Origin: Tabrizicola fusiformis
GTDB lineage: Bacteria; Pseudomonadota; Alphaproteobacteria; Rhodobacterales; Rhodobacteraceae
Reading direction: 5' to 3'
Assembly (NCBI RefSeq): GCF_013328815.1
Contig: NZ_JABUHN010000007.1
Span: forward strand, 62,001 to 126,000
Length of the DNA: 64,000 bases
Shown: piece after piece, positions 1-64,000 of the stretch
How positions within the stretch are numbered: the stretch's first letter is position 1
Layout of the letters: every line of letters starts with the position of its first letter
The notes under the pieces: generated by a model
Databases searched by the model: none
What the model was told of the DNA's origin: nothing
The model's input: the letters and a program-made list of their open reading frames with translations, nothing else
Position numbers and translations under genes: made by a program

Positions 1-632
1 GCTGCGCCTGGGCGGCGATGGCCGTGGCCGAACACTTCCGTGATCAGGGGCTGCATGTGCTGTTCCTTGCCGATTCGGTCACCCGCTTTGCCGAGGCGCA
101 TCGCGAGGTTGCGCTGGCCGCAGGGGAGCCTGCGGCCCTGCGCGGCTATCCCCCGTCGCTGACCCAAGCCATCATGGCACTGGGAGAGCGGGCAGGCCCG
201 GGGCCAGAGGGGGCGGGCGACATCACCGCGGTCTTTTCGGTTCTGGTTGCGGGCTCCGACATGGATGAGCCGGTCGCCGATATCCTGCGCGGCGTGCTGG
301 ACGGCCATGTGGTGATGGATCGCAAGATTGCCGAACGCGGGCGCTATCCCGCCATCGACCTCTTGCGCTCGGTCTCGCGCAGCCTGCCGCAAGCGGCGGA
401 CGAAGGTGAGAATCTGCTGATCGCCGAGGCGCGGCGGTTGTTGGGTGCCTGGGATCGGGCGGAGCTGATGATTCAGGCCGGACTGTACGCGAAAGGGTCC
501 GATGCGGTGGTGGATGCCGCGATCCGGGTCTTTCCGGCGCTGGATGCCTTTCTGGGCGAGGATGCGCCCGATGGCGGGATTGCAGCCAGTTTCGCCCGCC
601 TCGCCGCAATCCTGCACAATGCGCGGAGCTGA
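1..632 (+). CDS. fliI: Flagellum-specific ATP synthase FliI, C-terminal part (gene runs off the left edge)
   Basis: The reading frame is already open at the left edge (frame starting at base 3), so only about the last 210 residues are present. FliI is the cytoplasmic ATPase of the flagellar type III export apparatus. The fragment keeps the Walker B strand (VLFLADSVTRFA) and the conserved F1-ATPase-like stretch GYPPSLTQAIMALGERAG, followed by a short helical C-terminus. The large insert-free rotor/stator features of F1 beta are absent and the flagellar neighbours (flagellin, fliK, flgD) fit FliI rather than an ATP synthase subunit. The TGA stop abuts the stop of the next, opposite-strand gene: the two codons form TGATCA at 630-635. 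Identification is firm; the Walker A region lies outside the window. Confidence 0.93.
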   Translation, partial: CAWAAMAVAEHFRDQGLHVLFLADSVTRFAEAHREVALAAGEPAALRGYPPSLTQAIMALGERAGPGPEGAGDITAVFSVLVAGSDMDEPVADILRGVLDGHVVMDRKIAERGRYPAIDLLRSVSRSLPQAADEGENLLIAEARRLLGAWDRAELMIQAGLYAKGSDAVVDAAIRVFPALDAFLGEDAPDGGIAASFARLAAILHNARS

Positions 633-1433
633 TCAGCGGCGGATGTTCTGCAGCAGCGTCAACGCATTCTGGGCGGCACTGGTGCCGCCGCCCAGCGCCG
701 CCACCTCACCCCGGATCAGGAAGCGGCGGAGCAACTTGTCCATCGCATCGGCATTGCCGAGGTCAGAGACCTTGTCGCTGCCCAATTGGCTTTTGGCCTT
801 GGATTTGATCACCGAAAGCTGCTGATCAATATCCAGCGTGCCAAAGGCCGAAGGCAGTCCCAAGGCCGTTTCGAACACCTTGCGCAAAGGCTCGCTGCCC
901 AGAATGCCATACCATTTGGTATTCTCGGAACTGGTCTTGCCCGCCAGATCCTTGAGTTCCCGCTCGGCATTGAGGGCAAGGCGCATGTCGCTGTCCTGCG
1001 CGCCCACGGCTGCCTCGAAACTGCGGGCGCGGTAGGCGGTGATGATCTTGTCCGCAAAGTCCGAAATCTGCGTGCTGGGGGTCGAAAAGTTGCCGAAGCC
1101 AAAGGTCGATGACAGCTTCTGATAGCTTTTATCCGCCAGTTTGTTGGCCAGTGCATCCCTCTTGAGCGTGCCATCCTCCAGCACTTTGCGGATGAAAAAG
1201 CGGTTGGTGATATCAGCTTCAAGGCCAAAGGCGCCGAGCGCCACCTTCAAGAGGCGGCGGTCGGCGACCAGTTGCTCGGCGGTCTTGACCGATCCGATCC
1301 TGGCCCGGAAATAGGCTTCATCCGTCTTGATCTCGGGTGAGGCGTTGAAGGCAGCGGTTTGCGCCGGCATCGTGCGCTTGAGCAGCGTCCAGCCGGCATA
1401 ACCCGAAAGCGGCAATGCCGGTGCAAAGCTCAT
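633..1433 (-). CDS. DUF1217 flagellar-cluster protein
   Basis: A 266-residue protein matching the DUF1217 family, which is found in alphaproteobacterial flagellar clusters; its biochemical role is not established. It is mostly helical and Lys/Ala rich, with the family-like segments TDEAYFRARI and KWYGILGSEPLRKVFETALG. No signal peptide or membrane segment is visible. Its ATG overlaps the flbT stop by four bases (ATGA, 1430-1433), so it is the last gene of the minus-strand run fliC-flaF-flbT-DUF1217. Position suggests a role in flagellar assembly, but this is inference from neighbours and family naming only. Confidence 0.8.
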   Translation of the reverse strand: MSFAPALPLSGYAGWTLLKRTMPAQTAAFNASPEIKTDEAYFRARIGSVKTAEQLVADRRLLKVALGAFGLEADITNRFFIRKVLEDGTLKRDALANKLADKSYQKLSSTFGFGNFSTPSTQISDFADKIITAYRARSFEAAVGAQDSDMRLALNAERELKDLAGKTSSENTKWYGILGSEPLRKVFETALGLPSAFGTLDIDQQLSVIKSKAKSQLGSDKVSDLGNADAMDKLLRRFLIRGEVAALGGGTSAAQNALTLLQNIRR

Positions 1434-1837
1434 GCGCGGCCCGCGGCGGCCAGAAGCCGCTCTTCCCGGGGCAAGAGTGCGCGCAGCGCCTTGAGCGCCT
1501 GATAATGCTGATCCTCGATCACCGATGCCGTGGCTTGTGTCAAAAGCGCCCGACTGTCGGGATCGGTCAGAACCTGGCTGAGTTGTTCGATCCCGCGCAG
1601 AAGCTGCATCCGGGCCAGCCCGATCTCGGCATCGCCCGACAACACCAGTTGCGCGATGTAGCAGACCCGGCGGACGGGGGTGTTCACCTCTTCGGGGTGG
1701 ATCGCGTCCCGCAGCCGCAGGATATTGGCATTGGGCGTCATGATGGCCAGACGCGAGCGTTTGTCACCGTTCTCCACCACGGCGCCATTGATCAGCACCC
1801 GTTCATGGGGTCCGAGTTTAAGGACCAGCCCGCTCAT
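1430..1837 (-). CDS. flbT: Flagellin synthesis regulator FlbT
   Basis: A 135-residue protein starting MSGLVLKLGPHERVLINGAV, the typical FlbT N-terminus. In Caulobacter FlbT acts after transcription, binding the 5' untranslated region of flagellin mRNA and promoting its decay until the hook is finished; the same role is inferred here. The segment RRVCYIAQLVLSG is also family-like. The start ATG (1835-1837) overlaps the flaF stop by four bases, and the stop overlaps the DUF1217 start, so the three genes are translationally coupled directly downstream of flagellin. Only the C-terminal part of a longer open frame is real; the start given fits both the family and the flaF overlap. Confidence 0.92.
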   Translation of the reverse strand: MSGLVLKLGPHERVLINGAVVENGDKRSRLAIMTPNANILRLRDAIHPEEVNTPVRRVCYIAQLVLSGDAEIGLARMQLLRGIEQLSQVLTDPDSRALLTQATASVIEDQHYQALKALRALLPREERLLAAAGRA

Positions 1838-2229
1838 GGCGCACCGCCTTCGCCGCGCAGGCCGCGCATGACGGCGGTATTGATCTCGATCAGAACCTCG
1901 GCCGAGGCTTTGCCGCTGCGCACCGCGCGGCTGTGCTGGGCGGTGAATTCGTAAAGGTAGAAAAGCTGCGCCCGCAGTTTCTGCGGCAGACCATTTCCGT
2001 CGCCCGAAACATCCGCCGCCAGCGTGGACCAGAGCCGCAGATTGTCGTCCAGCGCGGCCAGAAGCCCGGGCAGGTCGCTCTTGCGGCGGGCCCAGCCCTC
2101 GGACAGGCGCTGTGTGATGCGGGCGAGCAATTCGTATTCGATGGCGCGCGGGGTGCGGCCGGGCGCTTCGGGGCGGGCATAGGCGGCACGCGCCGCCGCA
2201 AACCGGGCGGTTTGGGGATGTGCAGACAC
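1834..2229 (-). CDS. flaF: Flagellin regulator FlaF
   Basis: A 131-residue protein of the FlaF family, the partner of FlbT in alphaproteobacteria; FlaF promotes flagellin synthesis or secretion in Caulobacter. Recognisable segments are YELLARITQRL and LRAQLFYLYEFT. The start is GTG at 2229, preceded by a strong Shine-Dalgarno (AGGAGGAA) about nine bases away; no ATG fits better. It lies 68 bases downstream of flagellin on the same strand and overlaps flbT by four bases. The pairing of flaF and flbT with flagellin marks this as the Caulobacter-like flagellar type rather than the enteric type. Confidence 0.9.
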   Translation of the reverse strand: MSAHPQTARFAAARAAYARPEAPGRTPRAIEYELLARITQRLSEGWARRKSDLPGLLAALDDNLRLWSTLAADVSGDGNGLPQKLRAQLFYLYEFTAQHSRAVRSGKASAEVLIEINTAVMRGLRGEGGAP

Positions 2230-2297
2230 GCGGGGTTCCTCCTGCGGGGGTGGGGTTCAGAAGGGGGGCGGGGGGAGGCTTCCCCCGCCCTGCGATG

Positions 2298-3515
2298 TCA
2301 GCGGAACAGCGACAGGATGTTCTGCGGCGCCTGATTGGCAATCGACAGCGCCTGCGTTGCCAGTTGCTGCTGGACCTGCAGCGCCTGCAACCGGGCCGAG
2401 GTTTCTTCCATATCGGCATCCACCATGCTGCCGATCCCCGATTTCAGCGCATCCGACAGGGTCGAGACGAACTTGGCCTGGGTATCCACCCGCGTCTGGG
2501 CCGAACCAAAGGCCGAGGCCGCATCGATCGCCGTCTGTTCCAGCCCCTCGATCGCGCCAAGCGCCAGAGCGGCGCCCGATGCGGTCGAAACGTCGATCGT
2601 GGCCAGGGCACCCAGCCCGCCCGAGCCGGCGTTGCGATACTGGCCGGAAACCGACAAGTCCTTGGTCCCGTCATTGGTGAACGACAGCGTGCCCGGCGTG
2701 CCGGAGTCATAATCCACCGTCAGGCCGGAAATCCCCAGCGAGTCGATGGCGTTCTTCATGCCCACGGCAATCAGGTCGGGCATCGAGTTGGCGCCGCTGT
2801 CCACGTCGGAAGAGGTGATCGTGTAAGAGGCGGTCTTGTCCCCGATCCGCATGGTGATCTTGTCCCCGGCGGCCCAGGCATTGGCGCCATCCTGGAACTC
2901 GATATCATCGGTGCCGCCGCCCTGATCCAGCGCCAGAACGAAGGTATCGGCATCGGTCGAGATCGTGCCGCCGGTGGACGAGGCAAAGACATCATTGGCC
3001 ACATAGCCGCCCGTCGAAAGATCCTGCGCGTTGACCGTGATCGACGAGGCCGTCACGCCGGTCGAGCTGCGATCCAGCGAAGCCAGAATATCGACCGAGG
3101 TGTTGGAGCCGTTCACAAGGTTCAGCCCGTTATACTGCGCCGCCCCCACGACCGAATTGATCTGGTCGCGCAGCGCGACGATATCGGTCTGGATCTTGCC
3201 CCGGTCAACGTTGTCTTCCTGCGCCGCGACGATCTTCTTCTTCATGTCCGACAGAAGATCGGTCACGGTTTCCGATGCCTGCCGCGCCACTTCGACGGTG
3301 GACGAGCCGAGCGCCAGGCTGTCAGAGATGCCCTGGAAGCCCTTCACATCCGATTCCATGGTCTTCGAGATGGCCCAGACCGCGGCATTGTCGCGTGCCG
3401 TCGCCACCGATTTGCCGGTGGAGATTTCCGACTGGGTCTTGTTGAGGTTGGCGTTGATCGACTTCATGGTCTGAAGGGCAACCATTGCGCTGTTGTTGGT
3501 CAGAATGGACGACAT
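2298..3515 (-). CDS. fliC: Flagellin
   Basis: A 405-residue flagellin, the filament subunit exported through the flagellar type III apparatus. The conserved N-terminal D0/D1 helix begins MSSILTNNSAMVALQTM and the conserved C-terminal helix ends QALSIANQAPQNILSLFR; the middle (about residues 150-300) is the variable, Gly/Thr/Ser-rich surface domain. The frame stays open 38 codons upstream, but the ATG at 3515 is chosen because it starts the family N-terminus and has the site AGGAAG about eight bases before it. It heads fliC-flaF-flbT-DUF1217. A CtrA-like box lies about 155 bases upstream (3669-3683). Confidence 0.97.
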   Translation of the reverse strand: MSSILTNNSAMVALQTMKSINANLNKTQSEISTGKSVATARDNAAVWAISKTMESDVKGFQGISDSLALGSSTVEVARQASETVTDLLSDMKKKIVAAQEDNVDRGKIQTDIVALRDQINSVVGAAQYNGLNLVNGSNTSVDILASLDRSSTGVTASSITVNAQDLSTGGYVANDVFASSTGGTISTDADTFVLALDQGGGTDDIEFQDGANAWAAGDKITMRIGDKTASYTITSSDVDSGANSMPDLIAVGMKNAIDSLGISGLTVDYDSGTPGTLSFTNDGTKDLSVSGQYRNAGSGGLGALATIDVSTASGAALALGAIEGLEQTAIDAASAFGSAQTRVDTQAKFVSTLSDALKSGIGSMVDADMEETSARLQALQVQQQLATQALSIANQAPQNILSLFR

Positions 3516-3668
3516 GTCCTGCTTCCTGTTCTTGCTGCCGGCACTTCGTGCGGCGGGTTGGACCGGCGGTGGACCGCCGGAAGGTTCGGGCCCTTCGTCC
3601 CCTGCCCCGCGTTCCGTTCGGGGCGCCACCCCGTCATGGGATGCAGGGCGATTGAAGCCTGCGAGGTT

Positions 3669-3683
3669 CTAAGGCTTTCCTAA
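3669..3683 (-). promoter_or_regulatory. CtrA-like box upstream of flagellin (candidate)
   Basis: On the minus strand this reads TTAG-N7-TTAG (TTAGGAAAGCCTTAG), one mismatch per half from the CtrA consensus TTAA-N7-TTAA, with the exact seven-base spacing. CtrA controls motility genes in many Rhodobacterales. The box sits in the 206-base gap between flagellin and the FlgN-like gene, about 155 bases before the flagellin ATG. I could not recognise a sigma-28 or sigma-54 promoter in the same gap. Each half is imperfect, so this is a suggestion only. Confidence 0.35.
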
Positions 3684-3721
3684 CCGCCAAGACCCGAATG
3701 CCTTTCATTTGAGAAAATCTG

Positions 3722-4045
3722 TCAGAACCGCCGCGCGGGCTGCGGGGCGGTCACGATGTCGGCCGCCTGACCGTTGCGGTCATAGGTGCGCAGGCCAAGC
3801 TCCAGCCCCCGCAGTTCCGCCAACCGCCGCCGTCCGGCGCGCAAGCCGCGCAGCGTCGCGTCAAGGCAGGCGGCGTTGCGCTGCGCAAGGGCGGCGACCC
3901 TGCGCGCCGCGGCCGGTTCGCGGCGCGCATCAAGGGCCTCCGCCGCGGCTTCGACTGCCGGAGTGAGTGCGGAGAGCGCATTGAAATCGGCGTGGAGTGC
4001 CGCCTGATGCAGGTCTTCGAGAAGCGATTCGAGATCGGCCTTCAT
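3722..4045 (-). CDS. FlgN-like flagellar export chaperone (probable)
   Basis: A 107-residue, largely helical protein with a FlgN-like layout: an acidic N-terminal helix (MKADLESLLEDLHQAA) and a long Ala/Arg helix ending in a short tail with TYDRNGQ. FlgN chaperones the hook-filament junction proteins FlgK and FlgL. Identification is by overall pattern and position, since the family is weakly conserved. Its start overlaps the stop of the rod-binding protein gene by four bases (4042-4045), so the two are coupled. It could instead be an uncharacterised flagellar protein of the same size. Confidence 0.6.
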   Translation of the reverse strand: MKADLESLLEDLHQAALHADFNALSALTPAVEAAAEALDARREPAAARRVAALAQRNAACLDATLRGLRAGRRRLAELRGLELGLRTYDRNGQAADIVTAPQPARRF

Positions 4046-4335
4046 GTCTGGAACTCGCGGCGCTTGAGGCTGTGAAATATCTGCTCGGCCAGCCCGATGC
4101 CGCCATGTTGCACCATTTGCCGGGCCTGCGCGTCGCGCTGGAACGAGGCGAATTGTGTCTCTCCGGCGCCGCCCGAAAAGCTGCCCTCCTGCGCCTCAAG
4201 CCCGGCATAGGACAGCATTTCGGCCAGAAAGGCCGCTTCGAGGTCTTGCGCGCGGGAGCGCAATGCCGTGTCGTGCGGTGTTTCGCCGGGGCGGCCCGCC
4301 CCCCGCCCCGCAATCTCCAGTGCTGTGATTTCCAT
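4042..4335 (-). CDS. Rod-binding protein (FlgJ N-terminal domain type)
   Basis: A 97-residue protein containing only the rod-binding domain found at the N-terminus of enteric FlgJ; the muramidase domain is absent, as is usual in alphaproteobacteria. Typical features are AQDLEAAFLAEMLSYAGLEA, a Gly-rich loop (GSFSGGAGETQFASF) and the closing segment QMVQHGGIGLAEQIFHSLKR. It is expected to act in the periplasm in assembly of the proximal rod. It is the first gene of the minus-strand run and is divergent from fliK, with a 100-base gap between the starts. Confidence 0.82.
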   Translation of the reverse strand: MEITALEIAGRGAGRPGETPHDTALRSRAQDLEAAFLAEMLSYAGLEAQEGSFSGGAGETQFASFQRDAQARQMVQHGGIGLAEQIFHSLKRREFQT

Positions 4336-4435
4336 TCCGGCCTCCTGACCTGATGATTTTTCCGATCATGGCCGGGCGCGGTAAACAGCCGGTAACTTTC
4401 GGCGGCGATAGTCGGGGCCACACGGCAGAAACCGG

Positions 4436-5374
4436 ATGACCATGCTCACAGCCCTCCCCCTTGCGCTGCCCCCCACGGCTGCCCCTGCACCCACTCCGAC
4501 CGCCGGGGAAGAAGTTGCGACCGAGGGCGGCTTTGCCGCGGAAATGGCAAGAGAGGGCGATCCCCCCCCGGAAGAGGAAGACATCACAGCCATGGCGCTT
4601 GCTGCACTGTCCTGGGCACCCCCGCCTGCCGCCTTGACTGCCGCCCCGGTTGAGGGGGGGGCGGTAGAATTGGCAATCACAACAACATCGCCGGCGGTTG
4701 CGCCACCTGACCCTTCGCCCCCAGAGGAGGGCGCTCCATCCGAAGGCCCCACCCCGCCCTCTGCCGAGGCGGCGGTGCGGATGCAGATGGCGGATGAGGC
4801 CGGAGACAGCACTGACGCGGGTGAAGAGGGAAAAGCAGAAGCGGCACCGAAAGAGACGCCGCGTCCTGCGCCCTCTGTCCCGCCCCTTCTGACCGCCGAT
4901 ACCGCGCCCGCCGCTCAGTCGCCGGTCCCGCTGCCAGCGCCCGCTGCCGCCCATTCCGTCACACATCCCCATGCCGACCCGCCCCCTGCCATGTCCCGTC
5001 AGATCACCGAAGGGCTGTCTGCGGCGCTGGCTGACCCTGCGGCGGGTGACCGGATCGAACTTGTCCTGCGCCCCGAAGAGCTGGGCCGTGTCCGGTTCGA
5101 GTTGCGCGGAGAGGGGGACCGGCTGATGGTCACGCTCACCGCGGATCGGCCCGAAACCATGGACCTGCTGCGCCGCCATCTGCCCGACCTACTGGCCGAG
5201 CTTGAGCAGGCGGGCTACGGCGGCGCCAGTCTCGACTTCGGCCAGCCGGGGCATTCCGGCAATCCGGCCGCGTCAGAGGCCGCAGATACGGTCCACGACA
5301 CCGCTGATCTTCCAACACCTTTGCCGCCGCAGCCGGGCCTGACGGGCAGCGGCGGCCTTGATCTTCGCTTCTAG
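4436..5374 (+). CDS. fliK: Flagellar hook-length control protein FliK
   Basis: A 312-residue protein with the FliK layout: a long Pro/Ala/Glu-rich, low-complexity N-terminal ruler region (about residues 1-185) and a conserved C-terminal domain (about 200-285). The C-terminal domain carries the hallmark pattern IELVLRPEELGRVRFELRGE followed by a second strand-helix unit (LRRHLPDLLAELEQAGY). FliK is exported and sets hook length, then switches export to filament proteins. Two start codons are possible, ATG 4436 and ATG 4442; neither has a clear ribosome site. flgD starts 11 bases downstream, so the two probably form one operon. Confidence 0.88.
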   Translation: MTMLTALPLALPPTAAPAPTPTAGEEVATEGGFAAEMAREGDPPPEEEDITAMALAALSWAPPPAALTAAPVEGGAVELAITTTSPAVAPPDPSPPEEGAPSEGPTPPSAEAAVRMQMADEAGDSTDAGEEGKAEAAPKETPRPAPSVPPLLTADTAPAAQSPVPLPAPAAAHSVTHPHADPPPAMSRQITEGLSAALADPAAGDRIELVLRPEELGRVRFELRGEGDRLMVTLTADRPETMDLLRRHLPDLLAELEQAGYGGASLDFGQPGHSGNPAASEAADTVHDTADLPTPLPPQPGLTGSGGLDLRF

Positions 5375-5385
5375 AAAGGACGTCC

Positions 5386-6042
5386 ATGGTCACCTCGGTC
5401 ACCGATACCACCTCTGTCCCCGGCAGGACGACCACCGGCACCGCGACGGTCGTCGGCGGCGATTTCGACACGTTCCTCAAGCTCCTGACAACGCAGATGC
5501 AGAATCAGGATCCGCTGAACCCCATCGATTCCACCGATTACGCCACACAACTGGCCACGTTTTCAGGGGTGGAACAGCAGACCCGGACCAATCAGCTTCT
5601 GGAAAGCCTTTCGGGGCAGATGAGCCTGATTGGCATGTCGCAGCTTGCCGCATGGGTCGGGCAAGAGGCGCGGACCGATGCCCCGGTCTGGATGGACGGC
5701 GATCCGGTCACGGTGCAGGCCGAACCGCGGGCAAGCGCCGACCGGGTGGTGCTGGTGGTCAAGGATGCGCAGGGTGTCATCGTGGCCCGCGACGAGATTG
5801 ACCCCGCCGGAGGGGAATTCCAGTGGATCGGCACCGATGCCACCGGCGCGGCCCTGCCCGACGGGGTCTATAGCCTGTCTGTGGAAAGCTGGCGCGACGA
5901 TCAGGTTCTGGGCAGCGACCCGGTGCAATCCTATGGCCGCATCCTTGAGGCGCGCAACGGCACCGCCGGAACCACGCTGGTGCTGGAAGGGGGCGTCGAA
6001 GTGGCCAGCGACCGGATCAGCGCGCTGCGTGTGCCGTTCTAG
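5386..6042 (+). CDS. flgD: Flagellar hook capping protein FlgD
   Basis: A 218-residue FlgD, the scaffold that caps the growing hook. The conserved N-terminal segment is visible: FDTFLKLLTTQMQNQDPLNP, then STDYATQLATFSGVEQQ. The rest forms the beta-rich FlgD Ig-like/Tudor region, with the motif ALPDGVYSLSVE near the C-terminal third. An AAGGA-type ribosome site lies just upstream of the ATG. It follows fliK by 11 bases. Downstream lies a convergent gap with one copy of the dispersed hairpin repeat. Confidence 0.94.
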   Translation: MVTSVTDTTSVPGRTTTGTATVVGGDFDTFLKLLTTQMQNQDPLNPIDSTDYATQLATFSGVEQQTRTNQLLESLSGQMSLIGMSQLAAWVGQEARTDAPVWMDGDPVTVQAEPRASADRVVLVVKDAQGVIVARDEIDPAGGEFQWIGTDATGAALPDGVYSLSVESWRDDQVLGSDPVQSYGRILEARNGTAGTTLVLEGGVEVASDRISALRVPF

Positions 6043-6128
6043 ACCGCGTCAGGTTGCATTCCGCGCGCAAGAATCGGAAACTGTCAGCAATCGTGAAAGC
6101 CCGGAACTGACTGGCACTCTGCCATCTC

Positions 6129-6175
6129 CCGGGGCGCTGCCCCGGACCCCGGGATATTTGGGCCAAGATGAAAGC
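6129..6175 (+). repeat. Dispersed hairpin/GATATTT repeat, copy 1
   Basis: A GC hairpin (CCGGGGC, three-base loop, GCCCCGG; 6129-6145) is followed by ACCCCGGGATATTT and then the tail ending GATGAAAG. The 20-base core GATATTTGGGCCAAGATGAA (6153-6172) recurs exactly at 44250-44269 and 56440-56459. This copy lies between convergent flgD and ubiB. No protein is encoded. Confidence 0.85.
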
Positions 6176-6181
6176 AGCGGC

Positions 6182-7711
6182 TTAGAGCCCGTGGCCCAGC
6201 CATATCCCCATCGCAAAGAGCAGCGCCGCGCCGAAAGCAAGGGCCAGACGCCGCGGCGCGGGGTTGGGGGCAAGGGGTTTGGGCTGTTCTGCCTGCGCAA
6301 TCAGCAGCGCCTCAACGAGACGCGGCAGGCGGGGGCCGAAACGGCCCAGCACCCGCGCCGTCTGTGCCAGATCGCGCAACAGCGACAGGGGCCCCAGATT
6401 GCGGGTGATATAGCTTTCCACAACCGGGCGGGCGACCTGCCAGATGTTGATATGCGGGTCCAGACTGCGCGCCACGCCTTCAACCACCACCATGGTGCGC
6501 TGCAACAGGATCAGTTCGGTGCGCGTCTGCATCCCGAAATGCTCGGTCACTTCAAAAAGGAAGGACAAGAGCCGCGCCATCGAGACACGGGAGGCATCCA
6601 TGCCGAAAATCGGTTCGCCCACCGCGCGCAGGGCGCGGGCAAATTCGTCGATGTCGCGGTCGGGCGGCACATAGCCCGCTTCAAAATGCACCTCGGCGAC
6701 GCGGCGATAGTCGCGCTTGATGAAGCCATAAAGGATCTCGGCATAGACGCGGCGGGTATATTCGTCGATCCGCCCCATGATGCCGAAGTCATAGGCGATC
6801 AGGTCGCCATTGGCCGCCACCTTGAGATTGCCTTGGTGCATGTCGCCGTGAAACAGCCCGTCGCGCAGCGCATGGGACAGGAAAAGCTGCAAGACCCGGG
6901 CAGCCAGTGCCACCCGGTCATGGCCCGCAGCATCCAGCGCGGCATTGTCGGCCAGCGAAATCCCTTCGGCCCAGCCAAGTGTCATCACGGCGCGGGCCGA
7001 CAGCGGCCAGACCGGGGCTGGCACCTGAAAACCTTTATCAGATGCCGTATTGGCCGCAAATTCCGAAGCTGCGGCGGCTTCGAGCCGCAGATCCAACTCT
7101 CCCAACACCACGCCCTCGAAATGCGCAATCACATCCACGGGGCGCAGGCGGCGCGAGAAGGGGGCAATGAATTCAATGGTGCGGGCAGCGAAGTAAAAGG
7201 CGTCGATGTCGCGGCGAAAGGCGCGTTCGATCCCGGGGCGCAGCACCTTGACCGCCACGTCAGCCCCGGTTTCAGCCACCTGCGCGCGGTGAACCTGCGC
7301 GATAGAGGCAGCGGCCACGGGTTCGGAGAATGCGCTGAAAAGGGTTTCCACCGGGGCTCCCAATTCGGCCTCGATCCGCGTGCGGGCCTCGTCCATGGCA
7401 AAGGGCGGCAGCTTGTCTTGCAGATAGCGCAACTGGTCGGCCAATTCGGGCGTGACGATATCGGGCCGGGTCGAAAGGATCTGGCCGAACTTGATATAGG
7501 CGGGACCAAGTGCGGTCAGCGCCCGGGTCAAGGGGGGCAGGTCGGGATCGCCCTTCAGCCCCAACGCCTTGAACGGCCAGCCCAGAAGCCGCGCGGCAAA
7601 GCGCAGCCGGGGCGGGGCATTCATTGCCGCCAGAACAACGGCCATCGCCCCGGTGCGTTCAAACGTGGCGCCGGTGCGGATCAGCCGCCAGATGTTGTGC
7701 GGCCCGCGCAT
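6182..7711 (-). CDS. ubiB: UbiB-family protein for ubiquinone biosynthesis
   Basis: A 509-residue member of the ABC1/ADCK/UbiB atypical kinase family, needed for aerobic coenzyme Q synthesis at the membrane. The family marks are present: KxGQ at about 74-77 (YIKFGQ), the Ala-rich loop AAASIAQVH at 133-141 replacing the usual Gly-rich loop, AVKV Lys155, HGDMHQGN at 288-295 and DFG at 308-310. A hydrophobic C-terminal anchor (about 485-509) is clear. Its ATG overlaps the ubiE stop by one base (TGATG), so ubiE-ubiB form an operon, matching their shared pathway. Confidence 0.95.
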
Positions 7712-8457
7712 CAGATCTTCCAGCCGGAATGCAGCGCGGCGATGCCCAGCGTCAGGTTGCGGTATTTCACCTGACCGAAGCCCGCCTGCCGGATCATGCC
7801 GGCAAAAACCTCTTGCTCGGGGAATTTGCGGATCGATTCGACAAGGTATTGATAGCTGTCCCGGTCGCCCGCCACGATCTGTCCCATCACCGGGATGATA
7901 TTGAAGGAATAGAGGTCATAGGCCTTTTGCAGCATCTCGTTCGGAATCTGGCTGAACTCCAGCACCATGAGCCGTCCACCGGGACGCAGCACGCGGTGGG
8001 CCTCACGCAGAGCATCAGGAATGCGGGTGACGTTCCGAATGCCGAAGGAAATCGTGTAAACGTCGAACGTATTGTCGGCAAAGGGCAGCGCCATCGCATC
8101 GCCCACCACCCAATCAAGGCTTTCGGCCATCTTGCCGGCTTCGGCGCGTTGACGCCCCTCGACCAGCATCGATTCGGTCATGTCCAGAACGGTCGCCGTC
8201 GCCCCCGGCGCGCGGCCGAGGAAGCGGAAAGAGACATCGCCCGTGCCTCCGGCCACATCGAGGAGCTTTTGCCCCGGGCGCGGCGCGAGCCAATCCATCA
8301 TCGCATCTTTCCAGACGCGGTGGATACCCATCGACATCAGGTCATTCATCACATCGTATTTCGAGGCGACGCGGGTAAAGACGCCATGCACCATCCCGGC
8401 CTTGTCGGCCTCTGGCACGGTCTGAAAGCCGAAATGGGTGGTGCTGTCATCGGTCAT
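7711..8457 (-). CDS. ubiE: Demethylmenaquinone/2-methoxy-6-polyprenyl-benzoquinol methyltransferase UbiE
   Basis: A 248-residue class I SAM-dependent methyltransferase that does the C-methylation step of ubiquinone synthesis. Motif I is LDVAGGTGD at 66-74; the UbiE signatures [17 protein letters not shown] (34-50) and FGIRNV are present, as is [15 protein letters not shown]. The ATG at 8457 is selected because [15 protein letters not shown] is the family-like N-terminus. It is divergent from fpg across a 75-base gap that holds a promoter-like sequence for this gene (8488-8516). Confidence 0.96.
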
Positions 8458-8487
8458 TTGGGCTTGCCGTCCTTCGCTGTTGGCCAC

Positions 8488-8516
8488 CTTATAGGGCGCT
8501 GCCCCCCCCACCTCAA
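8488..8516 (-). promoter_or_regulatory. Candidate promoter for ubiE-ubiB
   Basis: On the minus strand TTGAGG (-35, 8511-8516) is separated by 17 bases from TATAAG (-10, 8488-8493), giving a predicted transcript start near 8481, about 24 bases before the ubiE ATG. It resembles the primary-sigma consensus. No experimental support. Confidence 0.45.
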
Positions 8517-8532
8517 CCTGCGTCCCTGTCAC

Positions 8533-9384
8533 ATGCCCGAACTGCCCGAAGTCGAGACCGTCCGCATGGGGCTTTTGCCCGTGATGGAGGGGCGCGTGAT
8601 CGAAACTGCGCAGGTGAACCGCGAGGGGTTGCGCTGGCCCTTCCCGCCGCAGATGGCGCAACGGCTGACTGGGGCAAGGGTGCTGGGGCTGCGGCGGCGT
8701 TCGAAATATATTCTGGGCGATCTGGATACCGGCGAGACGCTGCTGATCCATCTGGGCATGTCGGGGCGGATGCTGATTTCCGGGGCGATGCTGGGCGCGT
8801 TTCACCACGACCACCCGGCGCCGCAGAAGCATGACCATGTGGTGCTGATGATGGAGGGCGGGGCGCGGGTGACCTTCAACGACGCCCGCCGATTTGGCGC
8901 GATGGACCTGATGGCAACCGGAGCAGCCGAGGCGCATCCGCTGCTTGCACCGCTGGGGCCGGAGCCTTTGGGCAACGGCTTTTCCGAAAGCTATCTGGCC
9001 GGGCGTCTGGCGGGCAAGGCAACGCCGGTCAAATCGGCGCTGCTGGATCAGCATATCGTCGCCGGTCTGGGCAATATCTATGTCTGTGAGGTGCTGCACC
9101 GCGCCGGAATCAGCCCGCTGCGCCTTGCCCGTGACCTTACGTCACAAGAGGCGGCGCGGCTGGTTCCCCTGATCCGCGAAGTTCTGGCCGAGGCGATTGC
9201 GGCGGGGGGTTCGTCCTTGCGCGATTACCGGCAGGCAGATGGGGAACTGGGCTATTTTCAGCACAATTTCCGGGTTTACGACCGGGAGGGCGCGCCCTGC
9301 CCCACGCCCGGCTGTCCCGGCACAATCCTGCGCACGGTGCAGGCGGGGCGCTCATCCTTCCATTGCCCCGACTGCCAGAGGTGA
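8533..9384 (+). CDS. mutM: Formamidopyrimidine-DNA glycosylase (Fpg/MutM)
   Basis: A 283-residue DNA glycosylase/AP lyase that removes 8-oxoguanine and formamidopyrimidines. The catalytic N-terminus PELPEVET is intact (Pro2 after Met removal, Glu3), Lys58 sits in RRSKYI, and the helix-two-turn-helix region reads [19 protein letters not shown] four-cysteine zinc finger closes the protein (CPTPGC then CPDC). The ATG at 8533 places Pro directly after Met as required for catalysis, which fixes the start. It is divergent from ubiE and 57 bases upstream of an enoyl-CoA hydratase gene. Confidence 0.97.
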
Positions 9385-9441
9385 CTTGATAACGCCCGCG
9401 TTACTGCTAGGAGTCCGGCCAAAACCAAGGGAGCCACTGCC

Positions 9442-10218
9442 ATGGCCTATGAGACGCTGATCGTCGAGATCGAGGATTATACCTGCCTGATCCGGCTGAA
9501 CCGCCCCGAGGCGATGAACGCCCTGAACGCACGCCTGATGCAGGAACTGGCCGATGCCGTCAGCGCCGCCGACCGCAATGACAAGGTGCGCTGCATCGTT
9601 CTGACCGGCTCGGACAAGGCTTTTGCCGCCGGGGCGGATGTCAAGGAAATGGCGGCGAAATCCTATGCGGATGTGATGTTCGAAGACCTCTTCGGCGCCG
9701 AGGCCGAGGCGATTGCGCGGGTGCGCAAGCCGATGATCGCGGCGGTTGCGGGCTATTGCCTGGGCGGCGGCTGCGAGCTTGCCATGATGTGCGATTTCAT
9801 CATTGCCGCCGATACCGCCAAATTCGGCCAGCCCGAAATCAATCTGGGCATCGTGGCCGGTATGGGCGGCACACAGCGGCTGACCCGGCTGGTGGGCAAG
9901 GCCAAGGCGATGGACATGAACCTGACCGGACGTTTCATGGATGCCGCCGAGGCAGAGCGTTCGGGGCTGGCCAGCCGCGTGGTGCCGGCCGCCACACTGA
10001 AGGACGAGGCGCTGAAATGCGCGGCCAAGATCGCCGAAAAGTCGGCCATCACCGCGATGGCCGTCAAAGAATCGGTCAACCGCGCCTATGAGACCACGCT
10101 GCGCGAGGGCCTGTTGTTTGAACGGCGCAGCTTTCATGCGATGTTCGCCACCGCCGATCAGAAGGAAGGCATGGCCGCCTTCATCGAAAAGCGCCAGCCG
10201 CAGTTCCGCGACCGCTGA
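9442..10218 (+). CDS. Enoyl-CoA hydratase (crotonase family)
   Basis: A 258-residue enoyl-CoA hydratase, expected to add water to trans-2-enoyl-CoA in fatty-acid or branched-chain degradation. The oxyanion-hole motif [11 protein letters not shown] and both catalytic glutamates are visible, in [11 protein letters not shown] and [19 protein letters not shown]. Length and motifs fit the mitochondrial ECHS1-like class rather than a 3-hydroxyisobutyryl hydrolase. Ribosome site AAGGGAG precedes the ATG by nine bases. Its place between fpg and rpsT appears to be a conserved linkage in this group, with no obvious functional connection. Confidence 0.93.
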
Positions 10219-10294
10219 TTCCCTGTTCCCTTTCGCCGGAAACTCCCCTATAGGCCGCCCCACATGCGCGTGGGCCCGCTTAGGCAAGATGATT

Positions 10295-10311
10295 CCCGTT
10301 CCCGAAACGGG
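10295..10311 (+). other. Hairpin in the rpsT leader
   Basis: CCCGTT (10295-10300), a five-base loop, then AACGGG (10306-10311) lies about 57 bases before the rpsT ATG and is followed by GGCCTTTGGGTTTTCG. It could be the weak terminator of the enoyl-CoA hydratase transcript or a leader structure for S20 control. Sequence alone does not decide. Confidence 0.4.
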
Positions 10312-10367
10312 GCCTTTGGGTTTTCGTGCGACCATATGCAACTGCAGACCCTAGGAACCACAGCCCC

Positions 10368-10640
10368 ATGGCAAATACCGCCCAGTCCAAGAAACGCGCC
10401 CGTCAGTCCGAAGCCCGCTATGCGGTGAACAAGGCCCGCCGTTCGCGCATCCGCACCTTCCTGCGCAAGGTTGAAGAAGCGCTGGCCAGCGGCGATGCCG
10501 CCGTCGCCGCCGAGGCGCTGAAGGCTGCCCAGCCGGAACTGGCCCGTGGCGTGACCAAGGGCGTGCTGCACGCCAACACCGTTTCGCGCAAGATTTCGCG
10601 TCTGAACTCCCGTGTGAAGACCCTCGCCGTCAAGGTCTGA
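10368..10640 (+). CDS. rpsT: 30S ribosomal protein S20
   Basis: A 90-residue S20, which binds 16S rRNA in the body of the small subunit. The N-terminus [20 protein letters not shown] is diagnostic and the protein is highly basic throughout, ending in TLAVKV. The ATG at 10368 is chosen from an open frame that extends 14 codons further upstream. It is monocistronic to judge from the strong hairpin 20 bases after the stop. Confidence 0.97.
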
Positions 10641-10659
10641 GGTCTCGCGCACCGATTGC

Positions 10660-10692
10660 AAAGGGCGCTGCCTGTGGGCGGCGCCCTTTGTC
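10660..10692 (+). terminator. Terminator after rpsT
   Basis: AAAGGGCGC (10660-10668) pairs with GCGCCCTTT (10681-10689); the inner bases also pair partly (TGCC/GGGC). The arm ends in TTT followed by GTCATTT, a modest U-tract. It separates rpsT from dnaA. Confidence 0.75.
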
Positions 10693-11160
10693 ATTTCCGC
10701 CCCGCACCAAGGGGTGCCGTTGCCGATTTGCACGGGCTTCGGGATTCGCTGGGTCAAACATCTGTCAAGCGCATAGTTCGGTTGCGGAGGCTTGGCGCGG
10801 CTTGCTAGCGTCTTCTTGCGATTCACTTCGTCCTGGGGGACATGACGCGATCGCAAGCTGGAGGAGATGTGGAGCGGGCGCTGCCAATTGCCTGAAACCC
10901 ACAGAATTCGTGCTTGAGATCAAAGCGTTAAGCAAGGCACGCCACAAGCGCACCTGCTTGGCGATGTAAAGGTGGCACCGGCCCTGGCCAGGTGGTCTTT
11001 TGCGTTGCCTGTTCCACGGCCTGCCCAATCGGCCCCTGTCCGCCGCGTTTCGGCCGGGCAGCGGCTTGTCCGGGCAGCCACCCCAGAGAGGCGTTTCGCA
11101 GCGGGAACGACAATCAAAATCAAGGCGCTGCCGCAGATGCGGAAGGTGTCTGGGGACGGA
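10693..11160 (+). other. 468-base gap upstream of dnaA with no supported gene
   Basis: I find no gene here that looks real; a 93-codon frame at 10688-10969 has no family-like features and starts inside the rpsT terminator. No DnaA box (TTATNCACA) on either strand was seen, so there is no sign of the replication origin in this gap. The stretch probably carries the dnaA promoter and leader, but I could not assign -35/-10 boxes with confidence. Confidence 0.5.
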
Positions 11161-12534
11161 ATGAAAAAAATGACCAACGACGCCTGGGGCAGGGTGCGCG
11201 AGCAGTTGATCACTCAGATCGGCCGCAACAACTACACCACCTGGATCGAACCGATCCGGCTGGCCACACTGGAAGAAGAGGTCGCCCGATTCGAGGTGCC
11301 CACCAGCTTTTTCGGCGATTGGGTCTCGCGCAATTTTGCCGAGCATATCCTGCATCACCTGAAGCAGGGCGGCAATGCCGTCGCCCGGGTCGAGTTCTTC
11401 GTGCCCGCCCGCCCGATGACTGCGGCCAATGATGCACCGCGCAAGGCGCCCGCGCCCCGCGCCCTGCGCGCCCGTGCCGTCGCCGACGAAGATCTGCCGG
11501 GCGCCACGCTGGATGCCCGCTTTACCTTTGACAGTTTCGTGGTTGGTAAGCCGAACGAGCTGGCCCATGCCGCCGCCCGCCGGGTGGCCGAGGGCGGGCC
11601 GGTTACCTTCAACCCGCTGTTCCTTTATGGCGGTGTCGGCCTTGGCAAGACCCACCTGATGCACGCCATCGCGCATGAATTGCAGGCGCAACAGCCGCAG
11701 CTTCGCGTGCTGTATCTTTCCGCCGAACAGTTCATGTATCGCTTCGTGCAAGCGTTGCGCGACAAGCAGATCATGGATTTCAAAGAGCTTTTCCGCTCGG
11801 TCGATGTGCTGATGGTCGATGATGTGCAGTTCATCGCCGGCAAGGATTCCACCCAAGAGGAATTCTTCCACACTTTCAACGCGCTGATCGACCAGAACAA
11901 GCAGATCGTCATTTCCGCCGACCGCGCCCCGGGCGAGATCAAGGATCTTGAGGATCGTATCAAGTCCCGCCTGCAATGCGGGCTGGTGGTGGACCTGCAT
12001 CCGACCGATTATGAGTTGCGCCTTGGCATCCTGCAACAAAAGGTCGAATTCTATCGCAGTCAATACAAGGGGTTGCAGCTTGCCCCCGGCGTGCTGGAGT
12101 TTCTCGCGCACCGCATCACCACCAATGTCCGCGTTCTGGAAGGGGCGCTGACCCGGCTTTTCGCGTTCGCTTCGCTGGTGGGCCGCGAGATCAGTCTGGA
12201 ACTGACGCAGGATTGCCTTGCCGATATCCTGCGCGCCTCGGACCGTAAGCTGACCATCGAAGAAATCCAGCGCAAGGTGGCCGAGCATTATAACATCCGC
12301 CTGTCCGACATGATCGGGCCAAAACGGCTGCGCAACATCGCCCGGCCCCGGCAGGTGGCGATGTATCTGGCCAAGCAACTGACCCCGCGTAGCCTGCCGG
12401 AAATCGGCCGCCGCTTTGGCGGGCGCGATCACACCACGATCATGCATGGCGTGCGCAAGATCGAAGAGCTGATGGCCACCGACAGCCAGTTGACTGACGA
12501 CCTGCAGCTTCTGCGCCGTCTGCTTCAGGGCTGA
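11161..12534 (+). CDS. dnaA: Chromosomal replication initiator DnaA
   Basis: A 457-residue DnaA, the AAA+ protein that opens oriC. The four-domain layout is visible: N-terminal domain (AWGRVREQLITQIGRNNYTTW), a short linker, AAA+ core with Walker A GGVGLGKT at 157-164 and Walker B VLMVDD at 216-221, and the C-terminal DNA-binding signature GGRDHTTIMH from residue 420. The frame is open 63 codons further upstream, but ATG 11161 (or ATG 11170) is preferred because GGGGACGGA lies directly before it and the family N-terminus begins at MTND. dnaN follows after a 127-base gap. Confidence 0.96.
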   Translation: MKKMTNDAWGRVREQLITQIGRNNYTTWIEPIRLATLEEEVARFEVPTSFFGDWVSRNFAEHILHHLKQGGNAVARVEFFVPARPMTAANDAPRKAPAPRALRARAVADEDLPGATLDARFTFDSFVVGKPNELAHAAARRVAEGGPVTFNPLFLYGGVGLGKTHLMHAIAHELQAQQPQLRVLYLSAEQFMYRFVQALRDKQIMDFKELFRSVDVLMVDDVQFIAGKDSTQEEFFHTFNALIDQNKQIVISADRAPGEIKDLEDRIKSRLQCGLVVDLHPTDYELRLGILQQKVEFYRSQYKGLQLAPGVLEFLAHRITTNVRVLEGALTRLFAFASLVGREISLELTQDCLADILRASDRKLTIEEIQRKVAEHYNIRLSDMIGPKRLRNIARPRQVAMYLAKQLTPRSLPEIGRRFGGRDHTTIMHGVRKIEELMATDSQLTDDLQLLRRLLQG

Positions 12535-12661
12535 TTCACAGCAGATTGGGCGGCTTGACGGGATTGTGAAAGCCCCGCAATGTCGCCCGGACAGTTGGAA
12601 CCGGCGGCAGCCGGATTGATCGGTGTCCGCTGGTGACGCGGCCCGGCATGGGGATGGAACG

Positions 12662-13780
12662 ATGAAGCTCTCGATCGAACGCGGAACGCTGCTCAAGGCG
12701 CTGGCACAGGCGCAATCGGTTGTCGAACGCCGCAACACCATTCCGATTCTGGCCAATGTGCTGATCGAGGCCGAGGGCAATCAGGTCAGCTTCCGCGCCA
12801 CCGATCTGGACATCGAGGTGGTGGACCGCGCGCCTGCCATGGTGGAACGGTCGGGCGCCACCACGGTTTCCGCCGTGATGCTGCATGAAATCGTGCGCAA
12901 GCTGCCCGATGGCGCGCTGGTGAACCTGACCGAGGATGCCGCCTCGGGCCGGCTGACGATTGCCGCCGGGCGCTCGACCTTCTCGCTGGCGACGCTGCCC
13001 AAGGAAGATTTCCCGGTGATGGCGACATCGGAATATTCGTCGAATTTCTCTGCCCCGGCCAAGGTGCTGCGGCGGCTGTTCGACAAGGCGAAATTTGCCA
13101 TTTCGACCGAAGAAACGCGTTATTATCTGAACGGCGTCTATATGCACACCGCCACGGGCGAAGACGGGCCGACGCTGCGCTGCGTGGCGACCGACGGCCA
13201 CCGGCTGGCGCGGATCGACGCGCCCCTGCCCGAAGGGGCCGCCGGGATGCCCGGGGTGATCGTGCCGCGCAAGACGGTGAACGAATTGCGCAAGCTGCTG
13301 GATGATGACGAGGCGACGATTGCCGTGTCGGTCAGTGAAACCAAGGTGCGCTTTGCGACGCCGCTGATCACCCTGACCTCAAAAGTGATCGACGGCACCT
13401 TCCCCGATTACACCCGCGTCATTCCGATGAACAACACCCGCCGGCTTGAGGTGGATGCCAGCGAATTTGCCAAGGCTGTGGACCGGGTGGCAACCGTGTC
13501 TTCCGAGCGGTCGCGTGCGGTGAAACTCAGCCTGGACGAAGACCGGCTGATCCTCTCGGTCAACGCCCCCGATTCGGGCGCCGCGGAAGAGGAACTGGCC
13601 GTTGCCTATGGCGACGAGCGGCTGGAGATCGGCTTTAACGCCAAGTATTTGCTGGAAATCGCCAGCCAGGTGGACCGCGAGAATGCGGTGTTCCTGTTCA
13701 ACTCTTCCGGCGATCCGACCCTGATGCGCGAGGGCAACGACACCTCGGCGGTCTATGTCGTGATGCCGATGCGCGTCTGA
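12662..13780 (+). CDS. dnaN: DNA polymerase III sliding clamp (beta subunit)
   Basis: A 372-residue beta clamp. It begins MKLSIERGTLLKALAQAQSV and continues with ERRNTIPILANVLIEA, typical of DnaN, and closes with VYVVMPMRV, the usual clamp C-terminus. Three repeated clamp domains of about 120 residues fit the length. The start at 12662 is selected over an upstream in-frame codon because it gives the conserved N-terminus and is preceded by GGGGATGGAACG. It lies in the order dnaA-dnaN-recF. The 127 bases between dnaA and dnaN hold no further gene. Confidence 0.97.
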   Translation: MKLSIERGTLLKALAQAQSVVERRNTIPILANVLIEAEGNQVSFRATDLDIEVVDRAPAMVERSGATTVSAVMLHEIVRKLPDGALVNLTEDAASGRLTIAAGRSTFSLATLPKEDFPVMATSEYSSNFSAPAKVLRRLFDKAKFAISTEETRYYLNGVYMHTATGEDGPTLRCVATDGHRLARIDAPLPEGAAGMPGVIVPRKTVNELRKLLDDDEATIAVSVSETKVRFATPLITLTSKVIDGTFPDYTRVIPMNNTRRLEVDASEFAKAVDRVATVSSERSRAVKLSLDEDRLILSVNAPDSGAAEEELAVAYGDERLEIGFNAKYLLEIASQVDRENAVFLFNSSGDPTLMREGNDTSAVYVVMPMRV

Positions 13781-13787
13781 TCGGCGG

Positions 13788-13836
13788 CCGGGGGCCAGCC
13801 CCCGGACCCCCGGGATATTTTTGCCACGATGAAAGG
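13788..13836 (+). repeat. Dispersed hairpin/GATATTT repeat, copy 2
   Basis: Hairpin CCGGGGGC, two-base loop, GCCCCCGG (13788-13805), then ACCCCCGGGATATTT and the variant tail TTGCCACGATGAAAGG. It fills the dnaN-recF gap. The tail's AAAGGG lies about eight bases before the recF GTG start and could act as its ribosome site. Confidence 0.85.
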
Positions 13837-13844
13837 GCCGGGAC

Positions 13845-14939
13845 GTGAGCGGGCTTGCCATCACCTCGCTGTCCCTGTCGCATTTCCGCAGCCACCGCGC
13901 GACGCGGCTGACCTTCGATGGGCGGCCAGTGGCGATTGTCGGGCCGAACGGGGCGGGTAAGACCAATATTCTTGAGGCGGTTTCGCTCTTGTCGCCCGGG
14001 CGGGGGTTACGGCGGGCGGCGGGGGATGAGTTGGCGCGGAGGCCAGAAGCCCTAGGCTGGCGGATCACGGCTGCCGTGCGCGGGCTGGCCGCCGACCATG
14101 ACATCGAAACCGGCGCAGAAGGGGCCGAAGCGCGGCATCTGCGGATCGACGGCAAGGCAGCGGCACAACTGGCACTGGGGCGTATCCTGCGGGTGCTGTG
14201 GCTGGTGCCTGCGATGGACAGGCTGTGGATCGAGGCCGCCGAGGGGCGGCGGCGGTTTCTGGACCGTCTTACACTGTCGTTCTTTCCCGATCATGCCGAG
14301 GCGGTGCTGGCCTATGACAAGGCCATGCGCGAGCGGAACCGGCTGCTGAAAGAGGGGGTTTCCGATGCCCGCTGGTATGGCGCGCTGGAAGGGCAGATGG
14401 CCGAGGCGGCGGTCAGCCTGATGGCTAATCGGGCTTTGGCGCTGGCACGTCTGGCCGCAGCGCAGGAAGGGGCGGAAACCGCCTTTCCCCGCGCCGACCT
14501 GTCGCTGACCGCGCCCGAGGGTGAGGCCGAGGCCGGGGCGTTGCCTGCCCTTTGGGCCGAGGGGCGGCGGCGCGACATGGCGGCGGGGCGTACGCTGATC
14601 GGGCCGCACCGCACCGATCTGGCGGCGGTCTATGCCGCCAAGTCCACCCCCGCCGCCCAATGTTCGACCGGCGAGCAGAAGGCGCTGCTGATCAGCCTGA
14701 TCCTTGCCAATGCCCGCGCGCTGGCCGCCGATCTGGGCCGCGCGCCGGTTCTTTTGCTGGATGAGGTGGCGGCGCATCTCGACAGCGCCCGGCGCGCCGC
14801 CCTTTATGACGAGATCTGCGCCTTGGGGGCGCAGGCGCTGATGACCGGAACCGAGGCGGCGCTGTTCGATCCTTTGGGAGATCGGGCACAAACCCTTCAT
14901 ATCCATGATGAAAACGGACAATCGAGGATCGAGCCATGA
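13845..14939 (+). CDS. recF: DNA replication and repair protein RecF
   Basis: A 364-residue SMC-like ATPase that helps load RecA at single-strand gaps. Walker A is GPNGAGKT at 33-40; the ABC-type signature (CSTGEQKALLIS) and Walker B (VLLLDEVAAHLD) are in the C-terminal third. The family segment LSHFRSHRAT is at 11-20. The start is GTG 13845; no closer ATG preserves the N-terminal strand. The final four bases overlap the start of the next gene (ATGA, 14936-14939). Confidence 0.95.
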   Translation: MSGLAITSLSLSHFRSHRATRLTFDGRPVAIVGPNGAGKTNILEAVSLLSPGRGLRRAAGDELARRPEALGWRITAAVRGLAADHDIETGAEGAEARHLRIDGKAAAQLALGRILRVLWLVPAMDRLWIEAAEGRRRFLDRLTLSFFPDHAEAVLAYDKAMRERNRLLKEGVSDARWYGALEGQMAEAAVSLMANRALALARLAAAQEGAETAFPRADLSLTAPEGEAEAGALPALWAEGRRRDMAAGRTLIGPHRTDLAAVYAAKSTPAAQCSTGEQKALLISLILANARALAADLGRAPVLLLDEVAAHLDSARRAALYDEICALGAQALMTGTEAALFDPLGDRAQTLHIHDENGQSRIEP

Positions 14940-15373
14940 CAGCGCAGCGCGTCACCCTGATCACCCTTGGCGTGAAGGATCTTTCCGCCGCCCGCGGCTT
15001 TTATGCTGCGCTCGGCTGGCGTGAACATGGCGAAAGCCAGCCCGGGGTGGCGTTCTACCAGATGCATGGCGCGGCACTTGCGCTGTTCGGGCGCGACGAT
15101 CTTGCCGCCGATCAGGGGCGCCCGGGCGCGGCCCTTGGCACCGGCGCGATGACATTGGCGCAGAATTTCACCACCGAGGCAGAGGTGGACGCGGCCTATG
15201 CCGCCGCCCTCGCTGCCGGGGCAACACCGCTGAAAGCACCCGAAAAGGTGTTCTGGGGCGGCTATTCCGGCTATTGGGCCGACCCGGACGGCCATGTCTG
15301 GGAGGTGGCGATGAACCCGTTCTGGCCTTTGGCCGCAGATGGCAGCCTGACCCTGCCCGGAGGGCCGGCATGA
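14936..15373 (+). CDS. Glyoxalase/bleomycin-resistance (VOC) family protein
   Basis: A 145-residue protein of the vicinal-oxygen-chelate fold. The pattern VTLITLGVKDLSAARGFYAALGW at the start is reproduced in part as the usual beta-alpha-beta unit, and FWGGYSGYWADPDGHVWEVAMNP is the standard closing unit with the metal-site Glu region. Substrate is unknown; families like this include dioxygenases, lyases and resistance proteins. It overlaps recF by four bases and the LysE gene by four bases, so it sits in a coupled recF-VOC-lysE unit. Confidence 0.85.
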   Translation: MTAQRVTLITLGVKDLSAARGFYAALGWREHGESQPGVAFYQMHGAALALFGRDDLAADQGRPGAALGTGAMTLAQNFTTEAEVDAAYAAALAAGATPLKAPEKVFWGGYSGYWADPDGHVWEVAMNPFWPLAADGSLTLPGGPA

Positions 15374-15990
15374 CCATAACGCTGACACAACTCGGGCTTT
15401 ATGCCCTTGGCATGGCCGGTCTTTGGGCGGTTCCCGGGCCGGTCTGGGTCGCCCTGATGGCGCGGGCGCTGTCGGGTGGCTTTGCTGCGGCCTGGCCTTT
15501 GGCGATCGGCGTGGCGATGGGCGACATGATCTGGCCGCTGACCGCGATCCTTGGCCTGAGCTGGATCGAAAGCGCCTGGGGCGATGTGCTGTCCTTGCTG
15601 CGCTGGGTGGCGGCGGTGGTGTTCCTGTTCATGGGGGTCATGCTGATCCGCAAGCCCGCCGCAGCGCCCAATGCCGACAGCCGCCTGACCCGCCCCGGCG
15701 TCTGGGCGGGGTTGAGCGTGGGCTTTGCCGTGGTGATCGGCAATCCCAAAGCGATCCTGTTCTACATGGGCGCCCTGCCCGGCTTTTTCACATTGGGCAG
15801 CCTGACCACGCTGGACATCGTGGCGATTCTGGCGGTTTCCATGGCGGTGCCGACCCTGGGCAATCTGGGGCTGGCGCTGTTTCTGGACCGCGCCCGGCAG
15901 CTTCTGTCCAGCCCGCAGGCCATCCGGCGGCTGAATGTCACTTCGGGATGTCTGCTGATCGGGGTCGGGCTGGTCATCCCGCTGCTTTGA
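15370..15990 (+). CDS. LysE/RhtB-family amino-acid exporter
   Basis: A 206-residue inner-membrane protein with about six hydrophobic segments and the LysE-family features PGPVWVALMARALSGG near the N-terminus and GNPKAILFYMGALPGFF in the middle. The family exports amino acids such as lysine, threonine or homoserine lactone; substrate cannot be assigned here. The ATG (15370) overlaps the stop of the VOC gene (ATGA). It ends 80 bases before gyrB. A candidate gyrB promoter lies in the gap just after it. Confidence 0.88.
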   Translation: MTITLTQLGLYALGMAGLWAVPGPVWVALMARALSGGFAAAWPLAIGVAMGDMIWPLTAILGLSWIESAWGDVLSLLRWVAAVVFLFMGVMLIRKPAAAPNADSRLTRPGVWAGLSVGFAVVIGNPKAILFYMGALPGFFTLGSLTTLDIVAILAVSMAVPTLGNLGLALFLDRARQLLSSPQAIRRLNVTSGCLLIGVGLVIPLL

Positions 15991-16012
15991 CCGCAACATC
16001 TGGGGGGTGGGG

Positions 16013-18518
<2,506 letters not shown>

Positions 18519-18527
18519 CGATTTGCA

Positions 18528-18572
18528 CCTTTTGAAATACTCCCGCCGGAGGCATCTGCGGCCTGCGGCGGG
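18528..18572 (-). repeat. Dispersed hairpin repeat, divergent copy, and convergent hairpin
   Basis: CCCGCCG (18542-18548) pairs with CGGCGGG (18566-18572) between gyrB (plus) and tRNA-Arg (minus). On the minus strand the end of the hairpin reads GCCTCCGGCGGGAGTATTT, close to the GCCTCCGGCGGGGATATTT of the copy at 44230-44272. It may serve as a terminator for both sides but lacks a T-run. Confidence 0.6.
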
Positions 18573-18588
18573 CGCAATGCGGGAAAAC

Positions 18589-18664
18589 TGGTGACCCCGG
18601 CGGGACTTGAACCTGCAACCTTCCCCTTAGGAGGGGGACGCTCTATCCGTTGAGCTACGGAGCC
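18589..18664 (-). tRNA. tRNA-Arg (anticodon CCU)
   Basis: A 76-base tRNA on the minus strand. The acceptor stem GGCTCCG pairs with CGGGGTC (two G-U pairs), the D arm is AGCTCAACGGATAGAGC-like, the seven-base anticodon loop is CTCCTAA, giving anticodon CCT, and the T loop contains GTTCAAGTC. CCA is encoded. It reads the rare Arg codon AGG. Confidence 0.96.
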
Positions 18665-18717
18665 ACGCGGCCTTTTTGCTTGGAAACCCGCGCCATGGCA
18701 ACCGGGCAAAGCGGGCC

Positions 18718-18760
18718 GGCAAAAGAAAAGGGGGAGTGAATTTTGGCCCACACTCCCCCT
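18718..18760 (-). terminator. Orphan Rho-independent terminator
   Basis: AGGGGGAGTG and CACTCCCCCT form perfect ten-base arms (18729-18738 and 18751-18760) around a 12-base loop. On the minus strand the stem is followed directly by TTTTCTTTT. No protein gene on the minus strand ends here: upstream on that strand is the intergenic region and then the opposite-strand LacI gene. It implies a short minus-strand transcript. Confidence 0.7.
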
Positions 18761-18837
18761 CCGGTCTCCGTTGCGTCTGGGTTGAGAGCTTGCAGGACGC
18801 GCGGGATATGGCCAGTGCGTTGTGACACGCGGCTGTT
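18721..18837 (-). ncRNA. Candidate small RNA ending at the orphan terminator
   Basis: Inferred from the terminator at 18718-18760 and a promoter-like pair on the minus strand, TTGTCC, 17 bases, TACGTT (-10 at 18844-18849). This would give an RNA of about 115 bases, divergent from the LacI-type gene. The LacI-like operator GTTATCGCTAAC (minus strand) overlaps the -10, so the regulator may control it. No open frame of note is inside. The promoter match is only moderate, so the RNA is a hypothesis. Confidence 0.35.
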
Positions 18838-18847
18838 AGCGATAACG
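18834..18847 (+). promoter_or_regulatory. Candidate LacI-type operator
   Basis: TGTTAGCGATAACG has the inverted GTTA/TAAC arms with a central CG-type pair, as in operators of LacI/GalR-family repressors. A second partial copy, GCGCTAACA, is at 18885-18893. Both lie between 33 and 92 bases before the GTG start of the LacI-type gene, so autoregulation is likely. Exact protein-DNA pairing is inference. Confidence 0.5.
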
Positions 18848-18925
18848 TAGAGCAACATCCGGCATTGGACAAGCCCTGTTTCGGGCGCTAACAATTGAAC
18901 ATACATCACAGGCAGGCATCGCACC

Positions 18926-19963
18926 GTGACAAAGACCGCAGCATTCGACCCCCGGCGCCCCCTGACCCTGCGCGACGTTTCCGAAGCGTCGGGCGTCAGC
19001 GAGATGACGGTCAGCCGGGTGCTGCGCAACCGGGGCGATGTGTCGGAAGCCACCCGGGAAAAGGTGCTGGAGGCGGCGCGCACCCTTGGCTATGTGCCCA
19101 ACAAGATCGCGGGCGCACTGGCCAGCCAGCGGGTCAATCTGGTGGGGGTGATCATCCCTTCGCTGTCGAACATGGTCTTCCCCGAAGTATTGACCGGCAT
19201 TTCCGAAGTGCTTGAGGATACCGGCCTGCAGCCGGTGATCGGCGTCAGCAATTATTCACCCGACCGCGAAGAAGCGGTGCTGTATGAAATGCTGAGTTGG
19301 CGCCCCTCGGGTGTGATCCTCGCCGGGCTGGAGCATACGCCCGCGGCGGCGGCGATGCTGTCGCAGGCCGGTGTACCGATTGTCGAGATCATGGATATCG
19401 ACGGAACCGCCGTCGATTCCGCCGTTGGCATTTCACATCGCCGCGCCGGCCGGAAGATGGCCGAGGCGATCATCGCGGCGGGCTATCGCCGCATTGCCTT
19501 CCTTGGCACCCAGATGCCGAATGACCACCGCGCCCGCAAGCGGCTTGAGGGGTTCGAGGATGCGCTGGCGCGGCAGGGTCTGGCCTTGGCGGACCGGGAA
19601 TTTTATTCTGGCGGATCGGCGCTCCTGAAGGGCCGCGAGATGACCGAGGCGGTGTTGAAGCGCAGCCCGGATGTTGATTTCCTGTATTATTCCAATGATA
19701 TGATCGGGGCGGGCGGCCTGCTCTACTGTCTGGATGCGGGGCTGGATGTGCCCGGTAAAATCGGGCTGGCCGGGTTCAACGGTGTGGAACTGCTCGACGG
19801 TCTGCCGCGGCGGCTGGCGACGATGGATGCCTGCCGGCTGGAGATCGGGCGCAAGGCGGCCGAGATCATCGCCGGGCGCGGCCATGGCGGGGTGATCGGC
19901 GGCGAGGTGATCGAGCTTTTCCCGACGCTGCAACCGGGCGACACCATCCGCAAGGCGCCATAG
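18926..19963 (+). CDS. LacI/GalR-family transcriptional regulator
   Basis: A 345-residue regulator. The N-terminal helix-turn-helix is standard: LTLRDVSEASGVSEMTVSRVLRN (about 14-36) with the minor-groove hinge helix PNKIAGALAS. The rest is a periplasmic-binding-protein-like effector domain (VGVIIPSLSNMVFPEVL onward). It resembles the GntR (gluconate) branch of the family, but no sugar genes are adjacent, so effector and targets are unknown. Start is GTG 18926. Candidate operators are upstream (18834-18847 and 18885-18893). The next gene, a glutathione peroxidase, starts 53 bases downstream and seems to have its own promoter. Confidence 0.92.
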   Translation: MTKTAAFDPRRPLTLRDVSEASGVSEMTVSRVLRNRGDVSEATREKVLEAARTLGYVPNKIAGALASQRVNLVGVIIPSLSNMVFPEVLTGISEVLEDTGLQPVIGVSNYSPDREEAVLYEMLSWRPSGVILAGLEHTPAAAAMLSQAGVPIVEIMDIDGTAVDSAVGISHRRAGRKMAEAIIAAGYRRIAFLGTQMPNDHRARKRLEGFEDALARQGLALADREFYSGGSALLKGREMTEAVLKRSPDVDFLYYSNDMIGAGGLLYCLDAGLDVPGKIGLAGFNGVELLDGLPRRLATMDACRLEIGRKAAEIIAGRGHGGVIGGEVIELFPTLQPGDTIRKAP

Positions 19964-19964
19964 G

Positions 19965-19990
19965 TGATCCGTTGGCCGCGCCCCTGCGTA
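19965..19990 (+). promoter_or_regulatory. Candidate ECF-sigma (RpoE-like) promoter for the peroxidase gene
   Basis: TGATCC at 19965-19970, 16 bases, then CGTA at 19987-19990. TGATCC is the -35 element recognised by the singlet-oxygen-responsive RpoE of Rhodobacter sphaeroides. The -10 side is a weaker match to that consensus. The site sits directly after the LacI-gene stop and about 47 bases before the peroxidase ATG. Confidence 0.4.
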
Positions 19991-20016
19991 TCCTGACCAT
20001 TGCGCAGGAGAGTGCC

Positions 20017-20535
20017 ATGCCCCTTGCCCGTTTCGCCCTTGCCTTGATCCTTGTGGCGGCGCCCGCTCTGGCCGCCGAACCCGGCTTTACCTTCCGCAGC
20101 ATTGACGGAGGCAGCTATGACAGTGCCGACTGGCGCGGCAAGCCGGTGCTGGTGGTGAACACCGCCTCGCTTTGCGGTTTTGCGCCGCAACTTGCCGATC
20201 TGCAAAGCCTGTCCGATGCCTATGCCGGGCGGGCCGTGGTCCTTGCAGTGCCCTCGGACGATTTCAACCAAGAGCTTGGTTCGGAAGCCGAGGTGAAGGA
20301 ATTCTGCGCCCTCAACTATGACCTGACGCTGCCGATGACCACGATCGAACATGTCGCCAAAGGCAAGCTGCATCCGTTCTATGCTTGGGTGAAGGCCGAG
20401 CATGGCTTTACCCCCGGCTGGAACTTCAACAAGGTGCTGATCGGCCCGGACGGACAGTTCATCAAGGCGTGGGGCGCGGTGACCAATCCCGGTTCGGCGG
20501 CCATCACCTCGGAAATCGACGCGCTGCTGAACTAG
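20017..20535 (+). CDS. Secreted glutathione peroxidase-like protein
   Basis: A 172-residue thioredoxin-fold peroxidase. An N-terminal signal peptide is visible (MPLARFALALILVAAPALAA, cleavage after about residue 20), so it should act in the periplasm. The peroxidatic Cys53 is in NTASLCGFAPQ, matching the NxASxCGxTPQ box of the GPx family; GWNFNKVLI matches the WNFxKFL box. The ATG 20017 is preferred over an upstream codon because AGGAG precedes it and it yields the signal peptide. Reductant (glutathione or thioredoxin) cannot be told. The stop shares a CTAG with the stop of the convergent next gene. Confidence 0.88.
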   Translation: MPLARFALALILVAAPALAAEPGFTFRSIDGGSYDSADWRGKPVLVVNTASLCGFAPQLADLQSLSDAYAGRAVVLAVPSDDFNQELGSEAEVKEFCALNYDLTLPMTTIEHVAKGKLHPFYAWVKAEHGFTPGWNFNKVLIGPDGQFIKAWGAVTNPGSAAITSEIDALLN

Positions 20536-22535
20536 AGGCTGGCTGCCAGTCGTGCCCCCTGATTGATGGCGCGCTTGGCGTCCAGTTCGGCCGCAACATC
20601 GGCACCGCCAATCACATGCGCCGCGATGCCCGCCGCCGCCAGCCGGTCAGCCAGCCCGCGCTCGGGCAACTGGCCCGCGCAAAGAACCACCGTGTCGGCG
20701 GGGATCAGTTCAGGCTGGCCATCGCGGGTGATCCAGAGGCCCTCTTCGCTGATCCGGTCATAGCTGCAGCCGCCCAGCATCTTCACCCGCTTGGCCGCAA
20801 GCGCCGCCCGGTGAATCCAGCCGGTGGTCTTGCCAAGGCCGCGCCCCGGCTTTTCCGGCTTGCGCTGCAAGAGCCACACGGCGCGGGCGGGCGGCTCGGG
20901 AGCCGGGTCGGCAAGGCCGCCGGGGCTGGTGGCCGGATCGCCCACGCCCCATTCCCGCCGCCAGAGATCAGGCGCGACCGTTGGCGAATGCCCCCCGGCC
21001 ACCAGAAACTCGGCCACGTCAAACCCGATACCGCCGGCACCTATCACCGCCACGCGCTTGCCCACGGGCGCGCCGCGCAGCACGTCGATATAGCTGAGTG
21101 CCCGTTCCTGCCCCGGAATGCCCGGGTCGCGCGGGGCAACGCCGGTGGCCACGATCACCTCGTCAAAGCCCTGAAGATCCCGAACATCGGCGGTCTGGCC
21201 AAGCCAGGTTGTGATGCCCAAACGGGCCACCTCGGCGCGGAACCAATCGACAAGGCCGTGAAATTCTTCCTTGCCCGGCACCTGTTTTGCAAGGTTCAAC
21301 TGCCCGCCCACTTCGGCCGCCCGATCGAACAGCGTCACGGAATGGCCGCGACCGGCGGCCACCATGGCCGACATCAGGCCCGCCGGACCGGCCCCCACCA
21401 CGGCAATGCGCTTGGGGGCGGCGGCAGGCGCATAGATCAGCTCCGTCTCATGGCAGGCGCGCGGGTTGACGAGGCAGGTGGTCAGCTTGCCCGCGAAAGT
21501 GTGGTCAAGGCAGGCCTGATTGCAGGCGATGCAGGGCGCGATTTCCGAAGCCCGGCCAGCAGCGGCCTTGGCGACGAAATCGGGGTCGGCAAGGAAGGGC
21601 CGCGCCATCGACACCATATCCGCCTGCCCATCGGCCAAAAGCGCCTCGGCCACCTCGGGCGTGTTGATCCGGTTCGAGGTGATGACCGGGATCGAGACTT
21701 CGGGCCGCAGCCGGGCCGTCAGATGGGCAAAGGCCGCCCGCGGAACCGAAGTGGCAATGGTCGGCACCCGCGCCTCGTGCCAGCCGATGCCGGTGTTCAG
21801 CACCGAAGCCCCCGCAGCCTCAACCGCACGGGCCAGTTGCACCACCTCGTCCCAGGTGGAGCCACTGGGGATCAGGTCGATCAGGGAAATCCGGTAGATC
21901 AGAATGGCTTCGGGACCAAGGGCGGCCCGCACCCGCCGCACCACCTCCACCGGCAGGCGCATCCGGTTTTCATAAGCGCCGCCCCAATGGTCGGTCCGGT
22001 GATTGGTATGGCGCACAAGGAACTGGTTCAGGAAATAGCCCTCTGACCCCATCACCTCCACCCCGTCATAGCCTGCGGCGCGGGCACGCGCGGCGGCGGT
22101 GGCGATATCGGCGATCTGCTTTTCGATGCCCTCTTCATCCAGCTCGCGCGGCACAAAGGGCGAGATCGGCGATTTGATGGCCGAGGCCGAAACGCAATCC
22201 TTGCCATAGGCATAGCGCCCGGCATGCAGGATCTGCATGGCAATCCGCCCGCCTTCGGCATGGACGGCATCGGTCACCCGGCGGTGATTTTCGATATCCT
22301 TGCCGCCGTGCAGACCCGAAGCGCCGGGAAAAACTCCGCCCTCGCGGTTGGGCGCCATGCCGCCCGTCACGATCAACCCCACCCCGCCGCGCGCCCGGGC
22401 CGCGTAAAAGGCCGCCACCCGGCCCCAATCGCCGGTTTCCTCAAGATTGGTGTGCATCGAGCCCATCAACACACGGTTGCGCAGGGTGATGGCGCCCAAT
22501 GTCAGCGGGGCGAGCAGGTGGGGATATTGGGTCAT
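20532..22535 (-). CDS. FadH-like 2,4-dienoyl-CoA reductase / NADH:flavin oxidoreductase
   Basis: A 667-residue three-cofactor enzyme. Residues 1 to about 330 form the Old-Yellow-Enzyme FMN barrel (LTLRNRVLMGSMHTNLEE, HAGRYAY). The iron-sulphur ligands are C335, C338, C342 and C354 in CIACNQACLD and TTCLVNP. A dinucleotide-binding fold starts near residue 374 (IAVVGAGPAGLMSA) with a second Rossmann motif (VAVIGAGGIGFDVAEFL). This is the layout of E. coli FadH, which reduces 2,4-dienoyl-CoA in the degradation of unsaturated fatty acids; related enzymes act on other enones, so substrate is inferred. Good ribosome site (GGAGG) before ATG 22535. Confidence 0.9.
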   Translation of the reverse strand: MTQYPHLLAPLTLGAITLRNRVLMGSMHTNLEETGDWGRVAAFYAARARGGVGLIVTGGMAPNREGGVFPGASGLHGGKDIENHRRVTDAVHAEGGRIAMQILHAGRYAYGKDCVSASAIKSPISPFVPRELDEEGIEKQIADIATAAARARAAGYDGVEVMGSEGYFLNQFLVRHTNHRTDHWGGAYENRMRLPVEVVRRVRAALGPEAILIYRISLIDLIPSGSTWDEVVQLARAVEAAGASVLNTGIGWHEARVPTIATSVPRAAFAHLTARLRPEVSIPVITSNRINTPEVAEALLADGQADMVSMARPFLADPDFVAKAAAGRASEIAPCIACNQACLDHTFAGKLTTCLVNPRACHETELIYAPAAAPKRIAVVGAGPAGLMSAMVAAGRGHSVTLFDRAAEVGGQLNLAKQVPGKEEFHGLVDWFRAEVARLGITTWLGQTADVRDLQGFDEVIVATGVAPRDPGIPGQERALSYIDVLRGAPVGKRVAVIGAGGIGFDVAEFLVAGGHSPTVAPDLWRREWGVGDPATSPGGLADPAPEPPARAVWLLQRKPEKPGRGLGKTTGWIHRAALAAKRVKMLGGCSYDRISEEGLWITRDGQPELIPADTVVLCAGQLPERGLADRLAAAGIAAHVIGGADVAAELDAKRAINQGARLAASL

Positions 22536-22660
22536 GCGGTCCTCCGTCCGGCGACAATGCCCTGCGGCAAGGCGGGCGTCACCTGAAACGCGGCGTCATG
22601 GTCTTGTGCGACGGCGGGGGCGCGGTTAGGCAGGCGATGTCCTTGTGTCCGGCGGCAGAA

Positions 22661-22714
22661 CCGGGGGTTTCACACCCCCGGACCCCCGTGGGATATTTGG
22701 AGACAGATGAAAGG
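22661..22714 (+). repeat. Dispersed hairpin/GATATTT repeat, copy 3
   Basis: Hairpin CCGGGGGT, five-base loop, ACCCCCGG (22661-22681), followed by ACCCCCGTGGGATATTT and GGAGACAGATGAAAGG. It lies in the divergent gap between the FadH-like gene and rnhA. The terminal AAAGGGG is seven bases or so before the rnhA ATG and probably serves as its ribosome site. Confidence 0.85.
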
Positions 22715-22721
22715 GGCCAGA

Positions 22722-23177
22722 ATGCCGGAGTTGTTCGCCTATACCGATGGCGCCTGTTCGGGCAATCCCGGCCCCGGTGGCTGGGGCGTGCTGATGATTG
22801 CGCGCGAAGGCGGCGCGGTTGTGCGCGAGCGGGAATTGTCCGGCGGCGAGGCACAGACCACCAACAACCGGATGGAGCTGATGGCCGCGATTTCCGCGCT
22901 TGAGGCGCTGACCAAGCCGGTCGAAATCACCATCGTCACCGACAGCGCCTATGTGAAGAATGGCGTGACGGAATGGATTCACGCCTGGAAGCGCAACGGC
23001 TGGAAAACGGCGGCACGGGCGCCAGTGAAGAATGTCGAACTGTGGCAGCGGCTGGATGCGGCGCAGGCGCGGCACAAGGTGGTCTGGCGCTGGATCAAGG
23101 GTCATGCCGGCCATGCCGAGAACGAGCGGGCCGATGCGCTGGCCCGGGCCGGGATGGCGCCGTTCAAGGCGGGTTAA
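22722..23177 (+). CDS. rnhA: Ribonuclease HI
   Basis: A 151-residue RNase HI that cuts the RNA strand of RNA-DNA hybrids. The catalytic residues are all present: D9 ([16 protein letters not shown]), E52 (NNRMELMAA), D74 (VTDSAYV) and D138 (ERADALA), plus the conserved His in [13 protein letters not shown] 22722 is chosen over ATG 22707: the latter lies inside the dispersed repeat and would add MKGAR ahead of the family N-terminus, and AAGGGG lies in front of 22722. It ends ten bases before the convergent glycosyltransferase gene. Confidence 0.96.
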
Positions 23178-23186
23178 GCCCGGCTT

Positions 23187-24020
23187 TCAAGCGTCGGGCG
23201 CCATCGTGGCAAGCTGGCCTTCGCGCTTGCGGATCTTGCGTTTGAGCGCGCGGATCACATCGCCCCGGTCGGGGGCGATATGCTGGCAGTCCTTCAGACG
23301 CTGCCGCAGCGTGGCAAGGTCGATCTCAAAATTGCGTCGGGTTTCCTCTTCGCCTTCGCCGCGGTCAAAAGACAGGCCGATGCCGCGGCGATAGCGCAGC
23401 AAACGGTCGTTCACATAGCCGACATCCCCCAGAAGCCGGGCGCGGAAGTAGAACACCCGATCCTCGAACAGCCCGGTTTCGGTGATCGGGCCAAAGGCGC
23501 GGACCAGACGCGCATCCCAGGCACAGGAGGCGCCGATGCAGTTGTTCTTGGTTGTCGCCACCTCGTCCAGCGGTTTGGCCGCCAGATGGTCATGGCGCCC
23601 GCGTTCACGCTGACGCGGCAGGGGGGCACCATCGGGGCCAATGTCGGTGACATTGGAATGGACCAGTGCCGGGCGCCCGGCGGCCCAGACTGCGTGAAGG
23701 CGGGCGACGCGATCCGGCTCTGACAGGTCATCACCGGCGTTGTAGACGATCAGCTCCCCCCCCGCCAATTCGAAGACTCGGTTGATATGGCCGATCAACC
23801 CAAGATTGGCCGGGTTGCGGTTCAGCGTGATCCGGTGCGGCCCGGAATAGGCTGCCGCCATGTCTTGCATCACCGCAAAACTGCCATCGGGCGAGGCATC
23901 GTCCGACAGCAAGATCTCAAGCGGCTGATAGGTCTGGGCAAAGGCGGCCGCGATGGTCTCGCGCAGCAGGCCCTCTTGCCGCCACGCCATCACGACCAGC
24001 GTGACCAGCGTGCCGGTCAC
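23187..24020 (-). CDS. Family 2 glycosyltransferase
   Basis: A 277-residue GT-A-fold glycosyltransferase. The start TGTLVTLVVMAWRQEGLLRETI, the nucleotide-binding LLSDDASPDGS (about 37-47) and the DXD-type motif NAGDDLSEPDR (about 94-104) are characteristic of GT2. It is predicted cytosolic, with a basic C-terminal tail (ALKRKIRKREGQ). It overlaps the upstream gene by four bases (24017-24020). Target glycan is unknown; the cluster suggests cell-surface polysaccharide or protein glycosylation. Confidence 0.87.
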   Translation of the reverse strand: MTGTLVTLVVMAWRQEGLLRETIAAAFAQTYQPLEILLSDDASPDGSFAVMQDMAAAYSGPHRITLNRNPANLGLIGHINRVFELAGGELIVYNAGDDLSEPDRVARLHAVWAAGRPALVHSNVTDIGPDGAPLPRQRERGRHDHLAAKPLDEVATTKNNCIGASCAWDARLVRAFGPITETGLFEDRVFYFRARLLGDVGYVNDRLLRYRRGIGLSFDRGEGEEETRRNFEIDLATLRQRLKDCQHIAPDRGDVIRALKRKIRKREGQLATMAPDA

Positions 24021-24832
24021 TCTTCCAGCGCCTCTTCCGGTTTCACCCCGATCACCTCACACATCCGCGCCGCATAAGAGCCGGGCATCGGCGCATTCTT
24101 GCGCCACCAAGGCCGGGTGCCGTTGGTGTAAAGGTGAACCGACAGCGTGCTGTCGGTGAAATGCCCTTCAACGTTGCAATGCGGATCATAGAACACATCG
24201 TTCAACTGGAACGGCACCGGGTAGAGATAGTCATAGGTCAGCGCCTTGTCGAAATCGCCGGTCTGCTGGGCAAACCAGGTGAAGGCTTGCGGGCCAAAGG
24301 CGGTGCGTTCGGCATTGTAGATGCGGACGGCTTGCGGCAGGTGCGCCTCTTGTTTTTCGATGCGCTTGCGTTGCTGCTTGTTGAACCAGGCCGGGGCGGC
24401 GGGCAGGTTTTCATAGTAATCAAGCAGTTGCGCCATCAACTCGCCCTTCGGCGGGATATAGACCACGCCACAGTTCAGCGCCCCGCGAAAGCCATGCCCG
24501 GCATAGATGTTCTGCATCTCATCCGGGAAGGGTTTGTGGCAATAGGCGTCACAGTCGATCCAGACGGCATCGGTGGCCTGGATCATCTTGTAGCGGAAAA
24601 CGTTCGACAGGAAGGATTCCGAAGTCTGACGGACAATATCCATGTCGATCGCCATGATATCGGTCGCCGGTTTGACGATCACCCCTTCGGGGACGTTCGA
24701 TACTTTGTCGGTGCAATAAAGCGTGGTCGGATGCCCGGCGCGGACATGGGACAAGAGGCACAACTGGTTAAGGTAGTGCAGCTTCTCGCCGATCCAGAGC
24801 GAGGCGACGGGGCGGCGGACGGGGGTGGACAT
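24017..24832 (-). CDS. DXD-motif glycosyltransferase-like protein
   Basis: A 271-residue protein resembling the GT32 / capsular-sugar glycosyltransferases. It opens with VASLWIGEKLHYLNQLCLLSHVRAGH, a typical first strand-helix of that group, and has a DXD-like centre AVWIDCDAYCHKPFP (about 89-103). The tail includes LSVHLYTNGTRPWWR, a typical sugar-donor closing motif (HLYTNxxxP). No signal peptide. AGGAG precedes the ATG. It is coupled by overlap to the GT2 gene and follows the GT-methyltransferase gene by 72 bases. Acceptor is unknown. Confidence 0.75.
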   Translation of the reverse strand: MSTPVRRPVASLWIGEKLHYLNQLCLLSHVRAGHPTTLYCTDKVSNVPEGVIVKPATDIMAIDMDIVRQTSESFLSNVFRYKMIQATDAVWIDCDAYCHKPFPDEMQNIYAGHGFRGALNCGVVYIPPKGELMAQLLDYYENLPAAPAWFNKQQRKRIEKQEAHLPQAVRIYNAERTAFGPQAFTWFAQQTGDFDKALTYDYLYPVPFQLNDVFYDPHCNVEGHFTDSTLSVHLYTNGTRPWWRKNAPMPGSYAARMCEVIGVKPEEALEE

Positions 24833-24904
24833 GGGAACTCCTGCCTCAGGCGTTATTGTTTCTTTTCAGTGGACAATGCCGAAGCGGTCCGGCTCTGTCC
24901 AGCG

Positions 24905-26815
24905 TCACTCGGGCGCGTCGCCGCTGTCGCCATCGTCACTCAGATGCCAGACCCGCGCCTGCACCGGGGCGAAACTGTCATCGGGCCGATAGCCGAGACC
25001 GGAAAGCAATGCGCCAACCCCGCCCAACTCGCGGTGCCATGCCACCAGCAGACGGCCATGCAGCACGATCAGTTTCGGCACGGGCAGCGGCAACGCGGGC
25101 AAAAGCCGCGTCAGAACCTCGGGCGCAAGGCGCGGGTCGGACAGGATCAGCAGGTCGGGCTTCTGCGCGGTGATCAGCGCCGCCGCATCGCTGGCTGCAT
25201 CGGCGCCCAGCGGTTGCTCGGACAGCGCGAAACGATCCGACAGGCTGCGCCCGCTGGCCGCACAGACCCGCCGCAGGATCAGGGCAAGTCCCGCATCCTC
25301 CTCTTGCAGCGTCACCCGCAGGTCGGCGCGGGTATTGGCCAGATTGACCCCCTGAAATCCCGCGCCTGCGCCGATTTCCAGCACCCGCGCCGCCTTGGGC
25401 GCGATCTGCGGCAGCTTGCGCGCCAGAACCCGGTCGAACTTGCCCTTGGCGATCTGGTCCAGCGCCTGCGCGGTGAAGACGCGGAAATCCAGCGGCAGTT
25501 TCACCGCATGGTTCGCCACATAATCCATCGGCAAATCCGCCGTCACCTCCAGCGGACCGGCCAGATAATGCACCTCGGGCAGCGGCTCTTTCGGTTCCTT
25601 GAGCTTTTCCTTGCGCTCGGCCTTGGCCTTTTCGCCACGCAGCTTTTCCACATCCGACATCAGCGCCGCGATCTTGTCCTTGTCGCGCGCCACAGGCGGC
25701 TTGGCGACGATCTGCGACAGCGGCACAGCCGAAGCCTTGGCCAGATCGGCGACAAGCTGATGATAGGCTTCGGTCTGGCGCAATTCCGCAAGCCGCGCTT
25801 CGGCCCGGGCGACGGCGGCATGGTGCAGCCGTTGCAGCACCGGGTCTTGCAGAAGCTGGGCGATCAGCGCATCGCGGCGGGGTTTGTAGCGCAGCATCGT
25901 GTCGTCGCGCACCTCGTTACGGTCCTGCAAGCTCCAGTAATCGCTGTTGTATTTGTCTTTCTTGTTATTGACGTTGCCCCGCATCTTGCGGATGGCATAG
26001 CTGTCAACCGACTTCACCGCATAGTGGTTCAACTGCACCCAGTCATAGCCCACCGTCCGGGTGATCGACCGCCAGCCGCGAAACTTGAAGTAGTCCTCCA
26101 TCTCACGGCCCGACCCGTTCAGCCATTTGATCTGATCGGGGTAGTCGGTCTTGATCCATTTCGACTTCATCTTGGGCCGGTGGATGCCCAGCTTCCAATG
26201 GTCGGGGTCGAACTGGAACAGGGTTTTGACGCCCCATCCCTTGTTCCAGCTTTGCGGCGCGGCCAGCAGATATTGCTCGGTCACCGGGGCGCGGCTCCAC
26301 TCCACCACCCCGCCTGAACCGAAAATCCGCCAGGTCACCACAATGCCATTGGCGCCTTGTGCCTTGGTTGCCGTCAACAGATCGTCCAGCGTGCCATCGC
26401 CGTAGCGGATCGACAGGAATTCGTCGGCGTCAAACACCATCACCCAGTCGGACAGACCCGCCACCGGCTCCTCCTGCGCATAGTTCAGCGCCGAGGGTTG
26501 CGGCCGGATGCCTTCGGGAATCACATTGCGGCGGTGGTGGCACAGACCCAGCTCTTCCAGCCGGATCAGCATGTCATCGGTGCCATCCGAACAATCGTTC
26601 GTATAGACCACAAGATCGGTGAACCCCACCGCCAGATGATGCGCCACCCATTCGATGACAAAGGGCCCTTCGTCCTTCATCATCGACACGGCCGTCACCT
26701 GCCCATGCGGGCTGATATGGCGTTTCAGCGGGAAATCGACGGTGCCCCAGAGCGGCGCCGCGCCGCGCGGGCGGTCCTGCTCTGCGGTCAGGGATTTGCG
26801 CTTTGCCTGTGCCAC
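24905..26815 (-). CDS. Glycosyltransferase with C-terminal methyltransferase-like domain
   Basis: A 636-residue two-domain protein. The N-terminal part (about 40-320) is a GT2/GT92-like glycosyltransferase: VTAVSMMKDEGPFVIEWVAHH, VVYTNDCSDGTDDML, and a DXD in WVMVFDADEFLSI. A Lys/Glu-rich helical linker (about 385-425) leads to a C-terminal Rossmann-like region with the SAM-type motif VLEIGAGAGFQG. Start is GTG 26815; AAAGGG lies six bases before it, and no ATG covers the N-terminus. The frame continues about 340 codons upstream but that part is not coding in character. Activity of the methyltransferase part is inferred from one motif. Confidence 0.75.
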   Translation of the reverse strand: MAQAKRKSLTAEQDRPRGAAPLWGTVDFPLKRHISPHGQVTAVSMMKDEGPFVIEWVAHHLAVGFTDLVVYTNDCSDGTDDMLIRLEELGLCHHRRNVIPEGIRPQPSALNYAQEEPVAGLSDWVMVFDADEFLSIRYGDGTLDDLLTATKAQGANGIVVTWRIFGSGGVVEWSRAPVTEQYLLAAPQSWNKGWGVKTLFQFDPDHWKLGIHRPKMKSKWIKTDYPDQIKWLNGSGREMEDYFKFRGWRSITRTVGYDWVQLNHYAVKSVDSYAIRKMRGNVNNKKDKYNSDYWSLQDRNEVRDDTMLRYKPRRDALIAQLLQDPVLQRLHHAAVARAEARLAELRQTEAYHQLVADLAKASAVPLSQIVAKPPVARDKDKIAALMSDVEKLRGEKAKAERKEKLKEPKEPLPEVHYLAGPLEVTADLPMDYVANHAVKLPLDFRVFTAQALDQIAKGKFDRVLARKLPQIAPKAARVLEIGAGAGFQGVNLANTRADLRVTLQEEDAGLALILRRVCAASGRSLSDRFALSEQPLGADAASDAAALITAQKPDLLILSDPRLAPEVLTRLLPALPLPVPKLIVLHGRLLVAWHRELGGVGALLSGLGYRPDDSFAPVQARVWHLSDDGDSGDAPE

Positions 26816-27073
26816 CACTTGCCCTTTGGACGGCCCGTTGTTTCCATTCTGCACCCGACCCCGAGCCTGATCCGGCGCTTTGCGCGATCTTAGCGGGCCT
26901 CGCAGGCCGGCAGCAAGGCTGTTCCCACAGGAACCCCGGCCCTCCCCCGGCGTTTCGCGCTGCTTTTGTTGCAATTTTGGCGACATTCGCCGCGGCGGCC
27001 CCGCTTTCCCGGTGACAGCCCCGCCCGCCCCCGGCATAGTCGGGCCAGCATTCGTTTCAGCCTGCAAGGTTCC

Positions 27074-27973
27074 ATGTCGCCGCGCCTGACCGTCTTCTTC
27101 ATCGTCGAGCCGCCGCGCTTTGACCTGATGGCCTGCCATCTGGCCGCTTCGCTGCGCGAACAGTTCGGCGATACGGTGGCCTTGGTCGGTTACTGCCCCG
27201 ACACCAAGATCGACCTTATCTCGCCCGAGGTGATCGAGGTGCTGCGGCGAATGGGCTGCGAGGTGCGGCCCTTCAAGGTCGAGGGCCGCTTCACCCCCGA
27301 ATATCCCCATGGCAACAAGCTCCTGGCCACGCTGGAACCCCGTGACACCGAGTTTTCCGCCTTTTTCGACAGCGACATCCTGTGCCTGCGCCCCAATGCG
27401 GTGGAGAATATCGTGAAAGAGGGGCATGTCAGCCTGACCCCGGCCGCTTCGATGGTCTGGGGCAATTCGCAGACATGGGAGATGATCTATGCCGCCTGCG
27501 GTATGGAGGTGCCCGAAGACCGCATCCGCCTGATGCGCCAATCTGGCAAACGCGAGCGTATCCCCTATTTCTCTTCGGGCCTTTTCACCTTCCCCGAACA
27601 GCACCGCAATGACGCGGGCAAGAGTTTCCCCGAGGTCTGGATGGAGATGGCGCAGATGCTGGACGCCAACCCCGATGTGCCCGGCCGCCGCCCCTATCTT
27701 GACCAGATCAGCCTGCCTCTGGCCATTCAGCGCGCCGGGCTGAAATGGAATATCCTGCCCGAGGAGCAGCACTATATCCTTGGCGGGTCGCTGCGGGGCG
27801 AACCCCTGCCAAGCGACCGCGAGATTTTCACCATCCATTACCGCAAATGGGAAATCATCAGGGAAATCGGCCTGTCAAAGACCGGCAAGGACATGCTGGA
27901 ACGTCACGCCGGGGTGCGGCGGATTGACCATGTGGCGCGCAAGAACAAGGATCGCGGCGACCACGCGGCATGA
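27074..27973 (+). CDS. Glycosyltransferase-like protein of unknown specificity
   Basis: A 299-residue protein with a GT-A-like pattern: an N-terminal Rossmann-type strand (LTVFFIVEPPRFDLMACHLAAS), a DXD-like centre EFSAFFDSDILCLRP (about 95-109) and later PYLDQISLPLAIQRAGL, which is common in stretches that follow the donor site in GT8/GT32-like enzymes. I do not recognise the exact family. It is divergent from the GT-methyltransferase gene across a 258-base gap in which I see no other gene and no convincing promoter. Start ATG 27074 follows AAGG at five bases and removes a basic, non-conserved 36-codon extension. Confidence 0.7.
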   Translation: MSPRLTVFFIVEPPRFDLMACHLAASLREQFGDTVALVGYCPDTKIDLISPEVIEVLRRMGCEVRPFKVEGRFTPEYPHGNKLLATLEPRDTEFSAFFDSDILCLRPNAVENIVKEGHVSLTPAASMVWGNSQTWEMIYAACGMEVPEDRIRLMRQSGKRERIPYFSSGLFTFPEQHRNDAGKSFPEVWMEMAQMLDANPDVPGRRPYLDQISLPLAIQRAGLKWNILPEEQHYILGGSLRGEPLPSDREIFTIHYRKWEIIREIGLSKTGKDMLERHAGVRRIDHVARKNKDRGDHAA

Positions 27974-27985
27974 GCGCTTGAAATA

Positions 27986-27999
27986 ACCGAATATTCGGT
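27986..27999 (+). promoter_or_regulatory. Candidate TetR-type operator
   Basis: ACCGAATATTCGGT is a perfect 14-base palindrome ending 12 bases before the start of the TetR-like gene. Palindromes with an ACCGAATATTCGGT or GACCGAATATTCGGTC core are typical upstream of TetR-family genes, so autorepression is likely. The -10 box would be expected to overlap it. Confidence 0.65.
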
Positions 28000-28011
28000 C
28001 ATCCTTGCGCC

Positions 28012-28509
28012 ATGTCCCGCACCCGCACCCTGCCCGATACGGAAATCTATGCTCAGGTTCTGACCGCGCTTGAAACGCACGGCGAAAAATCCGTCAGTTT
28101 CGGCAATCTGTCTCGGGCCACGGGCCTTGCGCCGGCGACCCTTGCACAGCGCTATGGCAGCGTGGACGGAATGCTGCGCGCGGCCCTCACCTCCGAATGG
28201 GCGCGGCTGACAGAGGCGCTGGAAACAGCGGTGCTTGATACGTCAAAGGGCGCTCAGGGCCTCTTGAAAACGCTGCCCTGCCCCAGTGCCGCCGTTCTGG
28301 CCAGCAGCCTGCGCGACCCCGAGTTGCGTGCCCAAGCAGCTGATTGGCGGGCCCGGGTCGAGGCGCTGCTTTCGGTCCGGCGCGGCGGCGGCCCGAAAGG
28401 CGCCGAGGCCGCCGCGCTGATCTTTGCCGCATGGCAGGGGCGTCAGATGTGGGAGGCCGCTGGCGGCAAAAGCTTCCGCCTTGCCGAAGTGATCAAACGG
28501 CTGGGTTAG
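28012..28509 (+). CDS. TetR-like transcriptional regulator (short)
   Basis: A 165-residue protein. The N-terminal 50 residues form a TetR-type helix-turn-helix: YAQVLTALETHGEKSVSFGNLSRATGLAPATLAQRYGSVDGMLRAAL. The C-terminal ligand domain is short for the family (usual length about 190-220), with an Ala-rich helical pattern. A perfect palindrome lies immediately upstream. It ends in overlap with the stop of the convergent GlsB-type gene. Ligand and targets are unknown; the neighbouring genes on the same strand are not obviously regulated. Confidence 0.75.
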   Translation: MSRTRTLPDTEIYAQVLTALETHGEKSVSFGNLSRATGLAPATLAQRYGSVDGMLRAALTSEWARLTEALETAVLDTSKGAQGLLKTLPCPSAAVLASSLRDPELRAQAADWRARVEALLSVRRGGGPKGAEAAALIFAAWQGRQMWEAAGGKSFRLAEVIKRLG

Positions 28510-28739
28510 CGCGCGAACCGCCGCCACAGCCAGATCAGCAAAAGCGCGCCCATCACCGCGCCGACGAATCCGGCCATCCAGCCTGCCATCATCAACAGCG
28601 CCCGCAGGGCAAAGCCACCCAGAAGCGCGCCCGCCACCCCGATGACGATGGTGGTCGGTATATCCGCCTCCCAGCGCATCAGCCGGGTTGCCAGAAACCC
28701 AGCCGCCGCGCCGACGATGATCAGAAGGACGATGCCCAT
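28506..28739 (-). CDS. GlsB/YeaQ/YmgE-family stress-associated membrane protein
   Basis: A 77-residue membrane protein with three hydrophobic segments (about 2-18, 27-45 and 51-70). The Gly-rich turns GAAAGFLATRLM and GVAGALLGGFALR are typical of the transglycosylase-associated (GlsB/YeaQ/YmgE) family; function is not established. The ATG 28739 lies inside the end of the EVE-domain gene (19-base overlap), so the real protein is the C-terminal part of a longer open frame. Its stop overlaps the stop of the opposite TetR-like gene. Confidence 0.8.
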   Translation of the reverse strand: MGIVLLIIVGAAAGFLATRLMRWEADIPTTIVIGVAGALLGGFALRALLMMAGWMAGFVGAVMGALLLIWLWRRFAR

Positions 28740-29209
28740 TGCCCGGTCTCCGCTGCTTCCCCCGCAATATGGGGGCTTGCGGCGGCATTTGGAATGCCCT
28801 GCATCGCGCGGGCGATCACTGCAAAATCGCGGCGGCTGATCTCGCGGTGGCCATAGCGGAACACCATGCCCCAACCCGCCTGCCCGCGCGTCAGGTCAAG
28901 CTGTTCAAGCAGCGGGCGGATCGGCGCCGGCGGCAGATCCTGCCAGATCACCTGCCGCCGCCACGGCACAAAGCCACCCCCCATGTCATGCTGCCACGCC
29001 GCCCCTTCGGCAACCCGGCCGATGGCGGTAAAGGCCATCACCGGCGCACCGCCCTGCCGGCTGTCGCGCGGCGAATAGATCACCACGCCGTCGCCCGGCA
29101 TCATCCGCCCCAAGGGCGCCACCTTGCCATGGCAGGCTTGCACGATCCCTTCGCCCCGCCCCCGCGCCGCATGATCGGCCGAGGCGGTCACCACCCAATA
29201 GCGTTCCAT
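28721..29209 (-). CDS. EVE-domain protein
   Basis: A 162-residue protein of the EVE (PUA-like) family. The opening RYWVVTASADHAARG and the segment GKVAPLGRMMPGDGVVIYSP match the family, in which similar domains bind modified bases in DNA or RNA. The aromatic, basic centre FVPWRRQVIWQ also fits. Ligand is unknown here. It is in a two-gene run with the GlsB-type gene, overlapping it by 19 bases. fmt, on the same strand, begins 57 bases beyond its start region but is a separate unit. Confidence 0.82.
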   Translation of the reverse strand: MERYWVVTASADHAARGRGEGIVQACHGKVAPLGRMMPGDGVVIYSPRDSRQGGAPVMAFTAIGRVAEGAAWQHDMGGGFVPWRRQVIWQDLPPAPIRPLLEQLDLTRGQAGWGMVFRYGHREISRRDFAVIARAMQGIPNAAASPHIAGEAAETGQWASSF

Positions 29210-29266
29210 AAGACCCTCCGTTTCCCGATGAGTCTAACGTCATGCCCCTGTCAGAACCTGTCAGGA

Positions 29267-30160
29267 TCAGCCCAGAACCGGCGGCAATTGCAGGCCGTTC
29301 AGGATGTCGCGCGCCGGTGCGGGCCGCTTGCCCTCGCGTTGCGCCTCGGTCACCTCGACCGCGCCATGGCCGCAGGCCACTGTAAAACCATGCAGCACCT
29401 GCCCCGGGGTGCCCTGTCCCTCGACCAGGCGGGAGCGGAGCAGCTTCACCCGCTCGCCGCGGATCTCGCACCAAGCGCCGGGAAAAGGCGACAGACCGCG
29501 GATTTGCCGGTCCACCTCAACCGCGGGGCGGCTCCAGTCGATCCGCGCCTCGGCCTTGTCGATCTTGGCGGCATAGGTCACGCCCGCCTCGGCCTGCGGC
29601 ACCGCAGGCAAGGGCAGCGCGGCCAGCGCCCGCAGAATGGCCGCAGCACCCAGCGCCGAAAGCCGGTCATGCAATTCCGCCGTGGTCTCTTCGGCGCCGA
29701 TCCGCACCGCCTCGCGCAACAGCACCGGCCCGGTATCCAGCCCCGCCTCCATCTGCATGATGCAGATGCCGGTTTCGGCATCCCCCGCCATGATCGCGCG
29801 GTGGATCGGCGCCGCCCCGCGCCAGCCCGGCAGCAGGCTGGCATGGATGTTCAGGCAGCCAAGGCGCGGCGCATCCAGAACCACCTGCGGCAGGATCAGC
29901 CCATAGGCCACCACCACCGCCACATCGGCGTTCAGCGCGGCGAATTCCGCCTGCACCGCGCCGTCGCGCAGGCTGACCGGATGGCGCACCGGCAGGCCCA
30001 GTTGCAAGGCGCGGGCGTGAACCGCCGTCGGCCTGTCGGCCTTGCCCCGCCCGGCCGGGCGCGGCGGCTGGCAATAGACGGCGACAACCTCATGGGCGGC
30101 ATGAAGCGCCTCAAGCACCGGAACCGAAAACTCCGGCGAGCCCATGAAGACCACTCTCAT
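29267..30160 (-). CDS. fmt: Methionyl-tRNA formyltransferase
   Basis: A 297-residue Fmt that formylates initiator Met-tRNA. It opens [19 protein letters not shown], has the active-site region [27 protein letters not shown] with the catalytic Asn-His pair, and [18 protein letters not shown]. The C-terminal OB-fold follows. The ATG overlaps the stop of the deformylase-like gene by four bases (30157-30160), so it is the last gene of the def-def-def-fmt operon, a natural pairing because deformylase removes the formyl group that Fmt adds. Confidence 0.96.
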
Positions 30161-30660
30161 CCGCGCTTCCTGACCTTTTCCGCCTTGGCAATCAGCATCT
30201 TGCGTTTCAGGGGCGAGAGGTGGTCGAAATACATCTTCCCCGCCAGATGGTCGATCTGATGCTGCACCGAGGTCGCCCAGAGGTTCACGAAATCCCGTTC
30301 CTCCAGCACGCCTGCCGCATTCAGGAACCGCACCGTCACCGCCCGGGGCCGCCGGATCACCGCCGAGACGCCTGGCAGGTTCGGGCTGGCCTCTTCATGT
30401 TCGCGGAACTGGACCGAGGCGTGCAACACCTCGGGGTTGGCCATCAGCACCGCCTCGCCCCGGGCCTCGGAGCAATCGACCACGGCCAGCCGCAGCGGCA
30501 CGCCGATCTGCACCGCGGCCAGACCATAGCCCGGCATCGCCTCCATCGTGTCCACCATATCGGCCCAGACCGCACGCACCGCATCGGTGATTTCGGCGAC
30601 ATCGGCAGCGGGTTGGCGCAGAACCTGCGCGGGCCATGGCAGACAAGGGCGGGCGGTCAT
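30157..30660 (-). CDS. Peptide deformylase-like protein, predicted inactive
   Basis: A 167-residue protein with clear peptide-deformylase fold similarity to its two upstream neighbours but altered active-site motifs. Motif I is GYGLAAVQ (44-51; usual GxGLAAPQ). Motif II, usually EGCLS, is EASPN, which aligns Ser92 with the metal-ligand Cys. Motif III is HQIDH (134-138) instead of HEIDH, so Gln135 replaces the catalytic Glu. Both His ligands remain. In known deformylases these Cys and Glu are essential, so catalysis is not expected. A binding or regulatory role is possible. It is coupled by four-base overlaps to the genes on both sides. Confidence 0.85.
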
Positions 30661-31139
30661 TGCAAAGCCTCTTCGGCGGCGGCCCGTTCGGCCGGGGAAA
30701 TCCGGTCCAGCGTCAGGATACCGTCCAGATGGTCATATTCATGCTGGGCACAGATTGCGGCAAATCCGGTCAGGGTTTCTTCCCGCGCCGCGCCATCCAG
30801 ATCGCTCCACCGCAGACGGATTTCCTTCGCCCGCTCAACCCGCGTGGTCACCCCGGGCAGCGACAGGCAGCCCTCTTCACCCCAGACCCGTTGCGGCGCG
30901 CGCCATGTGATCAGGGGGTTCACCATGACCTGCGGCGCCCGGACGCCCTGTTTCCATGTCGCATCCATCACGAACAGCCGCAGCAAAACTCCCACCTGCG
31001 GCGCAGCAAGCCCGCGCCCCGGTGCGGCATACATGGTTTCCAGCATATCCGCCGCCAGCGCCGCAACATCGCCCGTGACCGGGGCACAGCGCGTCTCAAG
31101 CCGCTCATCCGGCCAGCGCAGGATCGGCAAAACCGCCAT
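30657..31139 (-). CDS. def: Peptide deformylase, second paralogue
   Basis: A 160-residue deformylase with the three motifs intact: GRGLAAPQ (41-48), EGCLS (Cys91) and HEYDH (133-137). Metal ligands are Cys91 and the two His residues; Glu134 is the catalytic base. It should remove N-formyl groups from nascent proteins. It is shorter at the C-terminus than the first copy. The ATG overlaps the stop of the first copy by one base and its own stop overlaps the next gene by four bases. Confidence 0.93.
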   Translation of the reverse strand: MAVLPILRWPDERLETRCAPVTGDVAALAADMLETMYAAPGRGLAAPQVGVLLRLFVMDATWKQGVRAPQVMVNPLITWRAPQRVWGEEGCLSLPGVTTRVERAKEIRLRWSDLDGAAREETLTGFAAICAQHEYDHLDGILTLDRISPAERAAAEEALQ

Positions 31140-31654
31140 CAGCCCTGCCGCGCCCGCTCACGCTTGAGCTTTTCCATCTTGCGCGTGATCATCTGCCGCT
31201 TTAGCGGGCCGAGATAGTCGATGAAAAGCTTGCCTTCCAGATGGTCGATCTCATGCTGCACGCAGGTCGCCCAGAGGCCGGAAAACTCCCGCTCCTGCTG
31301 CGTGCCGTCCAAGGCGATCCACTCCACCCGCACCAAGGCCGGGCGCTTTACCTCGGCATATTGATCGGGGATCGACAGGCACCCCTCCTCATAGGTGGTC
31401 ACATCTTCCGAAGCCCAGACCACACGGGGGTTGATCAGCACCACAGGCTCAGGCGGGCCATCCTTGATGCAATCCATCACGATCAGGCGCTTGGTGACAC
31501 CGACCTGCGGCGCGGCAAGGCCGACGCCCGGCGCATCATACATTGTTTCCAGCATATCCGCCGCCAGATCGCGGATTTCGGGCGTGATCTCGCCCACAGC
31601 CTCGCAAGGCTTCTTGAGGCGCGGGTCGGGATGGATGAGGATGGGCCGGATCAT
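31139..31654 (-). CDS. def: Peptide deformylase, first and most canonical copy
   Basis: A 171-residue deformylase with GVGLAAPQ (43-50), EGCLS (Cys92) and HEIDH (134-138, Glu135), the full set of catalytic and metal-binding residues. The C-terminal helix is long and basic (LKRQMITRKMEKLKRERARQG), typical of the ribosome-docking tail of bacterial enzymes. It heads the operon def-def-def(inactive)-fmt; a 198-base gap upstream separates it from the C-S lyase gene and probably holds promoters for both. Confidence 0.96.
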   Translation of the reverse strand: MIRPILIHPDPRLKKPCEAVGEITPEIRDLAADMLETMYDAPGVGLAAPQVGVTKRLIVMDCIKDGPPEPVVLINPRVVWASEDVTTYEEGCLSIPDQYAEVKRPALVRVEWIALDGTQQEREFSGLWATCVQHEIDHLEGKLFIDYLGPLKRQMITRKMEKLKRERARQG

Positions 31655-31721
31655 ATCGGCGATTTACGGCGCCAAGGGGTTTGGCGCAAGAGGAAGGCAC
31701 CGGCACGGCGCGAAGACCATT

Positions 31722-31823
31722 ATCCGAACAGACTTCCTGATCTGAACACAAAATCGGCATGATGTTCCGATTTTTCGATCAAATCAGGAATGACTTCCCG
31801 ACAACCATGATATAATCAGAACA
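31722..31823 (+). promoter_or_regulatory. Cluster of ATCNGAACA boxes upstream of the C-S lyase gene
   Basis: Four nine-base boxes fit ATCNGAACA: ATCCGAACA (31722-31730), ATCTGAACA (31740-31748), ATCGGAACA on the minus strand (31763-31771) and ATCAGAACA (31815-31823). The second and third face each other as an inverted pair. Two related copies, ATCAGGAAG (minus, 31733-31741) and ATCAGGAAT (31783-31791), lie between. The last box overlaps a TATAAT (31811-31816). This looks like an operator array of one regulator. Confidence 0.55.
31811..31816 (+). promoter_or_regulatory. Candidate -10 box for the C-S lyase gene
   Basis: TATAAT is a perfect -10 sequence placed 37 bases before the ATG. A matching -35 is not clear at 16-18 bases upstream, which would suit a promoter dependent on an activator bound to the ATCNGAACA boxes. 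Confidence 0.5.
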
Positions 31824-31852
31824 AACGACGCGACACCACAGGCAGGATCACC

Positions 31853-33025
31853 ATGGATTTCGACACTCCGATCAACCGTTTCGGCACCCATTCCGTGAAA
31901 TGGGATTCGATGGAGGGCCTCTATGGCGTGCCCGCCTCGGACGGGATCGCAATGTGGGTTGCCGATATGGATTTCCGCCCGCCAGCCTGCGTGCAGCGCA
32001 CGCTGGAAGGGATGCTGGCCCATGGCGTCTATGGCTATTACGGCGAGGATGGCGCCTATCTTGACGCGATCCGCTGGTGGATGGCCGAACGGCACGGCTG
32101 GTCTGTCGAACGTGAACAGGTGTTCACCACGCATGGTCTGGTCAACGGCACCGCCATGTGCATCGACAGTTTTTCCAAACCGGGTGACCGGATCGTGCTG
32201 ACTACGCCGGTCTATCACGCCTTCGCACGCATCATCAAAGCGGCGGGGCGTGAAGTGGCCGAAATGCCGCTTGCCAATGTGAACGGTCGTTATGAAATGG
32301 ATTTTGCCGCATGGGATGCGGCGATGACCGGCCGCGAAACCATGATGATCCTCTGCTCGCCACACAATCCGGGCGGTCGGGTCTGGACCGCGGCCGAGTT
32401 GCGGGGCGTGGCTGATTTTGCCAAGCGCCACAACCTGATCCTTGTGTCGGATGAAATCCACCACGATCTGGTGATGCCGGGCCACAAGCATATCCCGATG
32501 ACGCTGGCCGCACCCGATATCGCCGACCGTCTGGTGATGATGACGGCCACGACCAAGACCTTCAACATCGCAGGCGCCCATTCCGGCAATGTGATCATCG
32601 CCGATCCGCTGCTGCGCAAACGCTTTGCCGATCGCATGATGGCAATGGGCGTTTCGCCCAACAGCTTTGGCCTTTTCATGGCCACTGCCGCCTATTCCCC
32701 CGAAGGTGCCGCCTGGGTCGATGCACTGACCACCTATCTTGACGGCAACCGCAAGCTCTTCGATGCCGGGATCGCCGGTATTCCGGGCCTTGCCTCGATG
32801 CCGCTTGAGGCGACCTATCTGGCTTGGGTCGATTTCGCCGGCACCGGCATGACGCAGGCCGAATTCATTGAACGCGTGCAGAAAGGCGCCCGCATCGCCA
32901 CCAACCATGGCAGCGCCTTCGGCACGGGCGGGGAAAGCTTCCTGCGTTTCAACCTCGCTACACCTCGGGCCACTGTCGCGCGGGCGGTGGAACGGCTGCA
33001 AAAGGCCTTCGCCGATCTGCAATGA
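31853..33025 (+). CDS. PatB/MalY-type PLP-dependent C-S lyase
   Basis: A 390-residue fold-type I PLP enzyme of the MalY/PatB group (cystathionine beta-lyase or cysteine-S-conjugate lyase). The PLP lysine is K235 in ATTKTFNIAG; the cofactor Asp is D200 in LVSDEIHHDL; SPHNPGGRVW is the typical Asn-containing motif. Opening residues DTPINRFGTHSVKWD are family-like. Substrate within the group is not determinable; cystathionine or another cysteine thioether is likely. AGGA lies six bases before ATG 31853. Its last bases overlap the start of the L,D-transpeptidase gene (ATGA). Confidence 0.9.
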   Translation: MDFDTPINRFGTHSVKWDSMEGLYGVPASDGIAMWVADMDFRPPACVQRTLEGMLAHGVYGYYGEDGAYLDAIRWWMAERHGWSVEREQVFTTHGLVNGTAMCIDSFSKPGDRIVLTTPVYHAFARIIKAAGREVAEMPLANVNGRYEMDFAAWDAAMTGRETMMILCSPHNPGGRVWTAAELRGVADFAKRHNLILVSDEIHHDLVMPGHKHIPMTLAAPDIADRLVMMTATTKTFNIAGAHSGNVIIADPLLRKRFADRMMAMGVSPNSFGLFMATAAYSPEGAAWVDALTTYLDGNRKLFDAGIAGIPGLASMPLEATYLAWVDFAGTGMTQAEFIERVQKGARIATNHGSAFGTGGESFLRFNLATPRATVARAVERLQKAFADLQ

Positions 33026-33552
33026 GGCGGCTGGCGCAGATTTTTGCGACGCTCGCCCTGCTGGCCGTGACCGGGCTGGGGCTTGCGGCGTTATATCTGC
33101 GCCCGGCCCCGATGCCCCTGCCGCCGCTGACCGGCCAGATCGAAAGGATCGTGATCGAAAAGGCGGCGCGGCGGATGGTTCTGGTCCAAAATGGAATAAT
33201 CGTTCGGGAATACAGCATCGCCCTTGGTTTCGCTCCGCAGGGCGACAAAAGCCGTCAGGGCGACGGCCGCACGCCCGAGGGGGTTTTCCGCATCGACCGG
33301 CGCAATGATCGGTCGGCCTATCACCTGTCGCTCGGCCTTGATTACCCCCGCCCGCAGGATCGCGCCCGCGCGGCGGCGGGCGGGTTTGACCCCGGCGGCG
33401 ACATTATGATTCATGGCCAGCCCAATGCGCTGCCCGATACGGCGGTGCTGAAAGGCGACTGGACGGCGGGCTGTATCGCCGTCTCGAATGCCGAAATGCG
33501 TGAAATCTGGGCCGTGACCGCAACGGGAACCGAGGTGGAGATTCGCCCCTAG
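33022..33552 (+). CDS. L,D-transpeptidase (YkuD family)
   Basis: A 176-residue periplasmic enzyme with an N-terminal signal anchor (about 8-27). The catalytic motif is HG at 131-132 and the nucleophile Cys151 in TAGCIAVSN, matching the HX14-17[S/T]HGChN pattern except that the residues after Cys are IAV instead of V/IRM. It should cross-link or modify peptidoglycan stems. It overlaps the C-S lyase gene by four bases. Its TAG stop shares CTAG (33549-33552) with the convergent next gene. Confidence 0.85.
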   Translation: MRRLAQIFATLALLAVTGLGLAALYLRPAPMPLPPLTGQIERIVIEKAARRMVLVQNGIIVREYSIALGFAPQGDKSRQGDGRTPEGVFRIDRRNDRSAYHLSLGLDYPRPQDRARAAAGGFDPGGDIMIHGQPNALPDTAVLKGDWTAGCIAVSNAEMREIWAVTATGTEVEIRP

Positions 33553-33899
33553 GCTTTGGGCAGATAGCCCACCGGGGCGTTTTCATCCCGCCAATAGTCC
33601 AACGCGGGTTTTTCCGTCACCGCCGTTGCCCGCTTGAAGCTGCAAACCAGCTCGCCCCCCTCAACCTCCGAGGCGATGATCAGGCATTGCAGCACATGCC
33701 GCGCGCCGTCGAACACATCGACCAGACCGCGCAGATGGCTGATGGCCCCGGCCTCAAGCGCCATGCCATCCACCCAAAGCCGCAAGATGGGATGCTCCAC
33801 CTCACCCACCCGCAGGCGCAGCCGCGAGCGGCGCCTTGCCCGGCTGACCTGAGCGGCATGAAGCCCGTCGCTGATCTCTTTCGGCAGGAATTCCAGCAT
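33549..33899 (-). CDS. Conserved hypothetical protein
   Basis: A 116-residue soluble protein with no motif I recognise. It begins MLEFLPKEISDGLHAAQ and is rich in Arg near the N-terminus (SRARRRSRLRLRVG), then an acidic, hydrophobic half. The ATG 33899 is chosen because AGGGAGG lies seven bases upstream; the open frame further upstream lacks coding character. It is divergent from cobD with a 178-base gap that carries a palindrome at 33984-33999. Function unknown. Confidence 0.7.
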   Translation of the reverse strand: MLEFLPKEISDGLHAAQVSRARRRSRLRLRVGEVEHPILRLWVDGMALEAGAISHLRGLVDVFDGARHVLQCLIIASEVEGGELVCSFKRATAVTEKPALDYWRDENAPVGYLPKA

Positions 33900-33983
33900 G
33901 ATCGCCTCCCTGACCCTATCCTGTCGCAGGAAAAGGTTAACACCATGACAGCCAAGCACATGTTGCCGAAATGCTGTGCGCAC

Positions 33984-33999
33984 GTTGCATCTATGCAAC
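33984..33999 (+). promoter_or_regulatory. Palindrome in the cobD / hypothetical-gene divergent region
   Basis: GTTGCAT-CT-ATGCAAC, perfect seven-base arms. It is 85 and 78 bases from the starts of the two divergent genes. No cobalamin riboswitch signature was seen here, so a protein operator is more likely. The binding protein is unknown. Confidence 0.4.
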
Positions 34000-34077
34000 A
34001 AAATCGTGCAGCAGCCCCTGTTGCCTTTGGCCGCCGGATCGGCTTTCACTCCCGCGCCGCTGCCAAGGAATGCGCCG

Positions 34078-34989
34078 ATGACCGCCCTTCTGCTGATCCC
34101 CGCGATGATTCTCGACGCAGCCCTTGGCGAGCCGCGCAGCATCTGGAGCCGCTGGCCGCATCCCGCCGTGCTGATGGGCCGGCTGATCGCGGCGCTGGAT
34201 CAGCGTTTCAACCGCGGGGATCAGCGGCGGGCGCGGGGCATCGCGGTGATGGCCGCGCTGGCGCTGGCGGCGATTGCGCTGGGGATGGCGATTGCCGCCC
34301 TGCCGGGGGGATGGGCGCTGCAAATCGTGGTGGCCGCGGTCCTTCTGGCACAGAAAAGCCTTGTGCAGCATGTGCAGGCGGTCGGCGACGCGCTGCGCCT
34401 GTCACTGGGTGACGGGCAGCGGGCCGTGGCGATGATCGTCGGGCGCGATACCGCCGTGCTGGATCGTTCGGGCGTGGCGCGTTCGGCCATCGAAAGTGCA
34501 GCCGAGAATTTCTCGGACGGGGTGATTGCCCCGGCCTTCTGGTTTCTGATCGGTGGGCTGCCGGGGCTTTTGCTTTGCAAGATCACCAACACCGCCGACA
34601 GCATGATCGGCCACCGCACCCCCCGGCATGAAGAGTTCGGCTGGGCCGCCGCCCGGTTCGACGACCTCTTGAACCTGATCCCGGCGCGGTTGTCGGCACT
34701 GCTGCTGGCCCTTAGCCATGGCTGGACCGATCCGCGCCCGATCCTGCGCGATGCGCCGCTGCACCGTTCGCCCAATGCCGGCTGGCCCGAGGCGGCGATG
34801 GCCATGGTGCTGGACGTGGCGATTGCCGGCCCGCGCAGCTATCACGGCAAGCTGACCGATTACCCCTGGGTCTGGCCTGAGGGACGGCATGACCTGAACC
34901 CCGATGACATCGACCGCACGGTCGCGGCGCTTTGGCGCGGCTGGCTGGCAATGCTGGCGCTGACCGCCATCGTGGCGGTTGTCGTCTGA
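34078..34989 (+). CDS. cobD: Adenosylcobinamide-phosphate synthase CobD/CbiB
   Basis: A 303-residue integral membrane protein of the CobD/CbiB family, which joins aminopropanol (phosphate) to adenosylcobyric acid in late cobalamin synthesis. The start PAMILDAALGEPRSIWSRWPHPAVLMG is typical, with later KITNTADSMIGHRTPRHEEFGWAAARFDDLLNLIPARL. Four or five hydrophobic segments are visible. No other cobalamin gene is adjacent, so it is separated from any B12 cluster. Start ATG 34078 is the first codon giving the family N-terminus. It overlaps the next gene by one base (TGATG). Confidence 0.93.
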   Translation: MTALLLIPAMILDAALGEPRSIWSRWPHPAVLMGRLIAALDQRFNRGDQRRARGIAVMAALALAAIALGMAIAALPGGWALQIVVAAVLLAQKSLVQHVQAVGDALRLSLGDGQRAVAMIVGRDTAVLDRSGVARSAIESAAENFSDGVIAPAFWFLIGGLPGLLLCKITNTADSMIGHRTPRHEEFGWAAARFDDLLNLIPARLSALLLALSHGWTDPRPILRDAPLHRSPNAGWPEAAMAMVLDVAIAGPRSYHGKLTDYPWVWPEGRHDLNPDDIDRTVAALWRGWLAMLALTAIVAVVV

Positions 34990-35753
34990 TGTTTGAGGTT
35001 GCAACCGAACTGGCGCTGATCCTGATGGCCGCCGCTTTTCTGGCGGGCTTTGTCGATGCCATTGCCGGGGGTGGCGGACTGATCACCGTGCCGGTGCTGC
35101 TGTTGTCCGGCGCCCCGCCGGTGGTGGCGCTGGCCACCAACAAGTTGCAGGGCACCTTCGGCGCAGCCACCGCAACGCTGGCCTATGCGCGCGCCGGGCA
35201 GGTCCGGCTGGCCGATCAATGGTCCATGGCGCTGGTCGCGGCAGGGGCGGGAGCCGGGGGCGCCCTAATCGCCCATCAGGTGCCCGCCGATGTCCTGCGG
35301 CTGATCATGCCGGTGGTTCTGGTGGCCATCGCGGCCTTTTTCGCGCTGAAACCGGGGCTGACCGACGCCGACCGGGTGCAGCGCATGGCGCCGGGGCTGT
35401 TCACGGTGACCGCCGTGCCACTGATTGCCGCTTATGACGGGTTCTTCGGGCCGGGCACCGGCAGCTTCTTCATGCTGGCTTTCGTGATGCTGGCAGGCTT
35501 CGGCGTGCTGAAGGCAACGGCGCATACCAAATTGCTGAACTTCGCCTCCAATCTCGGCTCACTGGTGGTCTTCGCTCTGGGCGGCGCGATCTGGTGGAAG
35601 CTGGGGCTGGTCATGGCCGTGGCACAGGTCGCGGGGGCGGCACTGGGCGCCCGGCTGGCGATGCGGGTGGGGGCACGGCTGATCAAGCCGCTGCTGGTGG
35701 TGACATCCTCGGCCCTTGCGGCGCGGCTGATCTGGCAGGTTTGGGCGGCATAG
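34989..35753 (+). CDS. TSUP-family sulfite/anion permease (TauE/SafE type)
   Basis: A 254-residue inner-membrane protein with about eight hydrophobic segments and the TSUP pattern AGFVDAIAGGGGLITVPVLLLSG and the second repeat half GFFGPGTGSFFMLAF. Family members move sulphur-containing or other organic anions; substrate unknown. It is coupled to cobD by one-base overlap (TGATG), which suggests common transcription though not shared function. Its stop is followed directly by the REP-like inverted pair. Confidence 0.9.
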   Translation: MFEVATELALILMAAAFLAGFVDAIAGGGGLITVPVLLLSGAPPVVALATNKLQGTFGAATATLAYARAGQVRLADQWSMALVAAGAGAGGALIAHQVPADVLRLIMPVVLVAIAAFFALKPGLTDADRVQRMAPGLFTVTAVPLIAAYDGFFGPGTGSFFMLAFVMLAGFGVLKATAHTKLLNFASNLGSLVVFALGGAIWWKLGLVMAVAQVAGAALGARLAMRVGARLIKPLLVVTSSALAARLIWQVWAA

Positions 35754-35754
35754 C

Positions 35755-35832
35755 GGGGATGGGCAGATTGCCCATCCTACGGAGCAGGTTGTGCATGTGT
35801 TGCGTAGGATGGGCAATCTGCCCATCCTCCCC
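35755..35832. repeat. REP-type inverted pair (BIME-like)
   Basis: Two 25-base arms are near-perfect inverted copies: 35757-35781 and 35803-35827, with a 21-base centre. Each arm is itself a GTAG element plus hairpin: on the plus strand the right arm reads GTAG (35804-35807) then GATGGGCA-ATC-TGCCCATC, and the left arm is the reverse complement. A GTAG tetranucleotide plus hairpin is the mark of REP sequences recognised by RAYT transposases. It fills the gap between convergent TSUP and parC genes. Confidence 0.8.
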
Positions 35833-35833
35833 G

Positions 35834-38137
35834 TCAGTTGAACCGATTGTCCCGCGGGAAGCCGCGCGGCGCCATCCGGCCCACCCCGGCACGGGCACCT
35901 TCCCATTCCGTCAGGTCGGTCTCGGTGCGGGTGCGGCCCGCCGGGTCTTTCCACGCCAGACCCGCCGCCTTGACGAAGGTGGTGGCATCCGACAGCCCGC
36001 CGTCCTTGTATTTCTGCAACCGCACGCCCTTGCCCTTGGCCATTTCCGGCAGTTCGGCCAGCGGGAAGACCAAGAGCTTGCGGTTGTCGCCCACCACCGC
36101 CACCCAATCGCCCGCCACCCGGCGGCAAAGCGCGGTCTTCACACCCGCGCCAAGTGACAGCACCTGTTTGCCGCTGCGGGTCTGGGCCAGCACCTCGTCC
36201 GAGACCACCACGAAACCATCCCCCGCCGTCGAGGCGACCAGCAGCTTTTCCCCGGGGCGGAAGATCGTCAGATCGACGATTTCGGTGTCATTGGGCAGGT
36301 CCACCATCAGGCGCACCGGCTCCCCCATGCCGCGGCCGCCGGGCAGGCTGGCACCCAAGAGCGTATAGAACCGCCCGTTCGCCGCAATCAGCAGGATCTT
36401 GTCTGTCGTCTCGGCGTGGAAGGCAAAGCGGGCGCTGTCGCCATCCTTGAACTTCTGTTCGGTCGCCAGATCGACATGGCCCTTCATCGCCCGGATCCAG
36501 CCCATGGTGGAACAGATCACCGTGATCGGCTCACGCTCGATCATCGCCTCATAGGGCACTTCTTCGGCCTCACCGGCCTCGGCAAAGCTGCTGCGGCGGC
36601 GGCCCAGAACGGTCTCCTTGCCGAATTGCTTGCGGATATCCTCAAGCTCGGCGCCGATCTTCTTCCACTGGCGCCGGTCGCTTTCCAGAAGGTCGGCCAG
36701 ATCGGCGCGCTCCTTCATCAGGGCGTCCCGCTCGCGGATCAGTTCCAGCTCTTCCAGACGGCGCAAGCTGCGCAGCCGCATGTTGAGGATGGATTCGGCC
36801 TGCAACTCGGTCAGTTCACCCGCCCCCGGCGCGGGCGGGACATAATCCTTTTCGCTGGTGGCGCGGCGGTGTTTGACGCTCCAGTCCTCGGCCATCAGGG
36901 CGGCCTTGGGATCGTCGTCATAGCGGATGATGTCGATCACCCGGTCAAGGTTCAGGAAGGTCAGGATGAAGCCTTCCAGCACCTCAAGCCGGTGGTCGAT
37001 CTTCTCGACACGGTGGGTCGAACGGCGGCGCAGCACCTCGCGCCGGTGGTCAAGGAAGGCTCGCAGCACCTCTTTCAGGCTGCAAACCTTCGGCACCTTG
37101 CCGTCGATCAGCACGTTCATGTTCAGGCTGAAACGGGTTTCAAGATCGCTGTTCTTGAACAGCGCCCCCATCAGCATGTCAGGCTCTACCGTGCGGTTGC
37201 GCGGCTCGATCACGATGCGCACGTCATCCGCGCTTTCGTCGCGGATATCGGCCAGAAGCGGCACCTTTTTCAGGTTGATCAGTTCGGCCAGCTTTTCGAT
37301 CAGCTTCGACTTCTGCACCTGATAGGGAATTTCGGTGACGATGATCTGCCACATGCCGCGGCCCAGATCCTCGACATTCCATTTGGCCCGGGTGCGGAAG
37401 GCGCCGCGCCCGGTGCGATAGGCTTCCAGAATGGCCTCGCGGCTTTCCACGATCACCCCGCCGGTGGGGAAATCGGGGCCGGGGATCAGCTTCACCAGCG
37501 CCTCATCCGACAGTTCCGGGTCGGCGATCATGGCATGGCAGCCCTGAATCAGCTCATCCAGATTGTGCGGCGGAATGTTGGTGGCCATGCCCACCGCAAT
37601 GCCGCTGGAGCCATTGGCCAGAAGGTTCGGAAAGGCCGCGGGCATCACCACCGGCTCTTCCAGCGTGCCGTCGTAATTCGGGCGGAAGTCCACGGCGTTT
37701 TCCGCCAGCCCTTCCATCAGCGTCTCGGCAATCGCGGTCAGGCGGGCTTCGGTATAGCGGCTTGCGGCAGGGTTATCGCCGTCGATGTTCCCAAAGTTGC
37801 CCTGCCCGTCCACCAGCGGATAGCGGACGTTGAAATCCTGCGCCAGACGGGCCATCGCATCGTAAATCGCGGCATCGCCATGCGGGTGATAGTTGCCCAT
37901 CACATCGCCGGAAATCTTGGCCGACTTGCGGAAGCCCCCGGTGGCCGACAGCCGCAATTCGCGCATCGCGTAAAGAATCCGGCGATGCACGGGTTTCAGC
38001 CCGTCACGCGCATCGGGCAGGGCGCGGTGCATGATGGTGGACAGCGCATAGGTCAGATAGCGCTCGCCGATTGCGCGGGCGAGCGGCTCGGCAACCAGCA
38101 CGGGCTCGGTCTTGGGGGCGTCGGGTGTCTTGGCCAT
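35834..38137 (-). CDS. parC: DNA topoisomerase IV subunit A
   Basis: A 767-residue type IIA topoisomerase A subunit. The active-site Tyr128 is in [15 protein letters not shown]-type motif is [16 protein letters not shown] (80-95). The C-terminal region is shorter and lacks the GyrA-box repeats, ending in a beta-pinwheel-like tail, so this is ParC rather than GyrA. Start ATG 38137 ([17 protein letters not shown]) is preferred; 29 upstream codons are not family-like. The stop is immediately beside the REP-like pair. Confidence 0.92.
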
Positions 38138-38278
38138 AGCGGCTGTGTAAGGGGCGGCGGATTTCCGGTCCAGTCCGAAAAGCACCCCTTGGCGGCAAGG
38201 GGGAAGAAGTCGCTGTTTTTCCACCGGACTCCGGCGCGAATCGTGCTAGATGAAGGCAGTGAGTTAAAGGGCCCTGCC

Positions 38279-38746
38279 ATGTTCCGGCTGACATTTCTGC
38301 TTTGTGCGTCTTTGTTCATTGCATTGCTTATCGGGGGGCAAGACCGTGGCCAGACCCGCTTTGGCCTGATGCCGCAGCCCGAGGTGGCGCCGCCTGTGGT
38401 TCTGGCAGCCCCCGCCACGCCTGCCCCGGTTGCGGCCGATGTGGTGCCCGCCGCCTTTGTTCCGGCGGCCCCCGTCATGCAGCCGCGCCCCGCACCTGCC
38501 CCCGCCCCCGCCCCCGCAGTTGCGCCGCAACCTGCGGCACCCTCGGGCCGCGTTGCCATCGTCAACACCCGCTCGGCCAATGTGCGCAGTGGCCCGGGCA
38601 AAGACCACGATGTGGTCGCCCGTCTGGCGCGCGGCGAAGAGGTTCTGGTGGTGGTCGAGGCCGATGCCCCTGACGGCTGGGCCCTTGTGCGGATCGAAGG
38701 CGATGGCGTCGAAGGCTATGTCGCCGCCCGGCTGCTGAACGAATAG
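38279..38746 (+). CDS. Secreted SH3-domain protein
   Basis: A 155-residue protein with a hydrophobic N-terminal segment (FRLTFLLCASLFIALLIGG, signal peptide or anchor), a Pro/Ala-rich spacer (PAPAPAPAPAV region) and a C-terminal bacterial SH3 domain (about 92-155; SANVRSGPGKDHDVVARLARGEEV, then GWALVRIEGDGVEGYVAARLL). Such domains bind cell-wall peptides. No catalytic domain is present. It is divergent from parC and followed by a hairpin at 38767-38783. Confidence 0.82.
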   Translation: MFRLTFLLCASLFIALLIGGQDRGQTRFGLMPQPEVAPPVVLAAPATPAPVAADVVPAAFVPAAPVMQPRPAPAPAPAPAVAPQPAAPSGRVAIVNTRSANVRSGPGKDHDVVARLARGEEVLVVVEADAPDGWALVRIEGDGVEGYVAARLLNE

Positions 38747-38766
38747 CCCTTCCCGCCCCCGGCGGC

Positions 38767-38783
38767 GCCCCGTAGAACGGGGC
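38767..38783 (+). terminator. Hairpin after the SH3 gene
   Basis: GCCCCGT, three-base loop, ACGGGGC, followed by AAAACGG. A terminator-like stem without a T-run. Confidence 0.45.
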
Positions 38784-38803
38784 AAAACGGCGGAGGCGGG
38801 CAG

Positions 38804-39631
38804 ATGAATACGCGGTCGGTGCTGATCACCGGATGCTCTTCGGGGATCGGTCTGGATGCGGCGCGCGGCCTGAAGGCGCGCGGCTGGCGCGTCTTTGCCA
38901 CCTGCCGGCAAGAGGCCGATTGCGTCCAGCTGCGCGCCGAAGGGCTGGAAAGCTTTCCGCTGGATTATGCCGACGAGGCCAGCATCGCCGCTGCGGTGGA
39001 CGAGGTTGTCGCGCGCACCGGCGGCACGCTGGATGCGCTTTACAACAACGGCGCCTTCGCCTGCCCCGGTCTGGTGGAAGACCTGCCGCGCGGCGCGCTG
39101 CGCGCGATCTTTGAAACCAATCTCTTCGGCTATCACGACCTTACCCGCCGGATCATTCCCTTGATGCGGGCGCAGGGGCACGGGCGGATCGTGAACTGTT
39201 CCTCTGTGCTGGGCTTGGTGGCGGCGCAATGGCGTGGCGCCTATGTGGCGACGAAATTCGCCATGGAGGGGCTGACGGATGTGCTGCGGATCGAGATGTG
39301 CGGCACCGGCATCCACATCATCCTGATCGAACCGGGGCCGGTCACCTCTTCGATCCGCGAAAAGGCCATTCCGCATTTCGAGAAATGGATCAACTGGGAG
39401 GCATCGCCCCGCGCCGCCGATTACCGCAGCCTGCTGGACCGGCTTTACACCAGCCGCGGCCCCGACCGTTTTGAACTGCCCGCTTCGGCCGTCACGGCCA
39501 AACTGATCCACGCGCTTGAGGCGCCCCGGCCCCGGGCGCGCTATTATGTGACCACGCCGCCCCATATCGCGGGCATCCTGCGCCGGATCATGCCCACGCG
39601 GGCGCTCGACTGGTTCCTGACCAAAGGCTGA
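38804..39631 (+). CDS. Short-chain dehydrogenase/reductase
   Basis: A 275-residue classical SDR. The cofactor motif is TGCSSGIG (9-16), catalytic Tyr147 and Lys151 are in AYVATKFAME, and the Ser is in NCSSVLG (131-137). NNGA-type motif is YNNGAF (80-85). Substrate cannot be stated; it resembles SDRs that act on steroids or long-chain alcohols by overall order. A strong ribosome site (GGAGGCGGG) precedes ATG 38804. gpmI follows after 55 bases. Confidence 0.88.
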   Translation: MNTRSVLITGCSSGIGLDAARGLKARGWRVFATCRQEADCVQLRAEGLESFPLDYADEASIAAAVDEVVARTGGTLDALYNNGAFACPGLVEDLPRGALRAIFETNLFGYHDLTRRIIPLMRAQGHGRIVNCSSVLGLVAAQWRGAYVATKFAMEGLTDVLRIEMCGTGIHIILIEPGPVTSSIREKAIPHFEKWINWEASPRAADYRSLLDRLYTSRGPDRFELPASAVTAKLIHALEAPRPRARYYVTTPPHIAGILRRIMPTRALDWFLTKG

Positions 39632-39686
39632 CGTTGCCCCGCCCGGGCTTTGGCCGTAAAAGCGGGCCAAATGCCTTGGGAGCCCC

Positions 39687-41213
39687 ATGATGTCGGCGAA
39701 AAAACCTGTCGTTCTGTGCATTCTGGATGGCTGGGGGATCGGGCCGGACCCGGCCACCTCGGCCCCGGCGCAGGCCGATGTGCCCAACTTCAACCGGCTC
39801 TGGGCGACCTGCCCGCATTCCACGCTGACCACCTTCGGCCCCGATGTCGGCCTGCCGACCGGGCAGATGGGCAACTCCGAGGTGGGCCACACCAATATCG
39901 GCGCGGGCCGCGTCGTGGCGATGGACCTTGGCGCGATTGATCTGGCGGTCGAGGATGGCAGCTTTGCCGTCAATCCCGCGCTGCTGGACTTTGCCGCGCG
40001 GGTCAAGGCGGCGGGCGGCGCGGCGCATCTGATGGGCGTGGTTTCAAACGGCGGGGTGCATGGCCATATCGCCCATGTGATTGCCGCCTGCCGCGCGGTC
40101 ACCGCGCTGGGTGTGCCGGTCTGGCTGCATGCGATCACCGACGGGCGCGATGTGGCGCCTTCCTCTGCCGTCACCTTCATCGCCGATCTTGAAGCACAAC
40201 TGCCGGTCGGCGCCCGCGTTGCCACCGTCACCGGCCGCTATTGGGCGATGGACCGTGACAACCGCTGGGAACGGGTCAGCCGTGCCTATGCCGCGATGGT
40301 CAACGCGACCGGAGAAGCAGCCAGCACCCCGGGCGAGGCTGTGGCGCGCTCCTATGCCAAGGGCGAAACCGATGAATTCCTCGCCCCCACCGTCATCGGC
40401 GCTTACAAAGGTGCGCGCGATGGCGATGGCCTGTTCTGCCTGAACTTCCGTGCCGACCGCGCGCGCGAAATCCTCTCGGCCCTTGCCGCGCCCGATTTCA
40501 CCGGGTTTGACACGGGCAAGCGCCCGCAATGGTCGGCCCTTCTGGGCATGGTCGAATATTCCGACGCCCACAGCACCTTTATGGCCACCGCCTTCCCCAA
40601 ACGAGTGATTGTCAATTGCCTTGGCGAATGGGTGGCCAAACAGGGCCTGCGCCAGTTCCGTCTGGCCGAGACCGAGAAATACCCGCATGTCACCTTCTTC
40701 CTGAACGGCGGCCGCGAAGTGCCGTTCGATGGCGAGGCGCGCTATATGGCCCCCTCGCCCAAGGTGGCCACCTATGACCTGCAACCGGAAATGAGCGCGG
40801 CGGAGGTGGCTGACCAACTGGTGGGTGCCATTCAGGACGGGTTTGACCTGATCGTGGTGAACTTTGCCAACCCCGATATGGTGGGCCACACCGGCAGCCT
40901 GCCCGCCGCGATTGCCGCCTGCGAGGCGGTGGACGCCGGCCTTGGCCGGGCACTGGCGGCATTGCAAGCGGCGGGCGGCGCGATGATCGTCACCGCCGAC
41001 CACGGCAATTGCGAAACCATGGTCGATCCCATCACCGGCGGCCCGCATACCGCCCACACCACCAACCCGGTGCCGGTCATTCTGGTCGGCGGCCCGGCAG
41101 GGGCAAAGCTGCGCGACGGCGGGCGCCTGTCCGATCTGGCGCCGACGGTGCTTGACCTGATGGGCCTGCCCCTGCCGCCCGAAATGACCGGCAAGAGCCT
41201 GCTGCAACCGTGA
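39687..41213 (+). CDS. gpmI: 2,3-bisphosphoglycerate-independent phosphoglycerate mutase
   Basis: A 508-residue GpmI of glycolysis and gluconeogenesis, converting 3- to 2-phosphoglycerate. The metal Asp is in CILDGWG (about 11-17), the catalytic Ser64 in QMGNSEVGHTNIG, and the C-terminal metal motifs NFANPDMVGHTG and TADHGNCE are intact. A second ATG at 39690 would remove one Met; the choice does not alter the enzyme. The stop overlaps the next gene by four bases (GTGA), so gpmI-envC-ctpA-rppH is one run. Confidence 0.97.
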   Translation: MMSAKKPVVLCILDGWGIGPDPATSAPAQADVPNFNRLWATCPHSTLTTFGPDVGLPTGQMGNSEVGHTNIGAGRVVAMDLGAIDLAVEDGSFAVNPALLDFAARVKAAGGAAHLMGVVSNGGVHGHIAHVIAACRAVTALGVPVWLHAITDGRDVAPSSAVTFIADLEAQLPVGARVATVTGRYWAMDRDNRWERVSRAYAAMVNATGEAASTPGEAVARSYAKGETDEFLAPTVIGAYKGARDGDGLFCLNFRADRAREILSALAAPDFTGFDTGKRPQWSALLGMVEYSDAHSTFMATAFPKRVIVNCLGEWVAKQGLRQFRLAETEKYPHVTFFLNGGREVPFDGEARYMAPSPKVATYDLQPEMSAAEVADQLVGAIQDGFDLIVVNFANPDMVGHTGSLPAAIAACEAVDAGLGRALAALQAAGGAMIVTADHGNCETMVDPITGGPHTAHTTNPVPVILVGGPAGAKLRDGGRLSDLAPTVLDLMGLPLPPEMTGKSLLQP

Positions 41214-42331
41214 TCCGCAGCGCCCTCTTCGCGCTGGCGCTTTGCCTTGCCGCCCCGGCGGCCCGGGCGGGCGTGGCCGAAGAGGCGGCAAAAGCCTCAT
41301 CCGACCTGCAGGCGGCAGTCGAGGCGCTGGACAAGGCGGTCGAGGCGAAAGACCGCATCGCCGCCCTGACCCAGACCATCCGCGCCTATGAACAGGGCCT
41401 TGGGGCATTGCGTGAGGCGCTGCGGCAGGCCGAACTGCGCGAGGCGCAGCTTGTGGCGCAGTTTCAGGCCAAGCGCGACCGCGTGGCACAGCTTCTGGGC
41501 GTCCTTTCCACGATTGAGGGCGAGCCGGGGCCGATGCTGCTTCTGCACCCCGACGGGCCTTTGGGCACCGTCCGGTCGGGCATGATCCTGTCCGATGTCA
41601 CCCCGGCCCTGCAGGCCGAGGCCGAAACGCTGAAAACCCAGTTGACCGAGCTGCGCGACCTTCGCGCCTTGCAGGTTTCGGCGGGCCAGACGTTGCAGAA
41701 CGGGCTGACGGCGGCGCAGGATGCCCGCTCGGCCCTGTCGCAGGCGATGTCGGACCGCACCGAACTGCCCCGCCGCTTTACCGAAGACCCCGAGGTGCTG
41801 CGCGGCCTTCTGGAAAGCGCCGATACGCTGGATGCTTTTGCCGCGGGCCTTGCCGTTGACAGCGAAACCGGCACCGATTTCACCGATGCCATCGGCGCGC
41901 TGGACCTGCCGGTGCTGGGCCGGCTGATCCTGCGCCCGGGCGAGACCGATGCCCGCGGCGTCACCCGCCCCGGCATGGTGCTGGCCACAGGGCCGGGCGC
42001 GCTGGTCACCGCGCCTTGGCCCGGAACCATCCGCTACCGCGGCCCGCTGCTCGACTACGGAAACGTGATCATCCTCGAGCCCGGAGGCGGTTATCTGTTG
42101 ATCCTGGGCGGCCTTGCCGAAGTCTATGGCGAGGTCGGCGAGGTGGTGGCACGCGGCGCGGCTCTGGGCCTGATGGGGGGGGCAGAGGCGGGGCTTGCCG
42201 ACTTCCTCGTGAGCGCCCAAGAAGGTGGTGGCGTGCGCGACACGGAAACGCTTTACTTGGAAATGAGGCAGGGCGCCGATCCGGTGAACCCGATGGACTG
42301 GTTTGCGGCCACGGCCGATCTGAAGGAATGA
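41210..42331 (+). CDS. EnvC-type murein hydrolase activator with degenerate LytM domain
   Basis: A 373-residue secreted protein with a signal peptide (MIRSALFALALCLAAPAARA), two long coiled-coil helices (about 25-190) and a C-terminal LytM/M23-like domain (about 245-370). The catalytic His and Asp of active M23 peptidases are absent: the positions read RPGMVLATGPG and ILEPGGGYLLILGG with no HxH. Such degenerate LytM domains are known in EnvC, which activates cell-division amidases. The start is GTG 41210, overlapping the gpmI stop. Coupled to ctpA, which starts seven bases after its stop. Confidence 0.85.
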   Translation: MIRSALFALALCLAAPAARAGVAEEAAKASSDLQAAVEALDKAVEAKDRIAALTQTIRAYEQGLGALREALRQAELREAQLVAQFQAKRDRVAQLLGVLSTIEGEPGPMLLLHPDGPLGTVRSGMILSDVTPALQAEAETLKTQLTELRDLRALQVSAGQTLQNGLTAAQDARSALSQAMSDRTELPRRFTEDPEVLRGLLESADTLDAFAAGLAVDSETGTDFTDAIGALDLPVLGRLILRPGETDARGVTRPGMVLATGPGALVTAPWPGTIRYRGPLLDYGNVIILEPGGGYLLILGGLAEVYGEVGEVVARGAALGLMGGAEAGLADFLVSAQEGGGVRDTETLYLEMRQGADPVNPMDWFAATADLKE

Positions 42332-42338
42332 CGGTGCA

Positions 42339-43679
42339 ATGAAACGACTTCTGATGGCCGCGCTGGGCGGCACCTTGGCGGGAACGCTGCTGACCACGCA
42401 GGTCGCCGGCCCGCTGATCGCGCAAGAGGCGGCGCAGAATAGCTCTGTCTATGAACAGCTTGACCTGTTCGGCGACATTTTCGAGCGTATCCGCGCCCAA
42501 TATGTCGAAGAGGTGGACAGCAAGAAGCTGATCGAAGCCGCGATCAACGGCATGTTGACCTCGCTTGACCCGCATTCCAGCTATCTCAACGAAGAAGCCT
42601 TTGGCGACATGCAGGTGCAGACCCGCGGCCAGTTCGGCGGTCTGGGCATCGAAGTGACGCAGGAAGACGGCTTTGTGAAGGTGGTCTCGCCCATGGACGG
42701 CACCCCGGCCGATGCGGCGGGCATCCAGTCGGGCGATTTCATCACCCATGTCAACGGCGAGGCGATGCTGGGCCTGACGCTGGACGATGCGGTTGAACGG
42801 ATGCGCGGCGAGGTCGGCAGCGAAATCGTCATCACCATCGTCCGGGAGGGGGTGGCCGATCCGTTCGACGTCTCGCTGATCCGCGACACCATCAAGATGG
42901 TCGCGGTCAAGCCGCGGCTGGTGGGCAATACCGTGGTGCTGCGGATTTCCACCTTCAACGACCAGACCTTCCCGGGCGTTCAGGAGGGCATCAAAAAGAT
43001 GGTCGAAGAGGCGGGCGGCATCGACAAGGTGAATGGCTTTGTGATTGACCTGCGCAACAACCCGGGCGGCTTGCTCAATCAGGCGATTGCGGTGTCGGAT
43101 GCCTTCCTTGAAACCGGCGAGATCGTCTCGACCCGGGGCCGCAACCCGGCGGATGGCGAACGGTTCAATGCAACGGCGGGCGATCTGGCACAGGGCAAGC
43201 CGGTTGTCGTGCTGATCAACGGCGGCTCGGCTTCGGCCTCGGAAATCGTGTCGGGCGCCTTGCAGGACCACCGCCGGGCGATCGTGGTCGGCACCAAGAG
43301 CTTTGGCAAAGGCTCGGTCCAGACCCTTATCCCGATGAAGGGCGAAGGCGCCATGCGTCTGACCACGGCGCGGTATTATACGCCTTCGGGCCGCTCGATT
43401 CAGGCGCTGGGGGTGATGCCCGATATCGTGGTCAAGCAACCGCTGGTCGATCCGGCCGCCGAAACGGCGACGGAAGAGGAAACCGCCGCGGCGCAACGTT
43501 CAGAAGCCGATCTGCGCGGCGTGCTGTCGAATGACTCGATGTCCGAGGATGAAAAGAAGCTTCTGGAAGAAGAGCGGGCGCGCACCGAAGAGGCGGCCAA
43601 GCTGCGGGACGAGGATTACCAACTGGCCTATGCCGTTGATATCCTGCGCGGACTTGCCGCCGTCGCCCCGAAGCCCTGA
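42339..43679 (+). CDS. ctpA: Carboxy-terminal processing protease CtpA (family S41)
   Basis: A 446-residue periplasmic protease with a signal peptide (about 1-29), a PDZ domain (about 95-175), and an S41 catalytic domain. The Ser is in [10 protein letters not shown] (296-303 region) and the catalytic Lys is K324 in [13 protein letters not shown] marks are GGLGIEV and [13 protein letters not shown]. It should trim C-termini of envelope proteins; in other bacteria CtpA works with an adaptor on peptidoglycan hydrolases, which suits the adjacent EnvC-type gene. Confidence 0.93.
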
Positions 43680-43687
43680 TCCGCGAA

Positions 43688-43725
43688 GCGGGGCGGCGGA
43701 TTTGCCAGCAAATCCGCCGCCCCGC
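43688..43725 (+). terminator. Strong hairpin between ctpA and rppH
   Basis: Perfect 16-base arms (43689-43704 and 43709-43724) with a four-base loop, very GC-rich at the base. No T-run follows. It may terminate or partly stop transcription, or protect the 3' end of the ctpA mRNA. Confidence 0.6.
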
Positions 43726-43746
43726 CCGCTCCTGCCCGAGGCACCC

Positions 43747-44229
43747 ATGGCTGACACTACGACCGACCTGCCCTATCGCCCCTGCGTGGGCGTGATGCTG
43801 ATCAACGCCGAGGGGCTGGTTTTCGCCGGCCAGCGGCTGGATAACCCCGCGCCCGCCTGGCAGATGCCGCAGGGCGGCATCGACGACGGCGAAAAGCCGC
43901 GCGAGGCCGCCTACCGCGAATTGTGGGAGGAAACCGGCATCCCGCGCGAGTTGGTGGAGTTCATCGGCAAGACCCATGGCTGGGTCACCTATGACCTGCC
44001 GCCCGAATTGCTGGGCAAGGTCTGGGGCGGCAAGTATCGGGGGCAAAAGCAGAAATGGTTCCTGCTGCGCTATCTCGGCCGCGACGATCAGGTGGATATA
44101 GCCACCGAACACCCCGAATTTGCCAAATGGCGCTGGATCGCGGCGGACGACATGCTCGCCTCGATCGTGCCGTTCAAACGCGCGGTTTATGAAGAGGTGA
44201 TCCGCAGTTTCCGGGCGCACCTGGCTTAA
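43747..44229 (+). CDS. rppH: RNA pyrophosphohydrolase RppH (Nudix)
   Basis: A 160-residue Nudix hydrolase. The Nudix box is [20 protein letters not shown] plus TGI (43-66). [11 protein letters not shown] and WQMPQGGID are the usual RppH surroundings, and [14 protein letters not shown] is the RppH-like loop. It removes pyrophosphate from mRNA 5' ends, starting decay. The ATG 43747 gives the family N-terminus; the frame is open further upstream inside ctpA. It is the last gene of the gpmI-envC-ctpA-rppH run. Confidence 0.93.
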
Positions 44230-44272
44230 CCGGGGGAGCCTCCGGCGGGGATATTTGGGCCAAGATGAATGG
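44230..44272 (+). repeat. Dispersed hairpin/GATATTT repeat, copy 4
   Basis: CCGGGGGAGCCTCCGGCGGG precedes GATATTTGGGCCAAGATGAA (44250-44269). The 20-base core is identical to copies at 6153 and 56440. It lies between convergent rppH and lrgB. Confidence 0.85.
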
Positions 44273-44273
44273 G

Positions 44274-44993
44274 TTAGTGAAACAGCCCCAAGATGGCCGG
44301 GGCGATGAAGGCGGTCAGCACCGCGTTCAGGCCCATGCCAAGGCCGGCAAAGGCCCCCGCCGTAGGATGCACCTGCAGAGCGCGGGCGGTGCCGATGCCA
44401 TGGGCGGCGACGCCGACAGAAAATCCCCTTGCGCGCCAGTCCTTTAGGCCCAGAAGGTTCAGAAGCGGCGTGGCCACGACGGCCCCGATGATGCCCGTCA
44501 GGATCACCAGAACCGCCGTCAGCGTGGGCGATCCGCCGATGGCTTCGGAAATGCCGATGGCCACGGGTGCCGTGGCCGATTTCGGGGCGAGCGAGGCGAG
44601 CATTCCGCCCTGCAACCCCAGCATCCAGGCGATGCCGAGGGCCGAGGCCACAGCGGTTGTGGAGCCCGCGACAAGCGCCGCCAGCATCGGCAACGCCGCC
44701 TTGCGCACCCGCGGCAGGTTTTGCCAGAGCGGCAGGGCAAGGCAGACTGTGGCCGGGCCGAGGAGGAAGTGGACGAACTGGGCGCCCTCGAAATAGGTGG
44801 CATAGGGGGTGCCGGTGAGCCAGAGGAGCGGGGCGAGGATGGCCACAGCGATCAGGACCGGATTGGCAATCGGGCGGCGTCCTGCGGCAATAAACAGCGT
44901 GTTTCCAATGGCATAGGCAGCAAGGGTTGCGGTCAGCCAAAGCAGGGGCGCGCGGCTGAGGTAGGTCCATATTTCGGCGAAATCAGTCATCAT
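44274..44993 (-). CDS. lrgB: LrgB-family antiholin-like membrane protein
   Basis: A 239-residue LrgB/CidB-family protein with about seven hydrophobic segments and the family signatures LGPATVCLALPLWQN, LAPKSATAPVAIGISEAIGG and VGVAAHGIGTARALQ. In Staphylococcus, LrgAB modulates murein hydrolase activity and lysis; more recent work links the family to export of pyruvate or glycolate. Role here is inferred. ATG 44993 or 44990 are both possible; it overlaps lrgA by 11 bases. Confidence 0.9.
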   Translation of the reverse strand: MMTDFAEIWTYLSRAPLLWLTATLAAYAIGNTLFIAAGRRPIANPVLIAVAILAPLLWLTGTPYATYFEGAQFVHFLLGPATVCLALPLWQNLPRVRKAALPMLAALVAGSTTAVASALGIAWMLGLQGGMLASLAPKSATAPVAIGISEAIGGSPTLTAVLVILTGIIGAVVATPLLNLLGLKDWRARGFSVGVAAHGIGTARALQVHPTAGAFAGLGMGLNAVLTAFIAPAILGLFH

Positions 44994-45339
44994 CGCGGCT
45001 TCCGATAAGGCGGGCGACGCCGGCGAAGGTCAGGGCGCCGGCGGCGATGGCCAGCACGGTGGAGCCGAGCAGCGCCAGAAAGACCGGCACGCCATCCGCG
45101 CCCAGAGTGGCGATGTGGCCCACAACACCTGCCCCTGCGGGCACGAAAAGCAACGACATATGGGAGAGGATGCCCTGCGCCACCGGCTGCACCAAGGCCG
45201 CCAGACGCGGCGACAGGACCAGCGCCAGCACCATCAGCACCATCCCCAAGACCGGCCCCGGAAGCGGCAGCGAGAGGGCGCGGGCAATGGCCTCTCCGGC
45301 GAGTTGGCAGGAGAAGATGGCGAGAAGGGCGGGGATCAT
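44983..45339 (-). CDS. lrgA: LrgA/CidA-family holin-like protein
   Basis: A 118-residue membrane protein with four hydrophobic segments, matching LrgA/CidA (LPLPGPVLGMVLMVLAL and PAGAGVVGHI). It should form a pair with LrgB. The ATG overlaps the stop of the GNAT gene by four bases (45336-45339) and its end overlaps lrgB, giving the run GFA-GNAT-lrgA-lrgB on the minus strand. Confidence 0.88.
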   Translation of the reverse strand: MIPALLAIFSCQLAGEAIARALSLPLPGPVLGMVLMVLALVLSPRLAALVQPVAQGILSHMSLLFVPAGAGVVGHIATLGADGVPVFLALLGSTVLAIAAGALTFAGVARLIGSRDDD

Positions 45340-45788
45340 GGGCGCTCCTTGCGGAAGGTGATCGAGGTGGGGTTTGCATAGCCTTTATGGGCGGTGCGGG
45401 CGGTTTCGGCAAAGCCCATCGCACGGAAAGCCTGTTGATTTTCAATCAGTTCGATGCGGGTTTGCAGTTCAACCCCGGCCAGGCCGAGGGTGGCGGCTCG
45501 TTCTTCGGCCAAGGTGACGAGACGGCGGGCGAGGCCCTGTCCGCGATGGCCGGCGGCCACGGCAAGCTTGCCGAGGTAGAGGAAATTATCCTTTGGTGTC
45601 AGCACCATGCAGGCCACTGGCGGATCGCCCAGCGCCCAGACTTCCGGTGCGGCGGCCAAAGTCTGTTCCGTCAGGTCGCGCATTGAGGAGGGCGGGTCGA
45701 TCCGGCCCTCCATATAGGCGAATTCGGACTGGATCAGGCGCAGGACCGGGCCGAAATCTGCGGCTTTATCAAGAAGATAGGGCATCAT
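45336..45788 (-). CDS. GNAT-family N-acetyltransferase
   Basis: A 150-residue GNAT protein. The acetyl-CoA loop is AVAAGHRGQGLARRLV, matching R/QxxGxG/A, with flanking strands YLGKLAV and GVELQTRIEL, and the closing AFRAMGFAETARTAHKGY. Substrate unknown. Two Met codons begin the protein (45788 and 45785); the upstream gene's stop overlaps here. It is in the run with lrgAB. Confidence 0.88.
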   Translation of the reverse strand: MMPYLLDKAADFGPVLRLIQSEFAYMEGRIDPPSSMRDLTEQTLAAAPEVWALGDPPVACMVLTPKDNFLYLGKLAVAAGHRGQGLARRLVTLAEERAATLGLAGVELQTRIELIENQQAFRAMGFAETARTAHKGYANPTSITFRKERP

Positions 45789-46171
45789 CTGTTGGGCAGT
45801 CCGTCGGCAAGGTGCAACCAGGACAGGGCCTGATCGCGGTGGAAATGTTCGGTCGGGGCATAGGCTTCGGGTGTGTCGAGCGTGGCGGCGTAGAAGTGCC
45901 GCTCACCGGGAAAACGGGCGGAGTGATAGGACATCGGTGTGCCGCAACGCGGGCAGAAACTGCGCCAAGTGTCTGGAGATGATAGATATTCCTGCGGCGC
46001 TGCGCCCGTCCACTCCCAAGCGCCGTCGGCCATGCCAAAAAACGAGGCCAGCGCCGAGGCGGTGGCGCGGCGGCAACTGGCGCAGTGGCAATGCCCCTGC
46101 CAGAGCGGCGGCGCGGTGCAGCGGTAGCGGGTGGCGCCGCAGAGACAGCCGCCGGAAAAGGGTGGGATCAT
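45785..46171 (-). CDS. GFA/CENP-V-type zinc-binding protein
   Basis: A 128-residue protein of the GFA (glutathione-dependent formaldehyde-activating) / CENP-V fold. The zinc ligands are visible: CLCG near the start, CHCASC, and CPRCGTPMSY. The fold is common among uncharacterised small enzymes. Activity is unknown. The start ATG 46171 is preferred over 46189 because GGAGGT lies six bases upstream. It is divergent from smc across 274 bases that include the 11-bp GTA array (46256-46302). Confidence 0.88.
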   Translation of the reverse strand: MIPPFSGGCLCGATRYRCTAPPLWQGHCHCASCRRATASALASFFGMADGAWEWTGAAPQEYLSSPDTWRSFCPRCGTPMSYHSARFPGERHFYAATLDTPEAYAPTEHFHRDQALSWLHLADGLPNR

Positions 46172-46255
46172 GGGCACCTCCGCCGCCATCAAAAGCGCGC
46201 GGCGGGCGAAGGGCAAGGGGATTGTCGGCCTGCTGCCGATGAGTCCAGATTCGGC

Positions 46256-46302
46256 GTAGTTTCTGCGTAACTTTCCCGTATTTCTTTCGTATTTTTTCTG
46301 TA
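46256..46302. repeat. Five GTA triplets at exact 11-bp spacing
   Basis: GTA occurs at 46256, 46267, 46278, 46289 and 46300, each 11 bases apart. The intervening bases are T-rich (consensus GTAnTTTCTnC). The phasing to one helical turn and the low GC content within a GC-rich chromosome suggest protein binding sites on one face of DNA. It lies between the divergent GFA gene and smc. The sequence is not coding to judge by either strand. Confidence 0.6.
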
Positions 46303-46445
46303 GATACAGGCAGGATACGCCCCGCCGGCGGCGGTGAAAACAATATCTTGGGGATAAGCGGCGGGAACCCGCCAGATGCTGCTGCGGGACGGTTGACTCA
46401 CCCCACGCTTGGGCCACAGTGGGAAATCGACCCCATGGAGGCCCC

Positions 46446-49400
46446 TTGCGTTTTTCCCGGCTGCGCCTGAACGGCTTCAAGAGCTTTGTCGATCCCACGG
46501 ATCTGGTGATCCATGAGGGGCTGACCGGCGTTGTCGGGCCGAACGGCTGCGGCAAGTCGAACCTCTTGGAGGCGCTGCGGTGGGTGATGGGCGAGAACCG
46601 TCCGACGGCGATGCGCGGCGGCGGGATGGAAGATGTGATCTTCAACGGCGCGGCCACCCGGGGCGCGCGGCATTTCGCGGAAGTGGCGCTGGTCTTGGAC
46701 AATGCCGACCGTCTGGCACCCTCGGGCTTCAACGACACGGATCAGATCGAGATCGTGCGGCGGATCACCCGCGAGGCCGGTTCGGCCTATAAGCTGAACG
46801 GCAAGGATCTGCGGGCGCGCGATGTGCAGATGCTGTTCGCCGATGCCTCGACCGGGGCGCATTCTCCGGCGCTGGTCCGGCAGGGGCAGATTTCTGAACT
46901 GATCAATGCCAAGCCCAAGGCGCGGCGGCGGGTGCTGGAGGATGCGGCGGGGATCGCGGGCCTGTATCAGCGGCGGCACGAGGCAGAGCTGAAGCTGCAG
47001 GGCGCCGAGCAAAACCTGCTGCGGGTGGATGATGTGCTGGAGCAACTGGCGCAGCAATTGTCCACGCTGACCCGGCAGGCGCGGCAGGCGGCGCGCTACC
47101 GCGAAATCGGCGACGAGTTGCGGCGCAGCGAGGGGATGCTGTTGCTGCGCCGCTGGCGCGAGGCGGATCAGGCGCGCGAAGAGGCCGAGCGGGCGTTGCG
47201 GCTGCGGCTGGTTGAGGCGGTGCAGGCCGAGGCGGCGGCGCGGGCGGCGGGCAAGGCCGTGGCGGCGGCAGAAGATGCCCTGCCGCCCAAGCGCGAGGAA
47301 GAGGCGATTGCGGCGGCCATCCTGCAGCGGCTCAACGTGGCGCGCGACGGGCTGAACGATCAGGAGGCGCGGGCGCGGCAGTTGATCGACACGCTGCGGG
47401 GCCGGATTGCCGAACTTGACCGCGATGCCGAACGGGAAGGCGGGCTGAACCGCGATGCGGGCGAGGTGATTGCCCGGCTGGACTGGGAGGTGGAGCAACT
47501 GGCCCGCGCCCATGAGGGCCATGAGGAGCGGCTGGCAGAAGCCTCGGACGCGGCGCGCGAGGCGGGGGCGGCGCTGACCGGGCGCGAGGCGGTGCTGTCG
47601 GAGGCGACCGAGGATGCGGCGCGGCTGGCGGCGCGGCACCAGTCGGCGCAGCGGATGCTGGGCGACAGCCGGGCCGGTCTGGCGCGGGCCGAAGCCGAGG
47701 CCGCCCGGGCGGGTGAGGCGGTGCGGGCGGCCGAGGTCGCCTTTGCGGCGGCGGGCGAGGCGATGGAGGGCGCGGAAGAGGCGCAGGAAGCGGCGGTTGC
47801 CGCGGCAGAAGCGGCGGATGAGGCGCTGGCCCGGGCCGAAGAGGCGCGCGGTGCCGTGCAGGGCCGTGAGGCGGATGCCCGTGCGGCGCGGTCCGAGGCC
47901 GAGGGCGAGGCGAATGCGCTGCGGGCCGAGGTGGCGGCGCTGGCGCGGCTGGTGGCGCGTGAGGCGTCGAGCGGGCATCAGCTCTTGGACCGGCTGGAGG
48001 TGGAACCGGGGTTCGAGCAGGCGCTGGGGGCGGCGCTGGCCGATGACCTGCGGGCGGCGGAAGTGGCGGGGGATCAGCCCTCGGGCTGGGTCGCCTTGCC
48101 GGGCTATGACGATGCAGCGGCGCTGCCGGCGGGCGCCCTGCCGCTGGCGGGCCATGTGGGGGCGCCTGCGGTGCTGGCGCGGCGGCTGTCGCAGATCGGG
48201 CTGGTGGCGCGGGGCGACGGCGCGCGGTTGCAGGCCGATTTGCAGCCGGGGCAGCGGCTGGTCAGCCGCGAGGGCGACCTCTGGCGCTGGGACGGGTTCC
48301 GCGCCGGGGCCGAGGATGCACCACAGGCGAGTGCCTTGCGGTTGCAGCAGTTGAACAAGTTGACCCGGCTGAAACGTGATCTGGAAGAGGTGGCGGCGCG
48401 GGCCGAAGGGGCGCGTCTGGCGCATGAGGATTTGCAGGCGCAGCTTGCCGCGCTGGCCCGCGCCGACCAGTTGGCCCGCGAGGCGCGGCGCGCGGCGGAT
48501 GCGCGGGTCGCCGAGGCGAACCGGGCGGCGGCGCGGGCCGAGGCGGACCGTTCGATCTCGGAGGGCAAGCTTGAGGCGGCCCGGGCCGCTGTGCGGCGCC
48601 ATGCCGACGATCTGGCCGAAGCGCAGGAGCGGCTGGAAGAGGCGGTCGCGGCGCTGGAGGATCTGGGCGATCTCGATGCCGCGCGGGCGGCGGTGGAGGC
48701 CGCGCGCATGGGGGTGGAGGGCGCCCGCATCACCATGATGGCGCGTCGCGCCGCGCAGGACGAGTTGCGCCGCGAGGGCGAGGCGCGGGTGCGGCGGCGG
48801 CAGGAAGCGGTCAAGGAAATCTCGGGCTGGAAGCACCGGCTGGAAACGGCGGGGCGGCGGATTGCCGAACTCGCCGCCCGCAAGACCGAAACCGAGGAGG
48901 AGCTTGACGAGGCCAGTGCCGCGCCCGAGGAAATCGCCATCAAGCGCGAGGAGCTTTCGGACGCCATCACCAGCGCCGAGGCCCGCCGCACCGAGGCGGC
49001 CGAGGCGCTGTCGCAGGCCGAAGCCGCCCTGCGGGCTGCCCGCGATGCCGAGCGCGAGGCGGAACGCGCAGCCGGCGAAGCGCGGGAGGCCCGCGCCCGT
49101 GCCGAGGCCCGCGCCGAAGCGGCGCGCGAGACCTGCAACCTGACCGTCGAGCGGCTGCGCGAAGAGATGGGCGCGAGCCCCGGCGAGTTGATGGACACGC
49201 TGCGGCTTGACCCCGACAAGATGCCCCCAGCCGAGGCGCTGGATGTCGAGGTGCAGCGCCTGAAACGCCAGCGCGAGGCACTGGGTGCGGTGAACCTGCG
49301 GGCCGAAGAGGATGCCAAGGCCGTCAGCGAAGAATATGACACGCTGGTCAAGGAAAAGGTCGATCTGGAAGAGGCGATCAAGAAACTCCGCTCGGGCATT

Positions 49401-49901
49401 GCGGGCCTGAACCGCGAGGGGCGCGAGCGGCTGTTGACCGCCTTTGAACAGGTGAATGCCAATTTCGGCCAGTTGTTCACCCATCTGTTCGGCGGTGGCG
49501 AGGCGCGGCTGGTGCTGGTGGAATCGGATGATCCGCTGGAGGCGGGGCTGGAGATCATGGCGCAGCCGCCGGGCAAGCGGCTGTCCACGTTGTCCCTGCT
49601 CTCGGGCGGGGAACAGACGCTGACGGCGCTGGCGCTGATCTTTGGGGTGTTTCTGGCCAATCCGGCACCGATCTGCGTGCTGGACGAGGTGGATGCGCCC
49701 CTGGACGATGCCAATGTGACCCGCTTCTGCGACCTGCTGGACGAGATGACACGGCGCACCGAAACCCGGTTCCTGATCATCACCCACCACGCGGTGACGA
49801 TGAGCCGGATGGACCGGCTGTTCGGGGTGACCATGGCGGAACAGGGGGTCAGCCAGTTGGTCTCGGTGGACCTCAAACGCGCGGCGGCGCTCGTGGCATG
49901 A
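46446..49901 (+). CDS. smc: Chromosome segregation protein SMC
   Basis: A 1151-residue SMC ATPase that organises and condenses chromosomes. The start FKSFVDPTDLVIHEGLTG and Walker A GPNGCGKS (31-38) are at the N-terminus; two long Arg/Glu/Ala-rich coiled coils flank a hinge (roughly 500-660); the C-terminal signature LSGGEQTLTALAL and Walker B CVLDEVDAPLDDANV close the ATPase. The start is TTG 46446: GGAGG lies five bases upstream and Rhodobacter SMC proteins start at the equivalent residue (MRF). A GTG at 46419 is a less likely alternative. It overlaps the next gene by four bases. Confidence 0.95.
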   Translation: MRFSRLRLNGFKSFVDPTDLVIHEGLTGVVGPNGCGKSNLLEALRWVMGENRPTAMRGGGMEDVIFNGAATRGARHFAEVALVLDNADRLAPSGFNDTDQIEIVRRITREAGSAYKLNGKDLRARDVQMLFADASTGAHSPALVRQGQISELINAKPKARRRVLEDAAGIAGLYQRRHEAELKLQGAEQNLLRVDDVLEQLAQQLSTLTRQARQAARYREIGDELRRSEGMLLLRRWREADQAREEAERALRLRLVEAVQAEAAARAAGKAVAAAEDALPPKREEEAIAAAILQRLNVARDGLNDQEARARQLIDTLRGRIAELDRDAEREGGLNRDAGEVIARLDWEVEQLARAHEGHEERLAEASDAAREAGAALTGREAVLSEATEDAARLAARHQSAQRMLGDSRAGLARAEAEAARAGEAVRAAEVAFAAAGEAMEGAEEAQEAAVAAAEAADEALARAEEARGAVQGREADARAARSEAEGEANALRAEVAALARLVAREASSGHQLLDRLEVEPGFEQALGAALADDLRAAEVAGDQPSGWVALPGYDDAAALPAGALPLAGHVGAPAVLARRLSQIGLVARGDGARLQADLQPGQRLVSREGDLWRWDGFRAGAEDAPQASALRLQQLNKLTRLKRDLEEVAARAEGARLAHEDLQAQLAALARADQLAREARRAADARVAEANRAAARAEADRSISEGKLEAARAAVRRHADDLAEAQERLEEAVAALEDLGDLDAARAAVEAARMGVEGARITMMARRAAQDELRREGEARVRRRQEAVKEISGWKHRLETAGRRIAELAARKTETEEELDEASAAPEEIAIKREELSDAITSAEARRTEAAEALSQAEAALRAARDAEREAERAAGEAREARARAEARAEAARETCNLTVERLREEMGASPGELMDTLRLDPDKMPPAEALDVEVQRLKRQREALGAVNLRAEEDAKAVSEEYDTLVKEKVDLEEAIKKLRSGIAGLNREGRERLLTAFEQVNANFGQLFTHLFGGGEARLVLVESDDPLEAGLEIMAQPPGKRLSTLSLLSGGEQTLTALALIFGVFLANPAPICVLDEVDAPLDDANVTRFCDLLDEMTRRTETRFLIITHHAVTMSRMDRLFGVTMAEQGVSQLVSVDLKRAAALVA

Positions 49902-50257
49902 GCGGTCTGGCAAAGGCGCTGCGAAGCGCGGGTTTTCCCGGTGTGGAGGAGGAAGGCGGGCGGGTCTTTGCCCGGCTGATTTCGGCAGATGTGGAGTTTT
50001 CCGGGGCCGAGGGGCCGGAAGGCTGGGATCTGGCCATCAGCCGCCCGGTGCGGGCAACGGCGGCGCAGCGGGCCGATTGGGCCGCGCGGCATCCGGGGGC
50101 CGAACTGGACATCTGGCAGGGCGAGACGCGACTGGCGCATCGGATCGCGGCGGGGGATGTGGCGGCGCTGCTGCACTGGGCCGCGCTGGCCGAGGCGCTG
50201 GTGGTGGCCTGTCTGGACTGGCGCCGCGCCCAACGGGCGCGTGGCGAGGGGATGTAG
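49898..50257 (+). CDS. Small hypothetical protein downstream of smc
   Basis: A 119-residue protein with no motif I recognise. It begins MSGLAKALRSAGFPGVEEEGGRVFARLI and is Ala/Trp-rich in the second half (ALLHWAALAEALVVACLDWRRAQ). No signal peptide. ATG overlaps the smc stop (ATGA), so it is co-translated. Position suggests an smc-linked role, but the partner of SMC (ScpA/ScpB) is not evident in this protein. Confidence 0.65.
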   Translation: MSGLAKALRSAGFPGVEEEGGRVFARLISADVEFSGAEGPEGWDLAISRPVRATAAQRADWAARHPGAELDIWQGETRLAHRIAAGDVAALLHWAALAEALVVACLDWRRAQRARGEGM

Positions 50258-50282
50258 CCGGGCCAGTTTGCGCCGGGGAGGC

Positions 50283-50307
50283 CCGGAGGGGTGGGGCACC
50301 CCTCCGG
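50283..50307. terminator. Hairpin in the convergent gap after the smc operon
   Basis: CCGGAGGGGTG and CACCCCTCCGG form perfect 11-base arms with a three-base loop. It lies between two convergent genes and could act in both directions. No T-run. Confidence 0.6.
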
Positions 50308-50323
50308 CGCGGGTCAGGCAAGC

Positions 50324-51349
50324 CTAGCGCGGGCGCATGGCGAACTGGCGGACATAGGCTTCGGAGGCCCCGGCGGGCAGGCCGAGAAAGTCGATATTGC
50401 CACGCGCGGCAGGTGGCGTGGCTGGGGCGCCGATCGCATCCACCACCCGGTTGCTGATCTGATTGCCGGTCACGTCGATCAGGGTGCCGGTGCCGACCTG
50501 CGTCCAGAAGCCAAGATTGCCCATCCGGTTGCCGACCACCCCGCCCAGCGCCTGACTTCCGGCACCGATCAGGGCCGCCGCCGCAGCCTGTTCCATGCTT
50601 TTGCCCTCGACCAGCGCCTGACCGCCCGAGGTCACCCCCTGCGCCGAAGCGCCGATCACCAGAACCGTCGCCGCTTCGGCGCTGGTCAGGGTGGCCGAGG
50701 CGCCGCCCAGACCGATCATGCCCACGGTAAAACTGCCCGCGGCATTGATCATGGCCGAGCCGACATTGCCGGTGTCCTGATAGGTGAAGGCGCCGCGCAT
50801 CACCGAGCCGGTAGCGAGCATCGTCGTCGCGCCGCCCATGCCGATGCCGGAACTGGCCGCCGCTGCCGCCCCGGCGCCGACCGGCGCCACCAAGACCCCC
50901 GCCGTGACGATCAGGATGGTGGCCGAAGCATCGCGCACCACCCGGGTTGCCGTCAGCGCGGTTTCCCAATTGTCCACCACCCGCCCGATATTCGCCGAAG
51001 AGCGGCGCATACAATCCTGCGAGGTGTTGCGATGCCAGTTGTTGTCATTGATTGCATCATTCACCAGCCCGATCAGCGAGCCGAAAAAGGTGTCGGGCGC
51101 CCGGCGCAACTGCAATTGCGCATTCTGCCAATAACGCGCCGCCTCTGCCTCCATCTCGGGGCGGTAGCCCTGCCAGTTGGTGTCGAGGTAATAGGTGGTG
51201 GGCAAATACCAGGCCGGATTTTCGGTCACCACGCGCGAGCGGTTGCGCATGATGCGGGCGCGCACGGCGGCGCGGACAATGGCATAGACCACATCGGGAT
51301 CGTAGATCCAACTGCGGCCATGGACATCGTTGGAACTCTGAACGGTCAT
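50324..51349 (-). CDS. Orphan protein with a long Gly/Ala-rich region
   Basis: A 341-residue protein that I do not recognise. Residues 1-130 are soluble in character (WYLPTTYYLDTNWQGY, several Arg and Asn). Residues about 140-300 are unusually rich in Gly, Ala and Thr with repeated helix-breaking GxxxG-like spacing, resembling glycine-zipper membrane-inserting segments in some bacterial toxins. The tail is short and basic. No signal peptide, no immunity-like gene beside it. It stands alone between smc's operon and the MOSC gene. Function should be treated as unknown. Confidence 0.75.
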   Translation of the reverse strand: MTVQSSNDVHGRSWIYDPDVVYAIVRAAVRARIMRNRSRVVTENPAWYLPTTYYLDTNWQGYRPEMEAEAARYWQNAQLQLRRAPDTFFGSLIGLVNDAINDNNWHRNTSQDCMRRSSANIGRVVDNWETALTATRVVRDASATILIVTAGVLVAPVGAGAAAAASSGIGMGGATTMLATGSVMRGAFTYQDTGNVGSAMINAAGSFTVGMIGLGGASATLTSAEAATVLVIGASAQGVTSGGQALVEGKSMEQAAAAALIGAGSQALGGVVGNRMGNLGFWTQVGTGTLIDVTGNQISNRVVDAIGAPATPPAARGNIDFLGLPAGASEAYVRQFAMRPR

Positions 51350-51419
51350 GGGAAAACTCCGCGGACAGGCAATGGGGCAGGCTCAATGGCCCCAGTCCAG
51401 CCTTCCTCTGACCGTTGTG

Positions 51420-51986
51420 TCAAGCGCCGCGGCGCAGGATTTGCAATCTGTCGGAAAGCCTTACCTCGCCATCACGTTCAACCGCGCAATAGATGCCGCG
51501 CAGACGCAGTTCAGGGTGGCCCGGCAGGGTGATCCAGTCCTTGGCATCGCGGCCATAGCGCGCCTTCCACTTGACGCAGCCGTCGTTGAACTCGTCTGAC
51601 ACCCGCAGCACGGCGGTTCCGGCGGCGATCAGGCTGCCGGCCGGCAGGTTGGCAAGGCTGCAATCGAGGTCGGCCACGATGTTGTCGCCCGGATGCACCG
51701 TGCCCGCGCGGTCGCGCCAGATCAGGTCCAGCACGCGGGAGGGCAGGATGGAAACCTGGATCGACGGATCGGGGCTGCCATCGGGCAGTTTCAGCCAGGG
51801 CAGCGTCAGCCAGCGTTCACCCGGCACGCCTTCGGCGCGGGTCATAGCAAGGGTTTCAGGAAATTCGCGCAGGCCAAAGCCGGGGCGGCGGCAGAGGCCG
51901 GTGATGGGTGCCGCGTCGCGCGGGGCGGCCAGAACCTGCGGCAGGGCGGCGGCGAGTTCGGCGGCGGTGACGAAATCAGAGGGCAT
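51420..51986 (-). CDS. MOSC-domain protein
   Basis: A 188-residue protein ending in a MOSC-like beta-barrel: the conserved Cys137 is in NDGCVKWKARYGRDA, followed by RGIYCAVERDGEVRLSDRL. MOSC domains carry sulphur in molybdenum-cofactor sulfurases and related enzymes. The N-terminal half lacks the usual MOSC_N domain. Start ATG 51986 overlaps the preceding transglycosylase gene by 11 bases. The job in this location is not clear. Confidence 0.75.
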   Translation of the reverse strand: MPSDFVTAAELAAALPQVLAAPRDAAPITGLCRRPGFGLREFPETLAMTRAEGVPGERWLTLPWLKLPDGSPDPSIQVSILPSRVLDLIWRDRAGTVHPGDNIVADLDCSLANLPAGSLIAAGTAVLRVSDEFNDGCVKWKARYGRDAKDWITLPGHPELRLRGIYCAVERDGEVRLSDRLQILRRGA

Positions 51987-53133
51987 TCAGCAACTCCACC
52001 GTAGGCCAGCCATCGGCGGGCAGGCCAAGGCGGGATTGTTCAGCCTGCACCGCGGCCCGGGTGGCGGCGCCAAGGATACCGTCGATCTTGCCCACATCAT
52101 GGCCGCGCGCCGCCAGCGCCTGTTGCAGGGCAGTCATTTCTTCGGGCGAGAGCGCCGGGTCGGGGTTTCCGGCGGCATAGGGCGCCGCCCCCTGCAACCG
52201 CGTGGCGAAATAGGCGGCGGTGGTGACATAGACGAAGCTCTTGTTCCACTCGAACAGCACCTTGAAATTGGGATAGGCGAGAAAGGCCGGCCCCTTGCGC
52301 CCCTGCGGCAGAAGAAGCGAGGCGGGAAGGTCCGCGAAAGTCCCTTCACGCGGGGCAACGCCCAGCGCGGCCCAATCGGCGGCGGGGCGTTCGGTTTGCA
52401 GCCCGGTCAGCGACCAGTCGAGCGTTTCGGGCAGCGTGACCTCTTGCAGCCACGGCTCTCCGGCGCGCCAGCCGTGATGGCGCAGCAGATTGGCCCCCGA
52501 CAAAAGCGCATCGGGGGCCGAGGTCTTGAGCGTAATCAGACCGTCGCCGTCGCCATCAACGCCCTTTTCCAGAATGTCCTTGGGCAGCATCTGCACCATG
52601 CCAATCTCGCCCGCCCAGGCGCCGGTGGTGGTGGCCGGGTCGAAATCATGCTTTTCGGTCAAGAGGATGGCCGCCAGAACCTGCGGCTGAAACATCTCGG
52701 GGCGGCGGCAATCATGGGCCAGCGTCAGCAGGGCGTTGCGGGTGTTGAAATCGCCCTGCACGGCGCCGAAATCGGTCTCGAACGCCCAAAAGGCCAGAAG
52801 GATGCCGCGCGAGACGCCGAATTCACTCTCGGCCCGGGCAAAGATGGCGTCCCATTCCGCGGATTTGGCGGCGCCGGTCTGCAACCGGCTTTTCGAGATC
52901 AGGCTTTTGGAAAAGTCGAGAAAGGTCTTACGGAACACCCCCTGCCCACGGTCGGCCTTCAGCACCTTGGAATCGGCGCGGGCCCCGTCGAAAAAGGCGG
53001 CGATGGCGGCGTCGGAGGCGCCTGCCGCGCGCGCCTCGTCCGTCATGGCCCGCAGGAAGCCGCCCCAGTCGCCACCGCAGGGCGCGGCAAGGGCGGGCTG
53101 GGCAAGGAACAGGGCAAGAAGGGCGGCACGCAT
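51976..53133 (-). CDS. Lytic murein transglycosylase (MltB family) with peptidoglycan-binding domain
   Basis: A 385-residue secreted enzyme with signal peptide MRAALLALFLAQPALAA. The catalytic Glu119 is in AFWAFETDFG, preceded by the SLT-like DSKVLKADRGQG region; VDGDGDG, NLLRHHGW and NKSFVYVTTAAYFA are family-like. A C-terminal peptidoglycan-binding motif (about 325-385; ALAARGHDVGKIDGILGAATRAAVQ) is present. It should cleave glycan strands. It overlaps the MOSC gene by 11 bases, and lies 81 bases downstream of the caspase-like gene. Confidence 0.9.
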   Translation of the reverse strand: MRAALLALFLAQPALAAPCGGDWGGFLRAMTDEARAAGASDAAIAAFFDGARADSKVLKADRGQGVFRKTFLDFSKSLISKSRLQTGAAKSAEWDAIFARAESEFGVSRGILLAFWAFETDFGAVQGDFNTRNALLTLAHDCRRPEMFQPQVLAAILLTEKHDFDPATTTGAWAGEIGMVQMLPKDILEKGVDGDGDGLITLKTSAPDALLSGANLLRHHGWRAGEPWLQEVTLPETLDWSLTGLQTERPAADWAALGVAPREGTFADLPASLLLPQGRKGPAFLAYPNFKVLFEWNKSFVYVTTAAYFATRLQGAAPYAAGNPDPALSPEEMTALQQALAARGHDVGKIDGILGAATRAAVQAEQSRLGLPADGWPTVELLNAL

Positions 53134-53214
53134 GGCAGTCTCCGGCTTGGGTCGGGCGAGGCTAGGGCGGCAAGGCGGCGGGGGGAAGGGCCTGATGCGC
53201 CCTCCCCCGGGGCG

Positions 53215-55371
53215 TCAGGGGGCGAGCGGGGTGAAGACGAAATCGCCGCCTTCATGGCCGGATTTGGCGATGGGGCGGTATTGCGGTTCCTGTTCGGCGC
53301 GGCCGATCACGATGGGAAAGACGAAATCGTCGAACAGCTCTTGCGCGGCGATCGGGCCGGTCGCCTCGGACAACCCGGTGAGCAGGGCGCGGGCGAAGAT
53401 CGAATGGCCATCGCCGCCGCCATCGGCCACAGGTTCATTCGCGCCCGAGGTGATCAGCACACGCGACCGTTTGTCCGAAAGCCGGTCCAGCACCCGGGCG
53501 CGGTCCACCGCGTCCAGCGCAGCAAAATCCTGCGACGGCGCCCCCCGCATCAGCGCCCCGGAATAGCAACTGTCGGAAATCACCACCACCGACCCCGCCT
53601 GCAACCGCAACAACGCCTCTGAGATACCCGAAGCCGACAGATAGCTGGGCGGAACCCCGGCGACGGCATCGGCGGGCAACCAGAAGGCGGTGCCGGTCAC
53701 CTCTTCAAACACGCCATGGCCGCCGTAATAGATCAGCACCTGATCCTCGGCCCCGGCGATCTGCGACAGGTGAAAAAGCGTGGCCTCGATCGTGGCGCGG
53801 TTGGCATCCTTGAGCAAAAGCGGCAGCGGGCTGCCATCGGGCAGGGTCGCTTCGGTGACAAAGCCATAGCGGCGGGTCAGAACTGCGGCCAGCGCATCGG
53901 CATCGGCAAAGGGCGTGGCGAGGGCGGGCATTCCGGTGGTGCCGCCATAGGTCTGATTGGCGATCAGCAGGGCATAGCGTTTGCCGGTTCCGGCGCGGGC
54001 CACCTCACCGCCGGAATAGGTCACCTCGATCACCTTGGAATGCTGGCGATTGTCGCGGGTCATCGCCATGATCTCGATCCGGTTCAGGCCGGGTTGCAGC
54101 GCCACCTCATGCTGAAAGCTGCCATCGGCGCGCGACAGGGCCTGTTCCTTGCCGACCAGCACGATCAGCGTGTCTTCGGGCCAGTGGACCGCACCTTTTA
54201 GCGTCAGCACCGGATCGTCCAGCGCGGCGGCGGTGCGGCTGGGTTCGGGGGCGGTGATGCGGATGACATCCGGCCCATCGGCCGGAACGGCGGGCGGCAC
54301 CGGGGCGGCAGCGGCAAGTTCGGCAAGGATCGGCAGGCTGGCGTCGGTCGTCTCGATCACATGGTTCTGGTAGTGCTGATACTGCGGCGCAAGCGAGATG
54401 GCCGCGATGGCGCGGCCCAGCGACGGCACGGTCAGGGCGGCATCGGCCTGAATCGCGGCGGCCAGCTTGAAGCCGAAAAGGTTGTAGACCGGCGATTGCG
54501 GGCTGTCGTCGGGAAGGCGCATTTCGGCAGACATCGAGGTGCGGTCGGCGCTGTAAAGAAGCGACAGCGCCCCGGCGCGTGCCGACAGGGCAGTGGGCAG
54601 CGGGGCTTCGCCCCCGGCGGTTTGGCTACCGCGGCTTTCGCGCCAGAGCAGGCGCGGGTCCACCCGCATCTGGCGCGCCGCGATGTCGAACCCGGCGGCA
54701 TAGGTGGTATCGAGGATCAGTGTCACATGCGCGGCGCGGTTGCGCAGCCGGGTGACCAGTTCCGAAAGTGCTGCGGCGGAGAGGATTTCCTGCTCGGTCG
54801 CGGTCGAGGGATTGCCCAGCAGGAACGGCGCCGACGAAACGATGCCGCGCATCAGGGGGTCGGTTTCCGCCGAGGCGGAAATCCAGTCATCCTTGGACCA
54901 GCCGCCGGTCATCCATTCCGCGATGCTCTTGGTGCTGGCGGAAACCCCGGTGATGTAAAGAACGACATGATCGGTGCAGCCAAGCCGCCAGAGCAGCCCC
55001 TCGGCACCCTGCGCCAGCGCGGCGCGGGTGGCATTGGCGCCGTCGAGGCGCAGGATATTGTCGGCGGGCAGGCCACGGCGGGTCAGCGCCTCGGCCATCA
55101 GGGCGATGGAATTGGCAGCCCCGGCCAGCACCGCGCCGGAACCGGGGCCGAAACTGTCGGCCCCGAACAGGATGGCATGGCTTTGGCCGGGGCGCGTCAG
55201 ATCGCAGGGCGCGGCCAGCGCCGGTTCGGTCAGGGGCAGGAATTGGGTCAGCGAGGCGAAGGGCCCTTCGGCCAGCGCGCGCATTTGATCATAGGTCACC
55301 TCCTCCTGCGCCAAGGCGGCAGAGGGGGCGGCAAGCAGCAGCAGGACAAGGGCGAGAAAGCGGCGCAGCAT
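53215..55371 (-). CDS. Periplasmic caspase-like protein: pseudocaspase, Ig-like region, active caspase
   Basis: A 718-residue secreted protein (signal peptide, residues 1-22). The C-terminal part (about 464-650) is a full caspase-like (C14) domain: YALLIANQTYGG, catalytic H552 in YYGGHGVF and Cys602 in ISDSCYSGAL. The N-terminal part (about 65-230) repeats the same strand-helix order (AILFGADSFG, EALTRRGLPADNI, VVLYITG, LILDTTYAAG) but with no His or Cys at the corresponding positions (VVLYITGVS and DTTY), so it is expected to be inactive. A beta-rich Ig-like segment (about 388-455) links them. Substrate is unknown. No clear ribosome site is seen before ATG 55371. Confidence 0.85.
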   Translation of the reverse strand: MLRRFLALVLLLLAAPSAALAQEEVTYDQMRALAEGPFASLTQFLPLTEPALAAPCDLTRPGQSHAILFGADSFGPGSGAVLAGAANSIALMAEALTRRGLPADNILRLDGANATRAALAQGAEGLLWRLGCTDHVVLYITGVSASTKSIAEWMTGGWSKDDWISASAETDPLMRGIVSSAPFLLGNPSTATEQEILSAAALSELVTRLRNRAAHVTLILDTTYAAGFDIAARQMRVDPRLLWRESRGSQTAGGEAPLPTALSARAGALSLLYSADRTSMSAEMRLPDDSPQSPVYNLFGFKLAAAIQADAALTVPSLGRAIAAISLAPQYQHYQNHVIETTDASLPILAELAAAAPVPPAVPADGPDVIRITAPEPSRTAAALDDPVLTLKGAVHWPEDTLIVLVGKEQALSRADGSFQHEVALQPGLNRIEIMAMTRDNRQHSKVIEVTYSGGEVARAGTGKRYALLIANQTYGGTTGMPALATPFADADALAAVLTRRYGFVTEATLPDGSPLPLLLKDANRATIEATLFHLSQIAGAEDQVLIYYGGHGVFEEVTGTAFWLPADAVAGVPPSYLSASGISEALLRLQAGSVVVISDSCYSGALMRGAPSQDFAALDAVDRARVLDRLSDKRSRVLITSGANEPVADGGGDGHSIFARALLTGLSEATGPIAAQELFDDFVFPIVIGRAEQEPQYRPIAKSGHEGGDFVFTPLAP

Positions 55372-55457
55372 GACGGGTCCAGAGGAGTGCCGCCAGCCTA
55401 GCGCCCGCACGGCGGGCTGTCAGCCCCCCGCCCGCGCACGCCGTCGGGCAAGTTCGG

Positions 55458-56411
55458 TCAGGCAGGTTCGCGCAGGATGCGGGGCACCTTGAATTCGATG
55501 TCTTCCTGCGCGGTCTCTACCCGTTCGACATTGGTGGCGAAACGGGCGCGGAAGGCGTCGATCACCTCGTTCACCAACACCTCGGGGGCCGAGGCGCCGG
55601 CGGTGACGCCCACGGCGCGGATACCCTCCAGCGCGCGCCAGTCGATGTCGGCGGCGCGCTGAATCAGTTGGGAATAGGCGCAACCGGCGGCGCGGCCCAC
55701 TTCGACCAGACGTTTGGAGTTGGAGGAATTGGGGGCGCCGATCACCAGAAGCGCGTCGATCCGGCCCGCAATGGCCTTGACCGCCGCCTGCCGGTTGGTG
55801 GTGGCATAGCAGATGTCTTCCTTATGCGGGCCGATGATGGCCGGGAAACGATCCTTCAGCGCGGCCACGATGCCAGCGGTATCGTCCACCGACAGCGTGG
55901 TCTGGGTGATGAAGGCAAGGCGCGCCTCGTCGCGGACCTGAAGGCCCGCAACATCGGCAGCGGTTTCCACCAGCAGCACCTCACCTTCGGGCAGTTGGCC
56001 CATGGTGCCGATGGTTTCGGGATGCCCGGCATGGCCGATCATCACCATTTGTAGCCCCATCTCATGGTGGCGATGCGCCTCGGAATGCACTTTGGTCACG
56101 AGGGGACAGGTGGCATCAACGGCAATCATGTTGCGGGCGGCAGCGGCGGCGGGCACCGATTTCGGCACGCCATGGGCCGAGAAGATCACCGGGCGGTCGG
56201 TGGGTGCATCGTCGAGTTCCTCGACAAAAACCGCGCCCTTGGCCCGCAGTTCATCGACCACGAATTTGTTATGAACGATCTCGTGCCGGACATAGACCGG
56301 GGCGCCCCATTTCTCGATCGCCATTTCGACGATCTTGATGGCGCGGTCCACGCCGGCGCAAAACCCCCGCGGCGCGGCGAGGAGGAGGGTCAGGGGCGGC
56401 AGGTCGGACAT
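55458..56411 (-). CDS. ispH: 4-hydroxy-3-methylbut-2-enyl diphosphate reductase
   Basis: A 317-residue iron-sulphur enzyme for the last step of the MEP isoprenoid pathway. The three cluster cysteines are C18 ([10 protein letters not shown]), C102 (DATCPLV) and C201 ([10 protein letters not shown]). The HGHPE-type motif is [14 protein letters not shown] and the Glu motif follows. ATG 56411 fits the family N-terminus; the upstream part of the frame is a poorer fit and runs into the dispersed repeat. It is on the minus strand, 94 bases downstream of the YqaA-type gene. Confidence 0.95.
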
Positions 56412-56428
56412 GGGGCGGCCTCGGGCAG

Positions 56429-56460
56429 CGGGGAATCTGGATATTTGGGCCAAGATGAAG
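56429..56460 (+). repeat. Dispersed hairpin/GATATTT repeat, copy 5 (truncated)
   Basis: Only the tail is well kept: GATATTTGGGCCAAGATGAA (56440-56459) exactly matches copies at 6153 and 44250. The GC hairpin in front is reduced. It lies between the ispH and YqaA-type genes, in antisense orientation to both. Confidence 0.75.
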
Positions 56461-56504
56461 GCAGCCGGTTCCGATGTAGGGCCTGCGGGGCACAAGGTCC
56501 AGCC

Positions 56505-56948
56505 TCAGCCGGTTACAAGACGGGCAAGGCCCGCAAGCGCGGCATAACGGGCGGTCTTGGCGAACGCGACAAGGGCAAGGGTCTGCAGCACCGGCAGGCG
56601 GGCAAGACCGGAAAGCGCCACAAGGATATCACCGCCCGGCGCCCAACTGAGCAACAGCGACCAGCGGCCCCAGCGGGCGAACCACGCCTCGGCCCGGGCG
56701 CGGCGGCGGTCGGAAAGGGGGAGCCAGCGGCTGCCCCCCGCGCCGGCCGCGCGCCCGATGGCATGGGTGACCATGGAGCCTGCGGTATTGGCGAGGCTGG
56801 CGGTGATCAGCAGCGGCCAGAGCGGCACAGTATCGGTGGCGAGAAGGCCAAGGAAGACCGGCTCGGACTGAAAGGGCAGCGGGCTGGCGGCGGCAAAGGC
56901 CGAAAGCGCCATGCCGCCAAGGCCCGCCCAGACCGTGGCCGCCACCAT
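56505..56948 (-). CDS. YqaA-type small membrane protein
   Basis: A 147-residue membrane protein resembling E. coli YqaA (DedA/VTT-related). Matching features are SEPVFLGLLA, ITASLANTAGSMV, WFARWGRWSLLLSWAPGGDILVALSGL and FAKTARYAALAG; four or so hydrophobic segments are visible. The function is unknown; DedA relatives move lipids across membranes. ATG 56948 overlaps the stop of the upstream gene by one base (TGATG), fixing the start. Confidence 0.8.
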   Translation of the reverse strand: MVAATVWAGLGGMALSAFAAASPLPFQSEPVFLGLLATDTVPLWPLLITASLANTAGSMVTHAIGRAAGAGGSRWLPLSDRRRARAEAWFARWGRWSLLLSWAPGGDILVALSGLARLPVLQTLALVAFAKTARYAALAGLARLVTG

Positions 56949-57508
56949 CAGGGCTGCGCCTGTTGCGAGAGGCTGTCCCAATGGGCGGCAAAGGCGGCCA
57001 TGTCTTCGGCACCGGCAAAGGCGGCGCCCGGCAGGATCAGCAGGCTGGAGGCTGCGTCAAGAAACAGCCTGTCGGGCGTAAGGACCACCTGACGGATGGT
57101 TTCGGGGGCAAGGATAAGCGCGGCCTGCGGCTGCCCCACGGCATGGGCAGAGAGGTGATCGCCCCAAACCTCGCAGATCATGTCCACGGGGGCGGGGATG
57201 CGGGCAAGCGCGCGGCGCTGCCGGCCCCGCGCCATCAGCACTTGCGACAGCGCCCAGACCGCAAGCGCCGGGGCGCTGGCCAGTGCGGCATGTTGCCAGA
57301 ACGGCAGGTCGTGGCCGTCGATTGCGCCCCAGCCCAGCCCCAGCATGATCCAGGGCGCGAAGAGGGCCAGTTTGACCCAGCCACGCGCCTCGGTCGGCAG
57401 CATCTCCCAGGCGAGGGCGTCGGCGGGGGTCAGCCGGTAGTGCAGCAGCGCAAGCGGCAAGACCGGAACAGTCCCCTGCCCCGGTCCTTCGGCTTCAACG
57501 CTGCTCAC
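56948..57508 (-). CDS. Membrane protein with YcxB-like C-terminal domain
   Basis: A 186-residue protein with two hydrophobic segments (about 45-62 and 72-90) and a C-terminal soluble region (AETIRQVVL-type strand, ILPGAAFAGAEDMAAFAAHW) like the YcxB/PH-like tail of many small inner-membrane proteins. Function unknown. Start GTG 57508 overlaps the stop of the labA-type gene (GTGA), so it sits in the minus-strand run labA-YcxB-YqaA. Confidence 0.7.
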   Translation of the reverse strand: MSSVEAEGPGQGTVPVLPLALLHYRLTPADALAWEMLPTEARGWVKLALFAPWIMLGLGWGAIDGHDLPFWQHAALASAPALAVWALSQVLMARGRQRRALARIPAPVDMICEVWGDHLSAHAVGQPQAALILAPETIRQVVLTPDRLFLDAASSLLILPGAAFAGAEDMAAFAAHWDSLSQQAQP

Positions 57509-58089
57509 TTGCCTTCGATGTCGGCGTCTTCGGGACGCTCGGCCAGCAGGGGGCGCGGTTCACGCGGCGGGCGGCCGATGACTTCGCGCAACTCGTCCAG
57601 CTCGATGAAATTGTCGGCCTGACGGCGCAGTTCATCGGCGATCATCGGCGGTTGCGACCGGATGGTCGAGACGACAGAGACGCGAACACCCTGACGTTGC
57701 AGGCTTTCCACCAGCGGGCGGAAATCGCCGTCGCCCGAGAACAGCACGGCATGGTCCATCCGCGGTGCAAGTTCCATGGCATCGACCGTCAGTTCGATGT
57801 CCATGTTGCCCTTGACCTTCCGGCGGCCCTGACTGTCGGTATATTCCTTGGCCGGTTTGGTGACCATGGTGAAGCCGTTGTAATGAAGCCAGTCCACCAG
57901 CGGGCGGATCGGCGAGTAATCGTCATTCTCAAGCAATGCGGTGTAATAGAATGCGCGCAGCAGTTTGCCCCGTCGCATGAATTCCTGTCGCAGAAGCTTG
58001 TAGTCGATGTCGAAACCCAGCGCCTTGGCGGCCGCATACAGGTTCGAACCATCGATGAACAGCGCGAGCCGTTCGTCCTTGTAAAACAT
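57505..58089 (-). CDS. LabA/DUF88-type NYN-domain protein
   Basis: A 194-residue NYN-domain (PIN-like) protein. The acidic residues of the metal-binding site are visible: Asp13 in LFIDGSNLYAA, the NMDIELTVDAM segment, and SGDGDFRPLVE. This order matches the LabA/DUF88 group, related to nucleases; RNA cleavage has been proposed for the family but no substrate is known here. A strong ribosome site (AGGGGAAG) precedes ATG 58089. It is the first gene of a three-gene run. Confidence 0.87.
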   Translation of the reverse strand: MFYKDERLALFIDGSNLYAAAKALGFDIDYKLLRQEFMRRGKLLRAFYYTALLENDDYSPIRPLVDWLHYNGFTMVTKPAKEYTDSQGRRKVKGNMDIELTVDAMELAPRMDHAVLFSGDGDFRPLVESLQRQGVRVSVVSTIRSQPPMIADELRRQADNFIELDELREVIGRPPREPRPLLAERPEDADIEGK

Positions 58090-58252
58090 TCCGTCTTCCC
58101 CTCGAAAAAATATTCACCAATCGCGCTTCCGTGAGTGACCAACGTATTGTAGCGAAATCGACGGTGAACCCGTCACATATGGCAAACGGCATCTGTGCCC
58201 ACAACCCCGCCAAAAGGGTAGTCCCCTGCGGCACGAGTCAAGGTTAGCATCG
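58090..58252 (+). other. Divergent intergenic region between labA-type gene and folK
   Basis: 163 bases with no gene. On the minus strand ATTGTA (58146-58151) is TACAAT, a possible -10 for the labA-type gene, but the -35 is unclear. GACGG-N5-CCGTC (58160-58174) is a small inverted repeat. For folK no promoter is recognisable; its ribosome site AAGG lies ten bases before the GTG start. Confidence 0.4.
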
Positions 58253-58858
58253 GTGAGCCCCCACGAAAAGCACGTCCTGGTTGCATTTGGCGCAAACCTG
58301 CCCTTCGGCGGAATGCAGCCGGAATCAACGATCTTGGCTGCCGCTGCCGCGCTGAACGGCGGGGCTTTGGGCGACCTGCGCCTGAGCAGGCTTTACCGGA
58401 CGCCCTGTTTTCCGGCCGGGGCCGGTCCCGACTATGTGAATGCGGCGGCGGTTCTGACGCTGCGTCATCAAATTGTCACTTCGGAAATTCTGGCACGCCT
58501 GCATGAAATCGAGGCCCGATTCGGGCGCGAGCGGCTGCGGCGCTGGGGCGGGCGGACGCTGGACATCGACCTTCTGGCGGTGGGCGATACGGTGGCGCCC
58601 GATCTGGCGGGGTTCCGCCACTGGCACGACCTGCCCCCCGAGGCGCAGGCGCAAGAGACGCCCGACCGGCTGATCCTGCCGCATCCGCGGATGCAGGACC
58701 GGGCTTTTGTGCTGGTGCCATTGGCCGATGTGGCGCCGGACTGGCAGCATCCGGTGCTGGGCCGCAGCGTGGCCGAGATGCTGGCCGACCTGCCGCAAGC
58801 GGCCCGGGCAGAGGTGGTCGCGCTTGATGCCAGCCTTGACTCTGGCGCAAACCTCTGA
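58253..58858 (+). CDS. folK: 2-amino-4-hydroxy-6-hydroxymethyldihydropteridine pyrophosphokinase
   Basis: A 201-residue FolK (HPPK) of folate synthesis, which pyrophosphorylates hydroxymethyldihydropterin. The opening LVAFGANLPFGG and the catalytic GRERLRRWGGRTLDIDLLAVGD fit the family (usual RWGPRTLDIDLL), and LILPHPRMQDRAFVLVPLADVAP closes it. The GTG start at 58253 is the only one that fits the N-terminal strand. It is followed by a small hairpin (58885-58900) and rpoZ. Confidence 0.94.
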   Translation: MSPHEKHVLVAFGANLPFGGMQPESTILAAAAALNGGALGDLRLSRLYRTPCFPAGAGPDYVNAAAVLTLRHQIVTSEILARLHEIEARFGRERLRRWGGRTLDIDLLAVGDTVAPDLAGFRHWHDLPPEAQAQETPDRLILPHPRMQDRAFVLVPLADVAPDWQHPVLGRSVAEMLADLPQAARAEVVALDASLDSGANL

Positions 58859-58866
58859 TTATCCGC

Positions 58867-58895
58867 TTGTCAAGCCCAAGTTTCGCGCCTAAACA
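58867..58895 (+). promoter_or_regulatory. Candidate rpoZ promoter
   Basis: TTGTCA (58867-58872), 17 bases, TAAACA (58890-58895). The -35 is one base from the consensus; the -10 is weaker. It overlaps the hairpin at 58885-58900. Confidence 0.35.
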
Positions 58896-58900
58896 GGCGC
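58885..58900 (+). terminator. Hairpin after folK
   Basis: GCGCCT, AAAC loop, AGGCGC: perfect six-base arms, no T-run. It could mark the end of the folK transcript. Confidence 0.4.
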
Positions 58901-58931
58901 TTCCCGATCCCCTGCCCGAGTGGAGTTTCCA

Positions 58932-59285
58932 ATGGCCCGCGTGACGGTTGAAGATTGCGTTGACAAGGTTCCGAACCGATTCGAGCTGGTGATGCTGGCC
59001 GCCCATCGTGCGCGCGAAATCCAGTCCGGCTCGGTCCCTTCGGTGGACCGTGACAATGACAAGAACCCGGTGGTCGCGCTGCGCGAGATCGCGGAAGAGA
59101 CCCAGATCGCCTCGGTTCTGCGCGAGCGGATGATCGAAAGCTATCAGACCCAGATCGAGGTTGACGAGCCGGAAGACGATCAGATGGCGCTTCTGATGTC
59201 GGGTGAGATTGACCGCCCGATGCAGGACGACATGTCGGAAGAAAAACTCCTCCGCGCGCTGATGGAAGCGCAGGGCGAGCTGTAA
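58932..59285 (+). CDS. rpoZ: RNA polymerase omega subunit
   Basis: A 117-residue omega subunit, which helps assemble beta' into the polymerase and is the ppGpp-linked subunit in many bacteria. The signature is [33 protein letters not shown] with [13 protein letters not shown]. The acidic C-terminal tail is longer than in E. coli, as is usual in alphaproteobacteria. ATG 58932 is chosen over an upstream codon because of the conserved N-terminus. It is followed by the RelA/SpoT gene 27 bases on, a functional pairing through ppGpp. Confidence 0.96.
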
Positions 59286-59312
59286 GACCCGAAAGGGCGC
59301 CAAGGGGCGGTG

Positions 59313-61430
59313 ATGATCGACGTTGAAGACCTCATCGCCCTTGTTCGCAACTACAATCCGCGTTGCAATGCCGAGCTGATCCGCACGGCCTATGCGTATG
59401 GCACCAAGATGCACGAGGGGCAGTTCCGCAAATCGGGCGAGCCCTATTTCACGCATCCCGTCGCGGTGGCGGCCATCCTGACCGAGCAGCATCTGGATGA
59501 TGCCACGATCATCACCGCGCTGCTGCATGACACGATCGAAGACACCAAATCGACCTATGCCGAGGTGGAACGCCTGTTCGGCAACGAGGTGGCCGAACTG
59601 GTCGATGGCGTGACCAAGCTGACCAACCTGCAACTGTCCTCGACCCACAGCCAGCAGGCGGAGAACTTCCGCAAGCTGTTCATGGCGATGTCCAAGGATC
59701 TGCGGGTCATTCTGGTCAAGCTGGCCGACCGCCTGCACAACATGCGCACCATAAAGTCGATGAAAGTCGAAAAGCAGGCCCAGAAGGCCCGCGAGACGAT
59801 GGAGATCTTTGCCCCCCTTGCCGGTCGCATGGGGATGCAATGGATGCGCGAAGAGCTGGAAGACCTTGGCTTCAAGGTGCTGAACCCCGAGGCGCGCAAC
59901 TCGATCATCCGCCGCTTTCTGACGTTGCAGCGCGAGGCGGGCGATGTGGTTCACAAGATCACCGCCGATATCCGCAGCGAGCTGGAAAAGGTGCAGATCG
60001 AGGCTTCGGTCTATGGAAGGGCGAAAAAGCCCTATTCGATCTGGCGCAAGATGCAGGAAAAGGACCTGGCCTTCAGCCGGCTTTCCGACATCTATGGCTT
60101 CCGCGTGATCTGCGATTCGGTGGCGGACTGCTACCGCATCCTTGGCGTGATCCACCAACGCTGGCGTGCGGTGCCGGGCCGGTTCAAGGATTACATCAGC
60201 CAACCGAAATCGAACGGCTACCGCTCGATCCACACAACTGTGTCCGGCCGTGATGGCAAGCGGGTCGAGGTGCAGATCCGCACCCGCGAAATGCATGAAG
60301 TGGCCGAGGCGGGGGTGGCCGCGCATTGGTCCTACCGCGAGGGCGTGCGCGCCAAGAACCCCTTTGCCGTCGATCCGGCCAAGTGGATTTCGACCCTGAC
60401 CGAAAAGCTGGACGAGGGCGACCACGACGAGTTTCTGGAAAACGTCAAGCTTGAGATGTATTCCGATCAGGTCTTCTGCTTCACGCCCAAGGGCGATGTG
60501 GTGCAGTTGCCGCGCGGGGCGACGCCCTTGGATTATGCCTATGCGATTCACACGCGGATCGGCAATTCCTGCGTTTCGGCCAAGGTGGACGGCATCCGCG
60601 TGCCGCTCTGGACCCGGCTGAAGAACGGCCAGTCGGTGGAAATCATCACCGCCGAGGGGCAGCGCCCGCAGGCAAGCTGGGTGGATATCGTCACGACGGG
60701 CCGCGCCAAGGCGGCCATCCGGCGCTCCTTGCGCGAAGAGGATCGCGGGCGTTTCGTGCGGCTTGGGCAGGAGCTTGCCCGCGCCGCGTTCGAGCATGTC
60801 GGCAAGAAGGCCACCGACAAGGCCCTGCGCACCGCCGCCAAGATGCTGGGCATTCCCGACGAGGCCGAATTGCTGGCCCGGCTGGGCAGCGCCGAACTGA
60901 CCGCGCGCAAGGTGGTGGAAACGCTCTATCCCGAACTGTCGCTGGCCGCGGGGGAAGAGGTGGACAATGCCCGCCCGGTTCTGGGCCTGCCCGATGACCA
61001 GTCGGTGCGCCGCGCGCCCTGCTGCCAGCCCCTTCCGGGCGAGCGGATCGTCGGCATCACCTATCGCGGTCAGGGCGTGGTGATGCACGCCATCGACTGC
61101 CCCGCGCTGGTCGAATTTGAAGAACAGCCCAACCGCTGGGTGGACCTGCACTGGCACGCCGGGCGTCACAAGGCCGTGAACACGGTTGGCCTTGAGCTTA
61201 CAATCTCGAATGATGCGGGGGTGTTGGGACGCATCTGCACCTTGATCGGGGAACAGAAGGCCAATATCTCGGACCTGCGGTTCACCGAGCGCAAGCCGGA
61301 TTTCTTCCGGCTGTTGGTGGATGTGGACCTGCGCGATGTCGAGCATCTGCATATGGTGATGACGGCGCTCGAAGCGGAAACCGATGTCGCACAGGTGTCG
61401 CGTCACCGCGATAAGACTCGCAAACCCTGA
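59313..61430 (+). CDS. Bifunctional (p)ppGpp synthetase/hydrolase RelA/SpoT homologue
   Basis: A 705-residue long RSH protein. The HD hydrolase domain is intact (H48 in FTHPVAV, HD at 72-73 in LLHDTIED), the synthetase domain includes RFKDYISQPKSNGYRSIHT, followed by a TGS domain (about 385-445, FCFTPKGDVVQLPRGATPLDYA) and a C-terminal ACT domain (about 630-705). So it should both make and degrade ppGpp. ATG 59313 follows AAGGGG; a GTG one codon earlier is in frame. In this group a single RSH is usual. It lies directly behind rpoZ. Confidence 0.95.
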   Translation: MIDVEDLIALVRNYNPRCNAELIRTAYAYGTKMHEGQFRKSGEPYFTHPVAVAAILTEQHLDDATIITALLHDTIEDTKSTYAEVERLFGNEVAELVDGVTKLTNLQLSSTHSQQAENFRKLFMAMSKDLRVILVKLADRLHNMRTIKSMKVEKQAQKARETMEIFAPLAGRMGMQWMREELEDLGFKVLNPEARNSIIRRFLTLQREAGDVVHKITADIRSELEKVQIEASVYGRAKKPYSIWRKMQEKDLAFSRLSDIYGFRVICDSVADCYRILGVIHQRWRAVPGRFKDYISQPKSNGYRSIHTTVSGRDGKRVEVQIRTREMHEVAEAGVAAHWSYREGVRAKNPFAVDPAKWISTLTEKLDEGDHDEFLENVKLEMYSDQVFCFTPKGDVVQLPRGATPLDYAYAIHTRIGNSCVSAKVDGIRVPLWTRLKNGQSVEIITAEGQRPQASWVDIVTTGRAKAAIRRSLREEDRGRFVRLGQELARAAFEHVGKKATDKALRTAAKMLGIPDEAELLARLGSAELTARKVVETLYPELSLAAGEEVDNARPVLGLPDDQSVRRAPCCQPLPGERIVGITYRGQGVVMHAIDCPALVEFEEQPNRWVDLHWHAGRHKAVNTVGLELTISNDAGVLGRICTLIGEQKANISDLRFTERKPDFFRLLVDVDLRDVEHLHMVMTALEAETDVAQVSRHRDKTRKP

Positions 61431-61464
61431 GGGGTTGGCCCCAGCGGGCAGAAAGGACGGTCGC

Positions 61465-62112
61465 GTGGTTTTCAGACGCCGAACCCGGTTGACCCTGCCC
61501 GAACGGTTGCAGGCTTTGGTCTACCCAAGGGGCGGATGGCGTCGGGCTGCGCGTTATGTCTGGGTGCGCCTGACGCGGCTGCCCGATCCGCCGCAGCGCA
61601 TCGCGCGTGGCATCTGGGCCGGGATATTTGTGTCATTCACGCCGTTCTTCGGCGTGCATCTGGGGCTGGGGGCGGCCTTGGCCGTGGCGATGCGGGGCAA
61701 TGTCGTTGCGGCCCTGCTGGCAACGCTGGTGGGCAATCCGCTGACCTTTCCGTTCATCGCCGTGCTGTCGATGGAGCTGGGTCATCTGATGCTGGGCAAC
61801 ATGGCCAGCGCGCCGCCCGCCGCCCATATTCTGCAAGCTTTCGCCGGGGCGGGAGCCGAGGTCTGGCACAATCTGCTGGCCATTTTCACCCCGGCCGAAA
61901 CCGATTGGGGGCGGCTGGCCAGCTTTTGGGACGGGTTCTTCCTGCCCTATCTGGTGGGCGGGCTTGTGCCGGGGGTGATTGCTGCCACGGCGGGCTATAT
62001 GGCCTCGTTGCCGCTGATCGCGGCCTATCAGGCGATGCGGCTGCGGCGGCGTCAGGAGCGGCTGACACGTCTGCGCGACGCTGCGGCAAAGTCACCTGCC
62101 ATCGGCAGGTGA
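61465..62112 (+). CDS. DUF2062 membrane protein, first copy
   Basis: A 215-residue protein of the DUF2062 family with a basic N-terminus (VVFRRRTRLTLPERLQALVYPRGG) and three to four hydrophobic segments. Family hallmarks are RIARGIWAGIFVSFTPFFGVHLG and NPLTFPFIAVLSMELG. Function is unknown. Start is GTG 61465 with AAAGGA ahead of it. It is a paralogue of the next gene; both share the N-terminal RRRxxL pattern. Its stop codon is inside a hairpin (62091-62113). Confidence 0.85.
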   Translation: MVFRRRTRLTLPERLQALVYPRGGWRRAARYVWVRLTRLPDPPQRIARGIWAGIFVSFTPFFGVHLGLGAALAVAMRGNVVAALLATLVGNPLTFPFIAVLSMELGHLMLGNMASAPPAAHILQAFAGAGAEVWHNLLAIFTPAETDWGRLASFWDGFFLPYLVGGLVPGVIAATAGYMASLPLIAAYQAMRLRRRQERLTRLRDAAAKSPAIGR

Positions 62113-62113
62113 C
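62091..62113 (+). other. Hairpin covering the stop of the first DUF2062 gene
   Basis: GTCACCTGCC, ATC loop, GGCAGGTGAC: perfect ten-base arms. The TGA stop (62110-62112) lies in the 3' arm. A second hairpin, GTGGCCC-CTGC-GGGCCAC, is at 62145-62162 in the gap to the next copy. Confidence 0.65.
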
Positions 62114-62179
62114 GCGATGAAGGAAGTCCTGTAAGGGCAAAAAGGTGGCCCCTGCGGGCCACACCGGAAGGGGAACGGC

Positions 62180-62881
62180 GTGGTCTTCAAAAGACGAGAA
62201 CCGCTGGGCTGGGGCGCCTGGCTGCGCGAGATGGTCTATCCGCGGGGCGGGTTCCGCCGGGCGACGCGCTATGTCATCCACCGGATGCGCCGCGTGCCCG
62301 ACACGCCGCACCGCGTGGCGCGCGGCATCTTTGCCGGCAGCCTGATCGGCTTTCTGCCGCTGCCGGGGCTGCAATTCGTCGGCGCCTGGGCCTTGGCGCG
62401 GCTGATGCGGGGCAATATCCTTGCCGCGCTGCTGGGGACGTTCAACACCAACCCGCTGACCACGCCCTTCTTTGCCGTGCTGGCAATGTCGCTTGGCCAT
62501 TGGATGATGGGGGTCAAGACTGCGCTGTCGGCCGGGGCGATTGCCCGCGCCTTTGAAAACGCCGGGCGCGACATCTGGTTCAACCTGCGCGCCGTCTTCA
62601 CCGATGAGGTGACGCGCTGGGACGGGCTGCTGCAATTCTGGCACGACATCTATGTGCCCTATTTCATCGGCGCCCTTGTGCCGGGCATCGTGATCTCGCT
62701 GATCGCCTATTACATCACCATCCCGCTGGTGCAGGCCTATCAGAACGCCCGCGCCGCCAAGGCGAAAGAACGGGGCGAGCGGCGGCGGCATATCAAGGAG
62801 GCGCTGCTTGAGGCGGCGCAGCGGCTGAAACCGCACCGCAACGAGGCGGCGGGGGATGACGATGGCCCCGGCACGCCCTAA
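62180..62881 (+). CDS. DUF2062 membrane protein, second copy
   Basis: A 233-residue paralogue of the preceding gene with the same layout ([80 protein letters not shown]). The C-terminal tail is longer and charged ([20 protein letters not shown]). Start is GTG 62180. The two genes look like a tandem duplication. pdxJ starts 34 bases downstream. Function unknown. Confidence 0.85.
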
Positions 62882-62915
62882 ACTGGAACGGCACGGGTTG
62901 GGAGAGGCGTTGGCG

Positions 62916-63671
62916 ATGACGGATGGCAGGCTGCGGCTGGGTGTGAACATCGACCATGTGGCGACGGTGCGCAATGCGCGCGGCTCGGCTTGGCCCGATC
63001 CGCTGCGGGCGGCGCTGCTGGCCGAAGCAGCGGGGGCCGATGGCATCACCGCCCATCTGCGCGAAGACCGCCGCCACATCCGCGACGCCGACATGGAGGC
63101 GCTGCGCGCCGGGATCGGCATTCCGCTGAACTTCGAATGCGCCGCGACCGAAGAGATGGCCGCCATCGTGCTGCGGCTGCGGCCCCATGCGGTCTGCCTC
63201 GTGCCGGAAAAGCGCGAAGAGCGCACGACCGAGGGCGGACTTGACGTGGCGGGCGACGAAAACCGGCTGGCGCATTACATCGCGCCGCTGCGCGATGCCG
63301 GGTGCCGGGTGTCGATGTTCATCGGCCATGATGCGCGCCAGATCGAAGCATCGGCCCGGATCGGCGCGGCGGTGGTGGAACTGCACACCGGCCATTATTC
63401 CGACCTGCACGCCGAAGGCCGTCTGGCCGAGGCCGAGGCGGAGCTGGCCGCGCTGGTGAAAGGGGCGGCGCTGGCGCATTCGCTGGGGCTTGAGGTTCAC
63501 GCCGGTCATGGGCTGACCTATGACAATGTGGCGCCCATTGCCGCCATTCCCGAGCTGCGCGAGCTGAACATCGGGCATTTCCTGATCGGCGAGGCGATCT
63601 TCATGGGGCTGGAAGATGCCATCGGCGAAATGCGCCGCCGCATGGATGAGGCGCGGGGAACCGGGGCGTGA
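62916..63671 (+). CDS. pdxJ: Pyridoxine 5'-phosphate synthase
   Basis: A 251-residue PdxJ of the DXP-dependent vitamin B6 pathway, joining 3-amino-2-oxopropyl phosphate with DXP. Motifs: [18 protein letters not shown] at the start (catalytic His and phosphate-binding residues), [29 protein letters not shown] and [17 protein letters not shown] 62916 is preferred to 62856, which lies inside the previous gene; GGAGAGG is about eight bases before it. Followed immediately by three palindromes and acpS. Confidence 0.96.
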
Positions 63672-63672
63672 C

Positions 63673-63740
63673 CCCGGAATTTTCCAAAGTTCCGGGCAAA
63701 ATTCTTCGAAGAGTTTTGCAAATTCCTTGCAAGGAATTTG
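63673..63740. repeat. Three contiguous palindromes between pdxJ and acpS
   Basis: 63673-63696 (CCCGGAATTTTCCAAAGTTCCGGG type, one T-G pair), 63697-63718 (CAAAATTCTTCGAAGAGTTTTG, one T-G pair) and 63719-63740 (CAAATTCCTTGCAAGGAATTTG, perfect). They abut with no spacer and fill almost the whole gap. The third contains AAGGAA (63731-63736), which is 11 bases before the acpS ATG and may be its ribosome site. Confidence 0.8.
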
Positions 63741-63747
63741 GCGCCCC

Positions 63748-64000
63748 ATGATCCTCGGCATCGGCAGCGACCTGTGCAATATCGAGCGGATCGAGGCCAC
63801 GCTGGCCCGGCACGGCGACCGTTTCCGCAACCGCGTCTTCACCGAGCGCGAGCAGCGCAAGGCCGAAAGCCGCCCGATGGCCGTTGCTGCCACCTATGCC
63901 AAGCGCTGGGCGGCCAAGGAAGCCTGCTCCAAGGCGTTGGGCACCGGACTGCGGATGGGAATTTCGTGGAGGGACATGGCGGTTTCCAACCTGCGCACCG
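63748..64000 (+). CDS. acpS: Holo-[acyl-carrier-protein] synthase, N-terminal part (cut by right edge)
   Basis: The first 84 residues of AcpS, which attaches phosphopantetheine from CoA to acyl carrier protein. The metal and catalytic residues are visible: D8 in [15 protein letters not shown] and E58 in [14 protein letters not shown]. The frame is open to the window end. Its ATG follows a palindrome that contains the only AAGGAA-like ribosome site. The pdxJ-acpS order is common in alphaproteobacteria, sharing early biosynthetic functions but not a pathway. Confidence 0.93.

Follow-up and report, generated by a model that had tools for sequence, protein, structure and literature searches.

REP-like 22-nucleotide palindromes dispersed behind stop codons in genomes of the Rhodobacteraceae

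Introduction

In Bradyrhizobium japonicum, a repetitive element named Br-REP1 was reported to consist of three palindromes that give rise to three stem-loops, and to reside in the overlapping 3'-UTRs of convergent genes (PMC5082802). The excerpted account further indicates that the central stem of that element is found at about 200 intergenic sites, and that its abundance differs strongly between relatives (PMC5082802). Within the portions of the literature drawn on here, Br-REP1 is the closest published analogue that was found for the elements described below. Classical REP and BIME sequences, as presented in the relevant portion of their description, are headed by GT(A/G)G and accompanied by a Y1 transposase (RAYT) (PMC2817692). 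REPs in Escherichia coli reduce translation when they are located less than 16 nt from a stop codon, a finding restated in the excerpted paper on RepRanger (PMC12306157).

Model phototrophs and common marine bacteria both belong to the Rhodobacteraceae. The window analysed here is a stretch of 64,000 nt from one member of that family, Tabrizicola fusiformis; the genome from which it comes is referred to as the own genome. At the end of the window, in the spacer between pdxJ and acpS, lies a set of palindromes that proved to be one copy of a dispersed, REP-like family. No description of this 22-nt family was recognised in the consulted portions of the openly licensed literature, including two candidate papers (PMC5107571 and PMC13155455).

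The junction between pdxJ and acpS

The gene pdxJ (pyridoxine 5'-phosphate synthase; 62916-63671 on the forward strand, with its start as given by the gene caller) was identified with the NCBIfam model PRK05265, and acpS (from 63748 to 64000 on the same strand, running past the window end) with the Pfam ACPS model PF01648 (E 3.6e-16); as judged by these model matches, both gene names are correct. Upstream of pdxJ are two tandem DUF2062 genes (PF09835; 61384-62112 and 62180-62881, E 2.7e-33 and 1.7e-35), which are apparently paralogues.

A first-pass annotation of this DNA had described three palindromes, 24, 22 and 22 bases long, at 63673-63740, two of them with a single T-G pair and the third perfect, and a direct reading of the sequence bore out each of these points, with zero bases between the three. 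The first palindrome (CCCGGAATTTTCCAAAGTTCCGGG, 63673-63696, 24 nt, one T-G pair) can also be read as a 22-nt unit, CCGGAATTTTCCAAAGTTCCGG (63674-63695), that is enclosed by a flanking C and G, so that one extra G precedes the second palindrome. Unit 2 (CAAAATTCTTCGAAGAGTTTTG, 63697-63718) likewise has T-G at one pair, and unit 3 (CAAATTCCTTGCAAGGAATTTG, 63719-63740) is a perfect palindrome; all three are given on the forward strand. The stop codon of pdxJ (63669-63671) ends 2 nt before unit 1, and the ATG of acpS occupies 63748-63750.

RNA folding of the region predicts three hairpins and, enclosing them, a 7-bp outer stem (energy -44.8 kcal/mol; z -4.9, with 0 of 200 shuffles as good). The arms of that possible outer stem, both on the forward strand, lie at 63663-63669, which includes the T of the pdxJ stop codon, and at 63741-63747, directly before the acpS ATG. 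For 63400-64000, a comparison against Rfam returned no RNA family at E values up to 1. Palindromes 2 and 3, in their consensus forms, are each present a single time in the 64-kb window, and gave 0 matches at up to 3 mismatches in 100 shuffles. Hairpins with 9-bp arms and at most one mismatch number 529 per 464 kb of the own genome, versus 408 in one Markov simulation; a lone hairpin of such size is thus unremarkable, and what draws attention is that the palindromes abut as a set and recur elsewhere.

A dispersed family in the own genome

A search for other copies established that recurrence: the region is one copy of a dispersed family with 59 units in the own genome. Searching that genome with the region itself produced 47 matches, some of which correspond to both strands of one place, and the self-complementary pattern CAARNTYNTTNNAANRANYTTG then identified 59 places (reversed control, 0). 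Although the pattern demands no pairing, perfect pairing over nine pairs is seen in 56 of the 59 units, and the full 59 fall within 39 elements, each with one to three units. Looser-looking hairpin relatives with loops of 5-6 nt also occur in 464 kb sampled evenly from the own genome (L187:2192-2246, L184:5437-5459 and L190:1585-1607), so that the pattern count may understate the size of the family.

The collection was extended to ten genomes by joining the 39 own loci to 99 loci of nine other genomes, of which 138 loci one yielded no unit; over this collection and the second mismatch set described below, L178 and L302, in neither of which a unit was found, were left out. The resulting 137 elements hold 274 units (admitted at 8 or more of 10 pairs, by a filter that partly required pairing of position 10 with position 13) and comprise 105 two-unit, 16 three-unit and 16 one-unit elements. 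Elements are built from abutting 22-nt units, usually two but ranging from one to three, each with the layout CAA-[paired, variable]-TTNNAA-[paired, variable]-TTG, and they lie close behind a stop codon. The outer CAA/TTG and the core TTNNAA are nearly invariant, part of which was fixed by the search pattern itself.

These elements are REPs in the broad sense, being present in many copies, intergenic, palindromic and without a T-rich tail. Several narrower assignments were considered and rejected. With regard to REPs associated with RAYT, the GT(A/G)G head is unenriched (within 8 nt of 13 of the 137 elements, versus 9 of 137 for a control stretch at a greater distance), and the Y1 transposase PF01797 is absent from the own genome and from 11 of 12 carriers (only G118 has one); it was found in 2 of 12 non-carrier genomes tested, versus 1 of 12 carriers. 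Intrinsic terminators were rejected because T makes up 11.6% of the 10 nt behind the elements, and a run of at least four T follows 1 of the 86 codirectional ones. Exact copies of the 20-nt consensus of Br-REP1, CCGGAATCTCGAGATTCCGG, are absent from the window, from the 39 own loci and 20 additional stretches of the own genome, and from the 274 units. An outer stem, or four-way junction, common to the whole family was likewise rejected, as the flanks of the 137 elements pair no better than those of shuffled partners (z -0.5); for the own 39 elements the corresponding z is 1.5, and 8 of the 39 have a flank stem of at least six.

Distribution across genomes

The pattern is present in 47 of 248 Rhodobacteraceae genomes (the own genome included, and with 3 hits for the reversed control over the same 248), mostly in few copies; the richest are the own genome, with 59 units, G209, with 37, and G130, with 34. 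In a sample of the class outside the family, 26 of 285 genomes had 27 matching units, one or two each, and since only 3 of those 27 are perfectly paired and the reversed control gave 8, the family is not evident in that sample. A set of 80 named pdxJ loci, together 798 kb, contributed a single additional unit, which in Fuscovulum blasticum DSM 2131 lies 9 nt downstream of a predicted stop codon, and the plasmid and phage records searched gave no match.

Within single genomes the state of the copies differs considerably. In G130 (L204-L234), CAAAATCCTTCGAAGGATTTTG accounts for 20 of the 34 pattern units and frequently has CAAAAGTTTTCGAAAACTTTTG next to it, and such near-uniform copies suggest a recent burst. 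In G144 (L275-L284 and L292) there are 14 places at up to one mismatch versus 4 exact ones, many units bearing single mismatches, and these copies are possibly a decaying set.

Observations of this kind are what would be expected of selfish repeats without a host function, spread by a mobiliser, kept palindromic through template switching (that is, through quasipalindrome correction), and found at 3' positions because insertions are tolerated there. Copy numbers vary patchily (201 of the 248 family genomes have no pattern match, against 59 units here), copies are nearly uniform within G130 and mismatch-bearing in G144, a congener (G001) has an empty site, and 4 of the 13 sites that were aligned have a relative in which the element is missing or differs in its unit number. 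We nevertheless consider this explanation unlikely, in view of how the stems themselves have changed.

Compensatory change and the difference of neighbouring units

At orthologous sites, family copies change on both sides of the stem and stay paired, as the first-pass annotation had proposed looking for in relatives. The comparisons were made between the own genome and its congeners G001 or G003, or among G001, G002 and G003 themselves; 13 groups were aligned, and the groups of L132, L117, L121 and L126 (where the element is missing or the unit number differs) were left uncounted. Over 390 pair comparisons there were 14 both-sided versus 8 one-sided stem changes, a count that also excludes the L102 trio, in which the stems have been replaced throughout, and, from L157, a shifted 20-nt unit; with both of these included, the numbers are 32 both-sided and 12 one-sided in 470 pair comparisons. 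Examples include T-A to C-G (L118/L148 and L134/L153), A-T to G-C (L131/L149) and C-G to G-C (L127/L145). As the loci had been fetched for carrying elements, these sites say nothing on how often a site is retained. At the orthologous site represented by L102, L142 and L152, the stems have been wholly replaced among three congeners and the two-hairpin layout has been kept.

The rate of change within the units further distinguishes stems from loops. Sites differ in 4.6% of stem positions (36 of 780) and 23% of loop positions (18 of 78), or in 6.9% and 27% when the L102 trio is included; stems thus differ 4-5 times less than loops, in a small loop sample (78 sites) and with comparisons that overlap. 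Correction between the arms of a palindrome does not by itself explain such a deficit, and it is this that counts against selfish repeats. In the own units, 98.7% of pairs are Watson-Crick in register versus 53% one base off (the higher value being partly by construction, given admission at 8 of 10 pairs), and the variable pairs hold at 97% versus 53% when arms are shuffled between units. The family is real, and its stems are kept paired by selection.

Units that abut do not share their arms. Identical arms were found in 0 of 137 abutting pairs, where permutation within species gave a mean of 16 and a minimum of 3 in 2000 permutations. This rule rests mainly on G130, whose two-part copies are nearly uniform (0 of 26, mean 5.9), and on the own genome (0 of 44, mean 4.0, p 0.011), the other species alone not being significant. 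Two identical palindromes in a row constitute one long palindrome, so that their avoidance argues either that the hairpins form separately or that long palindromes are disfavoured in DNA. It is tempting to generalise this into a class of transposase-independent palindromic repeats, in which perfect pairing persists amid sequence turnover because neighbours must differ, and in which 22-nt hairpins behind stop codons, unable to cross-pair with one another, would be read by a dedicated RNA- or DNA-binding factor specific for CAA...TTNNAA...TTG; we offer this proposal tentatively, and consider it rather improbable as a whole.

Placement behind stop codons

All 39 own elements are intergenic, and they occupy 0 divergent, 15 convergent and 24 codirectional gaps, where the background of 228 gaps of at least 40 nt comprises 57 divergent, 30 convergent and 141 codirectional ones. 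The 137 elements of the ten genomes divide into 86 codirectional, 44 convergent and 7 divergent cases, and these last may include calling errors, because genes were called everywhere with a codon model trained on the own genome. The 86 codirectional elements begin a median of about 7 nt behind the stop codon. In the 80 usable codirectional cases they lie nearer to the stop than under uniform placement with 15 nt before the next start left free (null 14.3; lowest of 2000 simulations, 7.2). The next start is at most 40 nt away in 45 of 83 codirectional elements, for which reason many elements are probably located inside transcription units. The placement as such could reflect where insertions are tolerated.

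Action at the RNA or the DNA level

The first-pass annotation had taken the T-G pairs, together with the palindromes, as a sign of selection on RNA structure. Of that claim, the maintenance of paired stems is upheld by the compensatory changes, and the use of the T-G pairs as a mark of RNA is not. On the sense strand of codirectional elements, a first set gave 9 G-U, 4 A-C and 7 other mismatches in 1750 pairs (p 0.27). G-U at 9 of 1750 pairs is rarer than is generally expected of RNA stems. A second set, chosen largely for mismatch-bearing copies regardless of strand, gave 15 G-U, 11 A-C and 9 other, and the sum over both sets (G-U versus A-C, 24:15, p 0.20) leans to RNA and is not significant. 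Hairpin types show a weak trend in their order relative to transcription (21:10, p 0.07), and the first and second hairpins do not differ in stability (p 0.23).

Such figures are compatible with an element that acts as DNA, either by offering double-stranded sites to a dimeric or nucleoid protein or by extruding cruciforms, for which transcription would be irrelevant. Nearly all pairs are Watson-Crick, and the similar rates of G-U and A-C are as expected under a strand-neutral constraint; the near-invariant CAA/TTG and TTNNAA resemble a recognition site (with the caveat, noted above, that the pattern partly fixed them), and folding of the pdxJ-acpS region with parameters for single-stranded DNA yields a shape identical to that of the RNA fold (z -3.8). 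Against such a role, the pairs in the middle of the unit vary freely provided that pairing holds, which is unusual for a protein site, and the tight placement behind stop codons would be unexpected from a function in DNA alone. A DNA-level element therefore seems to us possible, if on the less probable side.

The acpS ribosome site

Unit 3 does contain, as had been pointed out, the probable ribosome site of acpS: a Shine-Dalgarno-like AAGGA on the forward strand (63731-63735), putative in function, lies in its 3' arm, 12 nt before the ATG. The first-pass annotation had gone on to suggest that the third stem hides this site and so gates translation of acpS, a reading with which the predicted fold, ending directly before the ATG, would also agree. 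As a role for the element, gating fits poorly with the family and with the same junction in relatives. G001, a genome of the same genus, lacks the element and has 16 nt between pdxJ and acpS, and in G002 and G003 other sequence follows pdxJ, with no pattern unit in the 1.5 kb behind it. Of the 80 named pdxJ loci, 27 have an N-terminal motif of acpS within about 250 nt behind pdxJ, a stretch in which not one of the 80 contains a pattern unit. The junction therefore works without the element in G001 and in those 27, and the presence of a congener that lacks the element at that very position indicates that it is dispensable there. Elements ending within 12 nt of the next start are also few (6 of 83 codirectional elements overall, and 2 of 24 in the own genome), and the outer stem is not a feature of the family. 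Gating of acpS is thus very improbable as the purpose of a dispersed repeat; a local influence of unit 3 on acpS, given the AAGGA in its stem, is possible. In Rhodovulum euryhalinum (L025), the pdxJ-acpS spacer holds GGAAATTCCGGGCGAAACACGTCGAAG, which by eye faintly resembles unit remnants.

Proposed action on the upstream message

Starting from the directly observed dispersal, unit length, placement, compensatory evolution and difference of neighbouring units, we favour, with about even confidence, the reading that these dispersed intergenic palindromes of the Rhodobacteraceae are REP-like, multi-hairpin elements of mRNA ends that act on the end of the upstream message. Their most likely action, as far as sequence can suggest it, would be on the 3' end of that message and on termination of its translation, so that the elements probably tune message ends rather than acpS specifically. 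The units would be transcribed with the upstream gene and then fold into consecutive hairpins, which the terminating ribosome would encounter and which would protect the 3' end of that gene's message against 3'-5' exonucleases. By analogy with E. coli REPs less than 16 nt from a stop codon, hairpins as near to it as those at pdxJ (2 nt) may also lower the output of the upstream gene, and in an operon such as pdxJ-acpS the element would uncouple the upstream from the downstream message.

With dozens of stop codons that carry structured elements, clean compensation, and pairs of close species that differ in presence or absence, the family permits a direct test of whether REP-like elements act on mRNA ends, on translation termination or on DNA.

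Comparison with known repeats

The elements constitute a new REP-like family. In common with classical REPs, as these are presented in the portion of their description drawn on here, they are short extragenic palindromes, often clustered and with many copies per genome; they differ in that the units mostly abut without spacers (PMC2817692). They occur, moreover, in genomes without the Y1 transposase that is thought to spread classical REPs. The likeness to E. coli REPs lies in a hairpin just behind the stop codon, here at most 15 nt away in 55 of 86 codirectional elements, whereas sequences and host are different (excerpt of PMC12306157). Br-REP1 offers the nearest parallel, and its central stem begins with CCGGAAT, as does unit 1 here; its sequence is otherwise different, its hosts are Bradyrhizobium and Rhodopseudomonas, and section 15 of its account mentions neither variation of stems with compensation nor a rule that neighbours differ (PMC5082802).
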